DNA of 64,000 nucleotides, from positions 18,749-82,748 of the forward strand of contig JAFUTQ010000105.1 in assembly GCA_017484135.1 (NCBI GenBank), in the 5' to 3' direction. Shown here in pieces: positions 1 to 64,000 of this stretch. Each line of letters opens with the position of its first letter. Within the stretch, counting starts at the first letter, position 1. Position numbers and translations under genes: made by a program. The notes under the pieces are model-generated. The model made no database searches and was not told the origin of the DNA. It was given only the letters and a program-made list of their open reading frames with translations. This stretch comes from Lachnospiraceae bacterium (GTDB taxonomy: Bacteria > Bacillota > Clostridia > Lachnospirales > Lachnospiraceae).

Positions 1-26
1 TCTGGTTGGAAAGCAGGAAAAGGAAG

Positions 27-572
27 ATGAAGGCATGGCAGCATCTGAAGACGATTAACCACCATAAATGGCTTGTTATGAAGGAATGCTTTCAGGTGGG
101 GCTATATTGGCAGGGGCTGGTGCATGACCTGTCCAAGTATTCCCCGACGGAATTTTTGGTGGGCTGTAAATATTATCAGGGCTTTCAAAGTCCGAATAAT
201 GCGGAGCGCAGGGAGAAAGGCTATTCTTCCGCATGGCTTCATCACAAGGGACGAAACAAGCATCACATGGACTATTGGATCGATTATGGGATTGGTGAAG
301 ACAAGACCATGACCGGTATGCGTATGCCGGAAAAATATGTGGTGGAAATGTTTTTAGACCGGGTGGCTGCGTGTAAGAATTATCAAAAGGCTGCGTATCG
401 GGATGACAGTCCCCTGAAATACTATGAAAAGGGAAAAAAGTATCAGGTGCTTCATGAGGATTCGCGTATCCTGCTGGAAAAGCTTTTATACATGCTTGCC
501 GAACATGGCGAGGCATATACGTATCGGTATATCAGGAAGGAAATTTTGAAAAAAGGAAGAAAGAAGGATTAA
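27..572 (+). CDS. DUF5662 family protein
   Basis: Conserved bacterial protein of unknown function. The translation is rich in His, Tyr and Trp with HHKW, HDLSKYSP and WLHHKGRNKHH stretches, typical of the DUF5662 family, and the spaced histidines suggest metal binding by inference only. I place the start at the ATG at 27, preceded by AGGAAAAGGAAG, rather than a TTG at 6; this gives 181 residues. It ends 5 bases before trpS, so the two are probably co-transcribed. The upstream context lies outside the window. No signal peptide or membrane segment is visible. The family call is moderately firm and the function is unknown. Confidence 0.75.
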   Translation: MKAWQHLKTINHHKWLVMKECFQVGLYWQGLVHDLSKYSPTEFLVGCKYYQGFQSPNNAERREKGYSSAWLHHKGRNKHHMDYWIDYGIGEDKTMTGMRMPEKYVVEMFLDRVAACKNYQKAAYRDDSPLKYYEKGKKYQVLHEDSRILLEKLLYMLAEHGEAYTYRYIRKEILKKGRKKD

Positions 573-577
573 AGATC

Positions 578-1582
578 ATGCTAGACGGAAAAAAAATACT
601 TTACAGCGGTATGCAGGCAACCGGAACGCTTACACTGGGAAATTATCTGGGAGCGCTGAAAAACTGGGTGAATATGTCGGAGGAATACGAATGTCTGTAC
701 GGTGTGATGGATCTGCATTCTCTGACGCTGCGGCAGGAACCTGCAGAATTTCGCAAAAATGCCAGATCCTTATATGCCCTGTATGTGGCAGCCGGACTGG
801 ATCCTGAGAAAAATTGTATTTATTACCAGTCTCATGTATCGGCGCATGCGGAGCTTGGATGGCTGTTGAACTGCTTTCCTTACATGGGCGAACTGCAGCG
901 AATGACCCAGTATAAGGATAAGGCGGCGAAGCATGCGGAAAATATCAATGCGGGGCTGTTTACCTATCCGGTACTGATGGCGGCCGATATTCTGTTGTAT
1001 CAGACCGATGTGGTTCCGGTGGGGGTAGATCAGAAGCAGCATCTGGAAATAACCAGAGATATCGCACAGCGTTTTAACGGTATTTTCGGAGAAGTGTTTA
1101 CGGTTCCGGAGGCATATATCGGGAAAATCGGTGCGAAAATCATGAGTTTGCAGGAGCCGGAGCGAAAGATGTCAAAATCTGACGAGAATGCGAATGCCAC
1201 CATTTATCTGTTGGATGACAGGGACACCATCATTCGCAAATTTAAGCGGGCGGTTACGGATTCTGAGAGCGTGATCTGCTATCGGGAGGACAAACCGGGG
1301 ATCAGCAACCTGATGGACATTTATGGTGCCGTCACAGGGCGCTCAAAGGAGGAAATTGAGCGGGAATTTGAAGGACAGGGCTATGGCTCGTTCAAGCTGG
1401 CAGTAGGAGAAACGGTGGCAGACGAATTGGAGCCGCTGCAAAAACGCTATGCAGAGTTAATTGCGGACAAGAGCTATATAGACCGTGTGATTAAGGCAAA
1501 TGATGAAAAAGCGGCATACTATGCCGGCAAGACGCTTCGCAAGGCGCAAAAAAAGCTCGGCCTTACCGAGCGGATTCGTTAG
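578..1582 (+). CDS. trpS: Tryptophanyl-tRNA synthetase
   Basis: Class I aminoacyl-tRNA synthetase that charges tRNA-Trp in the cytoplasm. The Rossmann-fold signature TGTLTLGNYLGA (residues 15-26, the HIGH-region variant usual in clostridial TrpS) and the KMSKS loop (about residues 197-201) are both present. The 334-residue length is normal for bacterial TrpS. It follows the DUF5662 gene by 5 bases and is followed by a strong hairpin facing the convergent sigK gene. No T-box-like leader can exist between the two genes, so any regulation would come from a promoter upstream of the window. Confidence 0.97.
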   Translation: MLDGKKILYSGMQATGTLTLGNYLGALKNWVNMSEEYECLYGVMDLHSLTLRQEPAEFRKNARSLYALYVAAGLDPEKNCIYYQSHVSAHAELGWLLNCFPYMGELQRMTQYKDKAAKHAENINAGLFTYPVLMAADILLYQTDVVPVGVDQKQHLEITRDIAQRFNGIFGEVFTVPEAYIGKIGAKIMSLQEPERKMSKSDENANATIYLLDDRDTIIRKFKRAVTDSESVICYREDKPGISNLMDIYGAVTGRSKEEIEREFEGQGYGSFKLAVGETVADELEPLQKRYAELIADKSYIDRVIKANDEKAAYYAGKTLRKAQKKLGLTERIR

Positions 1583-1600
1583 TATATTAGCAGTGGCGAG

Positions 1601-1640
1601 ACGGGCAGCACGGGAAATCAAAGCTTTCTGTGCTGCCCGT
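1601..1640. terminator. Hairpin between convergent trpS and sigK
   Basis: ACGGGCAGCAC (1601-1611) and GTGCTGCCCGT (1630-1640) form a perfect 11-bp stem with an 18-base loop. It lies in the only gap between convergent trpS and sigK, so it probably acts as a terminator for both directions, although no strong T-run follows on either strand. Confidence 0.65.
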
Positions 1641-1680
1641 ATGGGGCTCGCGGAAGGTTTGTTCCGGTTGTGCCGACACC

Positions 1681-2298
1681 TTAGAATTGATTTCTCAGTT
1701 TTTCAAGCGCTTTCTTTTCAATGCGGCTGACATAGGAACGGGAAATGTGAAGCTTTTGTGCAATTTCCCGCTGTGTTATCGGTTGATCGGTCATCAGCCC
1801 GTATCTTAAGCAGATAATCTGACGTTCTCGCTCTGTCAGCACCTGCGGTAGCAATTCATACAGCCGACGGACATTTTTGTCCATCTCCATAAGCTCAATC
1901 ACATCCGGCTCGGTATTTTCCACAATATCCATCAGATGAATCTGGTTTCCCTCTTTATCTGTTCCAATGGGTTCGTACAGAGACACCCCTTTTGCATTTT
2001 TTCGTCTGCTGCGAAAGTACATCAGCAATTCGTTGTCGATACATCGGGCAGCATAGGTGGCAAGTCGGCTTCCCCGGTCCTCACGAAAGGTATCCACTGC
2101 TTTCATCAAGCCGATTGTTCCGATGGAAATCAGATCTTCCATTTCTTCGTTCACGTTCTGATATTTTTTTGCCACATGCGCAACCAGACGCATATTCCGT
2201 TCGATGAGGACATGCTTCGCCGCAAGGCTGCCGTCATTCATCTGTCTTAAATATTCCTTCTCTTCCTGTAGCGTTAGGGGAGATAAAAAAGTCTTCAA
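1681..2298 (-). CDS. sigK: RNA polymerase sporulation sigma factor SigK, without pro-sequence
   Basis: Sigma-70 family factor of 205 residues, most like the late mother-cell factor sigma-K. The region 2 core reads NMRLVAHVAKKYQN, then EDLISIGTIGLMKAVD and LATYAARCIDNELL; region 4 ends with QREIAQKLHISRSYVSRIEKKALEKL. It begins at the point where Bacillus SigK begins after removal of its inhibitory pro-peptide: the start is a TTG (2298-2296), the reading frame upstream hits a TAG within about 30 bases and no other start intervenes. It therefore lacks the pro-sequence, as reported for Clostridioides difficile. It is the only minus-strand gene and diverges from comM. A SigK-type promoter and a CodY-box match lie just upstream. 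SigE/SigG paralogy is less likely because of the AARCIDNELL and SRSYVSRIEK stretches. Confidence 0.88.
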   Translation of the reverse strand: MKTFLSPLTLQEEKEYLRQMNDGSLAAKHVLIERNMRLVAHVAKKYQNVNEEMEDLISIGTIGLMKAVDTFREDRGSRLATYAARCIDNELLMYFRSRRKNAKGVSLYEPIGTDKEGNQIHLMDIVENTEPDVIELMEMDKNVRRLYELLPQVLTERERQIICLRYGLMTDQPITQREIAQKLHISRSYVSRIEKKALEKLRNQF

Positions 2299-2326
2299 CG
2301 CAGCACCTGATAAGCGATTTTTATTC

Positions 2327-2355
2327 TATTCTATGTCGGACAGAGCCGTTCTGTG
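2327..2355 (-). promoter_or_regulatory. SigK/SigE-type promoter for sigK
   Basis: On the minus strand CACA (2355-2352), a 16-base spacer and CATAGAATA (2335-2327) match the Bacillus sigma-K consensus (mACm, N16, CATAnnnTA) in every specified position. A transcript would start near 2320, about 20 bases before the TTG of sigK. Sigma-E promoters share a similar -10, so initiation by SigE followed by autoregulation is possible. Confidence 0.55.
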
Positions 2356-2363
2356 CCTTTCCT

Positions 2364-2378
2364 AATTTTCTGAATATT
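2364..2378. promoter_or_regulatory. CodY-box match between sigK and comM
   Basis: AATTTTCTGAATATT matches the CodY consensus AATTTTCWGAAAATT in 14 of 15 positions and sits inside a wider dyad CCTAAT...ATTAGG (2361-2381). It lies 9 bases upstream of the predicted sigK -35 and about 85 bases upstream of the comM -35. codY itself is about 5 kb downstream. Confidence 0.5.
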
Positions 2379-2463
2379 AGGAATCTGCTTTAGTCGGCAG
2401 CTGTTTGTTGGCCAGGCAGGGAACCGTGATCTCAATATCCGATATGCTTGCTGCAAAATTTTC

Positions 2464-2491
2464 TTGAAAAAAACGGAAATTATGGTATAAT
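2464..2491 (+). promoter_or_regulatory. Sigma-A type promoter for comM-dprA(-topA)
   Basis: TTGAAA (2464-2469), a 16-base spacer and a perfect TATAAT (2486-2491) form a good housekeeping promoter about 90 bases upstream of the likely comM start. Confidence 0.7.
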
Positions 2492-2583
2492 GAGTCCATC
2501 TTTTTTATCTTCTTTCTATAAGTTCAATTGACATGTTTCAATCATTTTCCCCGGATGCAGTGACAGGAAGGGAAGTGCTATCA

Positions 2584-4119
2584 TTGTATAGTATTGTAAG
2601 AACTGCAATTGTACATGGAATTGAGAGTGTTCCGGTGTATGTGGAGGCGGATGTGTCGGACGGGCTGCCGATGTTTGAAATGGTTGGTCTTTTGTCTGCG
2701 GAGGTACGGGAGGCGAAGGAACGGGTTCGCACAGCCCTGCGCAATCTGGGCCATACGCTTCCGGCAAGGCGTATCACGATTAACTTGTACCCGGCATATG
2801 TCAAAAAATCCGGTTCCTCGTATGATCTGCCAATCGCGGTAGCGGTGCTGGCTGCGATGGGGGTAATACGGGCAGAACTGTTGGATCGGCTGCTGATCAT
2901 CGGAGAAATCGGACTCAACGGAGATATTCAGCCGATTCACGGAGTTCTTCCGCTGGTGGCACAGGCGCGGGAACAGGGGATTGAACGCTGTATGGTGCCA
3001 TCAGGGAATGAAACAGAGGCGGCATTGGCAGAGCAGATACAGATTCTGCCGGTGGCACACCTGAGGAACGTCATTCACATATTGAATACGGAGGAGTTTG
3101 AAAACAAGGAGGAAAGAGCCGTCCCGAAAGAGCCGGAAGAAAAATCGTGCCTGGATTTTTCCGATATACATGGACAGCATTTTGTCAAGCGGGCATGCGA
3201 AGTGGCAGTCAGCGGAATGCATCATATGCTTATGATCGGACCGCCGGGAGCGGGGAAAACCATGGTTGCAAAACGGATTCCTTCCATTTTGCCGGCATTG
3301 ACCAGAGCGGAGCAGCTGGAACTGTCGAAAATATACAGTGTCTGCGGTCTTCTGGATAATCAAAGCGCCCTTTTGACGGAGCGGCCGTTCCGTTGTCCCC
3401 ACCATACCATTAGCCCGCAGGGGTTGTCCGGCGGCGGAAGTGTTCCAAAGCCGGGAGAGATCAGCCTTGCACATAAAGGGGTTCTGTTTCTGGACGAGCT
3501 GACGGAGTTCCGGCATGAGACGCTGGAGATTCTCAGACAGCCGTTGGAGGAGCATCAGATCCGTCTTGTGCGGATCAGCGGTGCCTATACGTTTCCGGCG
3601 GATTTTATGCTTGTGTGCGCCATGAATCCCTGCAGCTGCGGATATTATCCGGATCGGGAGCGCTGTAACTGTTCGCCTGCTATGCTGGAACGATACACCA
3701 AAAAGATCAGTCGGCCGCTGCTGGACCGGATTGACATCTGTGTGGAGGCAAGGCAGATGGAGTATCGGGAACTGACTGGTGAGCAGAAACAGGAGGAGTC
3801 CTCAGAGACGATACGGGAGCGGGTAGCTGTCGCGCAGGAAAGACAGAGGCATCGATTCCGTGGAACCGAGTTATGCTATAACAGCCGGATTCCGGCTGCG
3901 GATTTGGAAAAATACTGCAGCCTGACGGAAAAAGAAAAAAAATATATGGAACATATTTACGAAAAAATGGGATTGACTGCACGGACCTATCATAAAATAC
4001 TGAAGGTGGCGCGAACGCTGGCGGATATGGAGGATCAGACCGATATTGGAATGAATCACCTGAGTGAAGCGATTTGCTACCGAAGCGCAGACCGGCAATA
4101 CCGGGAGGGCGCAGTATGA
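2584..4119 (+). CDS. comM: YifB/ComM family magnesium-chelatase-like AAA+ ATPase
   Basis: Hexameric AAA+ helicase family; ComM promotes branch migration during natural transformation in Vibrio and Acinetobacter. The N-terminal ChlI-like domain shows VEADVSDGLPMFEMVGL, followed by Walker A GPPGAGKT, Walker B VLFLDELTEF and the zinc-like CAMNPCSCGYYPD stretch. The TTG at 2584 (AGGAAGG 11 bases upstream) gives the usual family length of 511; an ATG at 2533 would add 17 residues but lacks a ribosome binding site. It overlaps dprA by ATGA, fitting a competence/DNA-uptake pair. In species with no known transformation its role is unclear, so the ComM function is by family. Confidence 0.92.
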   Translation: MYSIVRTAIVHGIESVPVYVEADVSDGLPMFEMVGLLSAEVREAKERVRTALRNLGHTLPARRITINLYPAYVKKSGSSYDLPIAVAVLAAMGVIRAELLDRLLIIGEIGLNGDIQPIHGVLPLVAQAREQGIERCMVPSGNETEAALAEQIQILPVAHLRNVIHILNTEEFENKEERAVPKEPEEKSCLDFSDIHGQHFVKRACEVAVSGMHHMLMIGPPGAGKTMVAKRIPSILPALTRAEQLELSKIYSVCGLLDNQSALLTERPFRCPHHTISPQGLSGGGSVPKPGEISLAHKGVLFLDELTEFRHETLEILRQPLEEHQIRLVRISGAYTFPADFMLVCAMNPCSCGYYPDRERCNCSPAMLERYTKKISRPLLDRIDICVEARQMEYRELTGEQKQEESSETIRERVAVAQERQRHRFRGTELCYNSRIPAADLEKYCSLTEKEKKYMEHIYEKMGLTARTYHKILKVARTLADMEDQTDIGMNHLSEAICYRSADRQYREGAV

Positions 4120-5204
4120 AATACGAATATTGGTTTGCCGCCGTTGCCGGCATCGGACTGGCGAAGCGTATGAGACTGCTGGAACTCTTCGGGTCGGCAA
4201 AACAGCTTTATCATACGGAAGAAAAGGAGCTTCTGAAGACCGGCGTGGATTCGGAAACCGTAACGCTGCTCATCCAAAGCAGGCAGAAGTGGCAGTTGGA
4301 CAAGGAATGGGAAAAGCTGGAAGAGCGGCATATTCATATGGTAACTGTGGAGCAGGGTTATTATCCCCGGAAACTGAGCCGGATTGCGGCAGCACCGTAT
4401 GCGTTGTTTTACAAGGGTGCACTGCCTGATGAAGAGCAGAAGACCCTTGCGATTGTGGGAGCCAGAAATTGTTCGGAATATGGGCGGTATCTGGCGACAG
4501 AGATCGGAGCAGCGGCAGCCAGAGCCGGACTTCAGGTGATCAGCGGCATGGCGTTGGGAATCGACGGAGCCGGACATTCCGGGGCAATCCGGGAACATGG
4601 AATTACCCATGCTGTGCTTGGCTGCGGCGTGGACTGCTGTTATCCCAGACAGAACCGCAGCCTGTATGAAGCGTTGTGCCTGCATGGAGGGGTTCTGTCG
4701 GAATTTGTTCCGGGAACACCTCCTCTGCCTCAATTTTTTCCCCGGCGAAACCGAATCATCAGCGGCTTGAGCGATGTGGTTGTCGTCGTTGAGGCGAGGG
4801 AGCGAAGCGGATCGCTGATTACAGCAGATTATGCGCTGGAGCAGGGGAAGGATGTTTACGCAGTGCCCGGCAGGGTGGGAGAGCAGCTCAGCGCGGGCTG
4901 CAACCGTCTGATTCGCCAGGGCGCTGGAATTGTAATATCCATTGAAGATTTTTTTAAGGAGCTTCAGGTGGCCGGAATTTCACAGCCGCCGGAGCAGCTT
5001 CCGGCAAAAAAAATACTTGAAAAAGATGCCTGTCTGGTGTATAGTGTCATGGATTTGCAACCGAAAAGTATTTCAGAACTGGTGGAAAAAACAGGTTTGC
5101 AGGTTGACAGAGTATGCAGTATTCTGATAGGGTTAGAGAATGTGAAAATGATTCGTGAGGTTTCTCACAGCTTTTATGTCAGAAGTGAGATGTTTTCTGA
5201 GTAA
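4116..5204 (+). CDS. dprA: DNA-processing protein DprA (Smf)
   Basis: RecA loader that binds incoming single-stranded DNA during transformation; also retained in many non-competent bacteria. The Rossmann-fold core shows LAIVGARNCSEYG, ISGMALGIDGAGHSGA and FFPRRNRIISGLSDVVVVVEAR, the hallmark DprA motifs; the C-terminus carries a winged-helix-like segment (SISELVEKTGLQVDRV). The ATG at 4116 overlaps the comM stop in an ATGA junction and follows GGGAGGG; the longer TTG reading frame is rejected. Length is 362 residues, normal for the family. The order dprA-topA matches Bacillus smf-topA. Confidence 0.95.
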   Translation: MKYEYWFAAVAGIGLAKRMRLLELFGSAKQLYHTEEKELLKTGVDSETVTLLIQSRQKWQLDKEWEKLEERHIHMVTVEQGYYPRKLSRIAAAPYALFYKGALPDEEQKTLAIVGARNCSEYGRYLATEIGAAAARAGLQVISGMALGIDGAGHSGAIREHGITHAVLGCGVDCCYPRQNRSLYEALCLHGGVLSEFVPGTPPLPQFFPRRNRIISGLSDVVVVVEARERSGSLITADYALEQGKDVYAVPGRVGEQLSAGCNRLIRQGAGIVISIEDFFKELQVAGISQPPEQLPAKKILEKDACLVYSVMDLQPKSISELVEKTGLQVDRVCSILIGLENVKMIREVSHSFYVRSEMFSE

Positions 5205-5250
5205 AGAAATTTTGACCGTCAAATCAAAAAACAGATTAAAGGAGTAAGCC

Positions 5251-7329
5251 ATGGCAAAGTATCTTGTGATCGTGGAATCACCGGCGAAGGTAAAGACAAT
5301 TAAAAAGTTTTTGGGAAAGAACTATGAGGTTGTTGCATCGAACGGACATGTACGCGATATGCCGAAAAGCCAGCTTGGCTTTGATGTGGAAAACAATTAC
5401 GAACCTAAATACATTACGATTCGAGGAAAAGGCGAGATTTTGGCAAAACTGCGCAAGGAAGCAAAAAAAGCCGATAAAATTTATCTGGCAACCGACCCGG
5501 ATCGGGAAGGAGAAGCGATTTCATGGCATTTGTCGAAGGCTTTGAAGCTTGAGGATCGGAATATATCCCGCATCAGTTTTAATGAGATTACCAAAAATGC
5601 AGTAAAGGAATCCTTCAAGCAGTCCCGGGAGATTGATATGGATCTGGTGGATGCACAACAGGCGAGACGAATGCTGGATCGTATGGTGGGATACCGCATC
5701 AGTCCGCTGCTGTGGAAAAAGGTCAAGCGGGGACTCAGCGCGGGACGTGTACAATCTGTTGCATTACTGATTATATGTGATAGGGAGGATGAGATTAACG
5801 CTTTTATTCCGCAAGAGTACTGGAGCTTAGATGTAAAGCTTCAGATTCCGGGCGAGAAGAAGCCTTTGATTGCAAAATATCATGGAATTGCCAAAGAAAA
5901 GCAGACCCTTGCAAACAGACAGGAAGTAGAGCAGCTGATGGCTGCGGTTCAAAAAGAACACTTTCAGGTAGCGGAAGTACGGAAAAGTGAACGCATCAAG
6001 AAAGCACCGCATCCGTTTACCACAAGTACTCTGCAGCAGGAAGCATCCAAGCTGCTTAATTTTTCTACCCAAAAAACCATGCGGCTGGCACAGCAGCTCT
6101 ATGAAGGTGTGGATATCAAGGAAGGCGGCACAGTGGGACTTATCACATATCTGAGAACGGATTCCACGCGCGTTTCCGAGGAGGCAGATGCGGCGGCGCG
6201 TGACTATATCGGGGCACAGTACGGCAGTGAATATGCCGCGAAAAATGTGGAGGATAAGAAGTCCGGTGCCAAAATTCAGGATGCCCATGAGGCGATTCGG
6301 CCTACAGATATTACACGCACACCTGTAAAGGTAAAGGATTCACTCAGCCGGGATCAGTTCAGACTGTATCAGCTGATCTGGAACCGATTTGCGGCCAGCC
6401 GCATGAATCCGGCGAGGTATGAAACGAAATCTGTCAGAATCATGGCGGGGAGTTATTGTTTTACCGTTTCTGCATCCAATGTAGTGTTTGACGGCTTTTT
6501 GAGTGTATACAAGACGGAGGAAGAGGAAAAGACAGAGCAAAACAAGGCATTGGCTTCCATTGATACGGATACAAAGCTGACGCTGGACTCTTTTGAGGAA
6601 AAGCAGCATTTTACCCAGCCGCCGGCTCATTTTACCGAGGCCTCTCTGGTCAAGACTCTGGAGGAGCTGGGAATCGGGCGTCCCAGTACCTATGCCCCCA
6701 CGATTACCACAATTCTGGCGAGAAGATACGTCGTTAAGGAAGAAAAAAATCTTTATGTCACAGAGCTTGGGGAGGCGGTCAACACGATCATGAAGCAGTC
6801 CTTTCCCACCATTGTGGATGAGCATTTTACCGCAAATATGGAATCCCTTCTGGACAGTGTGGCTGAGGGGAAGGTGCAGTGGAAGCAGGTGGTCCGTAAT
6901 TTCTATCCGGATCTGGATGAGGCTGTCCGCAAGGCGGAAGAGGAACTGGAAAAGGTAAAGATTGAGGATGAGGTCACGGATGTGATCTGTGAGGAATGCG
7001 GGCGCAATATGGTAATTAAATACGGTCCCCACGGAAAATTTCTGGCCTGTCCCGGTTTCCCCGAATGCAGAAACACGAAGCCGTATTTTGAAAAAATCGG
7101 TGTAGCCTGTCCGAAGTGCGGAAAAGACATTGTTCTGAAGAAAACCAAGAAAGGACGCCGCTATTTTGGCTGCGAGGCAAATCCGGAATGCGATTTCATG
7201 TCATGGCAGAAGCCGGTGGAGAAGAAATGTCCGTCCTGCGGCGGTTATATGGTGGAAAAAGGAAATAAATTGTGCTGCGCAGATCCGCAGTGCGGATATG
7301 TCGAGGAAAAAAGAGCGACAACGACTTGA
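5251..7329 (+). CDS. topA: DNA topoisomerase I
   Basis: Type IA topoisomerase that relaxes negative supercoils. The TOPRIM domain begins the protein (YLVIVESPAKVKTIKKFLG) with its metal-binding DPDREGE at about residues 82-88. The active-site tyrosine is in ITYLRTDSTR (about Y300). The C-terminus carries three cysteine clusters from about residue 575 (CEECG...CPGFPEC, CPKCG...CEANPEC, CPSCG...CADPQC), the zinc-ribbon domains usual in the family. Length 692 is normal. It follows dprA by 46 bases with AAAGGAG. Its stop codon overlaps the -35 of the codY promoter. The trmFO, codV and clpQY genes that separate topA from codY in Bacillus are not here. Confidence 0.98.
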   Translation: MAKYLVIVESPAKVKTIKKFLGKNYEVVASNGHVRDMPKSQLGFDVENNYEPKYITIRGKGEILAKLRKEAKKADKIYLATDPDREGEAISWHLSKALKLEDRNISRISFNEITKNAVKESFKQSREIDMDLVDAQQARRMLDRMVGYRISPLLWKKVKRGLSAGRVQSVALLIICDREDEINAFIPQEYWSLDVKLQIPGEKKPLIAKYHGIAKEKQTLANRQEVEQLMAAVQKEHFQVAEVRKSERIKKAPHPFTTSTLQQEASKLLNFSTQKTMRLAQQLYEGVDIKEGGTVGLITYLRTDSTRVSEEADAAARDYIGAQYGSEYAAKNVEDKKSGAKIQDAHEAIRPTDITRTPVKVKDSLSRDQFRLYQLIWNRFAASRMNPARYETKSVRIMAGSYCFTVSASNVVFDGFLSVYKTEEEEKTEQNKALASIDTDTKLTLDSFEEKQHFTQPPAHFTEASLVKTLEELGIGRPSTYAPTITTILARRYVVKEEKNLYVTELGEAVNTIMKQSFPTIVDEHFTANMESLLDSVAEGKVQWKQVVRNFYPDLDEAVRKAEEELEKVKIEDEVTDVICEECGRNMVIKYGPHGKFLACPGFPECRNTKPYFEKIGVACPKCGKDIVLKKTKKGRRYFGCEANPECDFMSWQKPVEKKCPSCGGYMVEKGNKLCCADPQCGYVEEKRATTT

Positions 7330-7354
7330 ATTTTCAGAAAAAACATGATAAAAT
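7326..7354 (+). promoter_or_regulatory. codY promoter overlapped by a CodY box
   Basis: TTGAAT (7326-7331), a 17-base spacer and TAAAAT (7349-7354) form a sigma-A type promoter that begins inside the topA stop. AATTTTCAGAAAAAA (7329-7343) matches the CodY consensus in 13 of 15 positions and covers the end of the -35 and the spacer, which would allow autorepression. The last two bases of the -10 belong to the left end of the hairpin repeat that follows. Confidence 0.6.
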
Positions 7355-7500
7355 GATTTGTGGGTCAAAAGGTTCACATCGTGAAACGATGCGAACACTT
7401 TGCACAAGAGATCGCTTTGGAAAGCGAGCTTTCCAAAACGATTTTTGTGCAAAAAGTCTATGCCGACATGGTCGGCATGACCTTTTGCCCCTCAAATCAT
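7353..7500 (+). repeat. Hairpin-rich dispersed repeat, copy A (148 bp), in the codY leader
   Basis: The ends are inverted repeats: ATGATTTGTGGGTCAAAAGG (7353-7372) and the complement of 7481-7500 agree in 18 of 20 bases. Inside are three hairpins: TTCACATCG/CGATGCGAA around 7373-7395; a long one with TTTGCACAA/TTGTGCAAA (7399-7407, 7445-7453), ATCG/CGAT, and a perfect TTTGGAAAGC/GCTTTCCAAA (7416-7425, 7428-7437); and ATGCCGAC/GTCGGCAT (7460-7467, 7471-7478). The whole would fold as a multi-branched structure in RNA or as a cruciform. It contains no convincing gene and lies between the codY promoter and codY. A related, larger copy lies at 50135-50472. I do not recognise a named family. Confidence 0.85.
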
Positions 7501-7543
7501 AAAATAAAAAAGTATGTAGCTGTAATCACTAAGGAGACACAAG

Positions 7544-8317
7544 ATGAGCGTCCAGTTGTTGGATAAGACAAGAAAAATTAATAAACTGCTTCACAATAAT
7601 AATTCCTCGAAGGTTGTTTTTAACGATATCTGCAGGGTTTTGACGGATATTCTGGCATCCAATGTCCTTGTTATCAGCAAAAAAGGAAAGGTGCTGGGCA
7701 GCAGCCAGAGCAGGGGCATTGCAGAGCTTCAGGAATTGATTGTGGATGAGGTGGGGGGATTTATTGATCCCATATTAAATGAACGCCTGCTGAGTATTCT
7801 TTCCACGAAGGAAAATGTGAACCTTGAAACTTTGGGCTTTGTAGAAAATGCCGGACAGTACCATGCGATTATTACACCGATTGACATTGCCGGAGAACGG
7901 CTGGGTACATTGTTTGTATATCGCAGCGAACGGGCATACGACATTGATGATATTATTCTTGGTGAATATGGCACGACCGTTGTCGGACTGGAAATGATGC
8001 GCTCTGTGAATGAGGAAAATGCGGAGGAAATGCGGAAAATCCAGATTGTCCGTTCCGCAATCAACACCCTGTCATTTTCGGAACTGGAGGCCATCACCCA
8101 TATTTTTGATGAATTGGACGGCAAGGAAGGGATTCTGGTGGCCAGCAAGATCGCGGATCGTGTCGGTATTACCAGATCTGTCATAGTCAATGCGCTGCGG
8201 AAATTTGAGAGTGCAGGGGTCATTGAGTCAAGATCCTCCGGTATGAAAGGCACCTATATCAAAGTGGTAAATGACGTGGTCTTTGACGAACTGGACCGAC
8301 TCAGAAAAAATACATAA
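7544..8317 (+). CDS. codY: GTP- and branched-chain-amino-acid-sensing global regulator CodY
   Basis: Dimeric repressor/activator that senses GTP and Ile/Leu/Val and represses stationary-phase, nutrient-scavenging and in Bacillus also motility genes. The N-terminal two thirds is the GAF-type ligand domain; the C-terminal winged helix is nearly canonical (ASKIADRVGITRSV, LRKFESAGVIESRSSGMKGTY). Length 257 is typical. The ATG follows AAGGAG. It lies directly upstream of flgB as in Bacillus. The promoter at 7326-7354 holds a CodY-box match, so autoregulation is likely, and a 148-bp hairpin repeat occupies its leader. Confidence 0.98.
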   Translation: MSVQLLDKTRKINKLLHNNNSSKVVFNDICRVLTDILASNVLVISKKGKVLGSSQSRGIAELQELIVDEVGGFIDPILNERLLSILSTKENVNLETLGFVENAGQYHAIITPIDIAGERLGTLFVYRSERAYDIDDIILGEYGTTVVGLEMMRSVNEENAEEMRKIQIVRSAINTLSFSELEAITHIFDELDGKEGILVASKIADRVGITRSVIVNALRKFESAGVIESRSSGMKGTYIKVVNDVVFDELDRLRKNT

Positions 8318-8361
8318 CAGACAGCAATACACGGATGGTATTGGGGGTTATCAAGTAAAGG

Positions 8362-8434
8362 GATTTATAGGAGCGCTATAAGTCTCTTTCTTCGTTACAG
8401 CCTGCTATTTACTCCCCGGGAGTGATCTGTAAAT
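8362..8434 (+). other. Two hairpins in the codY-flgB intergenic region
   Basis: The 259-base gap between codY and flgB holds GATTTATAG/CTATAAGTC (8362-8370, 8376-8384) with loop GAGCG, and a second stem with inner arms ACTCCC/GGGAGT (8411-8416, 8418-8423) and outer arms ATTTAC/GTAAAT (8407-8412, 8429-8434). Neither is followed by a T-run, so a classical intrinsic terminator for codY is not evident. I see no match to c-di-GMP riboswitch consensus sequences. Confidence 0.5.
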
Positions 8435-8496
8435 GGAAAAAATCGGATATTTTGTACCTGATGGCTATAAAAAATACAAGATATCGAAAAAAGGGC

Positions 8497-8524
8497 TTGT
8501 CTTTTTCGAAAAATTCTATATAAT
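8497..8524 (+). promoter_or_regulatory. Promoter of the fla/che superoperon with an embedded palindrome
   Basis: TTGTCT (8497-8502), a 16-base spacer and a perfect TATAAT (8519-8524) fit a sigma-A promoter about 45 bases upstream of flgB. The spacer contains a perfect 12-bp palindrome TTTTTCGAAAAA (8502-8513). This matches the CodY consensus only at 11 of 15 positions, so the binding protein, if any, is uncertain. I see no sigma-D type promoter here. Confidence 0.65.
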
Positions 8525-8576
8525 AAAGTAAGATAAAACAGGTCTGTCAACACAATGGGAAGTGGAGGGAGATATT

Positions 8577-8966
8577 ATGATTGGTTCCGACGCATTTGAT
8601 TATATCAATGTGCTGGATAAGGCCGCGGATGCCAGCTGGCTTAGAGAACAGACGATTGCAAACAATCTGGCAAACGTATCTACACCGGGCTATAAGCGGA
8701 AGGATGTGGATTTTGAGAGTGTATTAAAGAGCGAGCTGGGCAACTCAAAATATGTGTCGCTGGATCGGAAAATTTCATCGCTTCACATGGATCATCTGAC
8801 ACCCAGACAGTATACGGATTATTCAAATTATGCGTATCGGCTGGACGGGAATAATGTGGATGTGGATACCGAGAATGTGGAGCTGGCATCGGAGACACTG
8901 AAATATCTGGGATTGACCAGCAGTATCTCACAGGAAATTTCAAGATTAAAATCTGTGATGAAATAG
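8577..8966 (+). CDS. flgB: Flagellar basal-body rod protein FlgB
   Basis: Proximal rod subunit. The N-terminal rod-protein signature ANNLANVSTPGYKRKDVDF is present, and the C-terminus ends in the amphipathic segment typical of axial proteins. The ATG at 8577 lies 7 bases after GGAGGG; a GTG at 8562 would overlap the binding site and is rejected. The product is 129 residues, normal for FlgB. It is the first gene of the fla/che superoperon and is followed by flgC after 28 bases. Confidence 0.96.
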   Translation: MIGSDAFDYINVLDKAADASWLREQTIANNLANVSTPGYKRKDVDFESVLKSELGNSKYVSLDRKISSLHMDHLTPRQYTDYSNYAYRLDGNNVDVDTENVELASETLKYLGLTSSISQEISRLKSVMK

Positions 8967-8994
8967 AAAATGACACAGAACAAGGAGGAACATT

Positions 8995-9438
8995 ATGGGA
9001 CTGTTTCAGTCGTTTAATATCAGTGCATCCGGCATGACGGCACAGCGCTTTCGTACCGACATTATCGCAGAAAATGTTGCAAATGTGAATACGACCCGGA
9101 CGAAAGCGGGGACACCGTACCGCAGAAAGATTGTCACGTTTGAGGAAAAAGCGGTAACACCGTTTAGCAAGGTGCTGCACAATACCAGACAGGGCGCAGT
9201 GGGAAATGGTGTGAAGGTGTCAAAGGTTTCCAAGGACTATGAAACCGATTTTATTATGGAATATGATCCGTCCAATCCGGATGCGGATGAGAACGGATAT
9301 GTTTCTTATCCGAATGTCAATATTGTGACGGAAATGACCAATCTGATCGATGCCAGCCGGGCTTATGAGGCAAATGCCACAGCCTTTGACGCCTCCAAGC
9401 AGATTGCGCAGGCAGGTCTGCAGATCGGACAGTCATAA
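8995..9438 (+). CDS. flgC: Flagellar basal-body rod protein FlgC
   Basis: Proximal rod subunit of 147 residues. The N-terminal ISASGMTAQRFRTDIIAENVANVNTT signature and the C-terminal TNLIDASRAYEANATAFDASK match the FlgC family. It sits between flgB and fliE with an AAGGAGG binding site, in the order conserved in Bacillus and clostridia. Confidence 0.97.
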   Translation: MGLFQSFNISASGMTAQRFRTDIIAENVANVNTTRTKAGTPYRRKIVTFEEKAVTPFSKVLHNTRQGAVGNGVKVSKVSKDYETDFIMEYDPSNPDADENGYVSYPNVNIVTEMTNLIDASRAYEANATAFDASKQIAQAGLQIGQS

Positions 9439-9487
9439 TTTTGGGGCAGCTTCGGTATAGCGAAGATAAAAGAGGAGAGACAGGAAG

Positions 9488-9799
9488 ATGGATGTATCAG
9501 CATTAACGGGTATTTCGAATGACCTTTCAGGATACAGTGCGATTCAGAATGCGAATAAAAAAGCAGAGGAAGGCAGCTTTGATAACTTCTTAAATGCGGC
9601 GATCAACATGCTGAATGAAACAAATCAATATGAGAATGCGGCAGAGGCGGCTGAAATTCAGTTTGCACTCGGAGAATCCGTCAGCACGCATGATTTGATG
9701 GTTGCTCAGGAAAAGGCCAATATTGCGCTGCAGTATACGGTGGCGGTGCGCGATAAACTGCTGGAAAGCTATAATTCGATCATGAACATGCAGATATAA
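9488..9799 (+). CDS. fliE: Flagellar hook-basal body protein FliE
   Basis: Small rod/MS-ring adaptor, 103 residues. The C-terminal half (QFALGESVSTHDLMVAQEKANIALQYTVAVRDKLLESYNSIM) has the family's signature helices. It precedes fliF by 17 bases, as in other fla operons. Secreted through the flagellar type III apparatus, so it has no Sec signal peptide. Confidence 0.95.
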   Translation: MDVSALTGISNDLSGYSAIQNANKKAEEGSFDNFLNAAINMLNETNQYENAAEAAEIQFALGESVSTHDLMVAQEKANIALQYTVAVRDKLLESYNSIMNMQI

Positions 9800-9816
9800 C
9801 GGGTAGGGAGTAGGAA

Positions 9817-11433
9817 ATGCCGGAGAGAATACAAGGGATTTTAAACAGAATAAGGGAATGGTGGCAGAAGCTTGAAAGAAAGCAAAAGGCTCTGATCATC
9901 AGTGTCACAGCCGGTGTTCTGCTTGCTATGGGCATTCTCGTGTTTGTTGTATCCAGACCGGATATGCAGCTTCTGGTCAGTTGTACGGATCATGCGGAGG
10001 CAGCCACAGTCAAGACTTTGCTCGAGGACGCGGGAATTGATGCGAAAATTTCCGATGACGGACTTACCTTTATGGTGGAAAAATCAGATCTTTCCGAGGC
10101 GAGTATTCTGATCGGTTCGAATGATATTGCGGCATCGGGCTTTACCATCAGTGATGCGTTGGACGGGAGCTTCAGCACGACGGAATCAGACAAAAACCGG
10201 AAATATCAGGTTTATATGGAAACCAGATTTGCTACCATACTGGAATCCTTAGACAATGTGGAAAGCGCCAGTGTATCTTTAAATATGCCCAAGGATGACG
10301 GAACGCTCATCAGCAGCAGTCAGGAGACCTACGCGGCTGTTCAGCTTACGCTGAATGGAACGATGTCAGAGGAACAGGCCGCATCGATTGCGCGGTTTGT
10401 GGCTACGGAGCTTGGCAATGCCACGACGGATTCCGTAACAATCATTGATTCCAAGTCCAATCTGCTGTTTTCGGGAGGAGACGAGAGTTCGGTTACGGGA
10501 ACTGCCAGTTCACAGCTGTCCTATCAGTCCAAGCGTGAAAATGCCATGAAGGCTTCGGTCAAGGAAGCGATTGACGGCACCGGACTTTATGACAATGTCA
10601 ATGTTGCGGTTAATCTGAAATTGAATTTTAATCAGGTAACGACAAATCAGATCGAATATTCTGCTCAGGGAGACCGGGATGAAGGCTTGATATCCGAGGA
10701 GAGCCGTTATTCGGCCGAGACAACAGGCGGTGCGGCGGCTGTGCCCGGAACGGATTCCAATGACAGCGATGATACTACATATGTGATGGAAGATGGGGAG
10801 ATTGCGGAATCCACCATTACGGATGAGACGATTACCCATGCGCTGGATCAAAAGAGCACAACCACTGTGGCAGCAGTGGGCGAGATTGTGCCGGAGGAGT
10901 CATCCGTTGCGGTTGTTGTGACGCGCAATGTGTATTATTATGAAGATGTGGTTGAGGCCAGCGGAGAGCTGGGGGATATGACTTGGGAGGAGTATGTAGC
11001 CGCCAATAGCGAGCGTGTAAAGACTACGGTAGATGAGGACCTGTATCAGATGGTTGCGGATGCAACCGGGATTGATCAGGCTAACATATCGATTGTGGCT
11101 TATGATATTCCGATGTTCCCGGAGAATGCGGGTGCCAACAGAAGAGGATGGCAGGATTATCTGCAGATTGTTCTTGCGGTACTGATCTTTGCGCTTTTGG
11201 GATATGTGGTATTCCGCAGTACCAGAAGAGAACAAGAGGAAGAAGAAATCGAGCCGGAGCTCTCTGTGGAAACCTTGCTTGAGACAACAAAGGCTGCTGA
11301 AAAAGAGGAGCTGGAGGATATCGGATATAATGAAAAGTCCGAGGCCAGGATACAGATTGAGAAGTTTGTGGATGAGAATCCGGAGGCGGCTGCGGCATTG
11401 CTCCGCAACTGGCTGAATGAGGAGTGGGATTAA
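9817..11433 (+). CDS. fliF: Flagellar MS-ring protein FliF
   Basis: Forms the MS ring that mounts the rotor and export gate in the membrane. There is a membrane segment at about residues 27-50 (ALIISVTAGVLLAMGILVFVV), a YscJ-like ring-building motif domain, a low-complexity Gly/Asp-rich linker and a second membrane segment near residue 455 (YLQIVLAVLIFALLGYVVF). The acidic C-terminus ending in AAALLRNWLNEEWD is the FliG-binding tail. Length 538 is usual. Its stop overlaps the fliG start by one base. Confidence 0.97.
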   Translation: MPERIQGILNRIREWWQKLERKQKALIISVTAGVLLAMGILVFVVSRPDMQLLVSCTDHAEAATVKTLLEDAGIDAKISDDGLTFMVEKSDLSEASILIGSNDIAASGFTISDALDGSFSTTESDKNRKYQVYMETRFATILESLDNVESASVSLNMPKDDGTLISSSQETYAAVQLTLNGTMSEEQAASIARFVATELGNATTDSVTIIDSKSNLLFSGGDESSVTGTASSQLSYQSKRENAMKASVKEAIDGTGLYDNVNVAVNLKLNFNQVTTNQIEYSAQGDRDEGLISEESRYSAETTGGAAAVPGTDSNDSDDTTYVMEDGEIAESTITDETITHALDQKSTTTVAAVGEIVPEESSVAVVVTRNVYYYEDVVEASGELGDMTWEEYVAANSERVKTTVDEDLYQMVADATGIDQANISIVAYDIPMFPENAGANRRGWQDYLQIVLAVLIFALLGYVVFRSTRREQEEEEIEPELSVETLLETTKAAEKEELEDIGYNEKSEARIQIEKFVDENPEAAAALLRNWLNEEWD

Positions 11434-12443
11434 TGCAATCATCGGATGAATATAATGGAGTGCAAAAGGCAGCGATTCTGCTGATTGCTTTAGGACCGGA
11501 AAAGTCTGCCAGCATCTTTAAGCATTTAAAGGAAGAGGAAATTGAGGAGCTGACGCTCGAAATTGCCAATACCAGAAGTGTGTCACCCCAGACAAAGGAA
11601 GACGTGCTGGATGAGTTCTATCAGGTCTGCCTTGCGCAGCAGTATATCGCGGAGGGTGGTATCGGCTATGCGAGAGAGCTGCTTGATAAGGCATTGGGAG
11701 ATGAGCGTGCGCAGGCGGTTATTGCAAAGCTGACTGCTTCGTTGCAGGTGCGTCCGTTTGAGTTTGTCCGAAAGACAGACCCCAGTCAGGTGCTCAACTT
11801 TATTCAGGAAGAGCATCCCCAGACAATCGCTATGATCCTTTCTTATCTTTCATCCAGTCAGGCTGCCATGATTTTGGGAGCATTGCCGGTAGAAAAACAG
11901 GCGGATGTTGCGAAGCGTATTGCAAAGATGGATCGGACATCTCCGGATGTGATCCGGGAGGTGGAGCGCGTGCTGGAACGAAAGGTATCTTCTATGGCAA
12001 ATCAGGACTACACGATTGTTGGTGGTGTCGATGCCATTGTAAATATTTTGAATACGGTAGACCGTGGAACCGAGAAACATATTATGGAATCTCTGGAAAT
12101 CGAAGAGCCGGAGCTTGCAGATGAGATCCGCAAGAAGATGTTTGTATTCGAGGATATTCTGCTTCTGGACGACCGCGCGATTCAGCGTGTACTCAGAGAT
12201 GTGGATAACAATGATCTGGGTATTGCGTTGAAGGGTGCAAATGAGGAGGTTCAGAATGTCATCTTCAAGAATCTGTCAAAACGTCTGGCAGCCATGATCA
12301 AGGAAGATATGGAATTCATGGGGCCGGTGCGTATGAAGGATGTTGAGGAGGCTCAGCAGAAGATTGTCGGTGTGATCAGAAAACTGGAAGACTCGGCAGA
12401 GATTGTGATTTCTCGAGGTGGAGGTGACGAGATCGTTGTCTAA
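11433..12443 (+). CDS. fliG: Flagellar motor switch protein FliG
   Basis: Rotor torque-generating protein of the C ring. Visible landmarks are the middle-domain EHPQTIAMILSYL motif and the C-terminal charged helix FEDILLLDDRAIQRVLRDVD that contacts the stator. The ATG at 11433 lies 8 bases after AGGAG; a GTG at 11424 overlaps the binding site. The product is 336 residues. Translational coupling with fliF is likely because of the TAATG junction. Confidence 0.97.
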   Translation: MQSSDEYNGVQKAAILLIALGPEKSASIFKHLKEEEIEELTLEIANTRSVSPQTKEDVLDEFYQVCLAQQYIAEGGIGYARELLDKALGDERAQAVIAKLTASLQVRPFEFVRKTDPSQVLNFIQEEHPQTIAMILSYLSSSQAAMILGALPVEKQADVAKRIAKMDRTSPDVIREVERVLERKVSSMANQDYTIVGGVDAIVNILNTVDRGTEKHIMESLEIEEPELADEIRKKMFVFEDILLLDDRAIQRVLRDVDNNDLGIALKGANEEVQNVIFKNLSKRLAAMIKEDMEFMGPVRMKDVEEAQQKIVGVIRKLEDSAEIVISRGGGDEIVV

Positions 12444-13272
12444 TCTTTATAAGCCGCGCCTGATCGCTAATTTCAGTGAGGATGCCTGTATCATCAATTC
12501 CAATGCGTTGGTATTTCAAAAGATTGAGGAACAGGCAAAGGTAATCCTTCCCCGACAGCTCGCATCGGATCAGGGCGAAACAGCCGAAACAGAAGCAGGG
12601 GATGGATTTGTTGCGGGACTTACCGGAGAACCGATTGATGTGGAGGCGTTGGATCATCCGGTGGATCCGGCAGAAGAGGTCGAACAGGCCCGGGAGGAGG
12701 CGGAACAAATCCTTGCCGAGGCCAATGAAAAATCAAAAGAAATTCTTGCCCGGGCACAGGAGGAGGCCGCACAGCTGAAGCAGGAGGCCAGGCAGACCGG
12801 AAGAGAACAGGGGTATGAAGAGGGAATCGAACAGGCAAAGCAGGAATATGATAGAAAGGAACAACAGCTGGCACAGAGGGAACAGGAATTATCAGAAGAT
12901 TACGCAAGAAAACAGGAGGAATTGGAACCGCTGCTGGTTCAGACGATTACCGATGTCATAGAGAAGGTTTTTCGGATACAGTTTCATGACAAGAAGGAAA
13001 TTGTATTGGATCTGGTCAATCGCACACTGGCATCCATAGATGGTGCAAGAAGCTTCCTGATCAAAACCAATATAGAAAATGCAAGATTTTTAGAGGAACA
13101 TAAACAGGAATTATCGGATTGTGTAGGCAGTGCGGCACAGCTGGATATCGTATCGGATCACACCTTGGCAGACGGAGCGTGTGTGATTGAAACGGATACC
13201 GGTGTGTTTGAGTGCGGACCGGACACTCAGCTGGAAAATCTGATGAAGGATCTCCGGTCGCTTTGTTCGTGA
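12436..13272 (+). CDS. fliH: Flagellar export ATPase regulator FliH
   Basis: Stator-like regulator of the FliI ATPase in flagellar type III export. The central region is a long Glu/Gln/Ala-rich coiled coil with repeated AEEQARE, AEQILAEANEKS and REQELSEDYARKQEEL-like stretches, followed by the conserved C-terminal domain. The TTG at 12436 follows GGAGGTG by 9 bases and overlaps the end of fliG; a GTG at 12418 would place its start within that binding site's upstream edge and is less likely. The product is about 278 residues. Sequence conservation is weak in FliH, so position between fliG and fliI adds support. Confidence 0.88.
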   Translation: MSNLYKPRLIANFSEDACIINSNALVFQKIEEQAKVILPRQLASDQGETAETEAGDGFVAGLTGEPIDVEALDHPVDPAEEVEQAREEAEQILAEANEKSKEILARAQEEAAQLKQEARQTGREQGYEEGIEQAKQEYDRKEQQLAQREQELSEDYARKQEELEPLLVQTITDVIEKVFRIQFHDKKEIVLDLVNRTLASIDGARSFLIKTNIENARFLEEHKQELSDCVGSAAQLDIVSDHTLADGACVIETDTGVFECGPDTQLENLMKDLRSLCS

Positions 13273-13281
13273 GGTAGTAAG

Positions 13282-14592
13282 GTGACGGTAGATTTAGAGA
13301 AATATTTGAGACTTTCGGAGAAAACATATTTCACCTGCCTGGGCAAGGTAATGAAGGTGGTAGGACTGACGATCGAATCCATGGGACCGGAAGCGAAGCT
13401 GAATGATTTGTGCAGGATCTACTTAGCCAAAGACCGGGAGGAATATGTGATGGCAGAGGTGGTTGGCTTTAAGGATAACCGCCTTCAGCTTATGCCGTTT
13501 GACAGTGTGGAAGGACTTGGAGTTGGATGTATCGTAGAAAATACGGGACATCCATTGTCTGTTTTAGTAGGGGATGAAGTGCTTGGACACACGCTGGACG
13601 GAATCGGAAGACCGACGGATGTGGAAAGTCTGGTAACCTCCGGGGAATATCCGGTGGAGGCCCCCCCTCCGGATCCGATGAAGCGGGAAATCATCAGTGA
13701 AGTGCTGCCTTTGGGGGTCAAGGCGGTAGATGGACTGATTACTGTAGGAAAAGGACAGAGAATCGGAGTGTTTGCCGGTTCCGGCGTTGGAAAAAGTACA
13801 TTGCTGGGCATGTTTGCAAGGAATACCAAGGCAGACATCAATGTGATTGCGCTGATTGGAGAGCGTGGAAGAGAGGTTCGGGAATTTATCGAACGGGATC
13901 TGGGAGAAGAGGGAATGAAACGCTCGGTGATGGTGGTGGCCACCTCGGACAAACCGGCTCTGATTCGAAACAAGGCGGCAAAGACGGCTACGGCCATTGC
14001 AGAATATTTCAGAGATCAGGGAATGGATGTTCTGCTTATGATGGATTCTCTGACCCGTTTCTCCATGGCTCAGCGTGAAATCGGGCTGGCGACGGGAGAA
14101 CCGCCGGTGACCAGAGGGTATCCGCCCAGTGTATATTCCGAGATGCCAAAGCTTTTAGAGCGTGCCGGGATGTCAGACAAAGGGTCCATTACGGGGCTTT
14201 ACACCGTTCTGGTGGACGGTGATGATATGAATGAACCGATCACGGACACGGCGCGAAGCATTCTGGACGGACATATTATGCTGTCCAGAAAGCTGGGACA
14301 TAAGAATCATTATCCCGCCATTGATGTGCTGCAGAGTATTTCCCGTGTCATGAGTGCGATTGCAAAGCCGGAGCACAAGGAAGTGGCAGGCAGATTACGG
14401 AATGTGCTGGCAACCTATCAGGAGGCGGAGGATCTGATTAATATCGGTGCCTATAAAAGCGGATCCAATCAGGAAATTGATTATGCGGTAGAAAAAATCG
14501 GAGAGGTAAACCGTTTTTTGTGTCAGAGAACAGACGAAAAGTTTTCTTTTGAGGATGAAATCCGGTTATTGTCGGAAATATTTGAGGAGTAG
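13282..14592 (+). CDS. fliI: Flagellum-specific export ATPase FliI
   Basis: ATPase of the flagellar type III export apparatus, related to the F1 beta subunit. Walker A GSGVGKST is at about residues 166-173, followed by VIALIGERGREVREFIE, the Walker B region DVLLMMDSLTRFSMAQREIGLA and GEPPVTRGYPPSV. The GTG start at 13282 follows GAGGTAGTAAG. Length 436 is normal. It lies between fliH and fliJ as expected. Confidence 0.98.
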   Translation: MTVDLEKYLRLSEKTYFTCLGKVMKVVGLTIESMGPEAKLNDLCRIYLAKDREEYVMAEVVGFKDNRLQLMPFDSVEGLGVGCIVENTGHPLSVLVGDEVLGHTLDGIGRPTDVESLVTSGEYPVEAPPPDPMKREIISEVLPLGVKAVDGLITVGKGQRIGVFAGSGVGKSTLLGMFARNTKADINVIALIGERGREVREFIERDLGEEGMKRSVMVVATSDKPALIRNKAAKTATAIAEYFRDQGMDVLLMMDSLTRFSMAQREIGLATGEPPVTRGYPPSVYSEMPKLLERAGMSDKGSITGLYTVLVDGDDMNEPITDTARSILDGHIMLSRKLGHKNHYPAIDVLQSISRVMSAIAKPEHKEVAGRLRNVLATYQEAEDLINIGAYKSGSNQEIDYAVEKIGEVNRFLCQRTDEKFSFEDEIRLLSEIFEE

Positions 14593-14601
14593 GGATGAAC
14601 G

Positions 14602-15051
14602 ATGGCCAAATTTGTTTATCGCATGCAGAATATTCTCGATATCAAGTCAAAGCTTGAGAATCAAGCGTCCATTGCGTACGGTCAGGCAAATGCGAAGCTT
14701 CAGGAGGAGAACGAAAAGCTCCGGCAGCTTTTTTTGCGCAAAAGCGGTTATGAGGCGCAGGCGAAGGAGCTGGTCAACGGCAAAATTGATGTTTCTGAGA
14801 TTCAGACATGCCGACGTGCGATCGAATCCATGAAGACGCTGATCCGAAGACAGATGCTTGAGGTTCAGGTGGCGGAAAAAAATGCGGAAGCAGCCAGAAA
14901 ACGGCTGACAGAGCTAATGCAGGATCGCAAGACCCATGAAAAGCTGCGCGAAAATGCATTGGAGGAATTTATGCGAGAGCAGAATTATGAGGACAATAAG
15001 GTGGTTGACGAACTTGTCAGCTATACCTACGGAAAAAAAGAAAAAGAGTAG
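14602..15051 (+). CDS. fliJ: Flagellar export chaperone/stalk protein FliJ
   Basis: Coiled-coil stalk protein that inserts into the FliI hexamer. The translation begins MAKFVYRMQNILDIKSKLE, a typical FliJ start, and the 149 residues are almost wholly predicted helical with high Lys, Glu and Gln content. It sits directly after fliI with AGGAGTAGGG upstream. Sequence conservation is low in this family, so position is an important part of the call. Confidence 0.9.
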   Translation: MAKFVYRMQNILDIKSKLENQASIAYGQANAKLQEENEKLRQLFLRKSGYEAQAKELVNGKIDVSEIQTCRRAIESMKTLIRRQMLEVQVAEKNAEAARKRLTELMQDRKTHEKLRENALEEFMREQNYEDNKVVDELVSYTYGKKEKE

Positions 15052-15084
15052 CTTACAGAAATAAAAATTACAGGCGGTGAAGAG

Positions 15085-15900
15085 ATGGCAGATTTAGATA
15101 AAAAGGCTGCAAAGAAGGCGGAAAAAGCGAGAAAAAAGGAAGAAAAAAAGAACAAGGCTGCCGTGGAAGGAGAACTGGGAGATGAGAGCGAGGGAGCTTC
15201 CTCCAAGGTGGCGGTATTCTTTGCTACATTTATTATTATACTGGTGTGGCTCGTAATTCTCGCGTTGTTGATCAAATGGGATGTCGGGGGGTTCGGCTCT
15301 ACGGTTATGACACCGATTTTGAAGAATGTGCCTTATGTGAACCGGATTCTGCCGGATTCCGATGAGGAGTTGTCGACCGAGGACGAATATCCTTACCGCA
15401 ATCTGGATGAAGCGGTGGCGTATATCAAAGAGCTGGAGCTTGAACTTGCCCAGGTGCAGACAACAAGTTCGGATTACGATGCTTATGTTGCAGATCTTGA
15501 GGCTCAGGCGGAGAAGCTTAAGGAGTACGAGGCAAATCAGGCAGCGTTTGAGGCGGAAAAAGAAAAGTTTTACCGGGAGGTTGTTTTTTCCGATGAAGCA
15601 CCCGATATAGATGAATATAGGCGTTATTATGAGAGTATTGAACCGGATCAGGCGGAGCAGATTTACCGGCAGATTCTTGCGAAGCAGGCGGTGTCGGATG
15701 AAATTGCCGATTATGTGAAGGCGTACTCCGAGATGAAGCCCAAGGAGGCGGCGGCTATATTTGACACCATGACGGATAATCTTGATCTGGTGGCAAAGAT
15801 TCTGGAAAATATGAACGCAGAATCAAGAGGGAATATTCTGGCAGCGATGAATGAAGATACGGCAGCAAAGCTGACCGAGATCATGAATCCGAAGGAATAG
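15085..15900 (+). CDS. MotE/MgtE-N-like membrane protein of the flagellar operon
   Basis: A 271-residue protein with a charged Lys/Glu-rich cytoplasmic N-terminus, one membrane segment at about residues 46-70 (VAVFFATFIIILVWLVILALLI), a coiled coil around residues 110-170 and a C-terminal MgtE intracellular N-like domain (KPKEAAAIFDTMTDNLDLVAKILENMNAESRGNILAAMN). This architecture matches the MotE/FlbB periplasmic stator-scaffold group and the Bacillus ylxF position between fliJ and fliK. The extracytoplasmic C-terminus would then stabilise or place stators. Specific function here is inference. Confidence 0.75.
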   Translation: MADLDKKAAKKAEKARKKEEKKNKAAVEGELGDESEGASSKVAVFFATFIIILVWLVILALLIKWDVGGFGSTVMTPILKNVPYVNRILPDSDEELSTEDEYPYRNLDEAVAYIKELELELAQVQTTSSDYDAYVADLEAQAEKLKEYEANQAAFEAEKEKFYREVVFSDEAPDIDEYRRYYESIEPDQAEQIYRQILAKQAVSDEIADYVKAYSEMKPKEAAAIFDTMTDNLDLVAKILENMNAESRGNILAAMNEDTAAKLTEIMNPKE

Positions 15901-15940
15901 CCCGGGCAGAAGCCCAAAGAAAAAAGAGAGGAGGAATGGC

Positions 15941-17533
15941 ATGGCAAATGCAAAGATCGCAGACATGATGTCGGCGTTTCAGGGAGACTCCGCAGCAATT
16001 CTCGGTATGGGAAGCGCGGGCGCGGTAAAGAAGAAAGATGCCTCTGCAGTGGATACATCCTTTGTTACGGTGATGAATCAGACAGCGGAAGGTCAGGGAC
16101 AGCCGCAGACTCCTGATTTGAAAGCAAAAACGGATCGGAAAGAAACGTTTCAAGAGATCAATGCTGCGAAACAGAACATGAGTGGCCGGGATCGGACGAT
16201 CGCACAGGCAGATCAGAGCATAGAACAAAAAATTGAACAGTTTTGTGCAGAAGAAAAGGAATTGACCGATGGGTTTGAGCAGGAGATGAAACAGCTCCTT
16301 ACCGAACAGCTGGATATTTCGGAGGAGGAGTTAGAGGCAGCGATGGCTACGCTCGGAATCGGATATGTAGAACTGCTGAATCCGGTAAATCTTTCTGAAC
16401 TTACCGTAGAGCTGACCGGCGTGGAGGATGCATGTACGCTGCTTATGGATGAGAATTTCACAGAAATCATGCAGCAGACAGATGTGCTGGCACAGGAGCT
16501 GACACAGGCAGTCGGGCTCACAAAGGAACAGCTGCTGATTGCGCATGACATGGGAAAGTCGCAGCCGCAGGAATGGAATCCTGTCCAGTTAGACACGTTG
16601 CCGGAAGAAACACATATATCGGAGGTGCTCCCGGAAGCGGTTTCCGATCATGAGACGGAAGCGGTAGTCGGAGAGGAACTTCAGACGGTTGTTTTTCCGG
16701 AGGAGCAGCAAAGGACAGCGACCGTGGAACAGCCGGGACGCAGAGAGAGCATCCGAAGGATACCGGAAGAAAACCGAACCAATGAGATGGATGAGCCGGA
16801 GAGAATGCCGGCAGATGAGAAGCCTGTAACGACAGAAAGTGTGCAGCGGCCTGTTGAACTTGTGAAAAACGATGATACACAGGCAGCAGAACAGCAATTA
16901 AAATCAGAAAAAACGGAAACGCCAAACTTGGAGCCGACAAAGTCCGTGAAAGAGGAAACGACGGGAGATACCAGGCAGGCTCATATAGCGGAGACACCGG
17001 CAAGAAATGTAGAAGTAAATGCGGAAGCGGTTTCTCAGACGGCGCCACCTCGCAGTCAGGTGGACGTAGAGCAGATTCTGAGACAGTTTGCCGATTTTTC
17101 CAGAGTCAACATTTCTCAGGATACCACTTCCATTGACATGCAGTTAAATCCCGAGCACCTCGGAAAGCTTTATCTTCATATAGCAGCCACAAAGGAAGGA
17201 AGTGTTACGGCACAGATTACCACCACCAATGAATTGGTGCGGGAGGCGCTGGAAACACAGCTTGCAGAACTTAAGGTTACATTAAACCAGCAGGGTGTGA
17301 AGGTGGATGAAGTGGAAGTGACTGTTGCAAGTCATGAGTTTGAACAGAATCTGGAGCAGAATGCGGCGCAGGAGCAGAGACAGGGTGAACAGCAGGAGCG
17401 ACAGGCGGCGACAAGAACCAGAAGTCTTCTGCGGGGAGAACTGGATGATCTGGCAGGTCTTGCATCGGAAGAGGAAGTACTGGCGGCAAGAATTATGAGA
17501 GATAACGGAAACAGTATGGATGTAACAGTATAG
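15941..17533 (+). CDS. fliK: Flagellar hook-length control protein FliK
   Basis: Secreted molecular ruler that sets hook length and triggers the export specificity switch by contacting FlhB. Of 530 residues, the N-terminal and middle parts are Gln/Glu/Thr-rich and low in complexity, while the C-terminal Flg_hook domain is clear at about residues 370-475 (ISQDTTSIDMQLNPEHLGKL, then GSVTAQITTTNELVREALE, LAELKVTLNQQGVKVDEVEV). AGGAGG lies 7 bases before the ATG. It precedes flgD, the usual order. Confidence 0.93.
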   Translation: MANAKIADMMSAFQGDSAAILGMGSAGAVKKKDASAVDTSFVTVMNQTAEGQGQPQTPDLKAKTDRKETFQEINAAKQNMSGRDRTIAQADQSIEQKIEQFCAEEKELTDGFEQEMKQLLTEQLDISEEELEAAMATLGIGYVELLNPVNLSELTVELTGVEDACTLLMDENFTEIMQQTDVLAQELTQAVGLTKEQLLIAHDMGKSQPQEWNPVQLDTLPEETHISEVLPEAVSDHETEAVVGEELQTVVFPEEQQRTATVEQPGRRESIRRIPEENRTNEMDEPERMPADEKPVTTESVQRPVELVKNDDTQAAEQQLKSEKTETPNLEPTKSVKEETTGDTRQAHIAETPARNVEVNAEAVSQTAPPRSQVDVEQILRQFADFSRVNISQDTTSIDMQLNPEHLGKLYLHIAATKEGSVTAQITTTNELVREALETQLAELKVTLNQQGVKVDEVEVTVASHEFEQNLEQNAAQEQRQGEQQERQAATRTRSLLRGELDDLAGLASEEEVLAARIMRDNGNSMDVTV

Positions 17534-17548
17534 AAAGGAGCAGAACAT

Positions 17549-18262
17549 ATGGCGATTACGCAGTTGGTAAAGGACGGAAAACTGGTGGACTCCTCCGCGA
17601 GCGCGACATCACTTTCCACCAAAACCGTAGCGGAAAACGGTAACTCGTTGGATAAAGATGCGTTTTTACAGCTTCTGGTTGCACAGATGAAATATCAGGA
17701 TCCATTGGAACCGACGGACAATACCGAGTATATTTCACAGCTTGCGACATTCTCACAGCTGGAGGCAACGCAGAATGTAGAAAAGTCCATCAGCTCTATG
17801 GGAGCCAATGATCTGGTGGGAAAACAGGTGATCTTAAAGGTGACATCATCGGTTACCGGAGAGACCTCTTATGTTTCCGGTCAGGTGGATTATGTTTTAC
17901 ATGAAAACGGAGAGGTCTATCTGTCGGTAGAGGATAAGCTGTATTCCATTGATGATTTGGATACAGTGGCGGATTCGAATTATATGGATGCAGTGTCATT
18001 TGCGAAATCTTTTTCAAATGAGATAAAAAAACTGCCGCAGTTAAGCCAGCTAACCACAAGCGATGAAGATGCAGTGACGAAGCTTTACGCAGCATTTCAG
18101 TCTCTGAATGATTATCAGAAGCAGTTTATTGCCGAGGATGACGTGAAGAAGGTAGAGAGTCTGGTTGCAAGGCTGGCAGTACTAAAGGCTGCAGAAACAG
18201 GTGCGACAGGCACAGAAGATGGTGCAGCACAAGAAGGAGCGGCAGCTGCGGATGGAGAATAG
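17549..18262 (+). CDS. flgD: Hook-assembly scaffold protein FlgD, with an extended C-terminus
   Basis: Capping scaffold needed for FlgE polymerisation. The core motif FLQLLVAQMKYQDPLEPTDNTEYISQLATFSQLEATQN (in two pieces across residues 30-70) is diagnostic. After a short beta-domain (about residues 85-130) comes an unusual helical, Ala/Gly/Glu-rich tail from about residue 150 to 237 instead of the full Fn3/tudor domains. AAAGGAG precedes the ATG. The tail differs from enterobacterial FlgD; I do not know its role. Confidence 0.94.
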   Translation: MAITQLVKDGKLVDSSASATSLSTKTVAENGNSLDKDAFLQLLVAQMKYQDPLEPTDNTEYISQLATFSQLEATQNVEKSISSMGANDLVGKQVILKVTSSVTGETSYVSGQVDYVLHENGEVYLSVEDKLYSIDDLDTVADSNYMDAVSFAKSFSNEIKKLPQLSQLTTSDEDAVTKLYAAFQSLNDYQKQFIAEDDVKKVESLVARLAVLKAAETGATGTEDGAAQEGAAAADGE

Positions 18263-18273
18263 GAGGTGGGCTT

Positions 18274-18678
18274 ATGAATGGAATATCCAATCAGTTTACT
18301 TCTATTGAGCAGGTTACAGAGCAATATCTGGGTGCACAGGGGGTTAAAAATCTCCAAAAAGAATCCGATATAAAATTCGATGAGATTCTTCGAAAAAAAC
18401 AAATAGAAGGCTCGAAACAGCTGGAATCCCTCAAATTTTCCAAACATGCTGCCATGCGTCTGGAAAACCGGAATATCAACCTTTCCGAAAACCAGAGTGA
18501 ACGGTTGGAGGCAGGAGTGAGAAAGGCAGGGGAAAAAGGAATTCGGGAATCTTTGGTTGTACTGGATTCATTGGCGTTTATTGTCAACATCCCAAACAAA
18601 ACCGTGGTGACGGCAATTGACCGGAATGAATCGGAGGACAACATATTTACCAATATTGATGGAGCGGTAATCGTATAG
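18274..18678 (+). CDS. Flagellar operon protein, TIGR02530 family
   Basis: A 134-residue protein of the conserved flagellar-operon family found between flgD and flgE in Bacillus and clostridia. The signature is LKFSKHAAMRLENRNINLSENQSERLEAGVRKAGEKGIRESLVVLDSLAFIVNI...TVVTAID (split across residues 50-120). AGGAGGTG lies ahead of the ATG. Function is not established to my knowledge; the position suggests a role in hook assembly. Confidence 0.85.
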   Translation: MNGISNQFTSIEQVTEQYLGAQGVKNLQKESDIKFDEILRKKQIEGSKQLESLKFSKHAAMRLENRNINLSENQSERLEAGVRKAGEKGIRESLVVLDSLAFIVNIPNKTVVTAIDRNESEDNIFTNIDGAVIV

Positions 18679-18759
18679 CCGGACCGAATATGCAAGGAGG
18701 CTTAGGTTTCTGACTGACAGAGGAAATCATACCGCGGATTTATAGGAGGTCATTTAATT

Positions 18760-20475
18760 ATGATGAGATCAATGTATTCTGCTGTGTCTGGTTTGAAGAC
18801 ACATCAGACAAAGATGGATGTGATCGGAAACAATATTGCGAACGTGAATACGGTGGCATTCAAGTCTTCCAGCGTAACGTTCAATGAAATCATGTATCAG
18901 CGCATGTCCGCTGCATCCGGGCCGAACACAAATACCGGAGTCGGCGGTGTCAATGCCAAGCAGATCGGTCTTGGTGTTACCAGCGGGGCAACATCGGTAA
19001 ATATCACGTCCGCCGGTGCGGCTCAGACAACGGGCGGAGCGTTTGATATTAAAATTACGGATAGCGGAAACACCACCAGTTTTTTTGTGGTAAGCAACGG
19101 AACGGAGAATCTTTTTACCAGAGCGGGTGCGTTCTATATTGACGGAGCCGGGAATCTTGCCATGACCTCTACCGGATATAATGTGATGGGATGGCAGGTG
19201 GATGAGACGACCGGATTCATCCGGAAGGATAGTGTATCTGCGTTGCGCATTATGCAGGAGAAGAACCTGACATCCTCTGCGGAGGCGACCCGGAATGCGG
19301 TCTGCGGAGGAATTGTAGACAAAAACAGTGCAGACATTACCAGTTCGGAAGGCTATGCCATGAATCTGAATTTTTATGACAGCCTCGGGTATGCGTACAC
19401 GGCAAAATTTGCCATTAAAGCAGTAGATACCGATACCGGAGATTACACCGTGGAATTGTCTGCAATCTATGATTCGGACAACGAGAATATTTTGGATGAG
19501 TATCTGGCAAACGGCGGCAAGCTGAATACACTTTTCGGCGCGACGGAAAGCACGACGGATGCGGCGGGAGCAACCACCCCTGCCACAACGGATTATTCGG
19601 TATTAAACAGTGAGTGGGTTGCACCGGAAAACGCAGGTACGACTACTGTCAACGGTGGAAATTATCCGGGTACATTTTATGGGATACGCAACACGGGAGA
19701 CGGAAATACCTACTATATCAATGTTGCGGGCACGGCAGACGGTGCAGACAGCCGGGTATATGAAGAGGATGGAGCAGGCGGTTTTCGCCCGGTAGACACG
19801 ATTCTCATCTCGGATATTTACAGCGGACTTCAGACCGGTGCCACGATTACGAATATTGCTGCAGGGGATCCGCCGGTCGTTACCGCTGCAAATGTAAATT
19901 ATTCGCTGAAATTTAATCCGGATAACGGTGCATTTTCTTCGGTCGGTGCAAGCACAAACGGCATGGTTTCCTTGAATATGAGGGAGCTTGGCGGAAACTT
20001 TGAAAATATCACGATCGATTTTAACCAGTGCTTAAATTCCAACAATGGCGGCACCTCTACGGTGAGTATGGATGCAGGAGCTGCAGACGGCACAACGGGA
20101 ACCGGAAAAAAACTGGGAGCGCTTACCGGAGTGTCGGTGGATTCCAACGGAAAAATCTATGGATCCTATGATAATGGTAATACGGTTCTGCTGGGACAGA
20201 TTGCAGCGGCCAGATTTTCCAATGATGCCGGTCTGGAAAAGGTTGGAGAAAATTGCTACCGGACCACGCTGAATTCCGGCGATTTTGACGGAATCGGTGT
20301 TGAGATTGATGCAAACGGAAGCACGATGGCCACCGGAGAGCTGGAAATGTCCAATGTCGATCTCGCGTCAGAGTTTACCGAAATGATTACAACACAGAGA
20401 GGATTTCAGGCAAACTCCAGAGTGATTACCACATCTGATACACTGCTGGAGGAGTTAATTAATCTGAAACGTTAA
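18760..20475 (+). CDS. flgE: Flagellar hook protein FlgE
   Basis: Subunit of the hook. The N-terminal axial signature MYSAVSGLKTHQTKMDVIGNNIANVNT and the C-terminal EFTEMITTQRGFQANSRVITTSDTLLEELINL are canonical. At 571 residues it is longer than enterobacterial FlgE; the additional central region (about residues 230-390) is rich in Gly, Thr, Asp and Ala, the surface-exposed variable domain. AGGAGGT lies 9 bases upstream. It is followed by a 256-base gap with a strong hairpin, where flbD/swrD normally lies. Confidence 0.96.
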   Translation: MMRSMYSAVSGLKTHQTKMDVIGNNIANVNTVAFKSSSVTFNEIMYQRMSAASGPNTNTGVGGVNAKQIGLGVTSGATSVNITSAGAAQTTGGAFDIKITDSGNTTSFFVVSNGTENLFTRAGAFYIDGAGNLAMTSTGYNVMGWQVDETTGFIRKDSVSALRIMQEKNLTSSAEATRNAVCGGIVDKNSADITSSEGYAMNLNFYDSLGYAYTAKFAIKAVDTDTGDYTVELSAIYDSDNENILDEYLANGGKLNTLFGATESTTDAAGATTPATTDYSVLNSEWVAPENAGTTTVNGGNYPGTFYGIRNTGDGNTYYINVAGTADGADSRVYEEDGAGGFRPVDTILISDIYSGLQTGATITNIAAGDPPVVTAANVNYSLKFNPDNGAFSSVGASTNGMVSLNMRELGGNFENITIDFNQCLNSNNGGTSTVSMDAGAADGTTGTGKKLGALTGVSVDSNGKIYGSYDNGNTVLLGQIAAARFSNDAGLEKVGENCYRTTLNSGDFDGIGVEIDANGSTMATGELEMSNVDLASEFTEMITTQRGFQANSRVITTSDTLLEELINLKR

Positions 20476-20521
20476 TCAACAGAATGGAATAATTTGGAAA
20501 TAAAAATGCTTATTTTCGCAT

Positions 20522-20556
20522 ATGTTGGGGGACTATCCGTCATAGTTCCCCAACAT
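20522..20556 (+). other. 15-bp hairpin after flgE
   Basis: ATGTTGGGGGACTAT (20522-20536) pairs over its whole length, with one G-U, to ATAGTTCCCCAACAT (20542-20556), leaving a 5-base loop. No T-run follows, so it may be an mRNA processing or stability element, or a weak terminator, rather than a classical intrinsic terminator. It sits in the 256-base gap between flgE and motA, which otherwise holds only a promoter candidate and a small GGGCA/TGCCC stem near 20645. Confidence 0.7.
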
Positions 20557-20602
20557 TTGGTATGTATGAAAAAATAGAAAACGAAAAATCTTGCAAAAAA
20601 AG

Positions 20603-20631
20603 TAGACATTTGCCATAAAATCTAGTAAGAT
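20603..20631 (+). promoter_or_regulatory. Possible internal promoter upstream of motA
   Basis: TAGACA (20603-20608), a 17-base spacer and TAAGAT (20626-20631) resemble a sigma-A promoter with two departures from consensus in each half at most. It would let the motA-onward half of the superoperon be transcribed separately after the hairpin at 20522-20556. This is a guess from sequence only. Confidence 0.35.
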
Positions 20632-20731
20632 GATATAGGTAAGGGCATTTCGTGCCCCGGTTTTTGGAATAGGGATGTCGAGATTTTAGCAATTTGATTT
20701 TGACGTTGAGATGAAAAGTAGGTGAAAGAGT

Positions 20732-21529
20732 TTGGACATAGCATCGTTGGTAGGTACTATATTGGGCTTGGGTATGGTACTGTTCGGAATCATTTCCAGT
20801 GCGGACGTTTCGGCCATTAAAGACAGCTTCCTGGACATTCCGTCTGTAATTATTACGATCGGAGGTTCCCTTGCGGGACTTCTTGCTTCGAACAAGCTGA
20901 AAGATTTCATTGCGGGAATGAAATCCATCACGCTTGCGTTTAAGGAGCAGACGGCGGATCCGGCGGAAGTGATTTCCAACATCATTAATCTGGCCAATGT
21001 CTCCAGAAAAGAAGGACTTCTGGCGCTGGAGGAAGCGGCGAATGATATTGATGATCCGTTTCTGAAAAAAGGAATCATGCTGGTCGTTGACGGAACGGAT
21101 CCGGATCTGGTCAGAGGGATTCTGGAGACGGATCTTAATTGTGTGGAAGCGCGTCACAAAAAGACGATCGCGTTTTGGGGGAAATGGGCAGAGCTTGGTC
21201 CTGCGTGGGGTATGATCGGTACGCTGGTCGGCTTGGTAAACATGTTGAAAAACCTGAGTGATCCGGATTCGATCGGACCTCAGATGGCAGTAGCCCTTCT
21301 GACCACGCTGTACGGTTCTTTGATTGCAAACTGGCTGTGCAGCCCGATTGCGACGAAGCTGGAGATCAACAACGCCAATGAAATTATGCTGAAGGATGTA
21401 ACCGTGGAGGGACTTTTGTCCATACAGGCAGGAGAGAACCCTCGTGTAATAGAGGAAAAGCTGAAGTCATTCCTTTCTCCGGCAGAACGCGAAGCCATGG
21501 GGAACGGCGAAGGCGGAGGTGAGGAATAG
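20732..21529 (+). CDS. motA: Flagellar motor stator protein MotA
   Basis: Proton- or sodium-channel stator subunit, 265 residues. It has four membrane segments (about residues 3-22, 30-50, 150-172 and 185-205) with the conserved ALLTTLYGSLIANWLCSPIATKL at the end of the last. The large cytoplasmic loop carries charged residues that contact FliG. The TTG start at 20732 follows AGGTGA. It overlaps motB by one base. Which ion it uses cannot be decided here. Confidence 0.95.
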   Translation: MDIASLVGTILGLGMVLFGIISSADVSAIKDSFLDIPSVIITIGGSLAGLLASNKLKDFIAGMKSITLAFKEQTADPAEVISNIINLANVSRKEGLLALEEAANDIDDPFLKKGIMLVVDGTDPDLVRGILETDLNCVEARHKKTIAFWGKWAELGPAWGMIGTLVGLVNMLKNLSDPDSIGPQMAVALLTTLYGSLIANWLCSPIATKLEINNANEIMLKDVTVEGLLSIQAGENPRVIEEKLKSFLSPAEREAMGNGEGGGEE

Positions 21530-22380
21530 TGGCGAGAAAAAGTCAGGAGGATCCGCCCAAGGGATCGCCGGCGTGGATGGCGACGTTTAGTGATTTGATG
21601 AATCTTTTGCTTTGCTTTTTCGTGTTGTTGTTCTCCATGTCTACCGTGGATGCGGAAAAGTTTGTTATGGTGATTGCTTCCCTGCAAAACACCTTCAGTG
21701 TTCTGCCGGCAGGAGGAAGCAGCATCGGCGAGGGAGAAATGGTCGGCGCCGGCATCAGCCAGCTGAAGGATCTGGATATCTTCTTTCAGGAGGCAAATTC
21801 TGAGGGAGAGGAACAGGGAGGTGCGGCGGACGGCGACAACGACGTGGAGCCGGAGGCGGTAAATCCGGAGGATGTGAAGGAACAATACCGGGAAGAAGCA
21901 CTGAACGAATCCCAGGAAATGGCAGAGCAACTCGAAGAAAAACTCGCCGAATACGGGATTCAGGATCAGGTAGAGGTGGATTTTAATGCGGATTATGTGC
22001 TGCTCACCTTAAACGGGGCGGTTCTGTTTGACTCCGGTAAGGCGGAGGTTCGGGACGAGGCAAAAGAGCTTTTGGTAAAGCTTTCTGCTGTGTTGGAGCA
22101 GTATGATAAAAATATTATTGAAGTCGAAGGGCATACTGATAATGTGCCGATGCATTCGGCAAAGTATGAAGACAATGATGTGTTGTCCATGTACCGGGCC
22201 CTGTCGGTGGCGAATATTATCCGGGAGAACTCGGACTTGAATCCGGCACTGATCAAATCCGCCGGACGAGGCGAATATGTTCCGATTGCGGATAACAGCA
22301 CACCGGAGGGACGGGCAAGAAATCGAAGAGCGGAGATAAAGGTTTATAATTCTTACAGCTCCGGAGATGTGACGGAATAG
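21529..22380 (+). CDS. motB: Flagellar motor stator protein MotB
   Basis: Stator subunit anchoring MotA to peptidoglycan. The N-terminal WMATFSDLMNLLLCFFVLLFSMS contains the ion-channel aspartate (about D22) in its single membrane segment. The C-terminal OmpA/Pal-like domain shows LNGAVLFDSGKAEVRDEAK and EGHTDNVPMHSAKYEDNDVLSMYRA, ending SAGRGEYVPIADNSTPEGRARNRRAEI. Length 283. The GTG start overlaps the motA stop, so the two are translationally coupled. Confidence 0.96.
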   Translation: MARKSQEDPPKGSPAWMATFSDLMNLLLCFFVLLFSMSTVDAEKFVMVIASLQNTFSVLPAGGSSIGEGEMVGAGISQLKDLDIFFQEANSEGEEQGGAADGDNDVEPEAVNPEDVKEQYREEALNESQEMAEQLEEKLAEYGIQDQVEVDFNADYVLLTLNGAVLFDSGKAEVRDEAKELLVKLSAVLEQYDKNIIEVEGHTDNVPMHSAKYEDNDVLSMYRALSVANIIRENSDLNPALIKSAGRGEYVPIADNSTPEGRARNRRAEIKVYNSYSSGDVTE

Positions 22381-22393
22381 GAGGAAAAACGAG

Positions 22394-22912
22394 ATGAAAA
22401 AGAATCTGATGTCAGTTTTGATTTTGGCATTGGTGGCGGCGAATCTGATTCTGACAGCAATCTTAACGATTAGTATTCTGCCGCAGACGAAGAAGGCGAA
22501 CGAGCTGATTACCACAGTCTGCAGTGCAATCAACCTGGAAACGGCGGGCGGACAGGTGAGCGGGGAATCGCCGGCAGTGCCGATGGAACAGACAAAAACA
22601 TATCCGCTGGATGACACGATGACCATCAGCCTGAAAAAAGGTTCGGACGGTAAACAGCATTATGTTGTTCTTGGAGCTTCCATTTCGATGGACACGAAGA
22701 ATGATGGCTATAAAAGTTACGGTGCGGCGATTGAGAGCGGGGACTATGATTCGATTATCAAAGATACGATAAACGGAACCGTGTCGCAGTATACATTAGA
22801 GGAATTTGAAGACCGGGAGGCTGTGAAAGCAGAAATTCTGAGTCAGCTTCAGGCACGTTTTGAATCTGATTTTATTTATCAGATCAATTTTTCCAGCGTG
22901 ACTCCGCAGTAG
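22394..22912 (+). CDS. fliL: Flagellar basal-body-associated protein FliL
   Basis: Single-pass membrane protein that surrounds and stabilises the stator. Residues about 5-30 (LMSVLILALVAANLILTAILTISIL) form the membrane segment; the extracytoplasmic domain carries TMTISLKKGSDGKQHYVVLGASI and a C-terminal AEILSQLQARFESDFIYQINFSS. Length 172 is typical. It lies between motB and fliM with AGGAGG upstream of its ATG. FliL proteins diverge fast, so position supports the call. Confidence 0.88.
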   Translation: MKKNLMSVLILALVAANLILTAILTISILPQTKKANELITTVCSAINLETAGGQVSGESPAVPMEQTKTYPLDDTMTISLKKGSDGKQHYVVLGASISMDTKNDGYKSYGAAIESGDYDSIIKDTINGTVSQYTLEEFEDREAVKAEILSQLQARFESDFIYQINFSSVTPQ

Positions 22913-22950
22913 AACGGGAGAAAGAATGCAGTGTAAGGTGGTGAGCGCTC

Positions 22951-23931
22951 ATGGCAGATGTTTTATCTCAGAATGAGATAGACAATTTGCTTCAGGCATT
23001 AAGCAGCGGTGAGCTGGATGCAGATGACATCAAGGATAATGACGAGAAACAGGTTAAGGATTACGATTTCGCGCGACCGTCCAAGTTTTCCAAGGAACAT
23101 CTGAGAACTTTGGAAATTATATTTGAGCATTACGGGCGGCTTTTATCCACCAACCTTCCGGTATACTTAAGAAAGAGTGTTCAGGTGGAGGTTATGAATT
23201 CGGAGGCGGTTACCTATTCGGAGTTTTCGAATGCGTTGTCCAATCCGGTGCTTTTGGGAATTGTAAATTTCAGTCCGTTAAAGGGAACGATTGTTATGGA
23301 GATGGCCTCCAACCTCGGATATGCAATGATTGAGCGTATGTTGGGAGGAAACGGGGATCCGTTAGAAAAAAATCGCGATTTTACTGAGATAGAGTTGTTG
23401 ATCGTGGAACGCATTATGGGTGTCTGTGTGGATTTGTTGCGGGAACCATGGATGAATGTGGTGGAGGTTCTTCCGAGACTGGAGCGTATTGAGACAAATT
23501 CCCAGTTTGCCCAGATTATTTCGCCGAGTGAAATGATTGCGATTGTCACCATGAATATAAAGGTGGGAGATGTCGAGGGCTTGATGAATATTTGTCTTCC
23601 CTATTTGACATTAGAGTCGGTTATGGATAAACTGAATACAAAGTATTGGTTTTCGACGATGCAGGATAAGGATGAACAGCAATATACAGAGGCGTTGGAA
23701 GCACTGATATCAAGAGCGCCGATTCCTGTAAAGGCGGTTTTGGGTAAGAGCCTCATTTCTGTGAATGATTTTATTAATTTACAGGTGGGAGATATCATAA
23801 GATTAGATTCGAAGATTAACCAGGAACTGGATGTGTATGTGGGAAATATCAAAAAGTTTTCCGCGCTTCCCGGAGCTTCGGGAGATGATTATGCAGTAAG
23901 AGTTACTTCGGTAATCAGAGAGGAGCAGTAA
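22951..23931 (+). CDS. fliM: Flagellar motor switch protein FliM
   Basis: Main C-ring component and target of phosphorylated CheY. The N-terminal CheY-P-binding motif LSQNEIDNLLQAL lies at residues 5-17; the middle domain is a degenerate CheC-like fold (KEHLRTLEIIFEHYGRLLSTNLPVYLRKSV); the C-terminal SpoA domain ends VGNIKKFSALPG. Length 326 is usual. It is separated from fliY by 3 bases. Confidence 0.97.
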   Translation: MADVLSQNEIDNLLQALSSGELDADDIKDNDEKQVKDYDFARPSKFSKEHLRTLEIIFEHYGRLLSTNLPVYLRKSVQVEVMNSEAVTYSEFSNALSNPVLLGIVNFSPLKGTIVMEMASNLGYAMIERMLGGNGDPLEKNRDFTEIELLIVERIMGVCVDLLREPWMNVVEVLPRLERIETNSQFAQIISPSEMIAIVTMNIKVGDVEGLMNICLPYLTLESVMDKLNTKYWFSTMQDKDEQQYTEALEALISRAPIPVKAVLGKSLISVNDFINLQVGDIIRLDSKINQELDVYVGNIKKFSALPGASGDDYAVRVTSVIREEQ

Positions 23932-23934
23932 GAA

Positions 23935-25119
23935 ATGGATGGAGTATTGTCCCAGAATGAAATTAATGCGTTGCTGAATCCGGGAGATTCTTCAGGAGAC
24001 GGACAGTTGACCGATTTGGAGCGGGATACCATCGGGGAAGTCGGCAATATCAGTATGGGGACTGCTGCGACAACGCTTTTTTCATTGGTGAACCGGAAGG
24101 TAGAGATATCCACTCCGGTAGTCACTACGACAACATGGGAGGATGTGGTAAAGGATTACGATGCACCGTGTGTGTTTATCAGTATCAAATACACGGTTGG
24201 ATTGAACGGAAGCAATGTTCTGGTACTCCGGGAACGGGATGTTAAGATTATTACAGACCTGATGATGGGAGGAGACGGCACAAATCTGGATGGCGAGCTT
24301 GGCGAGCTTCATCTGAGCGCCATCAGTGAGGCGATGAACCAGATGATGGGTTCTGCCGCGACATCATTGTCATCCATGCTGAATAAAATGATTGATATCA
24401 GTCCTCCGGTGGCCGATCTGGTAGATCTGCAGTCTGATATCAATGAGGCGGAGATCGCGGATTTCCTTGCCACAACTTTTGTAAAGATTGCGTTTCGGAT
24501 GGAAATCGGGGATCTGGTAGACAGTGAGATCATGCAGCTGTATCCGATTGAGTTTGCAAGAGATATGTGCAAAGGGATTACAGAGACAATGTCTCAGGAT
24601 GTGGCAGATACACCGGGGACGGCGACCGCGGCACCTGCACAACCTGCACCGGAGCCGATTCCGGAAGCACAGCCGGCAGCTGCGGCTGCATCACCGCCAC
24701 CGCAGCAACAGCAGCCGATGATGGGACAGCCGATGATGGGTCAACCAATGATGGGACAGCCGATGATGGGACAGCCGATGATGGGACAACAGATGGATAT
24801 GTCGGGAATGTATGCACCACAGCAGGTCAATGTGCAGCCGGCACAATTTCAGGCGTTTACAGGCGATGTCAATGGAATTTTCCAAAAGGAAAACATTGAT
24901 TTGATTATGGATGTGCCGCTGGATGTAACCGTAGAGCTTGGCAGAACCTCGAAATCCATACAGGATATTTTAGATTTTGCTCCGGGAACCATTATTGAGC
25001 TCAATAAGATTGCCGGGGAACCGATTGATATTTTGGTAAACGGAAAGTATGTAGCAAAAGGCGAAGTGGTTGTAGTTGAGGAAAGTTTCGGTGTAAGAAT
25101 TACCGAGATTATAAAATAA
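23935..25119 (+). CDS. fliY: Flagellar switch protein and CheY-P phosphatase FliY
   Basis: C-ring component with a CheC-type phosphatase domain and a C-terminal FliN/SpoA domain (394 residues). The N-terminal SQNEINALLN resembles the CheY-P-binding peptide. Both phosphatase motifs fit (D/S)xxxExxN-x22-P: DTIGEVGN with P 23 residues on, and SAISEAMN likewise, so both sites look intact. A Pro/Gln/Ala linker (about residues 225-300) contains five copies of QPMMG encoded by 24712-24786. The SpoA domain begins near residue 315 (LDVTVELGRTSKSIQDILDF). Confidence 0.96.
   Translation: MDGVLSQNEINALLNPGDSSGDGQLTDLERDTIGEVGNISMGTAATTLFSLVNRKVEISTPVVTTTTWEDVVKDYDAPCVFISIKYTVGLNGSNVLVLRERDVKIITDLMMGGDGTNLDGELGELHLSAISEAMNQMMGSAATSLSSMLNKMIDISPPVADLVDLQSDINEAEIADFLATTFVKIAFRMEIGDLVDSEIMQLYPIEFARDMCKGITETMSQDVADTPGTATAAPAQPAPEPIPEAQPAAAAASPPPQQQQPMMGQPMMGQPMMGQPMMGQPMMGQQMDMSGMYAPQQVNVQPAQFQAFTGDVNGIFQKENIDLIMDVPLDVTVELGRTSKSIQDILDFAPGTIIELNKIAGEPIDILVNGKYVAKGEVVVVEESFGVRITEIIK
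24712..24786 (+). repeat. Five tandem 15-bp units encoding QPMMG inside fliY
   Basis: Units CAGCCGATGATGGGA occur five times in a row with only four third-position or synonymous changes and one CAACCA variant, followed by a degenerate CAACAGATG. They keep the reading frame and lengthen the linker between the CheC-like and SpoA domains. Unit-number variation by slippage would be in frame. Confidence 0.9.
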
Positions 25120-25139
25120 TAAAAACGAGGAGATTACTT

Positions 25140-25502
25140 ATGGCAAAGAATATTTTGATTTGTGATGACGCAGCATTTATGAGAATGATGATCAAGGACA
25201 TTCTTACCAAGAATGGCTACAATGTGGCCGGAGAAGCCGAGAATGGTGCAAAAGCAGTAGAAAAATATAATGAAGTAAAGCCGGATCTGGTACTTATGGA
25301 TATTACCATGCCTGAAATGGATGGAATTCAGGCGTTAAAAACGATCAAGGCGAATGATGCAAATGCCTGTGTCATTATGTGCTCCGCGATGGGTCAGCAG
25401 GCAATGGTAATCGAGGCGATTCAGTCAGGCGCGAAAGACTTCATTGTAAAGCCGTTTCAGGCGGAGCGCGTGCTGGAGGCTGTGAAAAAAGTCGTTGGTT
25501 AA
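25140..25502 (+). CDS. cheY: Chemotaxis response regulator CheY
   Basis: Single-domain receiver of 120 residues that carries the signal from CheA to the motor. The acidic pair D9/D10, phosphorylation site D54 in LVLMDITMPEMDG, the serine in VIMCSAMGQQ and the lysine in FIVKPF are all present. It follows fliY with a GAGGAG binding site; the neighbouring FliM and FliY both carry N-terminal CheY-binding motifs. Confidence 0.97.
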   Translation: MAKNILICDDAAFMRMMIKDILTKNGYNVAGEAENGAKAVEKYNEVKPDLVLMDITMPEMDGIQALKTIKANDANACVIMCSAMGQQAMVIEAIQSGAKDFIVKPFQAERVLEAVKKVVG

Positions 25503-25503
25503 G

Positions 25504-25887
25504 ATGGTTTTACTCAGCAGAGGCAGCGGGATCGGACAACTGATCGTTGTATCCGTCATTTTTCTCGCTGTATTGGCAGCGTGTTATTTTACAACCAGAT
25601 GGATTGCCGGATATCAGAAAAAACACAGCTTTAACCGCAATATACGCATTGTGGAGACGATGAGGCTTGCTCCCAATAAATATCTGCAGATTGTGGAGGT
25701 CGGTCAGACCTATCTTGTAATCGGTATCGGAAAGGATGAGATCACCTTTTTGACAGAGCTGCCAAAAGAGCAGTTAAAGGAAGTACCGCCGGATGTTTTT
25801 TCGGGAAATGCCGGTATGGAGAGCTTCCAGCGTATTTTGGAGCAGTGGAAGGAGCGTATTCCTAAGGGCAGGCATAAAGATGAGTAG
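25504..25887 (+). CDS. fliO: Flagellar biosynthesis protein FliO (FliZ)
   Basis: Small membrane protein that assists assembly of the FliP ring in the export gate. It has one membrane segment (about residues 10-32, [21 protein letters not shown]) and a cytoplasmic domain with [33 protein letters not shown], typical of FliO. An ATG at 25504 and a TTG at 25495 are both possible; neither has a strong binding site, so coupling with cheY is likely. It overlaps fliP by 8 bases. Confidence 0.9.
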
Positions 25888-26737
25888 ATTAAAAAAGAGT
25901 TATTGCATTGTTTCTGTCGTATTTGCGGTAATCGTGCTGACACTGACATTCTCACATCTGTATTCACAGCGGGTCTATGCTTCAGCAATGAACGCACAGG
26001 ATTCCAACGGAGTGGATATTATTGCTCCGAGCGTAGATAAGACAACAGATCAAAACAACGGAATTTCGATTACGGTAAACAATGACGAGGGCAATCTGTC
26101 GGGGACACTGCGGATTTTGCTGGTTTTAACGGTAATTGCACTGGCACCTTCGATTCTGATCATGCTGACGTCATTTACGCGCATCGTGATTGTACTGCAT
26201 TTTGTCCGGGCGGCCATCGGTACCCAGACGGTTCCGCCCAATCAGGTAATTGTCGGTTTGGCATTGTTTCTGACGCTGTTCATTATGAACCCTGTTTTTT
26301 CCCAGATTAACGAAGAGGCGATTAAACCTCTGGATGCGGGAGAGATCACACAGGAGGAGGCTTTTGAAGCTGGCATGGATCCGATTCGGGAATTTATGTT
26401 CGGTCAGGCCAAGCGGAAGGATATTGATCTGTTGTGTGACATTGCAGGAATTACCTATGACGGAAATGCGGATATTGAGGAGATCAAGGCGGATATCCCC
26501 ACTACGGTTTTGATTCCGGCATTTATACTCAGCGAGCTGAGAATGGCCTTTATTATCGGATTTGTCATTTATATTCCGTTTATTGTAATTGACATGGTGG
26601 TTTCTTCGATCCTGATGTCTATGGGAATGATGATGCTGCCGCCTACAACGATATCATTGCCGTTCAAGATTTTGCTGTTTATTCTTGCGGATGGCTGGGA
26701 TTTAGTGGTCGGCAACCTGATAAAAACATTTTACTGA
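25880..26737 (+). CDS. fliP: Flagellar export gate protein FliP
   Basis: Core of the type III export gate. It has a cleavable-type signal sequence at residues 7-35 ([17 protein letters not shown] then YSQRVYASA) and membrane segments including [74 protein letters not shown] and [12 protein letters not shown]. The ATG at 25880 starts the signal peptide; the upstream ATG at 25793 would add unrelated residues. Product about 285 residues. Confidence 0.96.
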
Positions 26738-26753
26738 TCGTGAGGTGTAAGAG

Positions 26754-27023
26754 ATGATTACAGAAGGACAGGTTCTTGACATCGCAAGAGATGCGATCTA
26801 TGTCATCATTACCACGTCAGCACCACTTTTGATTGTGTCGCTGGTGGTAGGATTGATTATCAGTATTTTTCAGACAGTAACCTCAATTCAGGAGCAGACA
26901 CTTACCTTTGTGCCGAAGATTCTGGCCGTCTTTGCGGGTATGATGCTGTTTGGTGCGTGGATGCTCAATAATATGTCATCCTTCATGATTGATTTATGGT
27001 CGGATTTCAGCGTTTATGTGTGA
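26754..27023 (+). CDS. fliQ: Flagellar export gate protein FliQ
   Basis: Two-helix membrane component of the export gate, 89 residues. It reads MITEGQVLDIARDAIYVIITTSAP and LLIVSLVVGLIISIFQTVTSIQEQTLTFVPK in two stretches, both highly characteristic. It lies between fliP and fliR with GTGAGGTGTAAG ahead of the ATG. Confidence 0.97.
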   Translation: MITEGQVLDIARDAIYVIITTSAPLLIVSLVVGLIISIFQTVTSIQEQTLTFVPKILAVFAGMMLFGAWMLNNMSSFMIDLWSDFSVYV

Positions 27024-27055
27024 TGCAAAAGATCATGACACCGGGTTAGGGCAGG

Positions 27056-27841
27056 ATGATTGATTACAGTTTTTCACTGATTACATTTGAATATTTTTTG
27101 TTGGTTATGGTTCGAATTACATCCTTTGTGTATACGGCGCCGTTTTTCAGCTTGCCGAATACACCGGGCAGGGTAAAGATTGGCTTTTCGGTAATGGTGT
27201 CCATCTTAGTGTTTGGATTGATTCCGGAGCCGTCGGTTTCCTATGTCGGGGTAATTGGATTTGCCACCATTGCATTAAAAGAGGGAATTACAGGATTGCT
27301 CATTGGTTTTGCGGCAAACATATGTAATTCCATTGTTTTGTTAGCGGGGAATATCATCGATATGAATATGGGATTGTCCATGGCAACGGAATATGATCCT
27401 GTTACAAGAACCAATGCCCCCATTACCGGAAACCTGTATAACTACCTTGTGCTGATGATGCTGATTGTAAGCGGGATGCATCGGTATGTTCTGACGGCGG
27501 TTGTACAGTCCTTTGAGTTGATTCCGGTCAATGAGCAGGTGTTCCAATGGGATCGGTTGCTGCAGGCCATGCTTGATTATATGAGTCAGTCTATGATTCT
27601 CGGATTTCGGATTGCATTGCCTGTGTTTGCCTGCATTATGATCTTAAACTGTGTGTTGGGAGTCATGGCAAAGGTTTCTCCGCAGATGAATATGTTTTCG
27701 GTGGGAATGCAGTTAAAGGTGCTGGTCGGAATGATAATTTTACTTTTTACCATGCAGCTGCTGCCGAATGTTACCGAGTTTGTATACTCGGAAATGAAGC
27801 GTATGATTGTTTCCGTGATAGAAGGGATGCGGGGAATGTGA
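27056..27841 (+). CDS. fliR: Flagellar export gate protein FliR
   Basis: Multi-pass membrane component of the export gate, 261 residues with about six hydrophobic segments. FliR hallmarks include the N-terminal MVRITSFVYTAPFFSLPNTPGRVKIGFS and the internal EGITGLLIGFAANICNSIVLLAGNIIDMNMGLSMATEYDP (two pieces). Its TGA overlaps the GTG start of flhB. Confidence 0.96.
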   Translation: MIDYSFSLITFEYFLLVMVRITSFVYTAPFFSLPNTPGRVKIGFSVMVSILVFGLIPEPSVSYVGVIGFATIALKEGITGLLIGFAANICNSIVLLAGNIIDMNMGLSMATEYDPVTRTNAPITGNLYNYLVLMMLIVSGMHRYVLTAVVQSFELIPVNEQVFQWDRLLQAMLDYMSQSMILGFRIALPVFACIMILNCVLGVMAKVSPQMNMFSVGMQLKVLVGMIILLFTMQLLPNVTEFVYSEMKRMIVSVIEGMRGM

Positions 27842-28971
27842 AAGAGAAACAGTACAATGTGATGATTCAATATAATTTACAATGGTTTGCACAGGATGGA
27901 CCGGGCGGCGAGAAGACAGAACCGGCGACGGAAAAAAAGCTAAGGGAAGCGCGGGAAGAAGGAAAAGTTGCAAAAAGCAAGGAGCTTACCCTTGCAGTTG
28001 AATTGATCGTTCTTTTTTTGTCGCTCAAAATTTTCATCAGCTATGTATCCAGCCATTTGCTTGCAGGGATCGGAACTTTTTATACAAAAATACCGGACAT
28101 GGTTTTTGAGAGCAGTAACGGCATTACGGTCAATGCCATGAAAAATCTTTTAAATCAGGCAATCATAGATATTATTCTTATCATTCTGCCGTTCCTTTTG
28201 ATTGGTTTTGCAGTTTCTTTTCTGGTAAATGTTTTACAGGTGGGCTGGAAGGTCACAGCCAAGCCCATGAAACCGAATCCGAGTAAATTCAATCCAATCA
28301 ACGGATTCAAACGGATGTTTTCCAAGGACTCCCTGTTTGAACTGGTAAAGTCGATTATTAAGATCGCCTTGATTGCGTATGTGGCATACAGCTCGGTAAA
28401 GAATCATCAGAATGAACTCTTGTACATTTATGATATTGAGCTGCTGCAGGCAATTATGCTGTTGGGAAACGTCATATTGGATACGGGGGTTCGTATCGGC
28501 TTTGTTTATCTGATTGTCGGAATTGCGGATTTCATTTATCAGAAGCATAAGTTCAACGAAGACATGAAGATGACGAAGCAGGAGGTAAAGGATGAATTTA
28601 AAAATACCGAGGGAGATCCGCAGATCAAGGGAAGACAGCGTCAGAGGATGAGAGAAGCCTCACAGCGAAGAATGATGCAGGATGTTCCCAAGGCGGATGT
28701 CGTTATTACAAACCCGACACATTATGCTGTTGCAATTCAATATGACACAGCCATAGCCAAGGCACCGATTGTTCTGGCAAAGGGAGAAGATTATCTGGCT
28801 ATGAAGATTCGGGAGGTGGCGAAGGAGCATCAGATCGAAATTGTGGAGGACAAGCCATTGGCACGTATGTTGTATGCCAATGTGGATATCGGTGCGGAGA
28901 TTCCGCCGGAATTGTATCAGGCAGTTGCAGAAGTGCTTGCAATGGTATACAATCTAAAGAATAGGGCGTAA
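27838..28971 (+). CDS. flhB: Flagellar export switch protein FlhB
   Basis: Controls export substrate switching. Four membrane segments span about residues 45-225, then the cytoplasmic domain carries the autocleavage motif NPTH (about N292-P293) in VVITNPTHYAVAIQYD, followed by APIVLAKGEDYLAMKIREVA. The N-terminus has the usual EKTEPATEKKLREAREEGKV. A GTG at 27838 overlaps the fliR stop; an ATG at 27862 is an alternative start giving 369 residues. Confidence 0.97.
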   Translation: MKEKQYNVMIQYNLQWFAQDGPGGEKTEPATEKKLREAREEGKVAKSKELTLAVELIVLFLSLKIFISYVSSHLLAGIGTFYTKIPDMVFESSNGITVNAMKNLLNQAIIDIILIILPFLLIGFAVSFLVNVLQVGWKVTAKPMKPNPSKFNPINGFKRMFSKDSLFELVKSIIKIALIAYVAYSSVKNHQNELLYIYDIELLQAIMLLGNVILDTGVRIGFVYLIVGIADFIYQKHKFNEDMKMTKQEVKDEFKNTEGDPQIKGRQRQRMREASQRRMMQDVPKADVVITNPTHYAVAIQYDTAIAKAPIVLAKGEDYLAMKIREVAKEHQIEIVEDKPLARMLYANVDIGAEIPPELYQAVAEVLAMVYNLKNRA

Positions 28972-28995
28972 ATACGTTAGAAAGGAGGGAATCGT

Positions 28996-31029
28996 ATGAA
29001 AAAAGCAGATATAGGTGTTGCGATCTATCTGATGGCAGCAGTTATCTTTTTTATCATACCGATTCCCTCATGGGTACTGGATGCCATGTTGGCCATCAAT
29101 ATTTCCGTGGCCATGATCATCTTGTTTAACGCTTTGTTTGTGAAGGAAGTACTGGACATGTCTTTCTTCCCGACCTTATTGCTGTTTACCACAATTTTTC
29201 GAATTTCGCTGAATGTTTCTTCGACCCGTCTGATTCTGACGACCGGAGACCCGGGAAATGTGGTTCGTACCTTTGGACAGTTTGTGGGTGGCGGAGATCT
29301 GATCATCGGAATGATTGTGTTCATTGTCCTGATTCTGATTCAGTTTATCGTAATCAATAAGGGTTCGGAGCGTGTAGCTGAGGTAACCGCCCGTTTTACA
29401 CTGGATGCCATGCCCGGAAAACAGATGGCGATTGACGCGGATCTGAATACGGGAGCCATTACGGAAAAGGAGGCGAGGGAACGCAGAAACAAAATTCAGC
29501 AGGAATCCTCCTTCTTTGGCTCCATGGACGGTGCGACGAAGTATGTAAAGGGAGATGCGACAGCGGGGCTGATCATCACATTTATCAATCTGATCGGCGG
29601 CACTGTTATGGGCTATATGCGTACCGGGGGCGCGTTGATGGATATCATCCAGCAGTTCGGCGTTCTTACCATCGGTGACGGACTGGTCAGCCAGATCCCG
29701 TCCCTGCTGATTTCCCTGGCAACGGGTATCCTTGTGACCAAGGGCTCCAGTGAGGCGGACTTTGGAGGTGTACTGATCTCACAGCTTTTTGGTATTCCGA
29801 AGGTTATGTATATGGTGGGAGCGGCACTCAGTTTTCTCGGATTGTTCACACCGCTGCAGTGGTATCTGTTTGTCGGGCTGGGTGCGGCCTTTATTGCAAC
29901 CGGCCGGGTCATTCAGCAGAATGTAAAGGTGGATGCCATTGAGGAGGATGCCGCGGAAGAGGAAAATGCGGCGGAGGAGATTCGAAGGCCTGAGAATGTG
30001 GTTTCCCTGCTTCAGGTAGATCCGATCGAATTGGAGTTTGGTTACGGTATTATTCCGCTTGCCGATGTGAACCAGGGTGGAGACCTCTTAGACCGTGTGG
30101 TAATGATCCGGCGTCAGATTGCGCTGGAGCTTGGTACGGTTGTGCCGATCATCCGCCTGCGAGATAATATCCAGCTGAATCCGAATCAGTATATTATTAA
30201 AATAAAGGGCATACAGGTTACGGAGGGCGAGATTCTGTTCGATCATTATATGGCGATGAATCCGGGCTATGTTGAGGAAGAAATCACGGGAATCCCCACG
30301 TTTGAGCCGTCCTTCCATCTGCCTGCCATCTGGATTACAGAAGGGCAGAGAGAGCGTGCCGAGAGTCTGGGCTACACGGTGGTAGATCCGCCGTCTATTA
30401 TTGCAACGCATCTGACAGAGGTGATTCGTGCCCATATCGCAGAACTGTTGAGCAGGCAGGATGTGTCAAACCTGATTGGAAACATCAAAGAGACCAACGC
30501 GGCACTGGTGGACGAGCTCACGCCGAAGCTTTTGGGAATCGGCGAGATTCAGAAGGTGCTCCAGAATCTGCTCCGGGAGGGGATTTCCATCCGGGATCTG
30601 CTTTCTATTTTTGAAACGTTGGCAGATCATGCCTCTACGACCAGAGATACGGACGTGCTGACCGAGTATGTGCGTCAGAATTTAAAACGTGCGATTTCAA
30701 ACAAATATTTTCCGACCAATGAGACAACCAGTGTTGTGACACTGGATCCGCAGGTGGAGCAGGAGATTATGGCTTCGGTCAAACAGACCGAGCAGGGTGC
30801 ATATCTGACGCTGGATCCGGAAAAAACACGCGCCATTATGGATTCGGTGGAGACAGAGGTATCGAAACTGGAAAATGTAGGCAAGAATCCGATAGTGATT
30901 ACCTCACCCATTGTGCGAATGTATTTTAAAAAACTAACAGAGGATTATTTTAAGGATCTCATTGTGGTATCCTATAATGAGATTGAGTCAAATGTAGAAT
31001 TACAGTCAGTAGGGATGGTGACAGCGTAA
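28996..31029 (+). CDS. flhA: Flagellar export gate protein FlhA
   Basis: Ring-forming export gate component, 677 residues. The N-terminal half has about eight membrane segments and the FHIPEP-family stretch MSFFPTLLLFTTIFRISLNVSSTRLIL, then FTLDAMPGKQMAIDADLNTGAI in the conserved cytoplasmic loop. The C-terminal nonameric domain begins near residue 330. AAAGGAGGG lies before the ATG. Its stop TAA abuts the flhF ATG. Confidence 0.98.
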   Translation: MKKADIGVAIYLMAAVIFFIIPIPSWVLDAMLAINISVAMIILFNALFVKEVLDMSFFPTLLLFTTIFRISLNVSSTRLILTTGDPGNVVRTFGQFVGGGDLIIGMIVFIVLILIQFIVINKGSERVAEVTARFTLDAMPGKQMAIDADLNTGAITEKEARERRNKIQQESSFFGSMDGATKYVKGDATAGLIITFINLIGGTVMGYMRTGGALMDIIQQFGVLTIGDGLVSQIPSLLISLATGILVTKGSSEADFGGVLISQLFGIPKVMYMVGAALSFLGLFTPLQWYLFVGLGAAFIATGRVIQQNVKVDAIEEDAAEEENAAEEIRRPENVVSLLQVDPIELEFGYGIIPLADVNQGGDLLDRVVMIRRQIALELGTVVPIIRLRDNIQLNPNQYIIKIKGIQVTEGEILFDHYMAMNPGYVEEEITGIPTFEPSFHLPAIWITEGQRERAESLGYTVVDPPSIIATHLTEVIRAHIAELLSRQDVSNLIGNIKETNAALVDELTPKLLGIGEIQKVLQNLLREGISIRDLLSIFETLADHASTTRDTDVLTEYVRQNLKRAISNKYFPTNETTSVVTLDPQVEQEIMASVKQTEQGAYLTLDPEKTRAIMDSVETEVSKLENVGKNPIVITSPIVRMYFKKLTEDYFKDLIVVSYNEIESNVELQSVGMVTA

Positions 31030-32265
31030 ATGACGATCAATAAATTTCAGGGAAAAACAGAAGCGGAAGCGGTGGAAAAAGCAAAAAAGGAGATGGGTGA
31101 TGCCATCGTAGTCATGAATGTAAAGGAGATCAAACCGAAGGGACTGTTCAGTGTCTTCAAGAGCTCTACCTTCGAGGTGACCGTGGCTTTGGAAGAAAAG
31201 GAGCAGCCTGCAAACCGTTATGCCGCTGCGCAGACACCGCGCAGGGGACATGAGAGCATCAATTATGCCGCAGACGAAAAAATTGAGATTCCCCGGGAAC
31301 CTGCGGAGGCATATCAGCGAAAAAGAGAGCCGGAGCCAAAGAATGAGAATCATGGATTGGAACAGAAGATTGAAAATCTGCAAAATCTGATCCAGCAGAA
31401 TCTTGCACCGGAGACACCGGAGGAAAAAATTCCCGTCAGAACGGAGGAACGCCCGAAAAATGCGCAGTCTGAAATGTTTCGCTGCATGAAGCTGATCTAT
31501 GAGGCCCTATTGGAAAACGATGTGAATGAGCGTTATGTGAACCGGATTATGGATGATGTGGAACGATCATTGCGGAGTACCGCCGGTATGGACATTGTTT
31601 TGTCCAACGTCTATCAGAAGATGATTTTAAAATTCGGACAGCCGGGAAAGATCGAGCTGGTAAGCGGACAGCCCAAGGTGGTGTTTTTTATCGGTCCCAC
31701 CGGTGTCGGAAAGACTACAACGATCGCAAAAATCGCGTCCAGATACAAGGTGGATATGGGAAAAAAGGTGGCATTTCTCACGGTAGATACCTATCGGATT
31801 GCAGCTGCGGAGCAGCTGAAAACCTATGCCAATATCCTGGACGCCCCCCTTACCATTGTATATTCGCCTGAGGAGATCAATGGAGCAATTGAACAGGTAA
31901 AGGATTATGATCTCATCCTGGTAGATACGGCAGGCTTTTCCCATAAAAATGAAGAGCAGCGCAAGCTGATTAAGGAGCTTTTAGATCATGTGGATCCGGC
32001 ATATGAAAAGGAAATTTTTCTTGTGCTGAGTGCTACCACCAAGTATAAGGATTTGACGCAGATTGCCGATATCTATCATAAAATTGCGGATTACAAGTTA
32101 CTATTTACAAAACTGGATGAAACAACTACGTATGGAAACCTCTTGAATATTCGTATGTACTCCGGGGCGGAGATGTCCTATGTTACCACAGGACAAAATG
32201 TGCCGGATGATATTGAGGTGTTCAACACACAAAAAATTGTGAAACAGTTGTTAGGAGGCAGATAG
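31030..32265 (+). CDS. flhF: Flagellar biosynthesis GTPase FlhF
   Basis: SRP-type GTPase that sets flagellar number and place. After a Glu/Pro-rich basic N-terminal region (about residues 1-130) comes an N domain and the G domain with GPTGVGKT at about residues 222-229, VDTYRIAAAEQLKTYA, LVDTAG and FTKLDETTTYGN. Length 411 is typical. It begins directly at the flhA stop and is followed by flhG after one base. Confidence 0.97.
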   Translation: MTINKFQGKTEAEAVEKAKKEMGDAIVVMNVKEIKPKGLFSVFKSSTFEVTVALEEKEQPANRYAAAQTPRRGHESINYAADEKIEIPREPAEAYQRKREPEPKNENHGLEQKIENLQNLIQQNLAPETPEEKIPVRTEERPKNAQSEMFRCMKLIYEALLENDVNERYVNRIMDDVERSLRSTAGMDIVLSNVYQKMILKFGQPGKIELVSGQPKVVFFIGPTGVGKTTTIAKIASRYKVDMGKKVAFLTVDTYRIAAAEQLKTYANILDAPLTIVYSPEEINGAIEQVKDYDLILVDTAGFSHKNEEQRKLIKELLDHVDPAYEKEIFLVLSATTKYKDLTQIADIYHKIADYKLLFTKLDETTTYGNLLNIRMYSGAEMSYVTTGQNVPDDIEVFNTQKIVKQLLGGR

Positions 32266-32266
32266 T

Positions 32267-33142
32267 ATGGATCAGGCAGAACAACTGCGAAACGTAATAA
32301 AATTAAAAAATCAGGTACCCTCCGGAAAAGCCAGACTGATTGCGATTACCAGTGGAAAAGGCGGTGTCGGGAAATCGAATGTGGCAGTCAATCTCGCCAT
32401 TCAGCTGCAGAAGCTGGGGAAAAAGGTTGTGGTCTTTGATGCGGATCTGGGGCTTGCAAACGTAGAAGTGATGTTTGGGGCGATCCCGAAATATAATTTA
32501 GGTGATATGATTTATCGTGGGATTGATCTTGCACAGATTATCACGCCGGGACCGCTTGGAATCGGATTTATTTCCGGTGGCTCCGGCATTATGGAAATGA
32601 ACAATCTGTCAAAGGATAAAATCAATTATCTGGTGCGCAATCTGTCACAGCTGGACAGCATAGCAGATATTGTAATTGTAGATACCGGGGCCGGAATTGC
32701 TGATTCTGTGATGGAGTTTGTTCTGGCAGCACCGGAAATTCTACTGGTTACTACACCCGAGCCCAGTTCCCTGACGGATTCCTATTCCTTGCTGAAGGCC
32801 TTACATAGAAGACCGAATTTTCGGTGGAGCAGCACACAGATCAATGTGATTGTGAACAAAGTGACATCTACGCAGGAGGGACAGGCGATTTATGATAAGC
32901 TGGATGCAGTGGTAAGGCAGTTTCTGCAGGGCAAGCTCAATTATCTGGGGATGATTCCTCAGGATACTGCATTGGAAAAAGCGGTCAGACAGCAGAAAAC
33001 GGTATCCATCTATGCACCGGGCTCCAAAGCAACCAAGGCCTTTGAAATTCTGGCCTCCAATCTGATGAATGGGGGGCATGAGGTTCCGTTGATGCGACGT
33101 GGAATCTCGCAGTTATTTGCGGGATTGATCAATAACAGATAG
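32267..33142 (+). CDS. flhG: MinD-like ATPase FlhG (YlxH)
   Basis: ParA/MinD-family ATPase that works with FlhF to control flagellar number. The N-terminal helix before the ATPase (EQLRNVIKLKN) resembles the FlhF-activating DQAxxLR motif (here MDQAEQLR). The deviant Walker A GKGGVGKS is at about residues 30-37, followed by VVFDADLGLANVEVMFG and IVDTGAGI. Length 291. AGGAGG precedes the ATG. Confidence 0.96.
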   Translation: MDQAEQLRNVIKLKNQVPSGKARLIAITSGKGGVGKSNVAVNLAIQLQKLGKKVVVFDADLGLANVEVMFGAIPKYNLGDMIYRGIDLAQIITPGPLGIGFISGGSGIMEMNNLSKDKINYLVRNLSQLDSIADIVIVDTGAGIADSVMEFVLAAPEILLVTTPEPSSLTDSYSLLKALHRRPNFRWSSTQINVIVNKVTSTQEGQAIYDKLDAVVRQFLQGKLNYLGMIPQDTALEKAVRQQKTVSIYAPGSKATKAFEILASNLMNGGHEVPLMRRGISQLFAGLINNR

Positions 33143-33151
33143 GGGATGCAT

Positions 33152-33892
33152 ATGATTTCTAACATTTTACAGGAAAGAATGAAAGTGGATATCCGAATGG
33201 TGGGACAGGTAGAGCGTGCGGGCCGCGGCGGAGAAGAAATACATGTTTATAAGAGCCAGATTTTCGAAGTGCTGGATCACGGAGAACTGGAGATTACCAT
33301 GCCGATTGAGGGAGGCAAGGTGATTCTGCTTCCGCTGGATTTAAGGTACGAATTTATTTTTTATACCGAGGGAGGGCTTTACAGAAGTGTCGGGCGGATC
33401 CGGGAACGCTACAAGACGGAAAACCGGTATATGTTAAAAATTGTGCTCAAGTCTCCGCTGAGCAAGTTCCAGAGACGGCAGTATTTTCGCATGCAGTGTG
33501 TGCTGGATATGATCTATTACCCGCTGACGAAGGAACAGGCATTTCTTGAACACGGAGAGGATATCATGGAGAGCCTGCGTGATGAGAACTTTGCGGAGAA
33601 AAGACGAGATGGAACCATTGTGGATATCAGCGGCGGTGGGGTGCGCTTTATTTCAAAGGAGCAAAACGAAGAGGGCGGCTATGCGCTTGTCGTTGTTCTG
33701 CTGAGAACCGGGGAACACGAAAAACAGTATCTTCTGCCCGGAAGAATCATACACAGTGTCAGACTGGAAACGCCGGAGCTAAAGTACGAAAACAGGGTTG
33801 AGTTTATTATCAGCGATTCGAAGCTCAGGGAAGAAATCATTCGATATGTGTTTGATGAGGAACGGCGTATACGAAGCTCAAATAAAGGATAG
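33152..33892 (+). CDS. PilZ-domain c-di-GMP receptor (YcgR/FlgZ-like flagellar brake)
   Basis: Has an N-terminal YcgR-like split-barrel domain (about residues 1-95) and a C-terminal PilZ domain. The c-di-GMP-binding motifs are both present: RQYFR (RxxxR) in KFQRRQYFRMQC, and DISGGG (D/N-x-S-x-x-G) in IVDISGGGVRFIS. Bacillus YpfA/DgrA and Escherichia YcgR proteins of this kind act on the motor when c-di-GMP is high. The ATG at 33152 is 6 bases after AGGGG; the ATG at 33146 abuts it. The location between flhG and cheB ties it to motility, and a GGDEF protein is encoded at the end of the window. Confidence 0.9.
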   Translation: MISNILQERMKVDIRMVGQVERAGRGGEEIHVYKSQIFEVLDHGELEITMPIEGGKVILLPLDLRYEFIFYTEGGLYRSVGRIRERYKTENRYMLKIVLKSPLSKFQRRQYFRMQCVLDMIYYPLTKEQAFLEHGEDIMESLRDENFAEKRRDGTIVDISGGGVRFISKEQNEEGGYALVVVLLRTGEHEKQYLLPGRIIHSVRLETPELKYENRVEFIISDSKLREEIIRYVFDEERRIRSSNKG

Positions 33893-33895
33893 AAT

Positions 33896-34969
33896 ATGAA
33901 AAAAAATATTTTGGTAATTGATGACTCTGCACTCATGAGAAGGGTTATCTGTGATATAATACATTCCAGTAGTGATTTTCAAGTGGCTGATATCTGCCGG
34001 GACGGACTGGAGGGATATGAAAAGCTTTGCGCCGGGAAGTATGACGGTGTGCTTTTGGATATCAATATGCCCCGTATGGACGGATTGGAGCTCTTGAAAA
34101 AACTGAAAGAAGAAAATAGAAAAGCAACCGTAATCATTGTCAGTTCGCTGTCCGTGAAAGGGGCAGATGTGACCTTGCGGGCAATTGAACTCGGCGCTGT
34201 GGATTTTGTGACGAAGCCGGAAAATTTCATAGAGGCGAAAGGCGAGAGCTTTAAGGATGCGCTGCTTGGAACACTCGATGCAGTGTGCGGCAAACCGAAA
34301 CGCCATTCCTCGGCGGGCAGGACAAAGCACGGACATCGGGCAGACCGAACCGCAAAACCGACACGCTGTAAGAAAACCGGTACACCAAGGAAAAAGCTGA
34401 TTGCGTTAGCCTGTTCCACCGGTGGACCGAAGGCACTGCAGTCGGTGATTCCTTATATGGATCAGAAAATGGATGCACCGATGATTGTGGTGCAGCATAT
34501 GCCGGAGGGGTTTACCAAATCCATGGCGAATCGTTTGAATGAACTGAGTTCTGTGACGGTAAAGGAAGCCGAGGATGGAGAACTGCTGAAAAAAGGCGTT
34601 GTCTATGTTGCACCGGGAGGTAAACATTTAAAAATCCGACAAGCCGCCACGGGACAGCATCGGGTTGAACTGGGTGATGAACCGCCGGTGGGACGGCTGA
34701 AACCGTGTGCCAATATTACCTATGAGTCACTGCGGCAATGTGCCTATGATGAGGTTACCTGTGTAGTGCTGACCGGAATGGGGGAGGACGGAACCAAAGG
34801 AATTGTGTCGCTTGCCCGCGATGTGCCGGTTTATATTATTGCACAGGACAAGGAATCCTGTGTGGTGTATGGAATGCCCAGGGCGATTGCAGAGACGGGA
34901 CTGACGGATGAGGTAGTGCCGCTTGAACAGGTTGCAAAATCAATTCTAAAGAATGTGGGGGTAAAGTAA
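33896..34969 (+). CDS. cheB: Chemotaxis protein-glutamate methylesterase CheB
   Basis: Removes methyl groups from chemoreceptors; 357 residues. The receiver domain has D9/D10, phosphorylation site D55 in VLLDINMPRMDGL and the lysine in FVTKPENF. A basic linker (about residues 130-160) leads to the methylesterase domain with catalytic serine in LACSTGGPKAL, histidine in VVQHMPEGFT and aspartate in LTGMGEDGTKG. AAAGGATAG lies before the ATG. No cheR is present in the window. Confidence 0.97.
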   Translation: MKKNILVIDDSALMRRVICDIIHSSSDFQVADICRDGLEGYEKLCAGKYDGVLLDINMPRMDGLELLKKLKEENRKATVIIVSSLSVKGADVTLRAIELGAVDFVTKPENFIEAKGESFKDALLGTLDAVCGKPKRHSSAGRTKHGHRADRTAKPTRCKKTGTPRKKLIALACSTGGPKALQSVIPYMDQKMDAPMIVVQHMPEGFTKSMANRLNELSSVTVKEAEDGELLKKGVVYVAPGGKHLKIRQAATGQHRVELGDEPPVGRLKPCANITYESLRQCAYDEVTCVVLTGMGEDGTKGIVSLARDVPVYIIAQDKESCVVYGMPRAIAETGLTDEVVPLEQVAKSILKNVGVK

Positions 34970-34971
34970 CA

Positions 34972-37068
34972 ATGGATGTAAGTCAATATCTTGAGATTTT
35001 TATTGATGAGACCGGAGAACATATCCAGAGTCTGAGCGATTGCATCATGACACTGGAAAGCGAACCGGAAAATAAGGATACGATCAATGAGATCTTCCGA
35101 TCCGCACACTCCTTAAAGGGTATGGCCGGAACGATGGGCTTTAAGCGTATGCAGCATCTGACACATGACATGGAAAATGTGTTTCAGGAGGTGCGCAGCG
35201 ATAAAGTAAAGGTGACCAGCGAAATGATCGACATCCTGTTTCAATGTCTGGATGCGATTGAAGGATATCTTGAGAATATCAAGAGTACCTCAGATGAGGG
35301 GACGGAAGACAATGAAGCGTTGATCGCGGCATTGAATCAGTTCCTTGCCCAGGCGGAGGGCGCAGCACCGGCGCCTGCACCGGCTCCCGAAAAAAAGGAA
35401 GAAGCCGGGGAGAAAAAGGCGGATGGAGAGGATAAGAAAAAATTCCTGACGATTCAGCTTTCGGACAGTGACAAGGATGCACTGAAAAATGCGGAGGAGT
35501 CCGGTGGGAAGCTGTATGGCATCACGGTCTATGTCAGCGAAGAATGTCTTTTGAAAGCAGCCAGAGCGTTTTTGGTATTTAAGGCGGTGGAGGAAAAAGG
35601 ACAGATTGTTGTCTATTATCCGGCGCTGCAGGAGATTGAGGATGAGCAGTTTGGGACAGACTTTACCATTTTCGTCACATCGGATGAGGAATTAAACAAA
35701 ATTCTGGAAGCAATCAAAGGAGTGTCGGAAATTGTAGATGCTGTAGGAGAAGAAGTGAAAGCCGAAGCTTTGGCGGGCGGCGCAGGAGAAGAGGAAGGGG
35801 AAGCTGCACCGGATGTTCCGGCTGTTGCCGAGACAAAGAAAGAAACTCCGGCTCCAAAGGACAATGCAAAACCGGCAGCAAAAGCAAAGACTGCCGGAAA
35901 ACCGGTTGCCAGTCGTACGGTTCGCGTGGATATTGAGAAGCTGGATGCGTTGATGAATCAGGTTAGTGAGCTGATTATCGCAAAGAACAGTCTGGTGTCT
36001 ATCAGCTCGCAGGAGGAAAGTGATTTCCAAAATCAGACCTTCCGTGAACAAATTGAATATCTGGAGAGAATTACAACGACTCTGCATGAGTCGGTTATGA
36101 AGGTGCGAATGGTGCCGATTGAAAGTGTGGTAAGTAAATTCCCTCGAATGATTCGTGATCTTTCCAGACAGTTGAACAAAAAGATGGAATTACATATGAC
36201 CGGTGAAGATACGGAGCTGGATCGTACCGTAGTAGATCAGATCGGAGATCCGCTGCAGCATTTGCTTCGAAATTCTGCAGATCACGGTCTTGAGAGCGCA
36301 GAACTTCGCGCGGAGCGTGGAAAGCCGGAGGTTGGCTCGATTAATCTGAATGCATATCAGGAGGGCAATAACGTTATCATTGAAGTGAGCGATGACGGTA
36401 ACGGTATTGATACGGAGAGTGTAAAGAAAAAGGCGATTGAACGTGGCTTGGTAACTCCTGAGCAGGCGGAGAAGCTGAATCAGAAGGATATTATCAATTT
36501 CCTGTTTATGCCGAGCTTTTCCATGGCAAAGAAAATCACGGACATTTCCGGGCGTGGCGTTGGTCTGGATGTGGTAAAATCAAACATCGAGGCGCTGGGC
36601 GGAGATGTAGAGGTTGACAGTAAACTGGGCGAAGGTTCGAAATTTACGGTAAGACTTCCGTTGACGCTTGCAATTATACAGGCACTTATGGTTGAGGTGC
36701 GCGACGAGAAATATGCAATCGCGCTTGGATCCATTGAGACGATTGAGGATCTGCCGACCAGTGAAATCCGATTTGTGGAGTCACGGGAGGTAATCAATCT
36801 CCGAGGAAAAGTCATTCCGATTGTACGGCTTGATAAGGTGCTGGACAGCGTTCCGGCAGAGGTAGAGCCGGAAAGCCTTACAATTGTCATTGTAAGGAAG
36901 GGTGACCGGCTGGCAGGTCTCGTGGTAGATGATCTGATCGGACAGCAGGAAATCGTTATCAAGTCTCTCGGTAAATATATCAACAACAACAACAAGACCA
37001 TCAGCGGAGCTACGATTCTCGGCGATGGAGAGGTGGCCTTGATTGTGGATGTCAACACATTATTCTAA
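34972..37068 (+). CDS. cheA: Chemotaxis histidine kinase CheA
   Basis: Class II histidine kinase, 698 residues. Domains in order: P1 with phospho-acceptor H46 in FRSAHSLKGMAGTMGF; an Ala/Pro/Lys linker; P2 CheY/CheB-binding (about residues 160-265); a second linker; P3 dimerisation; P4 kinase with N box LLRNSADHGLESAELRAERG, G1 VSDDGNGID and DISGRGVGLDVV; and P5 CheW-like regulatory domain to the end. It lies 2 bases after cheB. Confidence 0.98.
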   Translation: MDVSQYLEIFIDETGEHIQSLSDCIMTLESEPENKDTINEIFRSAHSLKGMAGTMGFKRMQHLTHDMENVFQEVRSDKVKVTSEMIDILFQCLDAIEGYLENIKSTSDEGTEDNEALIAALNQFLAQAEGAAPAPAPAPEKKEEAGEKKADGEDKKKFLTIQLSDSDKDALKNAEESGGKLYGITVYVSEECLLKAARAFLVFKAVEEKGQIVVYYPALQEIEDEQFGTDFTIFVTSDEELNKILEAIKGVSEIVDAVGEEVKAEALAGGAGEEEGEAAPDVPAVAETKKETPAPKDNAKPAAKAKTAGKPVASRTVRVDIEKLDALMNQVSELIIAKNSLVSISSQEESDFQNQTFREQIEYLERITTTLHESVMKVRMVPIESVVSKFPRMIRDLSRQLNKKMELHMTGEDTELDRTVVDQIGDPLQHLLRNSADHGLESAELRAERGKPEVGSINLNAYQEGNNVIIEVSDDGNGIDTESVKKKAIERGLVTPEQAEKLNQKDIINFLFMPSFSMAKKITDISGRGVGLDVVKSNIEALGGDVEVDSKLGEGSKFTVRLPLTLAIIQALMVEVRDEKYAIALGSIETIEDLPTSEIRFVESREVINLRGKVIPIVRLDKVLDSVPAEVEPESLTIVIVRKGDRLAGLVVDDLIGQQEIVIKSLGKYINNNNKTISGATILGDGEVALIVDVNTLF

Positions 37069-37083
37069 AAGGGGGTGCACGAC

Positions 37084-37548
37084 GTGGAAACAGGTATTGA
37101 AACAGCAGCAGGTGTTGCAAAACAGTATATTGTGGTGGAAATCGGAAACGAACAGTATGGGATTGATATCGGATATGTTGACAATATTGTCCGTATGCAG
37201 GAGATTACCCGTGTTCCGAAATCACAGATTTACTTTAAGGGAATTATTAATCTGCGTGGAGAAATTGTCCCGATTATGAGCATTCGTACCAGAATGGGCT
37301 TAGAGGATGATGTGTTTACCAATTCAACCAGAATTATTATATTAAAGCTGGAACAGCAGGGAAAATTTGGGATTATTGTTGATGAGGTAAGAGAGGTTGT
37401 GACGCTCAATGCAGATAAGGTAGAACGCACCAATATGAGTGTGAAGGAAGGCAGAGAGAGTTTTATTAACGGCATCGGAAAAAACGGAGAGGATTTGATT
37501 TCACTGTTGGATCTCAATTCCATCATTGAAGAGGATGACAACGTCTGA
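37084..37548 (+). CDS. cheW: Chemotaxis coupling protein CheW
   Basis: Scaffold linking CheA to chemoreceptors, about 154 residues. The CheW-fold is clear: QYIVVEIGNEQYGIDIGYVDNI, RVPKSQIYFKGIINLRGEIVPI and LRTRMG-like contact regions. The GTG at 37084 lies 6-8 bases after AAGGGGGTG; the upstream GTG at 37075 overlaps that site. A 140-base gap with a large palindrome follows before cheC. Confidence 0.96.
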   Translation: METGIETAAGVAKQYIVVEIGNEQYGIDIGYVDNIVRMQEITRVPKSQIYFKGIINLRGEIVPIMSIRTRMGLEDDVFTNSTRIIILKLEQQGKFGIIVDEVREVVTLNADKVERTNMSVKEGRESFINGIGKNGEDLISLLDLNSIIEEDDNV

Positions 37549-37568
37549 TTGGATCGGTGCCGGAGCAT

Positions 37569-37611
37569 ATATCACAATATAGTGAGGCATTGCCTCACTA
37601 TATTGTGATAT
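37569..37611. repeat. 43-bp perfect palindrome between cheW and cheC
   Basis: The 21-base arm starting ATATCACAATATAGTG (37569-37589) is exactly complementary to 37591-37611 with a single T at the centre. The arms contain the inner GAGGCA/TGCCTC. No T-run follows, and downstream genes cheC-fliA must still be transcribed, so a simple terminator is unlikely. It could be an mRNA processing or stabilising hairpin, a protein-binding site, or a remnant of a mobile palindromic element. Confidence 0.9.
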
Positions 37612-37688
37612 GAGGAACTGTGAGGAAAGCATGTGCTGTCGAGGGAATGTTTGCATTTGGACAGTGCGGAAAGCAGGAGGATTTTTGT

Positions 37689-38309
37689 GTGGCTGAATAT
37701 TCATTATCGGATGTCAATGACATGTACTATGATGTACTAAAGGAACTTGGAAACATTGGAGCCGGGAATGCTACAACAGCAATCTCAAATATGTTGAATA
37801 TAAAAATAAATATGCATGTTCCGCAGGTGGAATTGTTGACATTTCAGAAGCTTGGATCCGCCATTTGCCCTGAGGATGAGGAGATTGTCGGGGTTTATTT
37901 GGAGGTGACACAGGATATCTCCGGCAGCATGATGTTTCTGGCAAAACTGGATTCAACACAGGCATTGGTCAACAAATTGATGGGGAGACCGGACGACTAT
38001 AAAAAGGAGTTTGACGAGATGGATATGTCTGCGATAAAGGAGATTGGGAATATTATTGCAAGCTCCTATTTGAACGCGCTGTCAACGATGACAGGACTCT
38101 GCATCGGACCGTCGGTTCCTTACATAGCGATTGATATGGCGGCGGCGATCTTAAGTGTTCCGGCCATTGAATTTGGAAAAATCGGGGACAATGCGCTGCT
38201 GATTACCACCGTGTTCGGCGATGATGTGATGATTGAAGGGTATTTTATCCTTCTGCCGGATTTGGAATCCTATGATAAAATTTTAGCATCCTTAGGAATA
38301 CATATGTAG
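37689..38309 (+). CDS. cheC: CheY-P phosphatase CheC
   Basis: Adaptation phosphatase of Bacillus-type chemotaxis. Both catalytic motifs of form (D/S)xxxExxN-x22-P are intact: DVLKELGN and SAIKEIGN each with proline 23 residues downstream. The GTG at 37689 lies 8 bases after AGGAGG and gives 206 residues, the family's normal length; earlier in-frame GTG codons would add unrelated residues from the region after the palindrome. It precedes cheD, its known interaction partner. Confidence 0.95.
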   Translation: MAEYSLSDVNDMYYDVLKELGNIGAGNATTAISNMLNIKINMHVPQVELLTFQKLGSAICPEDEEIVGVYLEVTQDISGSMMFLAKLDSTQALVNKLMGRPDDYKKEFDEMDMSAIKEIGNIIASSYLNALSTMTGLCIGPSVPYIAIDMAAAILSVPAIEFGKIGDNALLITTVFGDDVMIEGYFILLPDLESYDKILASLGIHM

Positions 38310-38322
38310 GGAGTGGACAAAA

Positions 38323-38808
38323 ATGGGCAATATAGTGAAAGTTGGAATGGCGGATCTGAATGTCTGTGCGGCACCGGATGTCATTACCACTTTGGGACTT
38401 GGATCCTGCATAGGAATTGCGCTGTATGACCCGGTAACAAAAATTGGTGGTCTTGCACATATTATGCTGCCGGATAGTAATTTAATGAAAAACAATACAA
38501 ACGTTGCGAAATTTGCGGACACAGGCATTGAGGAACTGCTTGTCAGAGTAGAAAAAGCAGGTGCGGTAAAAAGGCGTCTGGTTGCCAAAATTGCCGGTGG
38601 AGCCAAGATGTTTGAAGTGTCCGGCACGTCTGAAGTCGGAAATATCGGAAATCGAAATGCAGAAGCCTCCAGGGCGAAGTTAAAGAGTCTGGGTATTCCG
38701 CTGATTGCGGAGGATACCGGGCTGAATTACGGAAGAACGGTAGAGTTGCATTGTGACACGGGAGATTTTCTCATCAAATCCGTAGGAAAACCGCAAAAAA
38801 TAATTTGA
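38323..38808 (+). CDS. cheD: Chemoreceptor glutamine deamidase CheD
   Basis: Deamidates receptor glutamines and stimulates CheC. The active-site cysteine in TLGLGSCIGIALYD and histidine in GGLAHIMLPDS are present, with the conserved AKIAGGAKMFEVSG and NIGNRNAEASRAKLKSLGIP stretches following. Length 161 is usual. GTAGGGAG precedes the ATG. Confidence 0.96.
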   Translation: MGNIVKVGMADLNVCAAPDVITTLGLGSCIGIALYDPVTKIGGLAHIMLPDSNLMKNNTNVAKFADTGIEELLVRVEKAGAVKRRLVAKIAGGAKMFEVSGTSEVGNIGNRNAEASRAKLKSLGIPLIAEDTGLNYGRTVELHCDTGDFLIKSVGKPQKII

Positions 38809-38821
38809 TACGGAGGCGCTG

Positions 38822-39112
38822 ATGAAGAAAACGAGATGGATTCCCGCAATTGTGATGCTGACAGCAGGTTTTCTATCCTGTGTGATGAGTATTTACCGGG
38901 GGAAGGATTTTTTGACCTTCGCCAAGACACTGCTTCTGGTAATGTTGATTTTTTATGTGCTTGGCGGGATCGTGGCATATATTCTTCAGCGGAGCTTTGA
39001 TGCGGCGGCGGCAAAGGCGAAAGCGGAGGCAGAGAAACAGGAACAGGAACAGGCAGAGGAAGCTTCGGACGTGGAGATAACAGAGGGAAAAAGTGACAAA
39101 CCGGAGGCTTAA
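38822..39112 (+). CDS. Small two-helix membrane protein of the flagellar operon, unknown
   Basis: A 96-residue protein not recognised as a named family. Two hydrophobic segments (about residues 8-24 and 34-56) are followed by a highly charged Ala/Glu/Lys tail (AAAAKAKAEAEKQEQEQAEEA and beyond). A good GGAGG lies before the ATG and its TAA overlaps the A of the fliA ATG region, so it is a genuine operon member between cheD and fliA. Role in motility is inferred only from position. Confidence 0.7.
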   Translation: MKKTRWIPAIVMLTAGFLSCVMSIYRGKDFLTFAKTLLLVMLIFYVLGGIVAYILQRSFDAAAAKAKAEAEKQEQEQAEEASDVEITEGKSDKPEA

Positions 39113-39877
39113 ATGAAAAAAGTTGATAAAGAAAAACTGTGGGAGATGTATGCTTCGCAGCCTTCTCCGGACATAAGAGAGCAACTTATAATTGAATATG
39201 CACCTCTGGTTAAGCTTGTAGCCGGCAGACTCAGCATGTATCTGGGATATAATGTAGAATATGATGATCTGGTCAGCTATGGTGTGTTCGGGCTGATTGA
39301 TGCCATTGACAAATTTGATCCGAAGAAAGATGTAAAGTTTGAAACCTATGCCAGTCTCAGAATCCGGGGCGCAATTTTAGATCAAATTCGCAAGATGGAC
39401 TGGATTCCCCGCACCGTACGTCAGAAACAGAGAAAAATTGACGATGCAATTAAGAATATCGAGATGCGTACCGGAAAAAATGCATCCGATGAGGAAATTG
39501 CTGTTGAACTGGGAGTGTCTGAGGATGAATATATGACTTGGCAGTCTCAGCTTAAGGTTACGAATGTGGTATCTCTGAATGAGTATCTCGAGCAGGGGAC
39601 GGAGCCTGCAATGGATGCTGGACACAATTCCCATTTTGTCCAGCCCGAGGATGCTATTGCAGAGCAGGAATTAAAACAGGTGCTGGAGGAGAGCTTGGAC
39701 ACATTGACCGAGAAGGAACGAAAGGTAATTCTTTTGTATTATTATGAGGAGCTTACCTTAAAGGAAATCAGCAATGTGTTGGAGGTTTCCGAATCAAGAA
39801 TCTCCCAGCTTCATACCAAGGCCTTGATGAAAATGAAAAAGAAAATGGGAGATTATATGGGGGTTATGGTCATGTAG
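39113..39877 (+). CDS. fliA: Flagellar/motility sigma factor FliA (SigD)
   Basis: Sigma-28 factor for late flagellar and chemotaxis genes. Region 2 reads YAPLVKLVAGRLSMYLGYNVEYDDLVSYGVFGLIDAIDKFDP; region 3 has the LDQIRKMDWIPRTVRQKQRKI signature of FliA/SigD; region 4 ends LTLKEISNVLEVSESRISQLHTKAL. Length 254 is normal. GGAGG precedes the ATG. As in Bacillus the gene lies near the end of the operon it helps to feed back on. No flgM anti-sigma gene is present in the window. Confidence 0.97.
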   Translation: MKKVDKEKLWEMYASQPSPDIREQLIIEYAPLVKLVAGRLSMYLGYNVEYDDLVSYGVFGLIDAIDKFDPKKDVKFETYASLRIRGAILDQIRKMDWIPRTVRQKQRKIDDAIKNIEMRTGKNASDEEIAVELGVSEDEYMTWQSQLKVTNVVSLNEYLEQGTEPAMDAGHNSHFVQPEDAIAEQELKQVLEESLDTLTEKERKVILLYYYEELTLKEISNVLEVSESRISQLHTKALMKMKKKMGDYMGVMVM

Positions 39878-39910
39878 TATGGCGGTACGGTTTCATAAAA
39901 ATCGCCATAC
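39877..39910 (+). other. Hairpin after fliA
   Basis: GTATGGCG (39877-39884) pairs with CGCCATAC (39903-39910), an 8-bp perfect stem with an 18-base loop, starting at the fliA stop. No T-run follows. It may reduce read-through into the fapA-like gene 24 bases on or protect the mRNA. Confidence 0.5.
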
Positions 39911-39933
39911 CGAGTGAAAGGAGGGGGATTTTT

Positions 39934-41532
39934 ATGGCTCAAAAGAATGCTTATTTCAGGCTGAGTGTGAGAGAGGAAGGAACGTCTCTTACATTTATTC
40001 CGGCACAGCCCGGAGGGCAGCCTTTAGAGATCAGCGAGGTGACAGCTTATCTGGATAAATGCGGATGCAAGGAATATAATCTTCGCGAATTAAATCAGGC
40101 AATGACTGCGATGCAGGAAACAACGGTTTCGGTGGGGAACATTTATCCGCTGCATGTAAACGAAGAGATGGCTGTCAAGGTTACGTTGGATAAAATGTCG
40201 GTGAGGTGCCGGTTTTATCCGGCTTCGGAGAATGGTACGCTCATGACTGTGCAGGAAATTCTGTCTGATCTGAACTTCCGAAAAATCACAACCGGAATTA
40301 AGCAGGAGGAAATTCTCCGCTTTATCAATGACAAAGAATATTGTACGGATTATATTATGGCGGCAGGGAAGATGCCGGTTCAGGGCAGAGACGCCAAGAT
40401 TGAATATTTTTTTAATACGAATCTTAATCTGAGCCCGAAACATAACGAGGACGGTTCCGTGGACTACCATGAGCTGAATGTGATCAGCCATGTAAAGAAG
40501 GGGGATCTGCTTGCACGGCTGATCAAGGAGATTCCGGGGCGGCCCGGGTCGGATGTCTATGGAAATGCCGTGAATCCGCGTGTCGCAAAACCACTGCGTC
40601 TTGAACACGGAGCGAATATTTCGCTTTCGGAGGATGAAACAGAGCTTTACTCCGAGGTGACCGGGCATGCCAGTCTGGTCGCAGGACAGGTATTTGTCTC
40701 GGATGTATATGAGGTTCCGGCGGATGTAGACAATTCTACCGGAAATATCAATTATGCCGGAAATGTAACGATTAAAGGAAATGTGAAGAGCGGTTTTTCT
40801 GTGGTGGCAGAGGGCGATGTTGTAATCGACGGCGTAGTTGAGGATGCCCGTGTTCAGGCGGGCGGACAAATCATCGTAAAACGCGGGATTCATGGAATGG
40901 CCAAGGGGATTTTGCAGGCAGAAGGGAATATCCTTTGCAAATTCATTGAGAATGCGACTGTGCGGTCCGGCGGATACATTGAGACGGACTCTATTTTGTA
41001 CAGCCGGGTATCTGCGGCAACCGAGGTTCGGGTGCAGGGGAAGAAGGGCTTTATCACAGGAGGCGTCATTCAGGCCGGCAGGTTAATCAGTGCGCAGACC
41101 ATTGGCTCGGAGATGGGCTCCAATACCTCCATTGAGGTGGGGGTTGAGCCGGAGAAAAAAGCGCGATTTATCGAGGTACAGCAGCTGATTCAGCAGGGGA
41201 ACAAGGCGATTGCCCAGATTAAACCGGTTCTCATGACGTATAATGAAAAGCTTGCCCGCGGGGATACGCTGAAAGAAGAAACCATACAATATGTGCAGCA
41301 GCTTTCCAATGCTTTGCATGCCAAACAAAAAGAGCTGGAGCAGGTGCAGGCTGAGTATGAGCAGCTGCATGCGCTGCTTCTTCAAAGCAGCAGTGCAAAG
41401 ATCAAGGTGTCGAGAACAATCTTTGCCGGAGTCACGGTGTGTATATCAGAACAGAGCATGACCCTAAAGGGGAATCGTGATCACTGCCAGCTGACCAAAA
41501 ATCAGGGAGAGATCGTGATTTCGACGATGTAA
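39934..41532 (+). CDS. FapA family protein (DUF342)
   Basis: A 532-residue DUF342/FapA protein. The N-terminal beta/alpha domain spans about residues 1-160; the centre (about residues 260-370) is a right-handed beta-helix of repeated GNVTIKGNVKSGFSVVAEGDVVIDGVVEDARVQAGGQIIVKRGI type; the C-terminus has a coiled coil (about 430-485). AAAGGAGGGGG precedes the ATG. Members near flagellar genes occur in clostridia and Vibrio (FapA links glucose signalling to flagellar polarity in V. vulnificus), but the job here is not known. Confidence 0.88.
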   Translation: MAQKNAYFRLSVREEGTSLTFIPAQPGGQPLEISEVTAYLDKCGCKEYNLRELNQAMTAMQETTVSVGNIYPLHVNEEMAVKVTLDKMSVRCRFYPASENGTLMTVQEILSDLNFRKITTGIKQEEILRFINDKEYCTDYIMAAGKMPVQGRDAKIEYFFNTNLNLSPKHNEDGSVDYHELNVISHVKKGDLLARLIKEIPGRPGSDVYGNAVNPRVAKPLRLEHGANISLSEDETELYSEVTGHASLVAGQVFVSDVYEVPADVDNSTGNINYAGNVTIKGNVKSGFSVVAEGDVVIDGVVEDARVQAGGQIIVKRGIHGMAKGILQAEGNILCKFIENATVRSGGYIETDSILYSRVSAATEVRVQGKKGFITGGVIQAGRLISAQTIGSEMGSNTSIEVGVEPEKKARFIEVQQLIQQGNKAIAQIKPVLMTYNEKLARGDTLKEETIQYVQQLSNALHAKQKELEQVQAEYEQLHALLLQSSSAKIKVSRTIFAGVTVCISEQSMTLKGNRDHCQLTKNQGEIVISTM

Positions 41533-41556
41533 AGTAAAATGGAGGGGGATGGAGAT

Positions 41557-41868
41557 ATGTCGATACGCCCGGTAGATTTTAACGGAATGATACAGCGCAC
41601 GCAGGATGTGGGTACGATTAAACAGCAGGAGGATCATAAACCGCTGATTGACCAGCAGAATATTCAGATTGAAGTGGAGAGGGAAGAATACCGTCATTCG
41701 GAACAGGTGCAGAGCAAGGACAACGCAGACGGAAAAGAAAACAATCTGGATGCAAAAAACGGAGACGGAAGCGGCTATCAGGGAAATAAAAAGAAAAAAA
41801 AGAAGTCCGGTCCGGAGGGCGGGGTTTTCAGGAAGAACAGATCTCAGGGATTTGATATGAAAATATAG
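41557..41868 (+). CDS. Small charged protein, unknown
   Basis: A 103-residue hydrophilic protein beginning MSIRPVDFNGMIQRTQDVGTI, with a Lys-rich stretch (GNKKKKKKSGPEGGVF) near the C-terminus. No membrane segment or known domain seen; likely largely disordered. The start at 41557 has GGAGGGGG 8 bases upstream, which supports translation. It resembles the small proteins found after DUF342 genes in clostridial motility operons, whose function I do not know. Confidence 0.65.
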   Translation: MSIRPVDFNGMIQRTQDVGTIKQQEDHKPLIDQQNIQIEVEREEYRHSEQVQSKDNADGKENNLDAKNGDGSGYQGNKKKKKKSGPEGGVFRKNRSQGFDMKI

Positions 41869-41949
41869 AGAACTGTTCGCAGAATACGCGATAGAAATTT
41901 GAACCTGACACGGAACGGCTGCCGGATATGAGGAATTAGAGGTGTAGTT

Positions 41950-42579
41950 ATGACCGGAGTGGAAATTATTCTTGTGCTGGTAGGTCTGATTTTGATGGTG
42001 GGAAGCTTTATGGTAACGGAAAAGCTGTCCGGAAGGGAATTGAACCGGATTTCCCAGCTCAGTGAAACAGAAATCAGAACTATCCTGGAAAAACAGCTTG
42101 CAGCGGCGGACAGCCGGATTGATGACCAGATTGAGGATGCGATTGCCGGCTCGGTAGACAAGGTGGAACGCAGTCTGGACAAAGCTACGAATGAAAAAAT
42201 GATGGCAATCAATGAATTTTCGGATACCATTTTGGAAAGCATGAATAAGACACATAATGAAATTATGTTTTTGTATAGCATGCTGAATGACAAACATGCG
42301 CAATTGACGGATTTTGCATCCAAGCTGGAACAGATCAAAACGCAGATCATACAGGAAATGAACCGGCTTCAGGAAGAGGCGGAAAGAGCACCGGTAGAAA
42401 CGGCATCGGTGGAGGAGCATATCCCTGTTGAAAAGGGAGACGGCTTCAATCACAACGATGAGATACTGGCATTGTATCGTCAGGGACTCAGACCGGTCGA
42501 GATTGCGAGGGAATTAAATCTCGGTACCGGCGAGGTGCAGTTAGTCATTGAGCTTTTCAAGGGAGATAGCGGATTATGA
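41950..42579 (+). CDS. DUF6115/SwrB-like membrane-anchored protein
   Basis: A 209-residue protein with an N-terminal membrane anchor (about residues 4-22, VEIILVLVGLILMVGSFMV), a long coiled coil (about 30-140) and a C-terminal helix-turn-helix-like tail (ILALYRQGLRPVEIARELNLGTGEVQLVIEL). This layout, and the position between sigD and rpsB, match Bacillus SwrB (YlxL), which activates the flagellar type III export apparatus. Orthology is inferred from architecture and synteny, not from alignment. It overlaps the next gene by ATGA. Confidence 0.75.
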   Translation: MTGVEIILVLVGLILMVGSFMVTEKLSGRELNRISQLSETEIRTILEKQLAAADSRIDDQIEDAIAGSVDKVERSLDKATNEKMMAINEFSDTILESMNKTHNEIMFLYSMLNDKHAQLTDFASKLEQIKTQIIQEMNRLQEEAERAPVETASVEEHIPVEKGDGFNHNDEILALYRQGLRPVEIARELNLGTGEVQLVIELFKGDSGL

Positions 42580-43121
42580 AGCTGAAATATTATCTAAGAG
42601 GGCTGGGCATAGGCATTGTTGTGACCACGCTGATTCTGACTATTTCCCGTACATTTCAGGGGCAGACCATGACAGATGCCCAGATTATGCGCCGTGCAGA
42701 GGAACTTGGGATGATTCTGCCGGATGATTCCCGGGAATCGGATGGAATCGAAAGCGAAAGCGAAACAGAGACGGAGCATGTGGCAGAGGACGACACCGGT
42801 TCGGTTGGGATGCAGCAGAATCCGGCGGATTCTGCCGATTCTCCTGATAATGAGTCCGGACAGAATGCCGAAGATCCGCTGGCGAATGCCGCGCCACAGG
42901 AAAATGAGCAGGAAATGCTTGATTTTACGATTGGAGTGGGGGAATCCACATATTCGATTGCACAGCGTCTTGCAGAAAATGGGCTGGTGGAGGATCGGAA
43001 TACGTTTATCCATTATATGACAAATCACGGCTATGCGAGTCAGGTGCATCCGGGAGAGGTTCAGATTCCCTATGGAGCGACCGAAGAAGAAATCGCTCAG
43101 ATTTTGATAACAGCGGAGTAA
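42576..43121 (+). CDS. Short MltG/YceG-like membrane protein
   Basis: A 181-residue protein with one membrane segment (about residues 6-26, YLRGLGIGIVVTTLILTIS), an acidic Glu/Ser/Asp-rich linker (about 45-110) and a C-terminal domain STYSIAQRLAENGLVEDRNTFIHYMTNHGYASQVHPGEVQIPYG resembling the LysM-like part of the MltG/YceG family. The catalytic lytic transglycosylase domain of MltG is absent, so it may bind cell wall rather than cleave it. Start ATG overlaps the preceding stop; last gene before a strong terminator. Confidence 0.75.
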   Translation: MKLKYYLRGLGIGIVVTTLILTISRTFQGQTMTDAQIMRRAEELGMILPDDSRESDGIESESETETEHVAEDDTGSVGMQQNPADSADSPDNESGQNAEDPLANAAPQENEQEMLDFTIGVGESTYSIAQRLAENGLVEDRNTFIHYMTNHGYASQVHPGEVQIPYGATEEEIAQILITAE

Positions 43122-43170
43122 AATTTTGCTGTTCGGTAGTTGATCACCGGACGCTGCTAGGAAAATAAGA

Positions 43171-43197
43171 AAAGCCTCTTGCAGGGGGCTTTTTTTT
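43171..43197 (+). terminator. Intrinsic terminator at the end of the motility region
   Basis: AAAGCCTC (43171-43178) pairs with GGGGGCTTT (one G-U) around a TTGCA loop and is followed by a run of Ts to 43197. It separates the motility superoperon from rpsB. The loop and 3-prime arm also contain the -35 of the next promoter. Confidence 0.85.
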
Positions 43198-43207
43198 GTG
43201 ATATAAT
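43179..43207 (+). promoter_or_regulatory. Promoter of rpsB-tsf overlapping the upstream terminator
   Basis: TTGCAG (43179-43184), a 17-base spacer and a perfect TATAAT (43202-43207). The -35 lies in the loop and 3-prime arm of the terminator hairpin. The transcript leader to rpsB would be about 105 bases and holds only a short GTGAT/ATCAC stem near 43218-43236; I do not recognise an S2 leader motif. Confidence 0.65.
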
Positions 43208-43318
43208 TGTGTCCGTTGTGATAACAAAAAATCACATGTGCCGATCAGAAGGCGGGTGCCGAAGGGTTGCCGGATGACAAGAGGTACATGGAAGAACAAC
43301 CAAATGGAGGAAAGTAAA

Positions 43319-44077
43319 ATGAGCGTTATTTCAATGAAGCAGTTGCTTGAAGCAGGTGTACATTTTGGACACCAGACCAGAAGATGGAATCCCAAAATGG
43401 CTCCCTATATTTATACGGAGCGGAACGGTATTTACATCATTGATCTGCAGAAATCAGTTGGAAAGGTAGACGAGGCCTATCGTGCAGTTGCCGATATCGT
43501 AGCGGATGGGGGGACGATTCTTTTTGTCGGAACAAAAAAGCAGGCACAGGATGCAATTAAGACGGAAGCAGAGCGTTGCGGCATGTTCTATGTCAATGAG
43601 AGATGGCTGGGCGGTATGCTGACCAATTTCAAGACCATTCAGAGCCGGATCGCACGGTTAAAAGCAATCGAAACCATGCAGGAGGATGGCACCTTTGATG
43701 TGTTGCCCAAGAAGGAGGTCATTAAGCTTAAGAAGGAGTTAGAGAAGCTTGAGAAAAATCTGGGCGGAATCAAGGAGATGAAGCGGATTCCGGATGCCAT
43801 CTTTATCGTAGATCCAAAGAAGGAGAGAATCTGCGTGCAGGAAGCACATTCGCTTGGAATTCCTTTGATCGGTATTGCAGATACCAACTGCGATCCGGAA
43901 GAGCTGGATTATGTAATTCCCGGAAATGATGATGCAATCCGCGCAGTGAAGCTGATCGTGTCAAAGATGGCAGATGCAGTCATTGAGGCAAATCAGGGAA
44001 CAGTTGATGTAGATTTTGAGGGTGACGCAAATGCGGACGCCGATGCAGAGGAGTTTGCAGAGGAAGCAGAAGCGTAA
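43319..44077 (+). CDS. rpsB: 30S ribosomal protein S2
   Basis: Small-subunit ribosomal protein. The start [27 protein letters not shown] and the [12 protein letters not shown] signature are canonical. The ATG at 43319 lies 8 bases after GGAGG and gives 252 residues; the upstream ATG at 43238 lacks homology. The C-terminal acidic Ala/Asp/Glu tail is usual in Firmicutes. Followed by tsf after 21 bases as in almost all bacteria. Confidence 0.98.
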
Positions 44078-44098
44078 ATAAAATCGGAGGATAATAAA

Positions 44099-45034
44099 AT
44101 GGCTATTACAGCAGCAATGGTAAAGGAACTGCGCGAAATGACAGGCGCAGGCATGATGGATTGTAAAAAGGCGCTGAACGAGACAGACGGAGACATGGAT
44201 GCCGCTGTGGAATATCTGAGAAAGAGCGGACAGGCAAAGGCGGAAAAGAAGGCAAGCAGAGTGGCGGCAGAGGGACTTTGCGCCGTAGTGGTAAAGGATG
44301 ATCGTACAGCGGCAGTAGTAGAAGTGAATTCTGAAACTGATTTTGTTGCAAAGAATGAGACATTCCGCGAGTTTGTAACGGCAGTTGCAGAGCAGGCGGT
44401 TGATTCAGATGCTGCAAATATTGATGAATTTCTTGCAGAAGCATGGAACGCTGAGGCAGGGAAAACCGTCAAGGATGCCCTGGTAGAAAAGGTGGCAGTG
44501 ATCGGCGAAAATTTGTCAATTCGCAGATTTGAGAAGGTGGTTGCCGAGAATGGCTGTGTCGTTTCGTATGTGCACGGCGGCGGAAGAATCGGTGTAATTG
44601 TAGAGGCTGTAACTGACGTGGTAAATGATACGGTCAAAGAGGCGCTTACCAATATTGCGATGCAGATTGCAGCGCTGAATCCGAAATATGTCAACCGGGC
44701 AGAAGTCAGCGATGATTATATTGCGCATGAGAAAGAGATTCTGCTGGCCCAGATTATGAATGATCCGAAGGAGTCCCAGAAACCGGAAAAGGTCATCAAC
44801 GGAATGATTGAAGGCCGGATCAGTAAGGAATTAAAAGAGATTTGTCTGTTGGATCAGGTATATGTAAAGGCTGAGGACGGCAAGCAGTCTGTGGCGAAGT
44901 ATCTGGAGCAGGTATCAAAGGAAGCAGGAACCACTGTTACCGTCAAACGGTTTGTTCGATTTGAGACGGGAGAAGGTCTTGAAAAGAAAAATGAGGATTT
45001 TGCGGCAGAGGTGGCAGCACAGCTTGGTTCTTAA
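44099..45034 (+). CDS. tsf: Elongation factor Ts
   Basis: Guanine-nucleotide exchange factor for EF-Tu. The N-terminal MVKELREMTGAGMMDCKKALNETDGDMDAAVEYLR and VEVNSETDFVAKNETF signatures are diagnostic; 311 residues is normal. GGAGG lies before the ATG. A strong intrinsic terminator follows. Confidence 0.98.
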   Translation: MAITAAMVKELREMTGAGMMDCKKALNETDGDMDAAVEYLRKSGQAKAEKKASRVAAEGLCAVVVKDDRTAAVVEVNSETDFVAKNETFREFVTAVAEQAVDSDAANIDEFLAEAWNAEAGKTVKDALVEKVAVIGENLSIRRFEKVVAENGCVVSYVHGGGRIGVIVEAVTDVVNDTVKEALTNIAMQIAALNPKYVNRAEVSDDYIAHEKEILLAQIMNDPKESQKPEKVINGMIEGRISKELKEICLLDQVYVKAEDGKQSVAKYLEQVSKEAGTTVTVKRFVRFETGEGLEKKNEDFAAEVAAQLGS

Positions 45035-45061
45035 CAGAATCTGTTTTTATTTTCATCAACC

Positions 45062-45096
45062 AACCCTTGCATGTGAAAAATATGCAAGGGTTTTTT
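45062..45096 (+). terminator. Intrinsic terminator after tsf
   Basis: AACCCTTGCAT (45062-45072) pairs perfectly with ATGCAAGGGTT (45082-45092) around a 9-base loop, followed by a T-run. A second, T-less stem TTGCTGCA/TGCAGCAA lies at 45125-45144. Confidence 0.92.
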
Positions 45097-45165
45097 GGTT
45101 ATTCTTTAACGCCGAGCCATTCATTTGCTGCAAGACTGCAGCAAGAATGTGATTCATGTTTTTTA

Positions 45166-45193
45166 TTGATATTTTCATAAAGTGTGTTACAAT
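45166..45193 (+). promoter_or_regulatory. Promoter for the deacetylase-bactofilin genes
   Basis: TTGATA (45166-45171), a 16-base spacer and TACAAT (45188-45193), about 34 bases before the deacetylase ATG and downstream of the tsf terminator. It indicates a new transcription unit, which may continue into pyrH and frr. Confidence 0.65.
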
Positions 45194-45226
45194 AGTACCG
45201 TAGATTTTGTGACCGGAGGTCAAAGT

Positions 45227-46183
45227 ATGGATGAAAAGTCAACCGCTGGTCTGAAGCAGCAAAGGGATCGCAGAAAACGCATACAACGCATGAAGAAAGG
45301 AATTGTCTTTAGTCTTGTAAGCTGGATTATTATCTCTATCATTCTATTTGTCGTGTTGATTGGCAGAGTAATATCCTTGCAGCGGCAGATCAATGAATTG
45401 AAACAGCACATTGTAATCAGTGATACTGTCGCGTATCGGGAAGCGGCAAATGCGGATGAATTATTGCAGGGTGTACAGCCGTCGGCCGGAGATACGGAAA
45501 CGCCGGTTACCGTTGCACATGCGGAGGACAATCTGGCGCAGGATACCGATGTACACAAGGTGTATCTTACCTTTGAGGATGGACCCAGCAGCAATACAGA
45601 AAAAATTTTGGATATTTTGGCAGAATATCAGGTGAAAGCCACTTTTTTTGTGGTAGGAAAAGAGGATGAGGCATCGCAGGCTGTTTACCGGAGAATTGTG
45701 GAGGAAGGACATACATTGGCAATGCATTCCTATTCCCACAAATACAGCACAATCTACAATTCGCTGGAGGATTTTGAGACAGACACAAAAAAGCTTCAGG
45801 ATTATCTTTATGAGATTACAGGAGTCACATGTAAGTTTTACCGATTCCCGGGAGGAAGTGCCAATCAGGTAAGCAATGTGGATGTGAAGGAATTTATTTC
45901 GTATCTAAACGGGCAGGGAATCGTATACTATGACTGGAACGTTTCCAGCGGCGATGCGGCATCACAGGCTTATACAGCGGATGAACTGGTGGAAAATGTG
46001 ATGGCTGACGTTCCGAAGTATAAAACCTCCGTGGTTCTTATGCACGATTCCGATGCCAGAAACACCACGGTGGATGCATTGAGCAGCATGATTGAAGCAC
46101 TGCAGGCAGAGGGAGCGGAGTTATTGCCGATTACAGATGACACCACTGTCATTCAGTATATAGATGCGGAAAGCATACAGTAG
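45227..46183 (+). CDS. Membrane-anchored polysaccharide deacetylase (NodB domain)
   Basis: A 318-residue NodB-type carbohydrate esterase 4 protein, probably acting on peptidoglycan or a surface polysaccharide outside the membrane. A basic N-terminus leads to a membrane segment (about residues 26-48, VFSLVSWIIISIILFVVLI) and a linker. NodB motifs: motif 1 reads TFEDGP in place of TFDDGP, so the usual catalytic-base Asp is Glu while the metal Asp remains; motif 2 HSYSH; motif 3 RFPGGS; motif 4 YYDWNVSSGD; motif 5 LMHDS. Start has GGAGGT 7 bases upstream. It is inserted with the bactofilin between tsf and pyrH, a place where Bacillus has no such gene. Confidence 0.88.
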   Translation: MDEKSTAGLKQQRDRRKRIQRMKKGIVFSLVSWIIISIILFVVLIGRVISLQRQINELKQHIVISDTVAYREAANADELLQGVQPSAGDTETPVTVAHAEDNLAQDTDVHKVYLTFEDGPSSNTEKILDILAEYQVKATFFVVGKEDEASQAVYRRIVEEGHTLAMHSYSHKYSTIYNSLEDFETDTKKLQDYLYEITGVTCKFYRFPGGSANQVSNVDVKEFISYLNGQGIVYYDWNVSSGDAASQAYTADELVENVMADVPKYKTSVVLMHDSDARNTTVDALSSMIEALQAEGAELLPITDDTTVIQYIDAESIQ

Positions 46184-46204
46184 ATTAAATATGGAGGTTG
46201 CAGG

Positions 46205-47284
46205 ATGAGTTTTTTTAAGGATTTTAAGGAAGATTTATCACAGGCAGTGAACGAATTGTTACCGGGTGAAGATTTGGCTGAGCCGGGTGATGAGCAGGAC
46301 GTAGTTGTAAATACTCTGGAGGAAGAAATTGATGTTCAGAGCGAATTGTCCAAGCTGGACGGTCTGCTGGAAAAAGTAAGCCGTGATGCAAATGAGCCGG
46401 CAAAGAGGTCTGAGGAAAACGTGATACCGGAAAGAACGGAAGCGCCAGCCCAGAATGTCGAAGAATTTGCAAGTCGACAGCCAGAGCGGGAGGCAGGAAC
46501 GGAAACACCGATATCCGTATCGGGTGGACAGCCGGAGGAAACGGCTGTATCGCAGGAGACAGAACCGAAAGCACCGGAGCTTTCGATTATGGCACAGCTT
46601 TCCGAGCCACGGCCTGAGCCGCAGACGGAGACAAACGGGGAACATGTTGTAGAAGAAGCAGCACAGCGGACGGAAGACCGAATCCCGAATTCGGGTAATG
46701 AATTGTCCGCAGAAGCTGTAGAAAATAAGGTGGAAGAAACCGCACAGGAGGAAAATAAGATGAGCGATATCACAGTTGACACAACCGTACAGGAAGCACC
46801 GCAGACATTTGCCAAGAGTGCTGAGGCAACCGACGAGATAACTGTAATCACGGAGAGCACAACCATTAAGGGTGACATGAGTTCTACCGGCTCCTTTGAT
46901 GTCAGAGGGACCATCAACGGAAATATAGAGTGCAACGGAAAGCTGCAGGTAACAGGAACCTTAAGAGGAAACAGCCGATCTACTGAGTTCTTTGCAGATG
47001 CGGCAAAGGTAGAGGGCGAAGTGATCAGCAGCGGAACCGTAAAAATTGGTCTTGGTTCTGTAATTATCGGAAATATTACGGCTACTTCCGCAGTGATTGC
47101 GGGTGCAATCAAGGGTGATATTGATGTACAGGGACCGGTTGTGGTAGATACCTCCGCGGTGGTAATGGGAAATATCAAATCCCGTTCCGTACAGATCAAT
47201 AACGGAGCTGTTATTGAGGGATTCTGCTCTCAGAGTTATGCAGAAATCGATGTGGAGAGCCTGTTTGGAGATACAAAAGAATGA
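46205..47284 (+). CDS. Bactofilin family cytoskeletal protein
   Basis: A 359-residue protein with a long acidic, Glu/Pro-rich and probably disordered N-terminal region (about residues 1-215) and a C-terminal bactofilin beta-helix (about 220-345: TTIKGDMSSTGSFDVRGTINGNIECNGKL, VEGEVISSGTVKIGLGSVIIGNI, AVIAGAIKGDIDVQGPVVV). Bactofilins polymerise without nucleotide and often organise cell wall enzymes; the neighbour is a wall-type deacetylase. The stop overlaps the pyrH ATG, so translation is coupled. The long N-terminus is unusual for bactofilins, which are commonly 100-200 residues. Confidence 0.88.
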   Translation: MSFFKDFKEDLSQAVNELLPGEDLAEPGDEQDVVVNTLEEEIDVQSELSKLDGLLEKVSRDANEPAKRSEENVIPERTEAPAQNVEEFASRQPEREAGTETPISVSGGQPEETAVSQETEPKAPELSIMAQLSEPRPEPQTETNGEHVVEEAAQRTEDRIPNSGNELSAEAVENKVEETAQEENKMSDITVDTTVQEAPQTFAKSAEATDEITVITESTTIKGDMSSTGSFDVRGTINGNIECNGKLQVTGTLRGNSRSTEFFADAAKVEGEVISSGTVKIGLGSVIIGNITATSAVIAGAIKGDIDVQGPVVVDTSAVVMGNIKSRSVQINNGAVIEGFCSQSYAEIDVESLFGDTKE

Positions 47285-47976
47285 GAAGAGTGTTTTTGAA
47301 GCTCAGCGGCGAAGCGCTTGCCGGAGAAAAGAAAAGCGGATTTGATGAGCCGACCGTCACAGAGGTTGCCCGTCAGGTAAAGGAAATTACACAGGATGGG
47401 ATACAGGTTGGTATCGTCATTGGCGGCGGTAATTTCTGGAGAGGAAGAACCAGTGAGACGATTGATCGTACCAAGGCGGATCAGATTGGAATGCTGGCGA
47501 CAATTATGAATTGCATCTATGTGTCGGAGATCTTTCGTTCCGTGGGAATGAAAACGCAGATTCTGACTCCCTTTGAATGCGGCAGTATGACGAAATTATT
47601 TTCCAAAGACCGGGCTGAAAAATATTTTGAGAAGGGAATGGTAGTGTTTTTTGCAGGGGGTACCGGACATCCGTATTTTTCTACCGACACGGGCATTGTG
47701 CTTCGGGCGATTGAAATGGAAGCGGATGGCATCTATCTGGCAAAGGCGATTGACGGCGTTTATGACAGCGATCCAAAGCTGAATCCGAATGCAAAAAAGT
47801 ATGCGGAAATTTCCATTCAGGAGGTTATCGATCAAAAACTTGCAGTCGTGGATCTGACGGCATCGATTCTGTGTTTGGAAAATAAAATGCCCATGTATGT
47901 GTTCGGGCTGAATGAGGAAAACAGCATCAGAAATGCGGTCAATGGGGAATTTAAAGGGACAAAAGTAACCGTATAA
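47281..47976 (+). CDS. pyrH: Uridylate kinase
   Basis: Phosphorylates UMP to UDP; hexameric amino-acid-kinase family enzyme. Signatures: FLKLSGEALAGEK, VIGGGNFWRGR, TKADQIGMLATIMNC, FAGGTGHPYFSTDTGIVLRA and GVYDSDPKLNPNAKKY. Length 231 is normal. Its ATG overlaps the bactofilin stop (ATGA). Usually follows tsf; here two genes intervene. Confidence 0.98.
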   Translation: MRRVFLKLSGEALAGEKKSGFDEPTVTEVARQVKEITQDGIQVGIVIGGGNFWRGRTSETIDRTKADQIGMLATIMNCIYVSEIFRSVGMKTQILTPFECGSMTKLFSKDRAEKYFEKGMVVFFAGGTGHPYFSTDTGIVLRAIEMEADGIYLAKAIDGVYDSDPKLNPNAKKYAEISIQEVIDQKLAVVDLTASILCLENKMPMYVFGLNEENSIRNAVNGEFKGTKVTV

Positions 47977-47989
47977 AGGAGAGCAATTT

Positions 47990-48544
47990 ATGGACAGCAG
48001 ATTAAAACAATATGAGGAAAAAATGGAAAAATCCTACGACAGTCTGATTGAGGAGTATGCCACCATACGGGCAGGACGCGCAAATCCTCATATTCTTGAC
48101 AAGATTACGGTGGATTACTACGGGGCAGCCACGCCGCTTCAGCAGGTGGCGAATGTGAGTGTGCCGGAGCCGCGGATGATTCAAATCCAGCCATGGGAAC
48201 CTGCATTGGTAAAGGAAATTGAAAAAGCGATTCTCACTTCCGATCTCGGACTCAACCCGACAAATGACGGAAAGGCAATTCGTCTGGTATTTCCCGAGCT
48301 GACAGAGGAACGCAGAAAAGAACTGGCCAAGGATATCAAAAAGCGGGGCGAAAATTCCAAGATTGCGATTCGAAATATCCGCCGGGATGCCAATGATGCA
48401 TGTAAGAAACTGAACAAGTCCAACGAAATTTCGGAGGATGAATTAAAAGAGCTGGAAAATGATATCCAAAAGATTACAGATCGCTATACTGCAAAGGTAG
48501 ATGAGGCAGTGGATGCAAAGACGAAAGAAATTCTTACGGTTTAA
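47990..48544 (+). CDS. frr: Ribosome recycling factor
   Basis: Splits post-termination ribosomes together with EF-G. The start EEKMEKSYDSLIEEYATIRAGRANPHILDKI and the LTEERRKELAKDIKKRGENSKIAIRNIRRDAND region are diagnostic. Length 184 is normal. AAAGGAG precedes the ATG. A strong terminator follows, so pyrH and frr form the end of that transcription unit. Confidence 0.98.
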   Translation: MDSRLKQYEEKMEKSYDSLIEEYATIRAGRANPHILDKITVDYYGAATPLQQVANVSVPEPRMIQIQPWEPALVKEIEKAILTSDLGLNPTNDGKAIRLVFPELTEERRKELAKDIKKRGENSKIAIRNIRRDANDACKKLNKSNEISEDELKELENDIQKITDRYTAKVDEAVDAKTKEILTV

Positions 48545-48552
48545 TGATTATG

Positions 48553-48581
48553 GGGACACTGGTACGACCGTGTCCCTTTTT
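48553..48581 (+). terminator. Intrinsic terminator after frr
   Basis: GGGACAC (48553-48559) pairs with GTGTCCC (48570-48576), extended by GGT/ACC around an ACG loop, followed by five Ts. Confidence 0.88.
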
Positions 48582-48625
48582 CGATTCAGAGCCGTATCTA
48601 TGTAATCATGGAAAGGGAGAACCAT

Positions 48626-49345
48626 ATGAATATTCCGCAGCATATTGCAATTATTCTGGATGGAAACGGCAGGTGGGCAAAAAGCAAGGGAAAGCCCAGA
48701 AATTATGGACATACCGTAGGTGCAAAGAATGTGGAGACGATCTGTCGCGCCGCAGGAGAAATGGGAATCCGGTATGTGACCATGTATGCATTTTCTACAG
48801 AGAATTGGAACCGCCCGAAAAGTGAGGTGGATACCTTAATGAAGCTGTTAAAATCTTACTTGAAAAATTGTGTAAAAACAGCGGATAAAAATAATATGCG
48901 GGTACGGATTCTGGGCGATCTTACGGGATTAGAACCCGAAATTCAGACCCAGATCCGGGAGCTGGAGCGGGCATCCGAAAAAAATACCGGATTAAATTTT
49001 CAGATTGCAATCAATTATGGGGCAAGAGATGAGCTTCTGCGTGCTATGCGAAAAATGATTGCGGATGGTGTGCGGGCAGAGGAGATTACAGAGGAAACCT
49101 TTGGTGCTTATCTGGATACGGCGGGTATACCGGATCCGGATCTGATGATTCGCACCAGCGGGGAACAGCGTCTGTCCAATTTTTTGTTGTGGCAGCATGC
49201 ATACAGCGAATTTTATTTTACAGATGTCCCTTGGCCGGATTTTTCTGCGGATGAGTTGAAAAAAGCAGTGGCGGAGTATGGAAGACGCAACCGCAGATAC
49301 GGAAAAATTGAGGAGGAAGAGACCGATGAAGTCGTTTTGGATTAG
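48626..49345 (+). CDS. uppS: Undecaprenyl diphosphate synthase
   Basis: Cis-prenyltransferase making the C55 lipid carrier for cell wall synthesis. The catalytic aspartate (D12) lies in IAIILDGNGRWAKSKG; MYAFSTENWNRP, RVRILGDLTGLE and DLMIRTSGEQRLSNFLLWQHAYSEFYF follow. The ATG at 48626 has AAGGGAGA 6 bases upstream and is preferred to the ATG at 48608. The product is 239 residues. It overlaps cdsA by 20 bases. Confidence 0.98.
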   Translation: MNIPQHIAIILDGNGRWAKSKGKPRNYGHTVGAKNVETICRAAGEMGIRYVTMYAFSTENWNRPKSEVDTLMKLLKSYLKNCVKTADKNNMRVRILGDLTGLEPEIQTQIRELERASEKNTGLNFQIAINYGARDELLRAMRKMIADGVRAEEITEETFGAYLDTAGIPDPDLMIRTSGEQRLSNFLLWQHAYSEFYFTDVPWPDFSADELKKAVAEYGRRNRRYGKIEEEETDEVVLD

Positions 49346-50138
49346 ACTGGGCAGCGGGATTGTTCTCGTAATTCTTGCGCTGTGTTTTTTGATTGCAGGA
49401 GGAGATTTGCTGCTGGCAGCATCCGGGTTGATTTCCCTGATTGGTTTATATGAGTTATACCGGGTATTTCAGATTGAGAAAAATATCGTGGGTGCCATGG
49501 GCTATCTGGCAGTGATTTTGTATATCTGCAATTTGAAATTCGCCTTCTTGTCGGATTTTAGGTTTTTTGTGCTGGGGCTTTTGGTGTTTATGACCAGTGT
49601 GTACGTTTTCCGCTATCCCAAATATCGCACCGAGCAGCTGCTTGCGGCATTTTTCGGGGTGTTCTATGTGGCGGTTATGTTATCCTGTGTATACCTCACC
49701 AGAATGCTGCCGGGAGGTGCTTACATGGTCTGGCTGATCTTTTTGTGTTCCTGGGGCTGTGATACCTGCGCTTATGCGGTGGGGGTACTGTTCGGTAAAC
49801 ATAAGATGACGCCGATACTGTCTCCGAAAAAATCATGGGAGGGCGCAATTGGCGGCGTGATCGGCTCGGCATTGCTCACACTGATTTACTGTATGGTATT
49901 TCGCAGCCGCATGCAGCTGACGGAAAGGGAATTGATCTTTTTTGTCCTGATCGGTGCAGTGGGAGCGGTCATATCCATGATCGGAGATCTGACTGCATCT
50001 GCCATCAAGCGGAATTATCAGATTAAGGATTACGGAAAACTGATTCCCGGACATGGCGGTATTCTGGATCGCTTTGACAGTGTGATTTTTACGGCACCTG
50101 TCATTTATTATCTGACATGTTATCTCGTTATAAAATGA
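49326..50138 (+). CDS. cdsA: Phosphatidate cytidylyltransferase
   Basis: Makes CDP-diacylglycerol for phospholipid synthesis; 270 residues with about seven membrane segments. The C-terminal CDS signature is clear: MIGDLTASAIKRNYQIKDYGKLIPGHGGILDRFDSV (two parts), with SPKKSWEGAIGG before it. The ATG at 49326 follows GGAGGAAGAG inside uppS. Its last codons and stop overlap the left end of the hairpin repeat at 50135. Confidence 0.96.
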   Translation: MKSFWIRLGSGIVLVILALCFLIAGGDLLLAASGLISLIGLYELYRVFQIEKNIVGAMGYLAVILYICNLKFAFLSDFRFFVLGLLVFMTSVYVFRYPKYRTEQLLAAFFGVFYVAVMLSCVYLTRMLPGGAYMVWLIFLCSWGCDTCAYAVGVLFGKHKMTPILSPKKSWEGAIGGVIGSALLTLIYCMVFRSRMQLTERELIFFVLIGAVGAVISMIGDLTASAIKRNYQIKDYGKLIPGHGGILDRFDSVIFTAPVIYYLTCYLVIK

Positions 50139-50472
50139 TTTGAATTTGAGAGTCAAAAGGATTTGAGGGGCAAAAGGTTCACATCGTGGGAGGAAGCCTA
50201 ATGAGCGGAGCTCATTTTTGAATGGCTTCCGACGATTTGGCAGGTGACGCGGAGCGGCGCGTGCCGATACCTTAAACGATGTGAACACTTTGTGTACGAA
50301 ATCGAATCGGAAAACTCGTTTTCCGAGACGATTTCGTACACAAAGAGTCAATGCCGACTGCGTCGGCATGACACTTTGAACAAAAAATCATCTCGGAAAA
50401 CTAGCTTTCCGATCCGATTTTTTGTTCAAAGCGTTCACATCGTAAAACGATGTGAACCTTTTGACATTTGAT
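50135..50472 (+). repeat. Hairpin-rich dispersed repeat, copy B (composite, 338 bp), between cdsA and dxr
   Basis: The gap between cdsA and dxr is filled by this element. It starts ATGATTTG like copy A (7353-7500) and is closed by GTCAAAAGG (50152-50160) and CCTTTTGAC (50457-50465). GATTTGAGGGGCAAAAGG (50160-50177), a second left end, equals the inverted right end of copy A. Inside are: stem GTTCACATCG/CGATGTGAAC (50177-50186, 50277-50286) enclosing two hairpins; a perfect 17-bp stem CTTTGTGTACGAAATCG (50288-50304 with 50329-50345) with inner TCGGAAAA/TTTTCCGA; ATGCCGAC/GTCGGCAT (50351-50358, 50362-50369); a perfect 16-bp stem CTTTGAACAAAAAATC (50374-50389 with 50416-50431) with inner TCGGAAA/TTTCCGA; and GTTCACATCG/CGATGTGAAC (50433-50442, 50448-50457). 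No credible gene inside. Confidence 0.88.
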
Positions 50473-50490
50473 AAATTTAGGAGGAAAATT

Positions 50491-51633
50491 ATGAAGAAAA
50501 TTGCGATTTTAGGTTCGACCGGTTCCATCGGCACACAGACGCTGTCTGTTGTCCGGGAACAAAAAGATATTCAGGTGACTGCACTGGCTGCAGGAAAAAA
50601 TATTGCTCTGCTGGAGCAGCAGATCCGGGAGTTTTCGCCCAGACTTGCGGCTGTGTGGGAGGAAGCTGCTGCGAAGGAGCTGCGCACAAGGGTACGGGAT
50701 CTTGACGTGGAGATTGTGAGCGGAATGGACGGACTGCTTGCGGTAGCGACAGACAAAGAAGCCGGAATTCTGGTTACCGCCATCGTGGGCATGCTTGGAC
50801 TTCGTCCCACTATCGAAGCAATTCGCGCCGGAAAAGACATTGCTCTGGCAAATAAAGAGACATTGGTAACGGCGGGGCATATTATTATGCCTATGGCGGC
50901 AGAATATGGGAGAAGGATTTTCCCGGTAGACAGCGAGCACAGTGCGCTTTTTCAATGTCTGCAGGGAGCGGCACTCAATCCCGTACGAAAAATTCTGCTC
51001 ACGGCATCCGGCGGGCCCTTCCGCGGAAAAAAAAGGGAGGAACTGCGGCACATACAGCCGGAGGATGCGCTTCGTCATCCCAACTGGAATATGGGAAAGA
51101 AAATTACAATTGATTCTGCGACGATGGTCAACAAGGGCTTAGAGGTCATCGAAGCAAAATGGCTGTTCCATGTGTCGCCGGATCAGATTCAGGTTGTAGT
51201 ACAACCACAAAGTATCATACACTCTATGGTAGAGTTTGAGGATGGCGCCGTGATCGCACAACTTGGTACAGCAGATATGCGCCTGCCGATTCAGTATGCG
51301 TTGTATTATCCGGAGAGAAGATTTTTAAGCGGAGACCGGCTGGATTTTACCAAATTAAAGCGCATTGATTTGGAAGAGCCGGATACAGACACCTTCCGCG
51401 GCCTGAAGCTGGCATATGAGGCATGTGAGCGGGGCGGCAATCTTCCGACGATTCTGAATGCCGCGAATGAAAAGGCAGTAGCCATGTTTCTGGACAGAAA
51501 AATCGGATTTCTCGATATTACAGAGATTATTGAGACCTGTATGCGGGACTGCAGCCGCGTGGAGCATCCGACGGTGGAGCAAATCCTCAGTACCGAGCAG
51601 GAAGTATATGAGTATATAGAGAGCAGGTGGTAG
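50491..51633 (+). CDS. dxr: 1-deoxy-D-xylulose 5-phosphate reductoisomerase
   Basis: Second enzyme of the MEP isoprenoid pathway, using NADPH. NADPH-binding GSTGSIG is at residues 8-14; the metal and substrate region reads PVDSEHSALFQCLQG, then ILLTASGGPFRGK, and NWNMGKKITIDSATMVNKGLEVIEAKWLF in two parts. The ATG at 50491 lies 6 bases after AGGAGG; product 380 residues. It forms a MEP/prenyl group with ispG and uppS. Its upstream region is the hairpin repeat, so its promoter, if separate, lies in or before that. Confidence 0.98.
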   Translation: MKKIAILGSTGSIGTQTLSVVREQKDIQVTALAAGKNIALLEQQIREFSPRLAAVWEEAAAKELRTRVRDLDVEIVSGMDGLLAVATDKEAGILVTAIVGMLGLRPTIEAIRAGKDIALANKETLVTAGHIIMPMAAEYGRRIFPVDSEHSALFQCLQGAALNPVRKILLTASGGPFRGKKREELRHIQPEDALRHPNWNMGKKITIDSATMVNKGLEVIEAKWLFHVSPDQIQVVVQPQSIIHSMVEFEDGAVIAQLGTADMRLPIQYALYYPERRFLSGDRLDFTKLKRIDLEEPDTDTFRGLKLAYEACERGGNLPTILNAANEKAVAMFLDRKIGFLDITEIIETCMRDCSRVEHPTVEQILSTEQEVYEYIESRW

Positions 51634-51634
51634 A

Positions 51635-52666
51635 TTGAAAATTGTAATTGCAATTTTGATGTTTAGTTTTATTATACTGTTTCATGAACTGGGACATTTT
51701 CTTCTTGCCAAGAAAAACGGAATCCGGGTCAATGAATTTTCACTGGGACTTGGTCCGACCATTGTCGGGATCAAAAGGGGCGAGACGAAGTACAGTCTGA
51801 AGCTCCTTCCCTTTGGCGGAGCCTGTGCCATGGAGGGAGAGGATTCGGAATCCGAGGATGCGCGTGCCTTTGGCAACAAATCCGTGTGGGCCCGTATGGC
51901 GGTGGTTTTTGCCGGACCGGCGTTTAACTTTATTCTAGCCTTTCTCCTTGCACTGGTTGTGATTGCGATCGCCGGTTTCGACCGCCCGGAAATTGTCGGG
52001 GTGATGGACGGATATCCGGCACAGGAGGCGGGACTTCAGGCAGGGGATACCATCACGAAGCTCAATCACAAGAAGATTCATCTGTACCGGGAAATCAGTA
52101 TTTATACCTTTTTCCATCCCGATGAGACGATTACAGTGCAGTATCTGCGTGACGGACAAAAATATACCTGTACCATGACACCGCTCTATGATGAGGAAAA
52201 TGAGCGGTACATGTTCGGAATCTACGGAAGCGGAGAGCGGGAGCGGGGAAATGTTCTTGAAATTCTTCAGTACAGTCTGTATGAGGTAAAATACTGGATT
52301 GTCACGACCGTGGAAAGCCTCGGGATGCTGGTTACCGGACAGGTCAGCGTGAATGAGCTGTCCGGACCGGTGGGAATTGTGAAATCCATCGGGGATACCT
52401 ACGATGAGGTAAAATCCTCCGGTGCGCTGATTGTATTTTTGAATCTGATGAATTATTCCATTATGCTGACAGCCAATCTTGGGGTCATGAATCTGCTGCC
52501 GCTTCCGGCTCTGGACGGGGGAAGATTGTTCTTTCTGATCATAGAGGCGATCCGGCGCAAGCGGATCAACCCGGAGCATGAGGGGATGGTACACTTTGCG
52601 GGCATCGTACTTTTGATGCTGCTTATGGTTGTCGTGATGTTCAACGATATCAGAAAATTATTGTAG
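51635..52666 (+). CDS. rseP: Site-2 intramembrane metalloprotease RseP/RasP
   Basis: Cleaves anti-sigma factors and remnant signal peptides within the membrane. The zinc motif HELGH (H17, E18, H21) lies in the first membrane segment; a PDZ domain follows at about residues 115-185 (VMDGYPAQEAGLQAGDTITKLN); the second metal motif is NLLPLPALDGGRLFF. The TTG start at 51635 follows AGGTGG. 343 residues, four membrane segments. It follows dxr by one base, the usual order. Confidence 0.96.
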   Translation: MKIVIAILMFSFIILFHELGHFLLAKKNGIRVNEFSLGLGPTIVGIKRGETKYSLKLLPFGGACAMEGEDSESEDARAFGNKSVWARMAVVFAGPAFNFILAFLLALVVIAIAGFDRPEIVGVMDGYPAQEAGLQAGDTITKLNHKKIHLYREISIYTFFHPDETITVQYLRDGQKYTCTMTPLYDEENERYMFGIYGSGERERGNVLEILQYSLYEVKYWIVTTVESLGMLVTGQVSVNELSGPVGIVKSIGDTYDEVKSSGALIVFLNLMNYSIMLTANLGVMNLLPLPALDGGRLFFLIIEAIRRKRINPEHEGMVHFAGIVLLMLLMVVVMFNDIRKLL

Positions 52667-52701
52667 TCTACGTGGTTCATTTTTGGGACGGAGGCAGAGA
52701 T

Positions 52702-53757
52702 ATGGAACGGAAAAAAACAAAAGAGGTGCAGATCGGAAACCGGGTGATCGGCGGAGACCATCCCATTCTGATTCAATCGATGACCAACACCCGGACAGAG
52801 GATGTGAAATCTACCGTGGAGCAGATCAAGAGACTTACAGCCGCAGGCTGTGAGATCATCCGCTGTGCGGTGCCGACTATGGAGGCAGCAAAGGCAATCC
52901 GATGGATCAAACAGGAAATTGAGATTCCGCTGGTGGCGGATATACACTTTGATTACAAGCTGGCCATTGCAGCCATGGAAAACGGAGCGGATAAGATCCG
53001 CATCAATCCCGGAAATATCGGATCAGAAGAGCGGGTACAGGCAGTCGTGGATCGGGCGAAGGAGGGAAAACTTCCGATTCGTATCGGGGTCAATAGCGGC
53101 TCGCTGGAAAAAGAACTGGTGGAGAAATATCATGGGGTTACCGCAGAGGGCATTGTGGAAAGCGCCATGAAACAGGTACATTTGATAGAACAGATGGGCT
53201 ATGACCGACTGGTTATCAGCATTAAATCCTCCAATGTCATGATGTGTGTCCGGGCACATGAGCTGCTTGCAAAGCAGACGAATTATCCTTTGCACGTCGG
53301 AATTACCGAATCGGGAACACTTCGCAGCGGAAATATCAAATCCGCCATCGGGCTTGGGTTGATTTTAAATCAGGGAATCGGCGATACCATCCGGGTATCA
53401 CTGACCGGAGATCCTTTGGAGGAGATCAAGTCCGCGAAACTGATTCTTCGCACGCTGGGACTGAGAACCGGAGGAATCGAGGTGGTTTCCTGTCCGACCT
53501 GCGGCAGAACAAAAATCAATCTGGTAGAGCTGGCCGAACAGGTGGAACAAATGGTGGCAGACATCCCGCTTTCCATCAAGGTGGCGGTCATGGGATGTGC
53601 GGTAAACGGACCTGGGGAGGCAAAGGAGGCGGATATCGGTATAGCAGGCGGAGACGGAGAGGGGCTTTTGATCAAACACGGCAGAATTTATAAGAAGGTG
53701 CCGGAGGATCAGCTTCTGGCGGAACTGCGACAGGAGTTATTGAATTGGAGTGAATAG
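52702..53757 (+). CDS. ispG: 4-hydroxy-3-methylbut-2-enyl diphosphate synthase
   Basis: [4Fe-4S] enzyme of the MEP pathway. The N-terminal IGGDHPILIQSMTNTRTEDV, ADIHFDYKLAIAAMENGADKIRINPGNIG, and cluster cysteines in VSCPTCGRT and AVMGCAVNGPGEA are diagnostic. The ATG at 52702 has GGAGG 7 bases upstream; the upstream GTG adds unrelated residues. Product 351 residues. It overlaps nothing and is followed by polC after one base. Confidence 0.98.
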   Translation: MERKKTKEVQIGNRVIGGDHPILIQSMTNTRTEDVKSTVEQIKRLTAAGCEIIRCAVPTMEAAKAIRWIKQEIEIPLVADIHFDYKLAIAAMENGADKIRINPGNIGSEERVQAVVDRAKEGKLPIRIGVNSGSLEKELVEKYHGVTAEGIVESAMKQVHLIEQMGYDRLVISIKSSNVMMCVRAHELLAKQTNYPLHVGITESGTLRSGNIKSAIGLGLILNQGIGDTIRVSLTGDPLEEIKSAKLILRTLGLRTGGIEVVSCPTCGRTKINLVELAEQVEQMVADIPLSIKVAVMGCAVNGPGEAKEADIGIAGGDGEGLLIKHGRIYKKVPEDQLLAELRQELLNWSE

Positions 53758-53758
53758 G

Positions 53759-56700
53759 ATGGCGAAGCTATTTTATGAGGTTTTTCCGACTCTGAAAATC
53801 AAAGGAGATCTGGATGCACTTTTGCAGGAATGTACCGTGACAAAGGTATCCTCCAACCGGGCAAAAACCTCTCTGCGGATTTATCTGGAAAGCAGTCGGC
53901 TGATACCGAAGCCGGAAATATACGGAATTGAGCGTGAAATTCATAAACAGCTGTTTCAAAAGCAGGAGATGGACGTGAAAATTATAGAGAAGTTCCATCT
54001 GTCTGACCAGTATACACCGGAAAAGCTGATGCAGCTGTACCGGGACAGCATTTTGGAAGAAATACACAATTACAGCGAGCTGGTTTATCGTCTGTTGAAG
54101 AACAGCCGGATGCATTTTGACAGGGAAGATCACATGACGCTTACCTTAGAGGACAGCATCATTGCTGTGGAGCGGGGAAACGAACTCATTGACATTCTGG
54201 AAAAAATCATCTGTGAACGATGCGGATTAAAGCTGATGATTGAGGAGGATTATCAACCCCGCCGGGAATCCGACTATCTGAAAAATGCACAGCTTCAGAT
54301 TGATGCTGAGGTTGCAAGCATCGCAACACGAACCGCTGCTGTGCGAAACCAGACGGAGTCTGCGGAACCGGCAGAGCAGGAGCCGCAGAAGACTCCGGCA
54401 TCGGTTGTGCCCAAGGCTGCGGCAGCATCGCAGGGAACCTTTCCGCGGAAAGGAAACGGTTCAGCTCCCAGACGGGAATTCGTGCGGCGCTCGGACAACC
54501 CGGATGTTGTTTACGGGCGCGATTTCGAAGAGGATCCCATTTCCATTGAAAGTATTGTCGGCGAAATGGGAGAAGTTGTCATACGCGGTCAGATTATGAA
54601 AATCGATCAACGAGAGATCCGGGGAGAAAAAACGATCCTTATGATGGCGGTGACAGACTTTACCGATTCCATTATGATCAAGCTTTTTACCAAAAACGAG
54701 ATGCTCCCGCAGCTCACCGGGCATCTGAAGGAAGGTGCGTTTCTCAAGGTCAAGGGTGTGACGACCATTGATAAATTTGACAGCGAGCTGACCATAGGTT
54801 CTGTTGTCGGAATCAAAAAGATACCTGATTTTCGGGATAATCAGGCACGTTTTGATCACAGCGTCAAGAAGCGCGTTGAGCTCCACTGCCATACCAAAAT
54901 GAGTGACATGGACGGAGTTACAGATGTGGGAGCGCTGATTAAACGGGCACATGAATGGGGGCATCGGGCGATTGCCATTACCGATCACGGAAACGTACAG
55001 GCATTTCCGGTGGCAAACCATGCGCTGCCGGATGATCCTGATTTTAAGGTCATCTATGGTGTGGAAGCTTATCTGGTCGATGATCTGAAAGAGATTGTGG
55101 AAAACTCCAAAAATCAAAAGCTCTCAGACAGCTATGTGGTGTTTGATATTGAGACAACCGGGTTTTCTCCGCATGTAAATAAAATCATCGAAATCGGGGC
55201 AGTGAAGGTGGCAGACGGAAAAATTACGGATCGATTTTCTACCTTTGTGAATCCCCTTGTGCCCATTCCGTTCCAGATCGAGAATCTCACAGGCATCAAC
55301 GATGAAATGGTAATGGAGGCGCCGATCATTGACACGGTTCTGCCGCAATTCATGGATTTTTGCGCAGGAAGTGTGATGGTTGCCCATAATGCGGATTTTG
55401 ACATGAGCTTTATCAAATTCAATTGCGATGCACTTGGAATCAGCTATGATTTTACGATTGCGGATACGGTGGCGTTGGCGCGTATGCTGTTGCCCCGGCT
55501 GCATCGCTTTAAGCTGGACACTGTGGCAAAGGAATTGAATATCAGTCTTGCGCATCATCACCGGGCAGTAGATGATGCTGCCTGTACCGCGGAAATTTTT
55601 GTAAAATTTTTGGATATGCTACGTCAGCGAAATATTGAGACGCTGGATGAGCTGAACCGGGAAGGCAATATTACCGAGGATATGATAAAAAAGCTTCCCA
55701 CGCACCATGCCATTATTCTTGCTTCCAATGATATCGGACGCGTGAATTTGTATCGGTTGATTTCACTTTCTCATATTAAGTATTTTCACAATAAACCAAG
55801 GATTCCGAAGAGTGAATTTCTCAAACACCGGGAAGGACTTCTGATTGGATCCGCCTGTGTGGCGGGGGAATTGTATCAGGCTGTTCTTCAGGGAAGACCG
55901 CAGGAAGAAATTCTTCGCATCGCGAAGTTCTATGATTATCTGGAGATACAGCCGTTAGGAAACAATATGTTCATGCTTGAGGACGAGAAATCACCGGTAA
56001 ATACGGTGGAAGAATTGCAGGACATCAATCGGCGGATCGTAAAGCTGGGGGAGGAACTGGACAAACCGGTGGCGGCGACCTGCGATGTTCATTTTATGGA
56101 TCCGGAGGATGAGATCTACCGGAGAATCATTTTGGCGGGCAAGAAATTTAAGGATGCGGACAGTCAGGCACCGCTGTATCTGCGCACGACCGAGGAGATG
56201 CTGGAGGAATTTTCTTATCTGGGCAGCGAGAAGGCCAGAGAAATCGTGATCGATGTGCCGAACCGTATTGCGGATATGTGTGAAAAAATCTCTCCGGTGC
56301 GGCCGGATAAGTGTCCGCCGGTCATTGAAAACTCGGATCAGATGCTGCGGGATATCTGCTATAATAAGGCATATGAGACGTATGGAGACAAGCTCCCGCC
56401 CATTGTGGAGGAACGGCTGGAGCGGGAATTAAAATCAATCATCGGAAACGGCTATGCGGTGATGTACATCATTGCCCAGAAGCTGGTGTGGAAGTCCAAT
56501 GAGGACGGTTATCTGGTGGGCTCCAGAGGCTCGGTGGGCTCGTCCTTTGCGGCAACCATGTCCGGAATTACGGAGGTAAATCCCCTTCCCCCGCATTATT
56601 ATTGTTCCAACTGTCATTTTGCGGATTTTGACTCTCCGGAGGTAAAGGCTTACGGCGGCTTATCCGGCTGCGATATGCCGGATCGCGACTGCCCGCAATG

Positions 56701-58240
56701 CGGAAAGCCGTTGATCAAAGAAGGCTTTGATATTCCGTTTGAAACCTTTCTGGGCTTTAAGGGAGACAAGGAGCCGGATATTGACTTGAATTTTTCCGGC
56801 GAATACCAGAGTAAATCCCATAAGTATACGGAGGTTATTTTCGGAGACGGACAGACCTTCCGGGCAGGAACCATCGGTACGCTGGCGGATAAGACGGCAT
56901 TTGGCTTTGTGAAGAATTATTATGAGGAGCGGGGCGTTCATAAGCGCAATTGTGAGATTGACCGGATCGTGCAGGGCTGCGTGGGAATTCACCGCACCAC
57001 CGGACAGCATCCGGGCGGAATCGTGGTGTTGCCGGTCGGACAGGAGATCTATTCCTTTACCCCGATTCAAAAGCCTGCAAATGATATGGAAACGGATATC
57101 ATCACGACGCATTTTGAATATCATTCCATTGACCATAACCTGCTGAAGCTGGATATACTCGGGCACGACGATCCGACCATGATTCGTATGCTGGAGGATC
57201 TGACCGGTATTGAGGCACGAAAGATTCCGTTGGATGATCCGGCGGTTATGTCACTGTTCAAAAATACGGAAGCGCTGGGCATTACGCCGGATGATTTGAC
57301 CAATTGTACGCTGGGGGCATTGGGAATACCGGAATTTGGTACAGATTTTGCCATGCAGATGCTGATTGATGCGGCCCCCCAGTCTTTTTCCCATCTGATT
57401 CGTATTGCAGGACTGTCTCACGGCACGGATGTGTGGCTGGGGAATGCCCAGACCCTGATCGAAGAGGGAAAGGCGACCATCGCCACGGCAATCTGTACCA
57501 GAGATGACATCATGATTTATCTGATCAGTAAGGGACTGGATTCGGAGGAATCCTTCAAAATCATGGAGGCTGTGCGTAAGGGGATCGTTGCCAAGGGAAA
57601 ATGTGACAAGTGGCCGGAATGGAAAGCGGACATGATCGCCCATGATGTGCCGGACTGGTATATCTGGTCCTGTGAAAAGATCAAATATATGTTTCCCAAG
57701 GCACATGCGGCAGCCTATGTCATGATGGCCTGGCGGATTGCGTATTGTAAGGTGTTTTATCCGTTGGCCTACTATGCCGCATATTTTTCCATACGCGCGA
57801 CCGGATTCAATTATGAGCTCATGTGTCAGGGTTCGGAAAAACTGAAATTTCATGTGAAGGAACTTTACCGGAGAAGTAAATCTGATAACAAAGAGGAAAA
57901 ACTGACAAAAAAGGATGAGGACGTTTACCGTGACATGCGCATTGTGCAGGAAATGTATGCAAGAGGATTTGAATTTCTCCCGATCGATCTGTACAAATCC
58001 CAGGCGACGAGATTTCAGATTGTAGACGGAAAGCTGCTGCCTTCCTTTTCAACCATTGAAGGAATGGGGGAAAAAGCGGCCGAGGCAGTGGTGGAGGCAG
58101 CGAAGGATGGGGCCTTTCTCTCAAAGGATGATTTCAGAGAGCGCACCAAGGTCAGTAAAACCGTGATTGATCTGATGGACGGACTTGGACTGTTCGGAGA
58201 TCTTCCGGAATCCAATCAGTTGTCGCTTTTTGATCTGTAG
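53759..58240 (+). CDS. polC: DNA polymerase III alpha subunit, PolC type
   Basis: Main replicative polymerase with built-in 3-5-prime exonuclease, found in low-GC Gram-positives. Domains: N-terminal region and linker (1-240), OB fold (about 250-350), PHP domain starting VELHCHTKMSDMDG (about 372), exonuclease inserted in PHP with DIETTG (about D463), then polymerase with catalytic aspartates in EPDIDLNFSG (about D1007, D1009), a zinc motif CSNCHF...CPQCG (about 945-980) and the C-terminal domain. 1493 residues is normal. The ATG at 53759 starts MAKLFYEVFP; the GTG at 53750 overlaps ispG. Confidence 0.98.
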   Translation: MAKLFYEVFPTLKIKGDLDALLQECTVTKVSSNRAKTSLRIYLESSRLIPKPEIYGIEREIHKQLFQKQEMDVKIIEKFHLSDQYTPEKLMQLYRDSILEEIHNYSELVYRLLKNSRMHFDREDHMTLTLEDSIIAVERGNELIDILEKIICERCGLKLMIEEDYQPRRESDYLKNAQLQIDAEVASIATRTAAVRNQTESAEPAEQEPQKTPASVVPKAAAASQGTFPRKGNGSAPRREFVRRSDNPDVVYGRDFEEDPISIESIVGEMGEVVIRGQIMKIDQREIRGEKTILMMAVTDFTDSIMIKLFTKNEMLPQLTGHLKEGAFLKVKGVTTIDKFDSELTIGSVVGIKKIPDFRDNQARFDHSVKKRVELHCHTKMSDMDGVTDVGALIKRAHEWGHRAIAITDHGNVQAFPVANHALPDDPDFKVIYGVEAYLVDDLKEIVENSKNQKLSDSYVVFDIETTGFSPHVNKIIEIGAVKVADGKITDRFSTFVNPLVPIPFQIENLTGINDEMVMEAPIIDTVLPQFMDFCAGSVMVAHNADFDMSFIKFNCDALGISYDFTIADTVALARMLLPRLHRFKLDTVAKELNISLAHHHRAVDDAACTAEIFVKFLDMLRQRNIETLDELNREGNITEDMIKKLPTHHAIILASNDIGRVNLYRLISLSHIKYFHNKPRIPKSEFLKHREGLLIGSACVAGELYQAVLQGRPQEEILRIAKFYDYLEIQPLGNNMFMLEDEKSPVNTVEELQDINRRIVKLGEELDKPVAATCDVHFMDPEDEIYRRIILAGKKFKDADSQAPLYLRTTEEMLEEFSYLGSEKAREIVIDVPNRIADMCEKISPVRPDKCPPVIENSDQMLRDICYNKAYETYGDKLPPIVEERLERELKSIIGNGYAVMYIIAQKLVWKSNEDGYLVGSRGSVGSSFAATMSGITEVNPLPPHYYCSNCHFADFDSPEVKAYGGLSGCDMPDRDCPQCGKPLIKEGFDIPFETFLGFKGDKEPDIDLNFSGEYQSKSHKYTEVIFGDGQTFRAGTIGTLADKTAFGFVKNYYEERGVHKRNCEIDRIVQGCVGIHRTTGQHPGGIVVLPVGQEIYSFTPIQKPANDMETDIITTHFEYHSIDHNLLKLDILGHDDPTMIRMLEDLTGIEARKIPLDDPAVMSLFKNTEALGITPDDLTNCTLGALGIPEFGTDFAMQMLIDAAPQSFSHLIRIAGLSHGTDVWLGNAQTLIEEGKATIATAICTRDDIMIYLISKGLDSEESFKIMEAVRKGIVAKGKCDKWPEWKADMIAHDVPDWYIWSCEKIKYMFPKAHAAAYVMMAWRIAYCKVFYPLAYYAAYFSIRATGFNYELMCQGSEKLKFHVKELYRRSKSDNKEEKLTKKDEDVYRDMRIVQEMYARGFEFLPIDLYKSQATRFQIVDGKLLPSFSTIEGMGEKAAEAVVEAAKDGAFLSKDDFRERTKVSKTVIDLMDGLGLFGDLPESNQLSLFDL

Positions 58241-58284
58241 CGCTTGACAGGTTGCATCGGAAACGAAAAGAAAGGAGCGGTTTT

Positions 58285-59118
58285 ATGTCAGAAATGTATG
58301 AGAAACTTCGGCGTTGTCTTGAATCTGTAAGAAACAAAACGGATTTTGTGCCGGAAACGGCACTTGTGCTTGGCTCGGGTCTCGGCAATTATGCAGAAAA
58401 TATCTGTGTGGAGGCGACACTGGATTATGCCGATATCGAAGGCTTTCCGATATCCACGGTGCCGGGACACAAGGGAAGATATATTTTCGGAACCATCGGC
58501 CGGATGCCGATCGTCTGTATGCAGGGCAGGATTCATTATTATGAGGGCTATTCCATGGAAGAGGTGGTACTTCCGATCCGGCTGATGCGGCTGATGGGAG
58601 CAAAGCAATTGTTTCTGACCAATGCGGCAGGGGGAATCAATCCTGCAATGAAGGCAGGAGACTTCATGATGATTACCGGACAGATTGCAAGCTTTGTCCC
58701 GTCTCCGCTGAGAGGAGCAAACGATGAGCGGCTCGGTGTCAGATTTCCGGATATGACCGATCTCTATGATGTGAAGCTGCAGGAAGCGATTCGAAAGGCA
58801 TCTGCCGAGCACCACATTCCGATACAGGAGGGGACGTATATTCAGCTGGGCGGACCGAATTATGAAACTCCGCAGGAGGTTGCCATGTGCCGCATTCTCG
58901 GTGCCGATGCGGTCGGGATGAGCACGGCATGCGAGACCATTGCCGGAAAGCATGCAGGAATGCGTGTGTGCGGGATTTCCTGTATTTCCAATCTGGCAGC
59001 GGGAATATCCAAGACTCCGCTTTCCCATCAGGAGGTGCAGGAGACGGCAGACCGGGTGGCACCCTTGTTTCAGGAACTGGTAACGGCTTCCATTCGGAAT
59101 ATGGAGGAGCTTCTATGA
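58285..59118 (+). CDS. punA: Purine-nucleoside phosphorylase
   Basis: Trimeric PNP that splits purine nucleosides with phosphate. Signatures: ALVLGSGLGNYAE, VPGHKGRYIFG, QGRIHYYEGYSMEEV, LTNAAGGINPAMKAGDFM, GPNYETPQEVAMCRILGADAVGMST and SNLAAGIS. The ATG at 58285 follows AAAGGAG; product 277 residues. It overlaps the following amidohydrolase by ATGA, which suggests a joint role in purine nucleoside salvage. Confidence 0.95.
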   Translation: MSEMYEKLRRCLESVRNKTDFVPETALVLGSGLGNYAENICVEATLDYADIEGFPISTVPGHKGRYIFGTIGRMPIVCMQGRIHYYEGYSMEEVVLPIRLMRLMGAKQLFLTNAAGGINPAMKAGDFMMITGQIASFVPSPLRGANDERLGVRFPDMTDLYDVKLQEAIRKASAEHHIPIQEGTYIQLGGPNYETPQEVAMCRILGADAVGMSTACETIAGKHAGMRVCGISCISNLAAGISKTPLSHQEVQETADRVAPLFQELVTASIRNMEELL

Positions 59119-60431
59119 ATATCCGTTTCTATCATGCAAAGCTCCTGCTTCCGGGGAAAAAACACAGCTTTACTCTGACCGAAGGAGAGCTGTGGGTCCG
59201 GCAGGATACCATCGTCTATATTGGTGACGGATCGGATGTGCAGCACATATTTGACGAAGATTCTTCCGGGATGACTCTCTGGGATCGGGAAATTGACGCC
59301 GGGGGAAATTTGCTGATGCCGGGGTTTAAGGATGCGCATACGCATTCTGCCATGACGTTTCTGCGTTCCCATGCGGATGATCTGCCGCTGGAGGAGTGGC
59401 TGAACCGGCAGGTGTTTCCCTACGAAGCAAGACTGACGGAGGAAATGGCATATCTGTTTGATATTCTGGGGATCATGGAGTATCTGACCAGCGGGATTAC
59501 CGCAAATTTTGATATGTATCCGTTTTCGATGGCGCATGCGAGGGCATCCGTTGATTGCGGCTTTCGGACGGTACAGGTGAGCGGGTTTAATGATTTTGTC
59601 AGCTCCATCGGGGAGATGGAGGAGCATTATCACATCATCAACGAAATGAGTCCCCTGACCAGCTTTTTGCCCGGATTTCACGCGGAATATACCACTTCAA
59701 AGGAGCGGATGGAGCAGCTTGTCCGTCTCGCCCATAAGCTAAAGGCACCGGTCTATATGCACAATTCTGAGACAAAAAAGGAAGTGCGGGAATGTCGGAA
59801 ACGGTATCACGCAAGTCCCACACAGATTATGGATGCGCTGGGGCTGTTTGCGTACGGAGGCGGCGGGTATCACTGCATTTATCTGGACGAGCAGGATGTA
59901 GAAATTTTTCGGAATAGAAAGCTCCATGTCATAACCAATCCGGCATCCAATCTCAAGCTTGCAAGCGGTATTGCGCCTATAAAGCGGTTTGTGGATGCCG
60001 GCATTAACGTGGCAATCGGTACAGACGGCGCGGCGAGCAACAATTGTCTGGATATGTTCCGGGAGATGTTTCTGGCGGCAGGGCTTGCGAAGGTGTTAAA
60101 CGAAGATGCGGCGGCAATCCCGGCAGAGGAGATTTTGTATATGGCCACCACAGGAGGCGCAAGGGCAATGCAGCTGCCGGACTGCGACGCACTGGCAGTC
60201 GGGAAAAAAGCCGATCTGATCCTTTTGGATCTGCAGCAGCCGAATATGCAGCCGGAGCATAATCTTGTGAAAAATATCGTATACAGCGGCAGCAAGCAGA
60301 ATGTAAAACTGACGATGGTAAACGGAAAAATTCTCTATGAGGATGGACGGTTTGACATCGGAATTTCCCCGGAGGAGGTTTATCTGGAGGCAAATCAGGC
60401 GGTGCGGCATATCATACAGGAGAACATTTGA
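59115..60431 (+). CDS. Amidohydrolase, MTA/SAH or other nucleoside deaminase type
   Basis: A 438-residue metal-dependent amidohydrolase of the cytosine/adenosine/SAH deaminase superfamily. The metal ligands HTH lie in MPGFKDAHTHSAMTF; further motifs are YMHNSETKKE (HxxET-like), GGGYHCIYLDEQD and IGTDGAASNNCLDM. The start ATG overlaps the punA stop. It probably deaminates a purine nucleoside whose product the upstream phosphorylase then cleaves; the exact substrate cannot be read from sequence alone. Earlier in-frame starts inside punA are rejected. Confidence 0.85.
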   Translation: MNIRFYHAKLLLPGKKHSFTLTEGELWVRQDTIVYIGDGSDVQHIFDEDSSGMTLWDREIDAGGNLLMPGFKDAHTHSAMTFLRSHADDLPLEEWLNRQVFPYEARLTEEMAYLFDILGIMEYLTSGITANFDMYPFSMAHARASVDCGFRTVQVSGFNDFVSSIGEMEEHYHIINEMSPLTSFLPGFHAEYTTSKERMEQLVRLAHKLKAPVYMHNSETKKEVRECRKRYHASPTQIMDALGLFAYGGGGYHCIYLDEQDVEIFRNRKLHVITNPASNLKLASGIAPIKRFVDAGINVAIGTDGAASNNCLDMFREMFLAAGLAKVLNEDAAAIPAEEILYMATTGGARAMQLPDCDALAVGKKADLILLDLQQPNMQPEHNLVKNIVYSGSKQNVKLTMVNGKILYEDGRFDIGISPEEVYLEANQAVRHIIQENI

Positions 60432-60432
60432 A

Positions 60433-61179
60433 ATGAAAATCACATTTATTCATCACAGCTGTTTTGTAGTGGAAATTGAAGATCAGGTGCTTGTGTTCGA
60501 CTATTTTGACGGAGAACGCATTGAGGGGTATCATTTTTCGGGAGTGCTGCCGGAATTTCGACCGGATCAGAAGCTTTATTTTTTTGCAAGCCACAGCCAT
60601 AAGGATCATTTTGACAGGAATATTCTAAAGCTGGTGGAGCAATATCCCGATATACACTATATTCTGTCCAAGGATTGTAAGATGACAGAGAAATTCATGA
60701 AACGACATGGAATCCCGGAGCGGGCAAAAGATCGGATTTTATATGTGACAGGAGAGAGGGAGTATCAATTGGATGCGCTTAAGGTGGAAACGCTGCGTTC
60801 CAATGATGCCGGGGTTGCGTTTCTGGTCAATGTCTGCGGAAAAAACATCTACCATGCCGGAGATCTGAATATCTGGAAATTTGAGGGAGCAGGCGAGCTG
60901 ATCAACGGAAAATCGGAGCGGGAATACCGGTTTCAGATCAAAAAGCTTGCCGACAAACACATCAATGCAGCTTTTGTGGTGCTGGATCCCCGGCTGGGGG
61001 CATATGCCAATCTGGGACTTTCCTGCTTTTTGCGCAACGTGGATGCCGATCTGGTATTTCCCATGCATATGTGGCAAAAATATGACATCTTGACGAAATA
61101 CAAGAAAATGTGTGATAATAAACTGATCTTAGAAAGAATTGCGGATATTTCGGAAGAAAATCAATGCTTTGAGATTTGA
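60433..61179 (+). CDS. MBL-fold metallo-hydrolase, UlaG-like
   Basis: A 248-residue metallo-beta-lactamase-fold protein. It begins MKITFIHHSCFVVE, has the metal motif ASHSHKDHFD (HxHxDH) at about residues 54-63, GDL in YHAGDLNIWKFEG and a final PMHMWQ histidine. This pattern resembles the UlaG-like/YycJ-distant group of hydrolases. The ATG lies one base after the preceding stop, so it is likely co-transcribed with punA and the amidohydrolase. Substrate unknown. Confidence 0.85.
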   Translation: MKITFIHHSCFVVEIEDQVLVFDYFDGERIEGYHFSGVLPEFRPDQKLYFFASHSHKDHFDRNILKLVEQYPDIHYILSKDCKMTEKFMKRHGIPERAKDRILYVTGEREYQLDALKVETLRSNDAGVAFLVNVCGKNIYHAGDLNIWKFEGAGELINGKSEREYRFQIKKLADKHINAAFVVLDPRLGAYANLGLSCFLRNVDADLVFPMHMWQKYDILTKYKKMCDNKLILERIADISEENQCFEI

Positions 61180-61187
61180 GGGATGTT

Positions 61188-63713
61188 ATGGACTATTATG
61201 ATTATCTGAAGAAAATGCTTTTCACATTGTTTCATCAGGAAGACGAACAGGCGGAGTCTGCGCTTTTTATCAGAGGCTATAACGGAATGCGTATCCATGA
61301 GAAGGATATGCGGCTGCTGATGGATGAGCATGATACGGATGCTTTGTTCTATCATACATTTACCAGGCAAAACATAAGAGCTCCCTATGAGCCTTTTTTG
61401 GATGCAATCCATTATTATTATCACTGCTATTATGACTCCGAGCTGTCTGTGGAAGAATTTGTAGATCAGTGTGGGGTCTATGAGCTGCAAAAAGAAATTT
61501 TCATTTCATATCTTACCGATCATACGGCGAAACGATCGGAACTGATTATCCCGTCTGAGGTGGAATATGAAAAAAAACGGTTTATGCGTTCGATCATAAA
61601 TTGCTACCGGTTTCTTTCAAAGCAGCATCATCTGATACTGGTATTTAATGAACTTCAGTATGCACCGCTTTCCACGATACATCTGCTTCAGGAATGGATG
61701 GATGTCTCTGCTTTGCAGCGTGTCCGGCTGGTGCTGTTTTATGATGAGGCGAAGCTGCCCTCTGCTTACTGTGAACAGGCTTTTTCCGGAATGATCAACA
61801 CGGCAGAAGAGAAAAACCAGATGATCGATTGGGAAAATATGGCAAGTGAGGAGCGCGAGGAGTCCTTTGCCGCTTTCCTTCCGGAGGGCGCAGGATTCCG
61901 GGAATATTTAGGCCGGTTAAGGAATCTGTACCATACGCTTGCGCTGGAGGATCTGGAATACTATATCGGATTGCTTCACGATAACCTGCAGGAGGATAAA
62001 ATTGAAGTAGAGAGAATCCTCATGTTTGAATTTTACGAGCTTGCGGCACAGTGCTATCTGTTAATTGAGGATGTAAACAGCGCCATGTTTATGAGCGAAA
62101 AGCTCTCGGGCTTTTATGATAAGAAAAAGGATCTCCGTTCAGATTACCGCTACCATTATGTCTGCGGAACCATTCAGATGATTCTCGCCAATACGGAGAA
62201 TGGGATCCGTTATGCCCGACGCTGCCAGAGGCTGGCGCAGCAGATGAATGACGAGCATGCGGTCTTTCTTGCAGATGTTTTGTATGAGGGGGCACAGTTT
62301 TCCGGCTGGAGAAATATATTTACGGTTGATTTTGACCGGGTACAGATTGATGACGGGATGATTGAAAAATTAAGAAAAAATAATTTTCGTAATACGCTGG
62401 CGCATTATCTCGTGTATGGATATGACAATGACACGGACTCGATTGAGCAAATGGCGGAGGGAAACGAATCCCAGACATACCGCGAAGCCATGCGTATCAT
62501 CACAGAGATTGACAATACCGAGCTTCTGCTTTCTTTGTATACGAAATATATTGTTCTGTTCAGTAATAAGGGTTATTACAAATATGTAGATTCCTTTTAT
62601 GAAGCAAAGCTGAAAATTATTACACAGGAAAAAAACCTCCTGCGGCAGGCCAATCTTTACATGGGGCTGGGCTATAACAATATCGTAAAGGAAAAGTATG
62701 CGGAAGCCAATGCAAAACTATTAGAGGCGGTTCAGATTCTTTACGAGATCAAAAAACCTGAGGGCATTATGGAATGTCTCTATAATATGTCCGTGAATTT
62801 TATCTGCGCCGGAAATTTTCAGAATTGCCAGACCTATATGCAGCTTTTGTTTAAGATGCTGAAAAATCTCGGACTGGAAACCATACAGATCTGCAGTCTG
62901 CCCAAGCTGTACGCACTGCGCGCCATTGCATATTACATGCTCGGAAATGATTACCGTTTTTACCGCATCTTTAATAACATGAAGCAGATTGTGAACCGTA
63001 CTTCTAACGAAAGGGGTTCGGAATTGTGCAAATATCATCTGCAGAGTGAAGAACGGTTTCTGTATGAGCTGCTGAGTGCCATTCTGGAAAAAAACAACGA
63101 AAATTATGAAAATGCGGGAAAGGCCTTTGCGCGTGCAGAAAAAATCTTTCGGGGATGCTCCGGAACATTGTTCTATGTATTGCCGTTGTTTATCCGGGAA
63201 TATTATGATTTTGATCTGAAAACCGGAAAAACAGAACATGCGCAGGAGATTCTGGACTATGGAATCGAATACTGCAGAGAGAATGACTATTATGAAAAAT
63301 ACAAGTATTTAAGCGCCATTGCAGGAAATAAAAATGTGATTGAAAAAAATGCGCTTACCGTGCTGGAACACAGACAGATGGAAAATTTGCTACAGTTGTC
63401 TTATCACATCGGGCGGGATCATCAGCTGTATGTTCAGAGAAAGAATATTCGTTTTCTTGCGTTTTGGCAGGCATTGCTTGACCGTAACAGCATTTCCGAA
63501 AAAACACTGGTGGAAGAGGCCATGAATACGCTGCAGGACAATTTTAATCTGGAGGATATGGCCTATTTGGAATTGGTCGAAGAGAAAGCCAATCTGTTGT
63601 ACAGCAATTATTCATTTCTGGGCGTGGATTATCAGGCGTTGGCGGATTTTGTCGTTGCGGCAAGGCAGGAATTTTTGACCGGACGGAATGAAAAAAAACT
63701 TTGTGAAATATGA
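61188..63713 (+). CDS. Degenerate STAND-ATPase/TPR protein, N-terminal part of a split GGDEF protein
   Basis: An 841-residue protein. Residues about 20-250 resemble a STAND/AAA_16 ATPase core: LILVFNELQYAPLSTIHLLQEW corresponds to the Walker B region, but no Walker A GxxxxGK(S/T) is seen, so ATP use is doubtful. Residues about 270-720 are TPR-like helices (YMGLGYNNIVKEKYAEANAKLLEAV). The last about 90 residues look like the first half of a GAF domain (LEEAMNTL-type helix, EDMAYLELVEEKANLLY). The frame stops at 63713 just after an A8 run (63691-63698); removing one A would fuse it to the GGDEF frame that follows. The ATG at 61188 is preferred over a TTG at 61176. Confidence 0.75.
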   Translation: MDYYDYLKKMLFTLFHQEDEQAESALFIRGYNGMRIHEKDMRLLMDEHDTDALFYHTFTRQNIRAPYEPFLDAIHYYYHCYYDSELSVEEFVDQCGVYELQKEIFISYLTDHTAKRSELIIPSEVEYEKKRFMRSIINCYRFLSKQHHLILVFNELQYAPLSTIHLLQEWMDVSALQRVRLVLFYDEAKLPSAYCEQAFSGMINTAEEKNQMIDWENMASEEREESFAAFLPEGAGFREYLGRLRNLYHTLALEDLEYYIGLLHDNLQEDKIEVERILMFEFYELAAQCYLLIEDVNSAMFMSEKLSGFYDKKKDLRSDYRYHYVCGTIQMILANTENGIRYARRCQRLAQQMNDEHAVFLADVLYEGAQFSGWRNIFTVDFDRVQIDDGMIEKLRKNNFRNTLAHYLVYGYDNDTDSIEQMAEGNESQTYREAMRIITEIDNTELLLSLYTKYIVLFSNKGYYKYVDSFYEAKLKIITQEKNLLRQANLYMGLGYNNIVKEKYAEANAKLLEAVQILYEIKKPEGIMECLYNMSVNFICAGNFQNCQTYMQLLFKMLKNLGLETIQICSLPKLYALRAIAYYMLGNDYRFYRIFNNMKQIVNRTSNERGSELCKYHLQSEERFLYELLSAILEKNNENYENAGKAFARAEKIFRGCSGTLFYVLPLFIREYYDFDLKTGKTEHAQEILDYGIEYCRENDYYEKYKYLSAIAGNKNVIEKNALTVLEHRQMENLLQLSYHIGRDHQLYVQRKNIRFLAFWQALLDRNSISEKTLVEEAMNTLQDNFNLEDMAYLELVEEKANLLYSNYSFLGVDYQALADFVVAARQEFLTGRNEKKLCEI

Positions 63714-64000
63714 GCCGATGCTGAAGTGTTTCGGGGAAAGGGATGTCTTTAGTCTGATCGGAGTACCGGTTTACGAGGAAAAAGGAATCGTTGCGGTATT
63801 TGCCGGTTCTGCCAACATACATGATCGGTGTCTCATGAGTCAGGATGACCTTGTGATCATAAAAACCGCGATTATTCAGTTAAATCGTGCCTTGGAGCGG
63901 ATTCGTGACAGAGAAAATATTGTCCGGATCAATACCCGGCTGAATGAGCTGGCCGTGACAGATTTGTTGACGGGGCTGTATAATCGGCAGGGATTGGAGC
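63688..64000 (+). CDS. GAF-remainder/GGDEF diguanylate cyclase, cut by window end (frameshifted from the upstream gene)
   Basis: An open frame starting ATGAAAAAAAAC at 63688 and running past the window end. It reads KNFVKYEPMLKCFGERDVF, then LIGVPVYEEKGIVAVFAG (second half of a GAF-like domain), LVIIKTAIIQLNRALERI, and TDLLTGLYNRQGLE, the entry to a GGDEF diguanylate cyclase domain. The GG(D/E)EF site itself is beyond the window. The ATG overlaps the upstream gene by 26 bases and has no good ribosome binding site, so it is more likely the continuation of the upstream protein than an independent gene. Confidence 0.75.
   Translation, partial: MKKNFVKYEPMLKCFGERDVFSLIGVPVYEEKGIVAVFAGSANIHDRCLMSQDDLVIIKTAIIQLNRALERIRDRENIVRINTRLNELAVTDLLTGLYNRQGLE

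Follow-up and report, generated by a model that had tools for sequence, protein, structure and literature searches.

Here, we report that three long hairpins in a Lachnospiraceae genome are part of a small, non-coding mobile DNA element of gut Lachnospiraceae. They lie in a 64,000-nucleotide stretch of contig JAFUTQ010000105.1 (assembly GCA_017484135.1, positions 18,749 to 82,748), analysed as a whole and referred to as the window. We put the probability at roughly 0.6 that the element is a non-autonomous, MITE-like cloverleaf whose stems have been re-symmetrised and lengthened by inverted copying at the DNA level, probably through template switching during replication. Covariation commonly counts as strong evidence of selected RNA structure, and a natural family in which covariation is strong and a strand-asymmetry test favours a DNA origin could be used as a warning benchmark in the search for RNA families. 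The family also offers dozens of natural copies on which to measure, in a bacterium, how hairpins drive template switching and how this spills over into the genes alongside.

Layout, distribution and termini of the element

Two members of this dispersed repeat lie in the window, and both are built on a fixed four-stem layout of an outer stem, H1, a variable H2 and H3 (Table 1). Copy A is a complete 144-bp unit between 7-bp direct repeats and stands between a DNA topoisomerase gene and codY; copy B (50136-50472) stands between the cytidylyltransferase gene cdsA and the DXP reductoisomerase gene dxr (gene names from Pfam matches). A first-pass annotation, made from the sequence alone, had described the three long hairpins as self-complementary over 9, 17 and 16 bp, with a ATGCCGAC/GTCGGCAT stem kept in both copies and a GTTCACATCG/CGATGTGAAC stem occurring twice in copy B, and the sequence is as it described; the latter stem lies at 50177-50286 and 50433-50457. 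The arm sequences are unrelated between hairpins, and each hairpin is self-complementary. Complementarity between the arms of the two long hairpins of copy B is 90% over 31 nt and 84% over 32 nt, with unbroken basal pairing of 17 and 16 bp, respectively; the unbroken pairing at the hairpin base in copy A is 9 bp. Folded as single-stranded DNA, copy A falls 11 standard deviations below its shuffles, and copy B, folded as RNA, falls 12.5 standard deviations below.

The annotation further took copy B for a modular tandem growth of the unit in copy A. Its order is outer arm-H1-H2-H3-H2'-H1'-outer arm, with H3 as the point of inversion for the second half (75-nt arms, 79% complementary), which rules out a tandem copy; the word modular holds in part, in that an H1 bearing GA-cis RNA recurs in three elements with different H2 stems and in both orientations. 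The GA-cis insert between the arms of the first H1 of copy B had gone unremarked. GA-cis accounts only for that insert and was rejected as an explanation of the element; a known RNA family was likewise rejected for copy A, whose matches were only of microRNA type, plus one to rox1, all far below their gathering scores. No clear target duplication was found at copy B.

Table 1. Features of copies A and B, in positions of the window
Feature	Position	Strand	Basis or remark
Copy A left target-site duplication ATAAAAT	7348..7354		Direct repeat exactly abutting inverted termini
Copy A complete element, termini GATTTGTGGG...CCCCTCAAATC	7355..7498	+	144 bp; covariance model match, 150.4 bits
Copy A stem H1 GTTCACATCG/CGATGCGAAC	7372..7396	+	Sequence, fold
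Copy A stem H2, variable long hairpin	7398..7454	+	Sequence, covariation, fold
Copy A stem H3 ATGCCGAC-ATG-GTCGGCAT	7460..7478	+	Sequence, pattern search
Copy A right target-site duplication ATAAAAT	7499..7505		Direct repeat
Copy B 5' outer arm, two staggered TIR-like repeats 17 bp apart	50136..50176	+	Begins at cdsA stop codon, 50136-50138
Copy B H1, 5' arm	50177..50187	+	Inverted-repeat analysis
GA-cis RNA RF02987 inside copy B H1 loop	50185..50275	+	55.8 bits versus gathering score of 34.7
Copy B H1, 3' arm	50276..50286	+	Inverted-repeat analysis
Copy B stem H2, TGTACGAAATCG allele	50288..50345	+	Inverted-repeat analysis
Copy B stem H3 (ATGCCGAC/GTCGGCAT), inversion point of second half	50351..50369	+	Inverted repeat, pattern search
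Copy B stem H2', AACAAAAAATC allele, inverted half-unit	50374..50431	-	Model match C1:69089-69211, minus strand, 90.8 bits
Copy B stem H1', ordinary loop	50433..50457	-	Inverted-repeat analysis
Copy B 3' outer arm CCTTTTGACATTTGA	50458..50472	+	Sequence

The window comes from a 2.55-Mb MAG (116 contigs, 83% complete) in which copy A has 75 matches, both strands counted, and the pattern ATGCCGAC-N{2,12}-GTCGGCAT occurs 64 times (reversed control, 0). A covariance model (R1), made from 30 aligned copies with a structure drawn from that alignment, gave 142 matches at an E value of 0.1 or better, counted on both strands because the element is nearly palindromic. From these, 87 places were examined; duplicates on the opposite strand were dropped, as were matches that were weak or overlapped others, among them the plus-strand match on the first half of copy B. 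The element is short (~145 bp in the source MAG, ~195 bp in relatives) and multi-copy, has no evident coding capacity, and varies in its arms, with insertions and deletions.

Among 60 relatives, one, a congener (G005, one of seven), carries the element, and the other 59 had no match to it under stricter filters; G005 is sequence-identical to SC0379_S9_8 at three loci. A degenerate pattern run over genomes of 84,980 species returned 15 stretches, all titled Lachnospiraceae, of which one (L217) was discarded as a chance hit because the covariance model finds nothing in it. Copies in B84_9_MI_BP, ABMPRH_237_1, SRR13921775_bin.38 and SRR13921779_bin.8 keep the four-stem layout and differ in sequence. 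Copy A had no match among plasmids and phages, and the degenerate pattern had none among viral contigs; a phage, plasmid or viral origin was set aside on these results. No earlier description of the element was found in the literature searched, and our statement of novelty is limited to that search. One copy (L266, G061:C6) lacks H3, the deletion being apparently bounded by GCAAGA direct repeats, and another structured repeat, containing GAGTTGAAGYGGRCTTG, occurs in relatives' genomes (L265, L277, L323), once within an H2.

Terminal inverted repeats (TIRs) GATTTGAGGG are present in source-MAG copies. Relatives' copies start with TTTGAGTTTC, and a search for the pattern TTGAGTTTCYNYATTTT gave 76 hits across four relatives' genomes (reversed control, 0). 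Target duplications were sought in an anchored test confined to unextended copies whose terminus could be recognised: 5 of 19 such copies in the source MAG lie between exact direct repeats of 6-8 bp (cross-pairs, 0/342), with no detectable duplication at the other 14. All five come from the group of six that most resemble copy A (93-97% identical), and none of the 13 unextended copies outside that group has one. A scan at fixed offsets over 72 copies, 20 bearing the standard terminus and 52 not, revealed nothing clear. Among 16 copies in two related MAGs, 13 have direct repeats of at least 7 nt (7-12 nt) with up to 3 nt of slack allowed at each edge, and cross-pairs gave 2/240 at 6 nt or more and 0 at 7. 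These 16 loci (14 from B84_9_MI_BP, 2 from SRR13921779_bin.8) are what remained of 18 entered once two with no recognisable TIR (L218, L222) were skipped; other fetched copies, such as L269, L270 and L272-L274, were not entered. On the strength of the target-site duplications in the source MAG and the two related MAGs, together with its TIRs and its short, non-coding, multi-copy form, the element is MITE-like.

Three of the 16 relatives' copies are core-less forms of ~60 bp with duplications, which suggests that the termini are sufficient for movement. Examination of 19 TIR sites, at ~3 kb each, yielded no convincing autonomous partner or transposase-bearing element (L325, 128 bp, was left out); three of the sites are short forms of ~60 bp, and imperfect 10-mer partners lie at 0.9-2.2 kb in L310, L313, L316 and L320. 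A partner insertion sequence would bear TTTGAGTTTCC or GATTTGAGGG ends.

Outer stems and mirrored gene ends

Outer arms were scored in 79 of the 87 places, and those with a score of at least 10 (71 copies) were counted. The arms reach at least 25 bp in 44 of these copies, at least 30 bp in 36, and at least 40 bp in 16. The longest arm inside a contig measures 72 bp (L176); L161 (142 bp) and L153 (67 bp), two longest-arm cases, were flagged at contig ends and so were not relied on. In 18 of the 23 longest arms (16 once the two contig-end cases are removed), the part beyond the 22 core-proximal nucleotides has no match in any other copy. Some outer stems share, by eye, a CAGGATGGGGGA...CGGT theme and probably form a second subfamily, so an unusual outer stem is not always a copied flank. 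Long outer arms were seen in the source MAG only, that is, in one MAG, and relatives' copies, judged by eye, have a TIR and duplication and no extension. In L125 and in L136 (second copy), the GATTTGAGGGG-type terminus is tandemly repeated in both outer arms at once, as if the element lay within an older terminus.

Palindrome edges fall within -30 to +10 bp of a stop codon on 35 of 76 stop-facing sides versus 4 of 60 start-facing sides (simple ORF calls of at least 100 amino acids). At five loci (L137, L151, L171, L172 and L185), the arm enters a reading frame by 12-28 bp, and at two of them, L171 and L185, orthologues were compared. The gene at L171 encodes threonine synthase and is present in 19 of 21 genomes, including the source MAG. 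Matches in all 18 relatives extend to residue 408-410 of 411, so the arm coding for RFLG is ancestral and the arm across the element is its copy.

At L185, a DJ-1 family gene, the empty site is seen in four congeners. The gene ends in KKGLVFEGL in the source MAG and in GLIYHN, KLVYA, IMYFK, GLIY and GLVY in the five readable of seven congeners (the gene end was misread for G004 and G007, both outside these five). A downstream motif, TTACCAACATATTTT or near it, lies 7, 12, ~12 and 20 nt past the DJ-1 stop codon in G005, G001, G003 and G002, respectively, and ~37 nt past it in G008, of another genus; it was not seen at the G006 DJ-1 locus. In the source MAG, the element, then the 28-nt gene end in mirror image, and then a further 21 nt come before the motif. 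Both L171 and L185 thus carry, across the element, a reverse-complement copy of the ancestral coding end, and mismatches in the mirror arms of both make library artefacts unlikely. At the site of copy B, the gap between cdsA and dxr is 352 bp in the source MAG and ~1, 1, 8, 13, 50, 120 and 120 bp in seven congeners (by eye); among these, G005 is the one congener with the element at any locus.

Mirror flanks might instead be made during insertion, by fold-back synthesis primed from the inserted single-stranded hairpin and not by later replication errors. That mirror copies of ancestral gene ends adjoin the element, and that palindrome edges often end at a stop codon, would fit such an origin. 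We nevertheless consider it unlikely, since the six copies closest to copy A end in plain TIRs and lack any long extension, target duplications being present at five of the six, and since extended copies such as L128, L130, L132 and L160 keep a standard or near-standard TIR inside the extension, which suggests that the extension came after insertion.

Covariation and mismatch symmetry

The differing arms had been read as compensatory change, and the alignments bear this out. Both partners change in 38 of the 63 pairs among 30 copies (mean of shuffles, 15.9, with 0 of 500 reaching 38; slid structures, 13-21) and in 41 of 63 across species (mean of shuffles, 28.2, with 0 of 500 reaching 41; slid structures, 19-26), with the caveat that relatedness alone can exceed shuffles. 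The cross-species alignment (A4) held 34 sequences, namely 10 from the source MAG, 6 from G005, and 18 from four other MAGs. As to the cause, the annotation had offered either selection for structure or a turnover that preserves palindromes; turnover is the better supported of the two.

In an RNA helix, G·U is less disruptive than A·C. Mismatches in H1, H2 and the outer arms of 76 copies of 140-152 nt (H3 left out, inherited mismatches counted several times) amount to 104 G·U versus 106 A·C (two-sided P, 0.95), and those on the transcribed strand of 40 co-directional copies to 48 versus 65 (two-sided P, 0.13; simple ORF calls). The outer arms alone, shared terminus and locus-specific part together, give 33 G·U versus 27 A·C in 71 copies and 13 versus 23 on the transcribed strand of 36 co-directional copies. 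Seventeen distinct tRNA genes from all fetched sequence, by comparison, show 18 G·U versus 4 A·C. They were taken as the control because the GA-cis one (29 copies, 31 versus 5) is weak, 28 of its 31 G·U mismatches being one fixed column. Orientation relative to genes is even, with 19 sense and 21 antisense among the 40 co-directional copies. The equality of G·U and A·C mismatches argues against RNA selection and, with the even orientation, points to a symmetric DNA process; the paired stem changes probably come from DNA copying that keeps restoring symmetry, not from a preserved RNA shape.

A structured RNA (cis-regulator, sRNA or processing element) under RNA-level selection could also have spread as a repeat, with compensatory changes keeping its fold. 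It would account for strong covariation within and across species, for the very stable folds of copies A and B, and for palindrome edges close behind stop codons, whose position means that the element is often transcribed. As the main reading, however, an RNA regulator was ruled out by the mismatch symmetry and the even orientation. We regard RNA-level selection as improbable, given that neither strand has a G·U excess, whereas tRNAs show one, that outer stems run to tens of base pairs of locus-specific sequence, and that copy A has no Rfam match at the gathering score.

An intrinsic terminator has a GC-rich stem and, after it, an unpaired U-run. Terminator-like sites number 5 in positions 49900-50700 of the window (0.7 expected), three of them at the H2/H2' tips with the T-run paired to the opposite arm, and the same scan found none at the outer stem of copy B. 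Insertion of the element into the loops of existing terminator hairpins, the outer stem being the old terminator, is very improbable even though several outer stems look terminator-like by eye (L023/L123, L141), because the arms contain conserved coding sequence, complementarity continues with no leftover loop, and pre-existing hairpins are ruled out at the DJ-1 locus, where the 7-20 nt from stop codon to motif in four congeners leaves no room for a hairpin with a gene-end arm.

Proposed mechanism, related systems and hairpin modules

In the mechanism that we favour, inverted copying at the DNA level, the TIRs enclose a DNA cloverleaf of outer stem, H1, long H2 and H3. This unit would spread through ordinary transposition, mobilised in trans by a transposase outside the element, and would leave short target duplications behind. 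As a strong hairpin is replicated, the new strand may switch to the opposite arm and so carry a change from one arm over to its partner; a switch that runs outward past the element would copy flanking DNA, including the 3' end of a gene, in mirror image. Selection would remove copies written over the coding side, and gene ends would then remain as templates. Copy B may be an aged composite made up of a single unit, GA-cis lodged in the loop of H1, and a half-unit (H2'-H1') in inverted orientation.

Put more broadly, and more tentatively, at somewhat under even odds, this would be a self-symmetrising mobile element: replication would mirror the neighbouring DNA, stems would grow into gene ends, arms would drift in concert with no selected RNA, and hairpin modules (H1 with GA-cis cargo, H2 alleles) would be swapped between copies in either orientation.

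SbcD attacks hairpins. It scored over the cut-off in two of the eight genomes of the genus (G004 and G001), both devoid of the element. Four further congeners with no SbcD hit over the cut-off are also devoid of it, and G000 is only 83% complete; tolerance of palindromes through SbcD loss, suggestive at most, was rejected.

Prokaryotic MITEs such as Coxiella QMITE2 are described, in the excerpt of the source used here, as short and non-coding, with TIRs, 7-9 bp direct repeats, AT-rich targets, and strong folding (PMC10969869). The element shares the direct repeats (6-8 bp in the source MAG, 7-12 nt in relatives) and the strong folding, but it has a fixed four-stem cloverleaf, a variable H2, and outer stems that reach into locus-specific mirror flanks, features that the same excerpt does not mention (PMC10969869). 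REP/BIME sequences, going by part of a published account, are palindromic, extragenic, and mostly downstream of genes, and REP ends may supply stop codons; a REP is defined there as a 20-40 bp palindrome with a GTAG or CGTC tag (PMC3733652). The element is likewise palindromic, extragenic, and mostly 3' of genes. Compared with that partial account, it is far longer (144 bp), has several hairpins, TIRs and target duplications, and ends in GATTTGAGGG with no GTAG/CGTC tag (PMC3733652).

Template switching in replication is reported, in the section of the literature drawn on, to produce reverse-complement copies, to make a perfect stem in one event, and to restore pairing (PMC8794818). The cases in that section concern RNA genes and microRNA loci, whereas here a mobile element is concerned and the copying would run outward into host genes; by analogy, the same process may act on a MITE-like element and overrun its edge (PMC8794818). 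Hairpin-forming mobile elements of mitochondrial DNA, as summarised in an extract of their description, are invasive hairpin repeats with divergent sequences and a similar shape, much like the element here (PMC2800124). They are organellar, and the extract makes no mention of transposition with TIRs and target duplications or of mirrored gene ends (PMC2800124).

Hairpin modules are exchanged between copies or inserted one within another. An H1 with a GA-cis loop occurs in three elements (copy B, C82:5767 and C114:29847), with the same left junction, nearly the same right junction, different H2 sequences, and one in the other orientation; GA-cis also sits at the H2 tip at C13:15006 and C17:25375. 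In one relative's copy (L264, G061:C21), H1 is replaced by a GGGGCTGTCGCAC hairpin, and a related H1 is found in a source-MAG copy (L041/L186; L186 near 1251). The GGGGCTGTCGCAC/GTGCGACAGCCCC-type hairpin in place of H1 in L264 and L186/L041 resembles the terminus of another repeat.

GA-cis itself has 44 matches in the source MAG, 43 of them over the cut-off and several in tandem, ~88-93 nt apart; papers on GA-cis were not found in the literature searched. GA-cis may be a mobile unit by which ribosome-binding sites are duplicated. Its units start at AGGAGG, which resembles such a site (50185-50275 in the window; L054, L057, L060, L075 and L077), and a second AGGAGG stands behind the unit at several places, often directly before a start codon.
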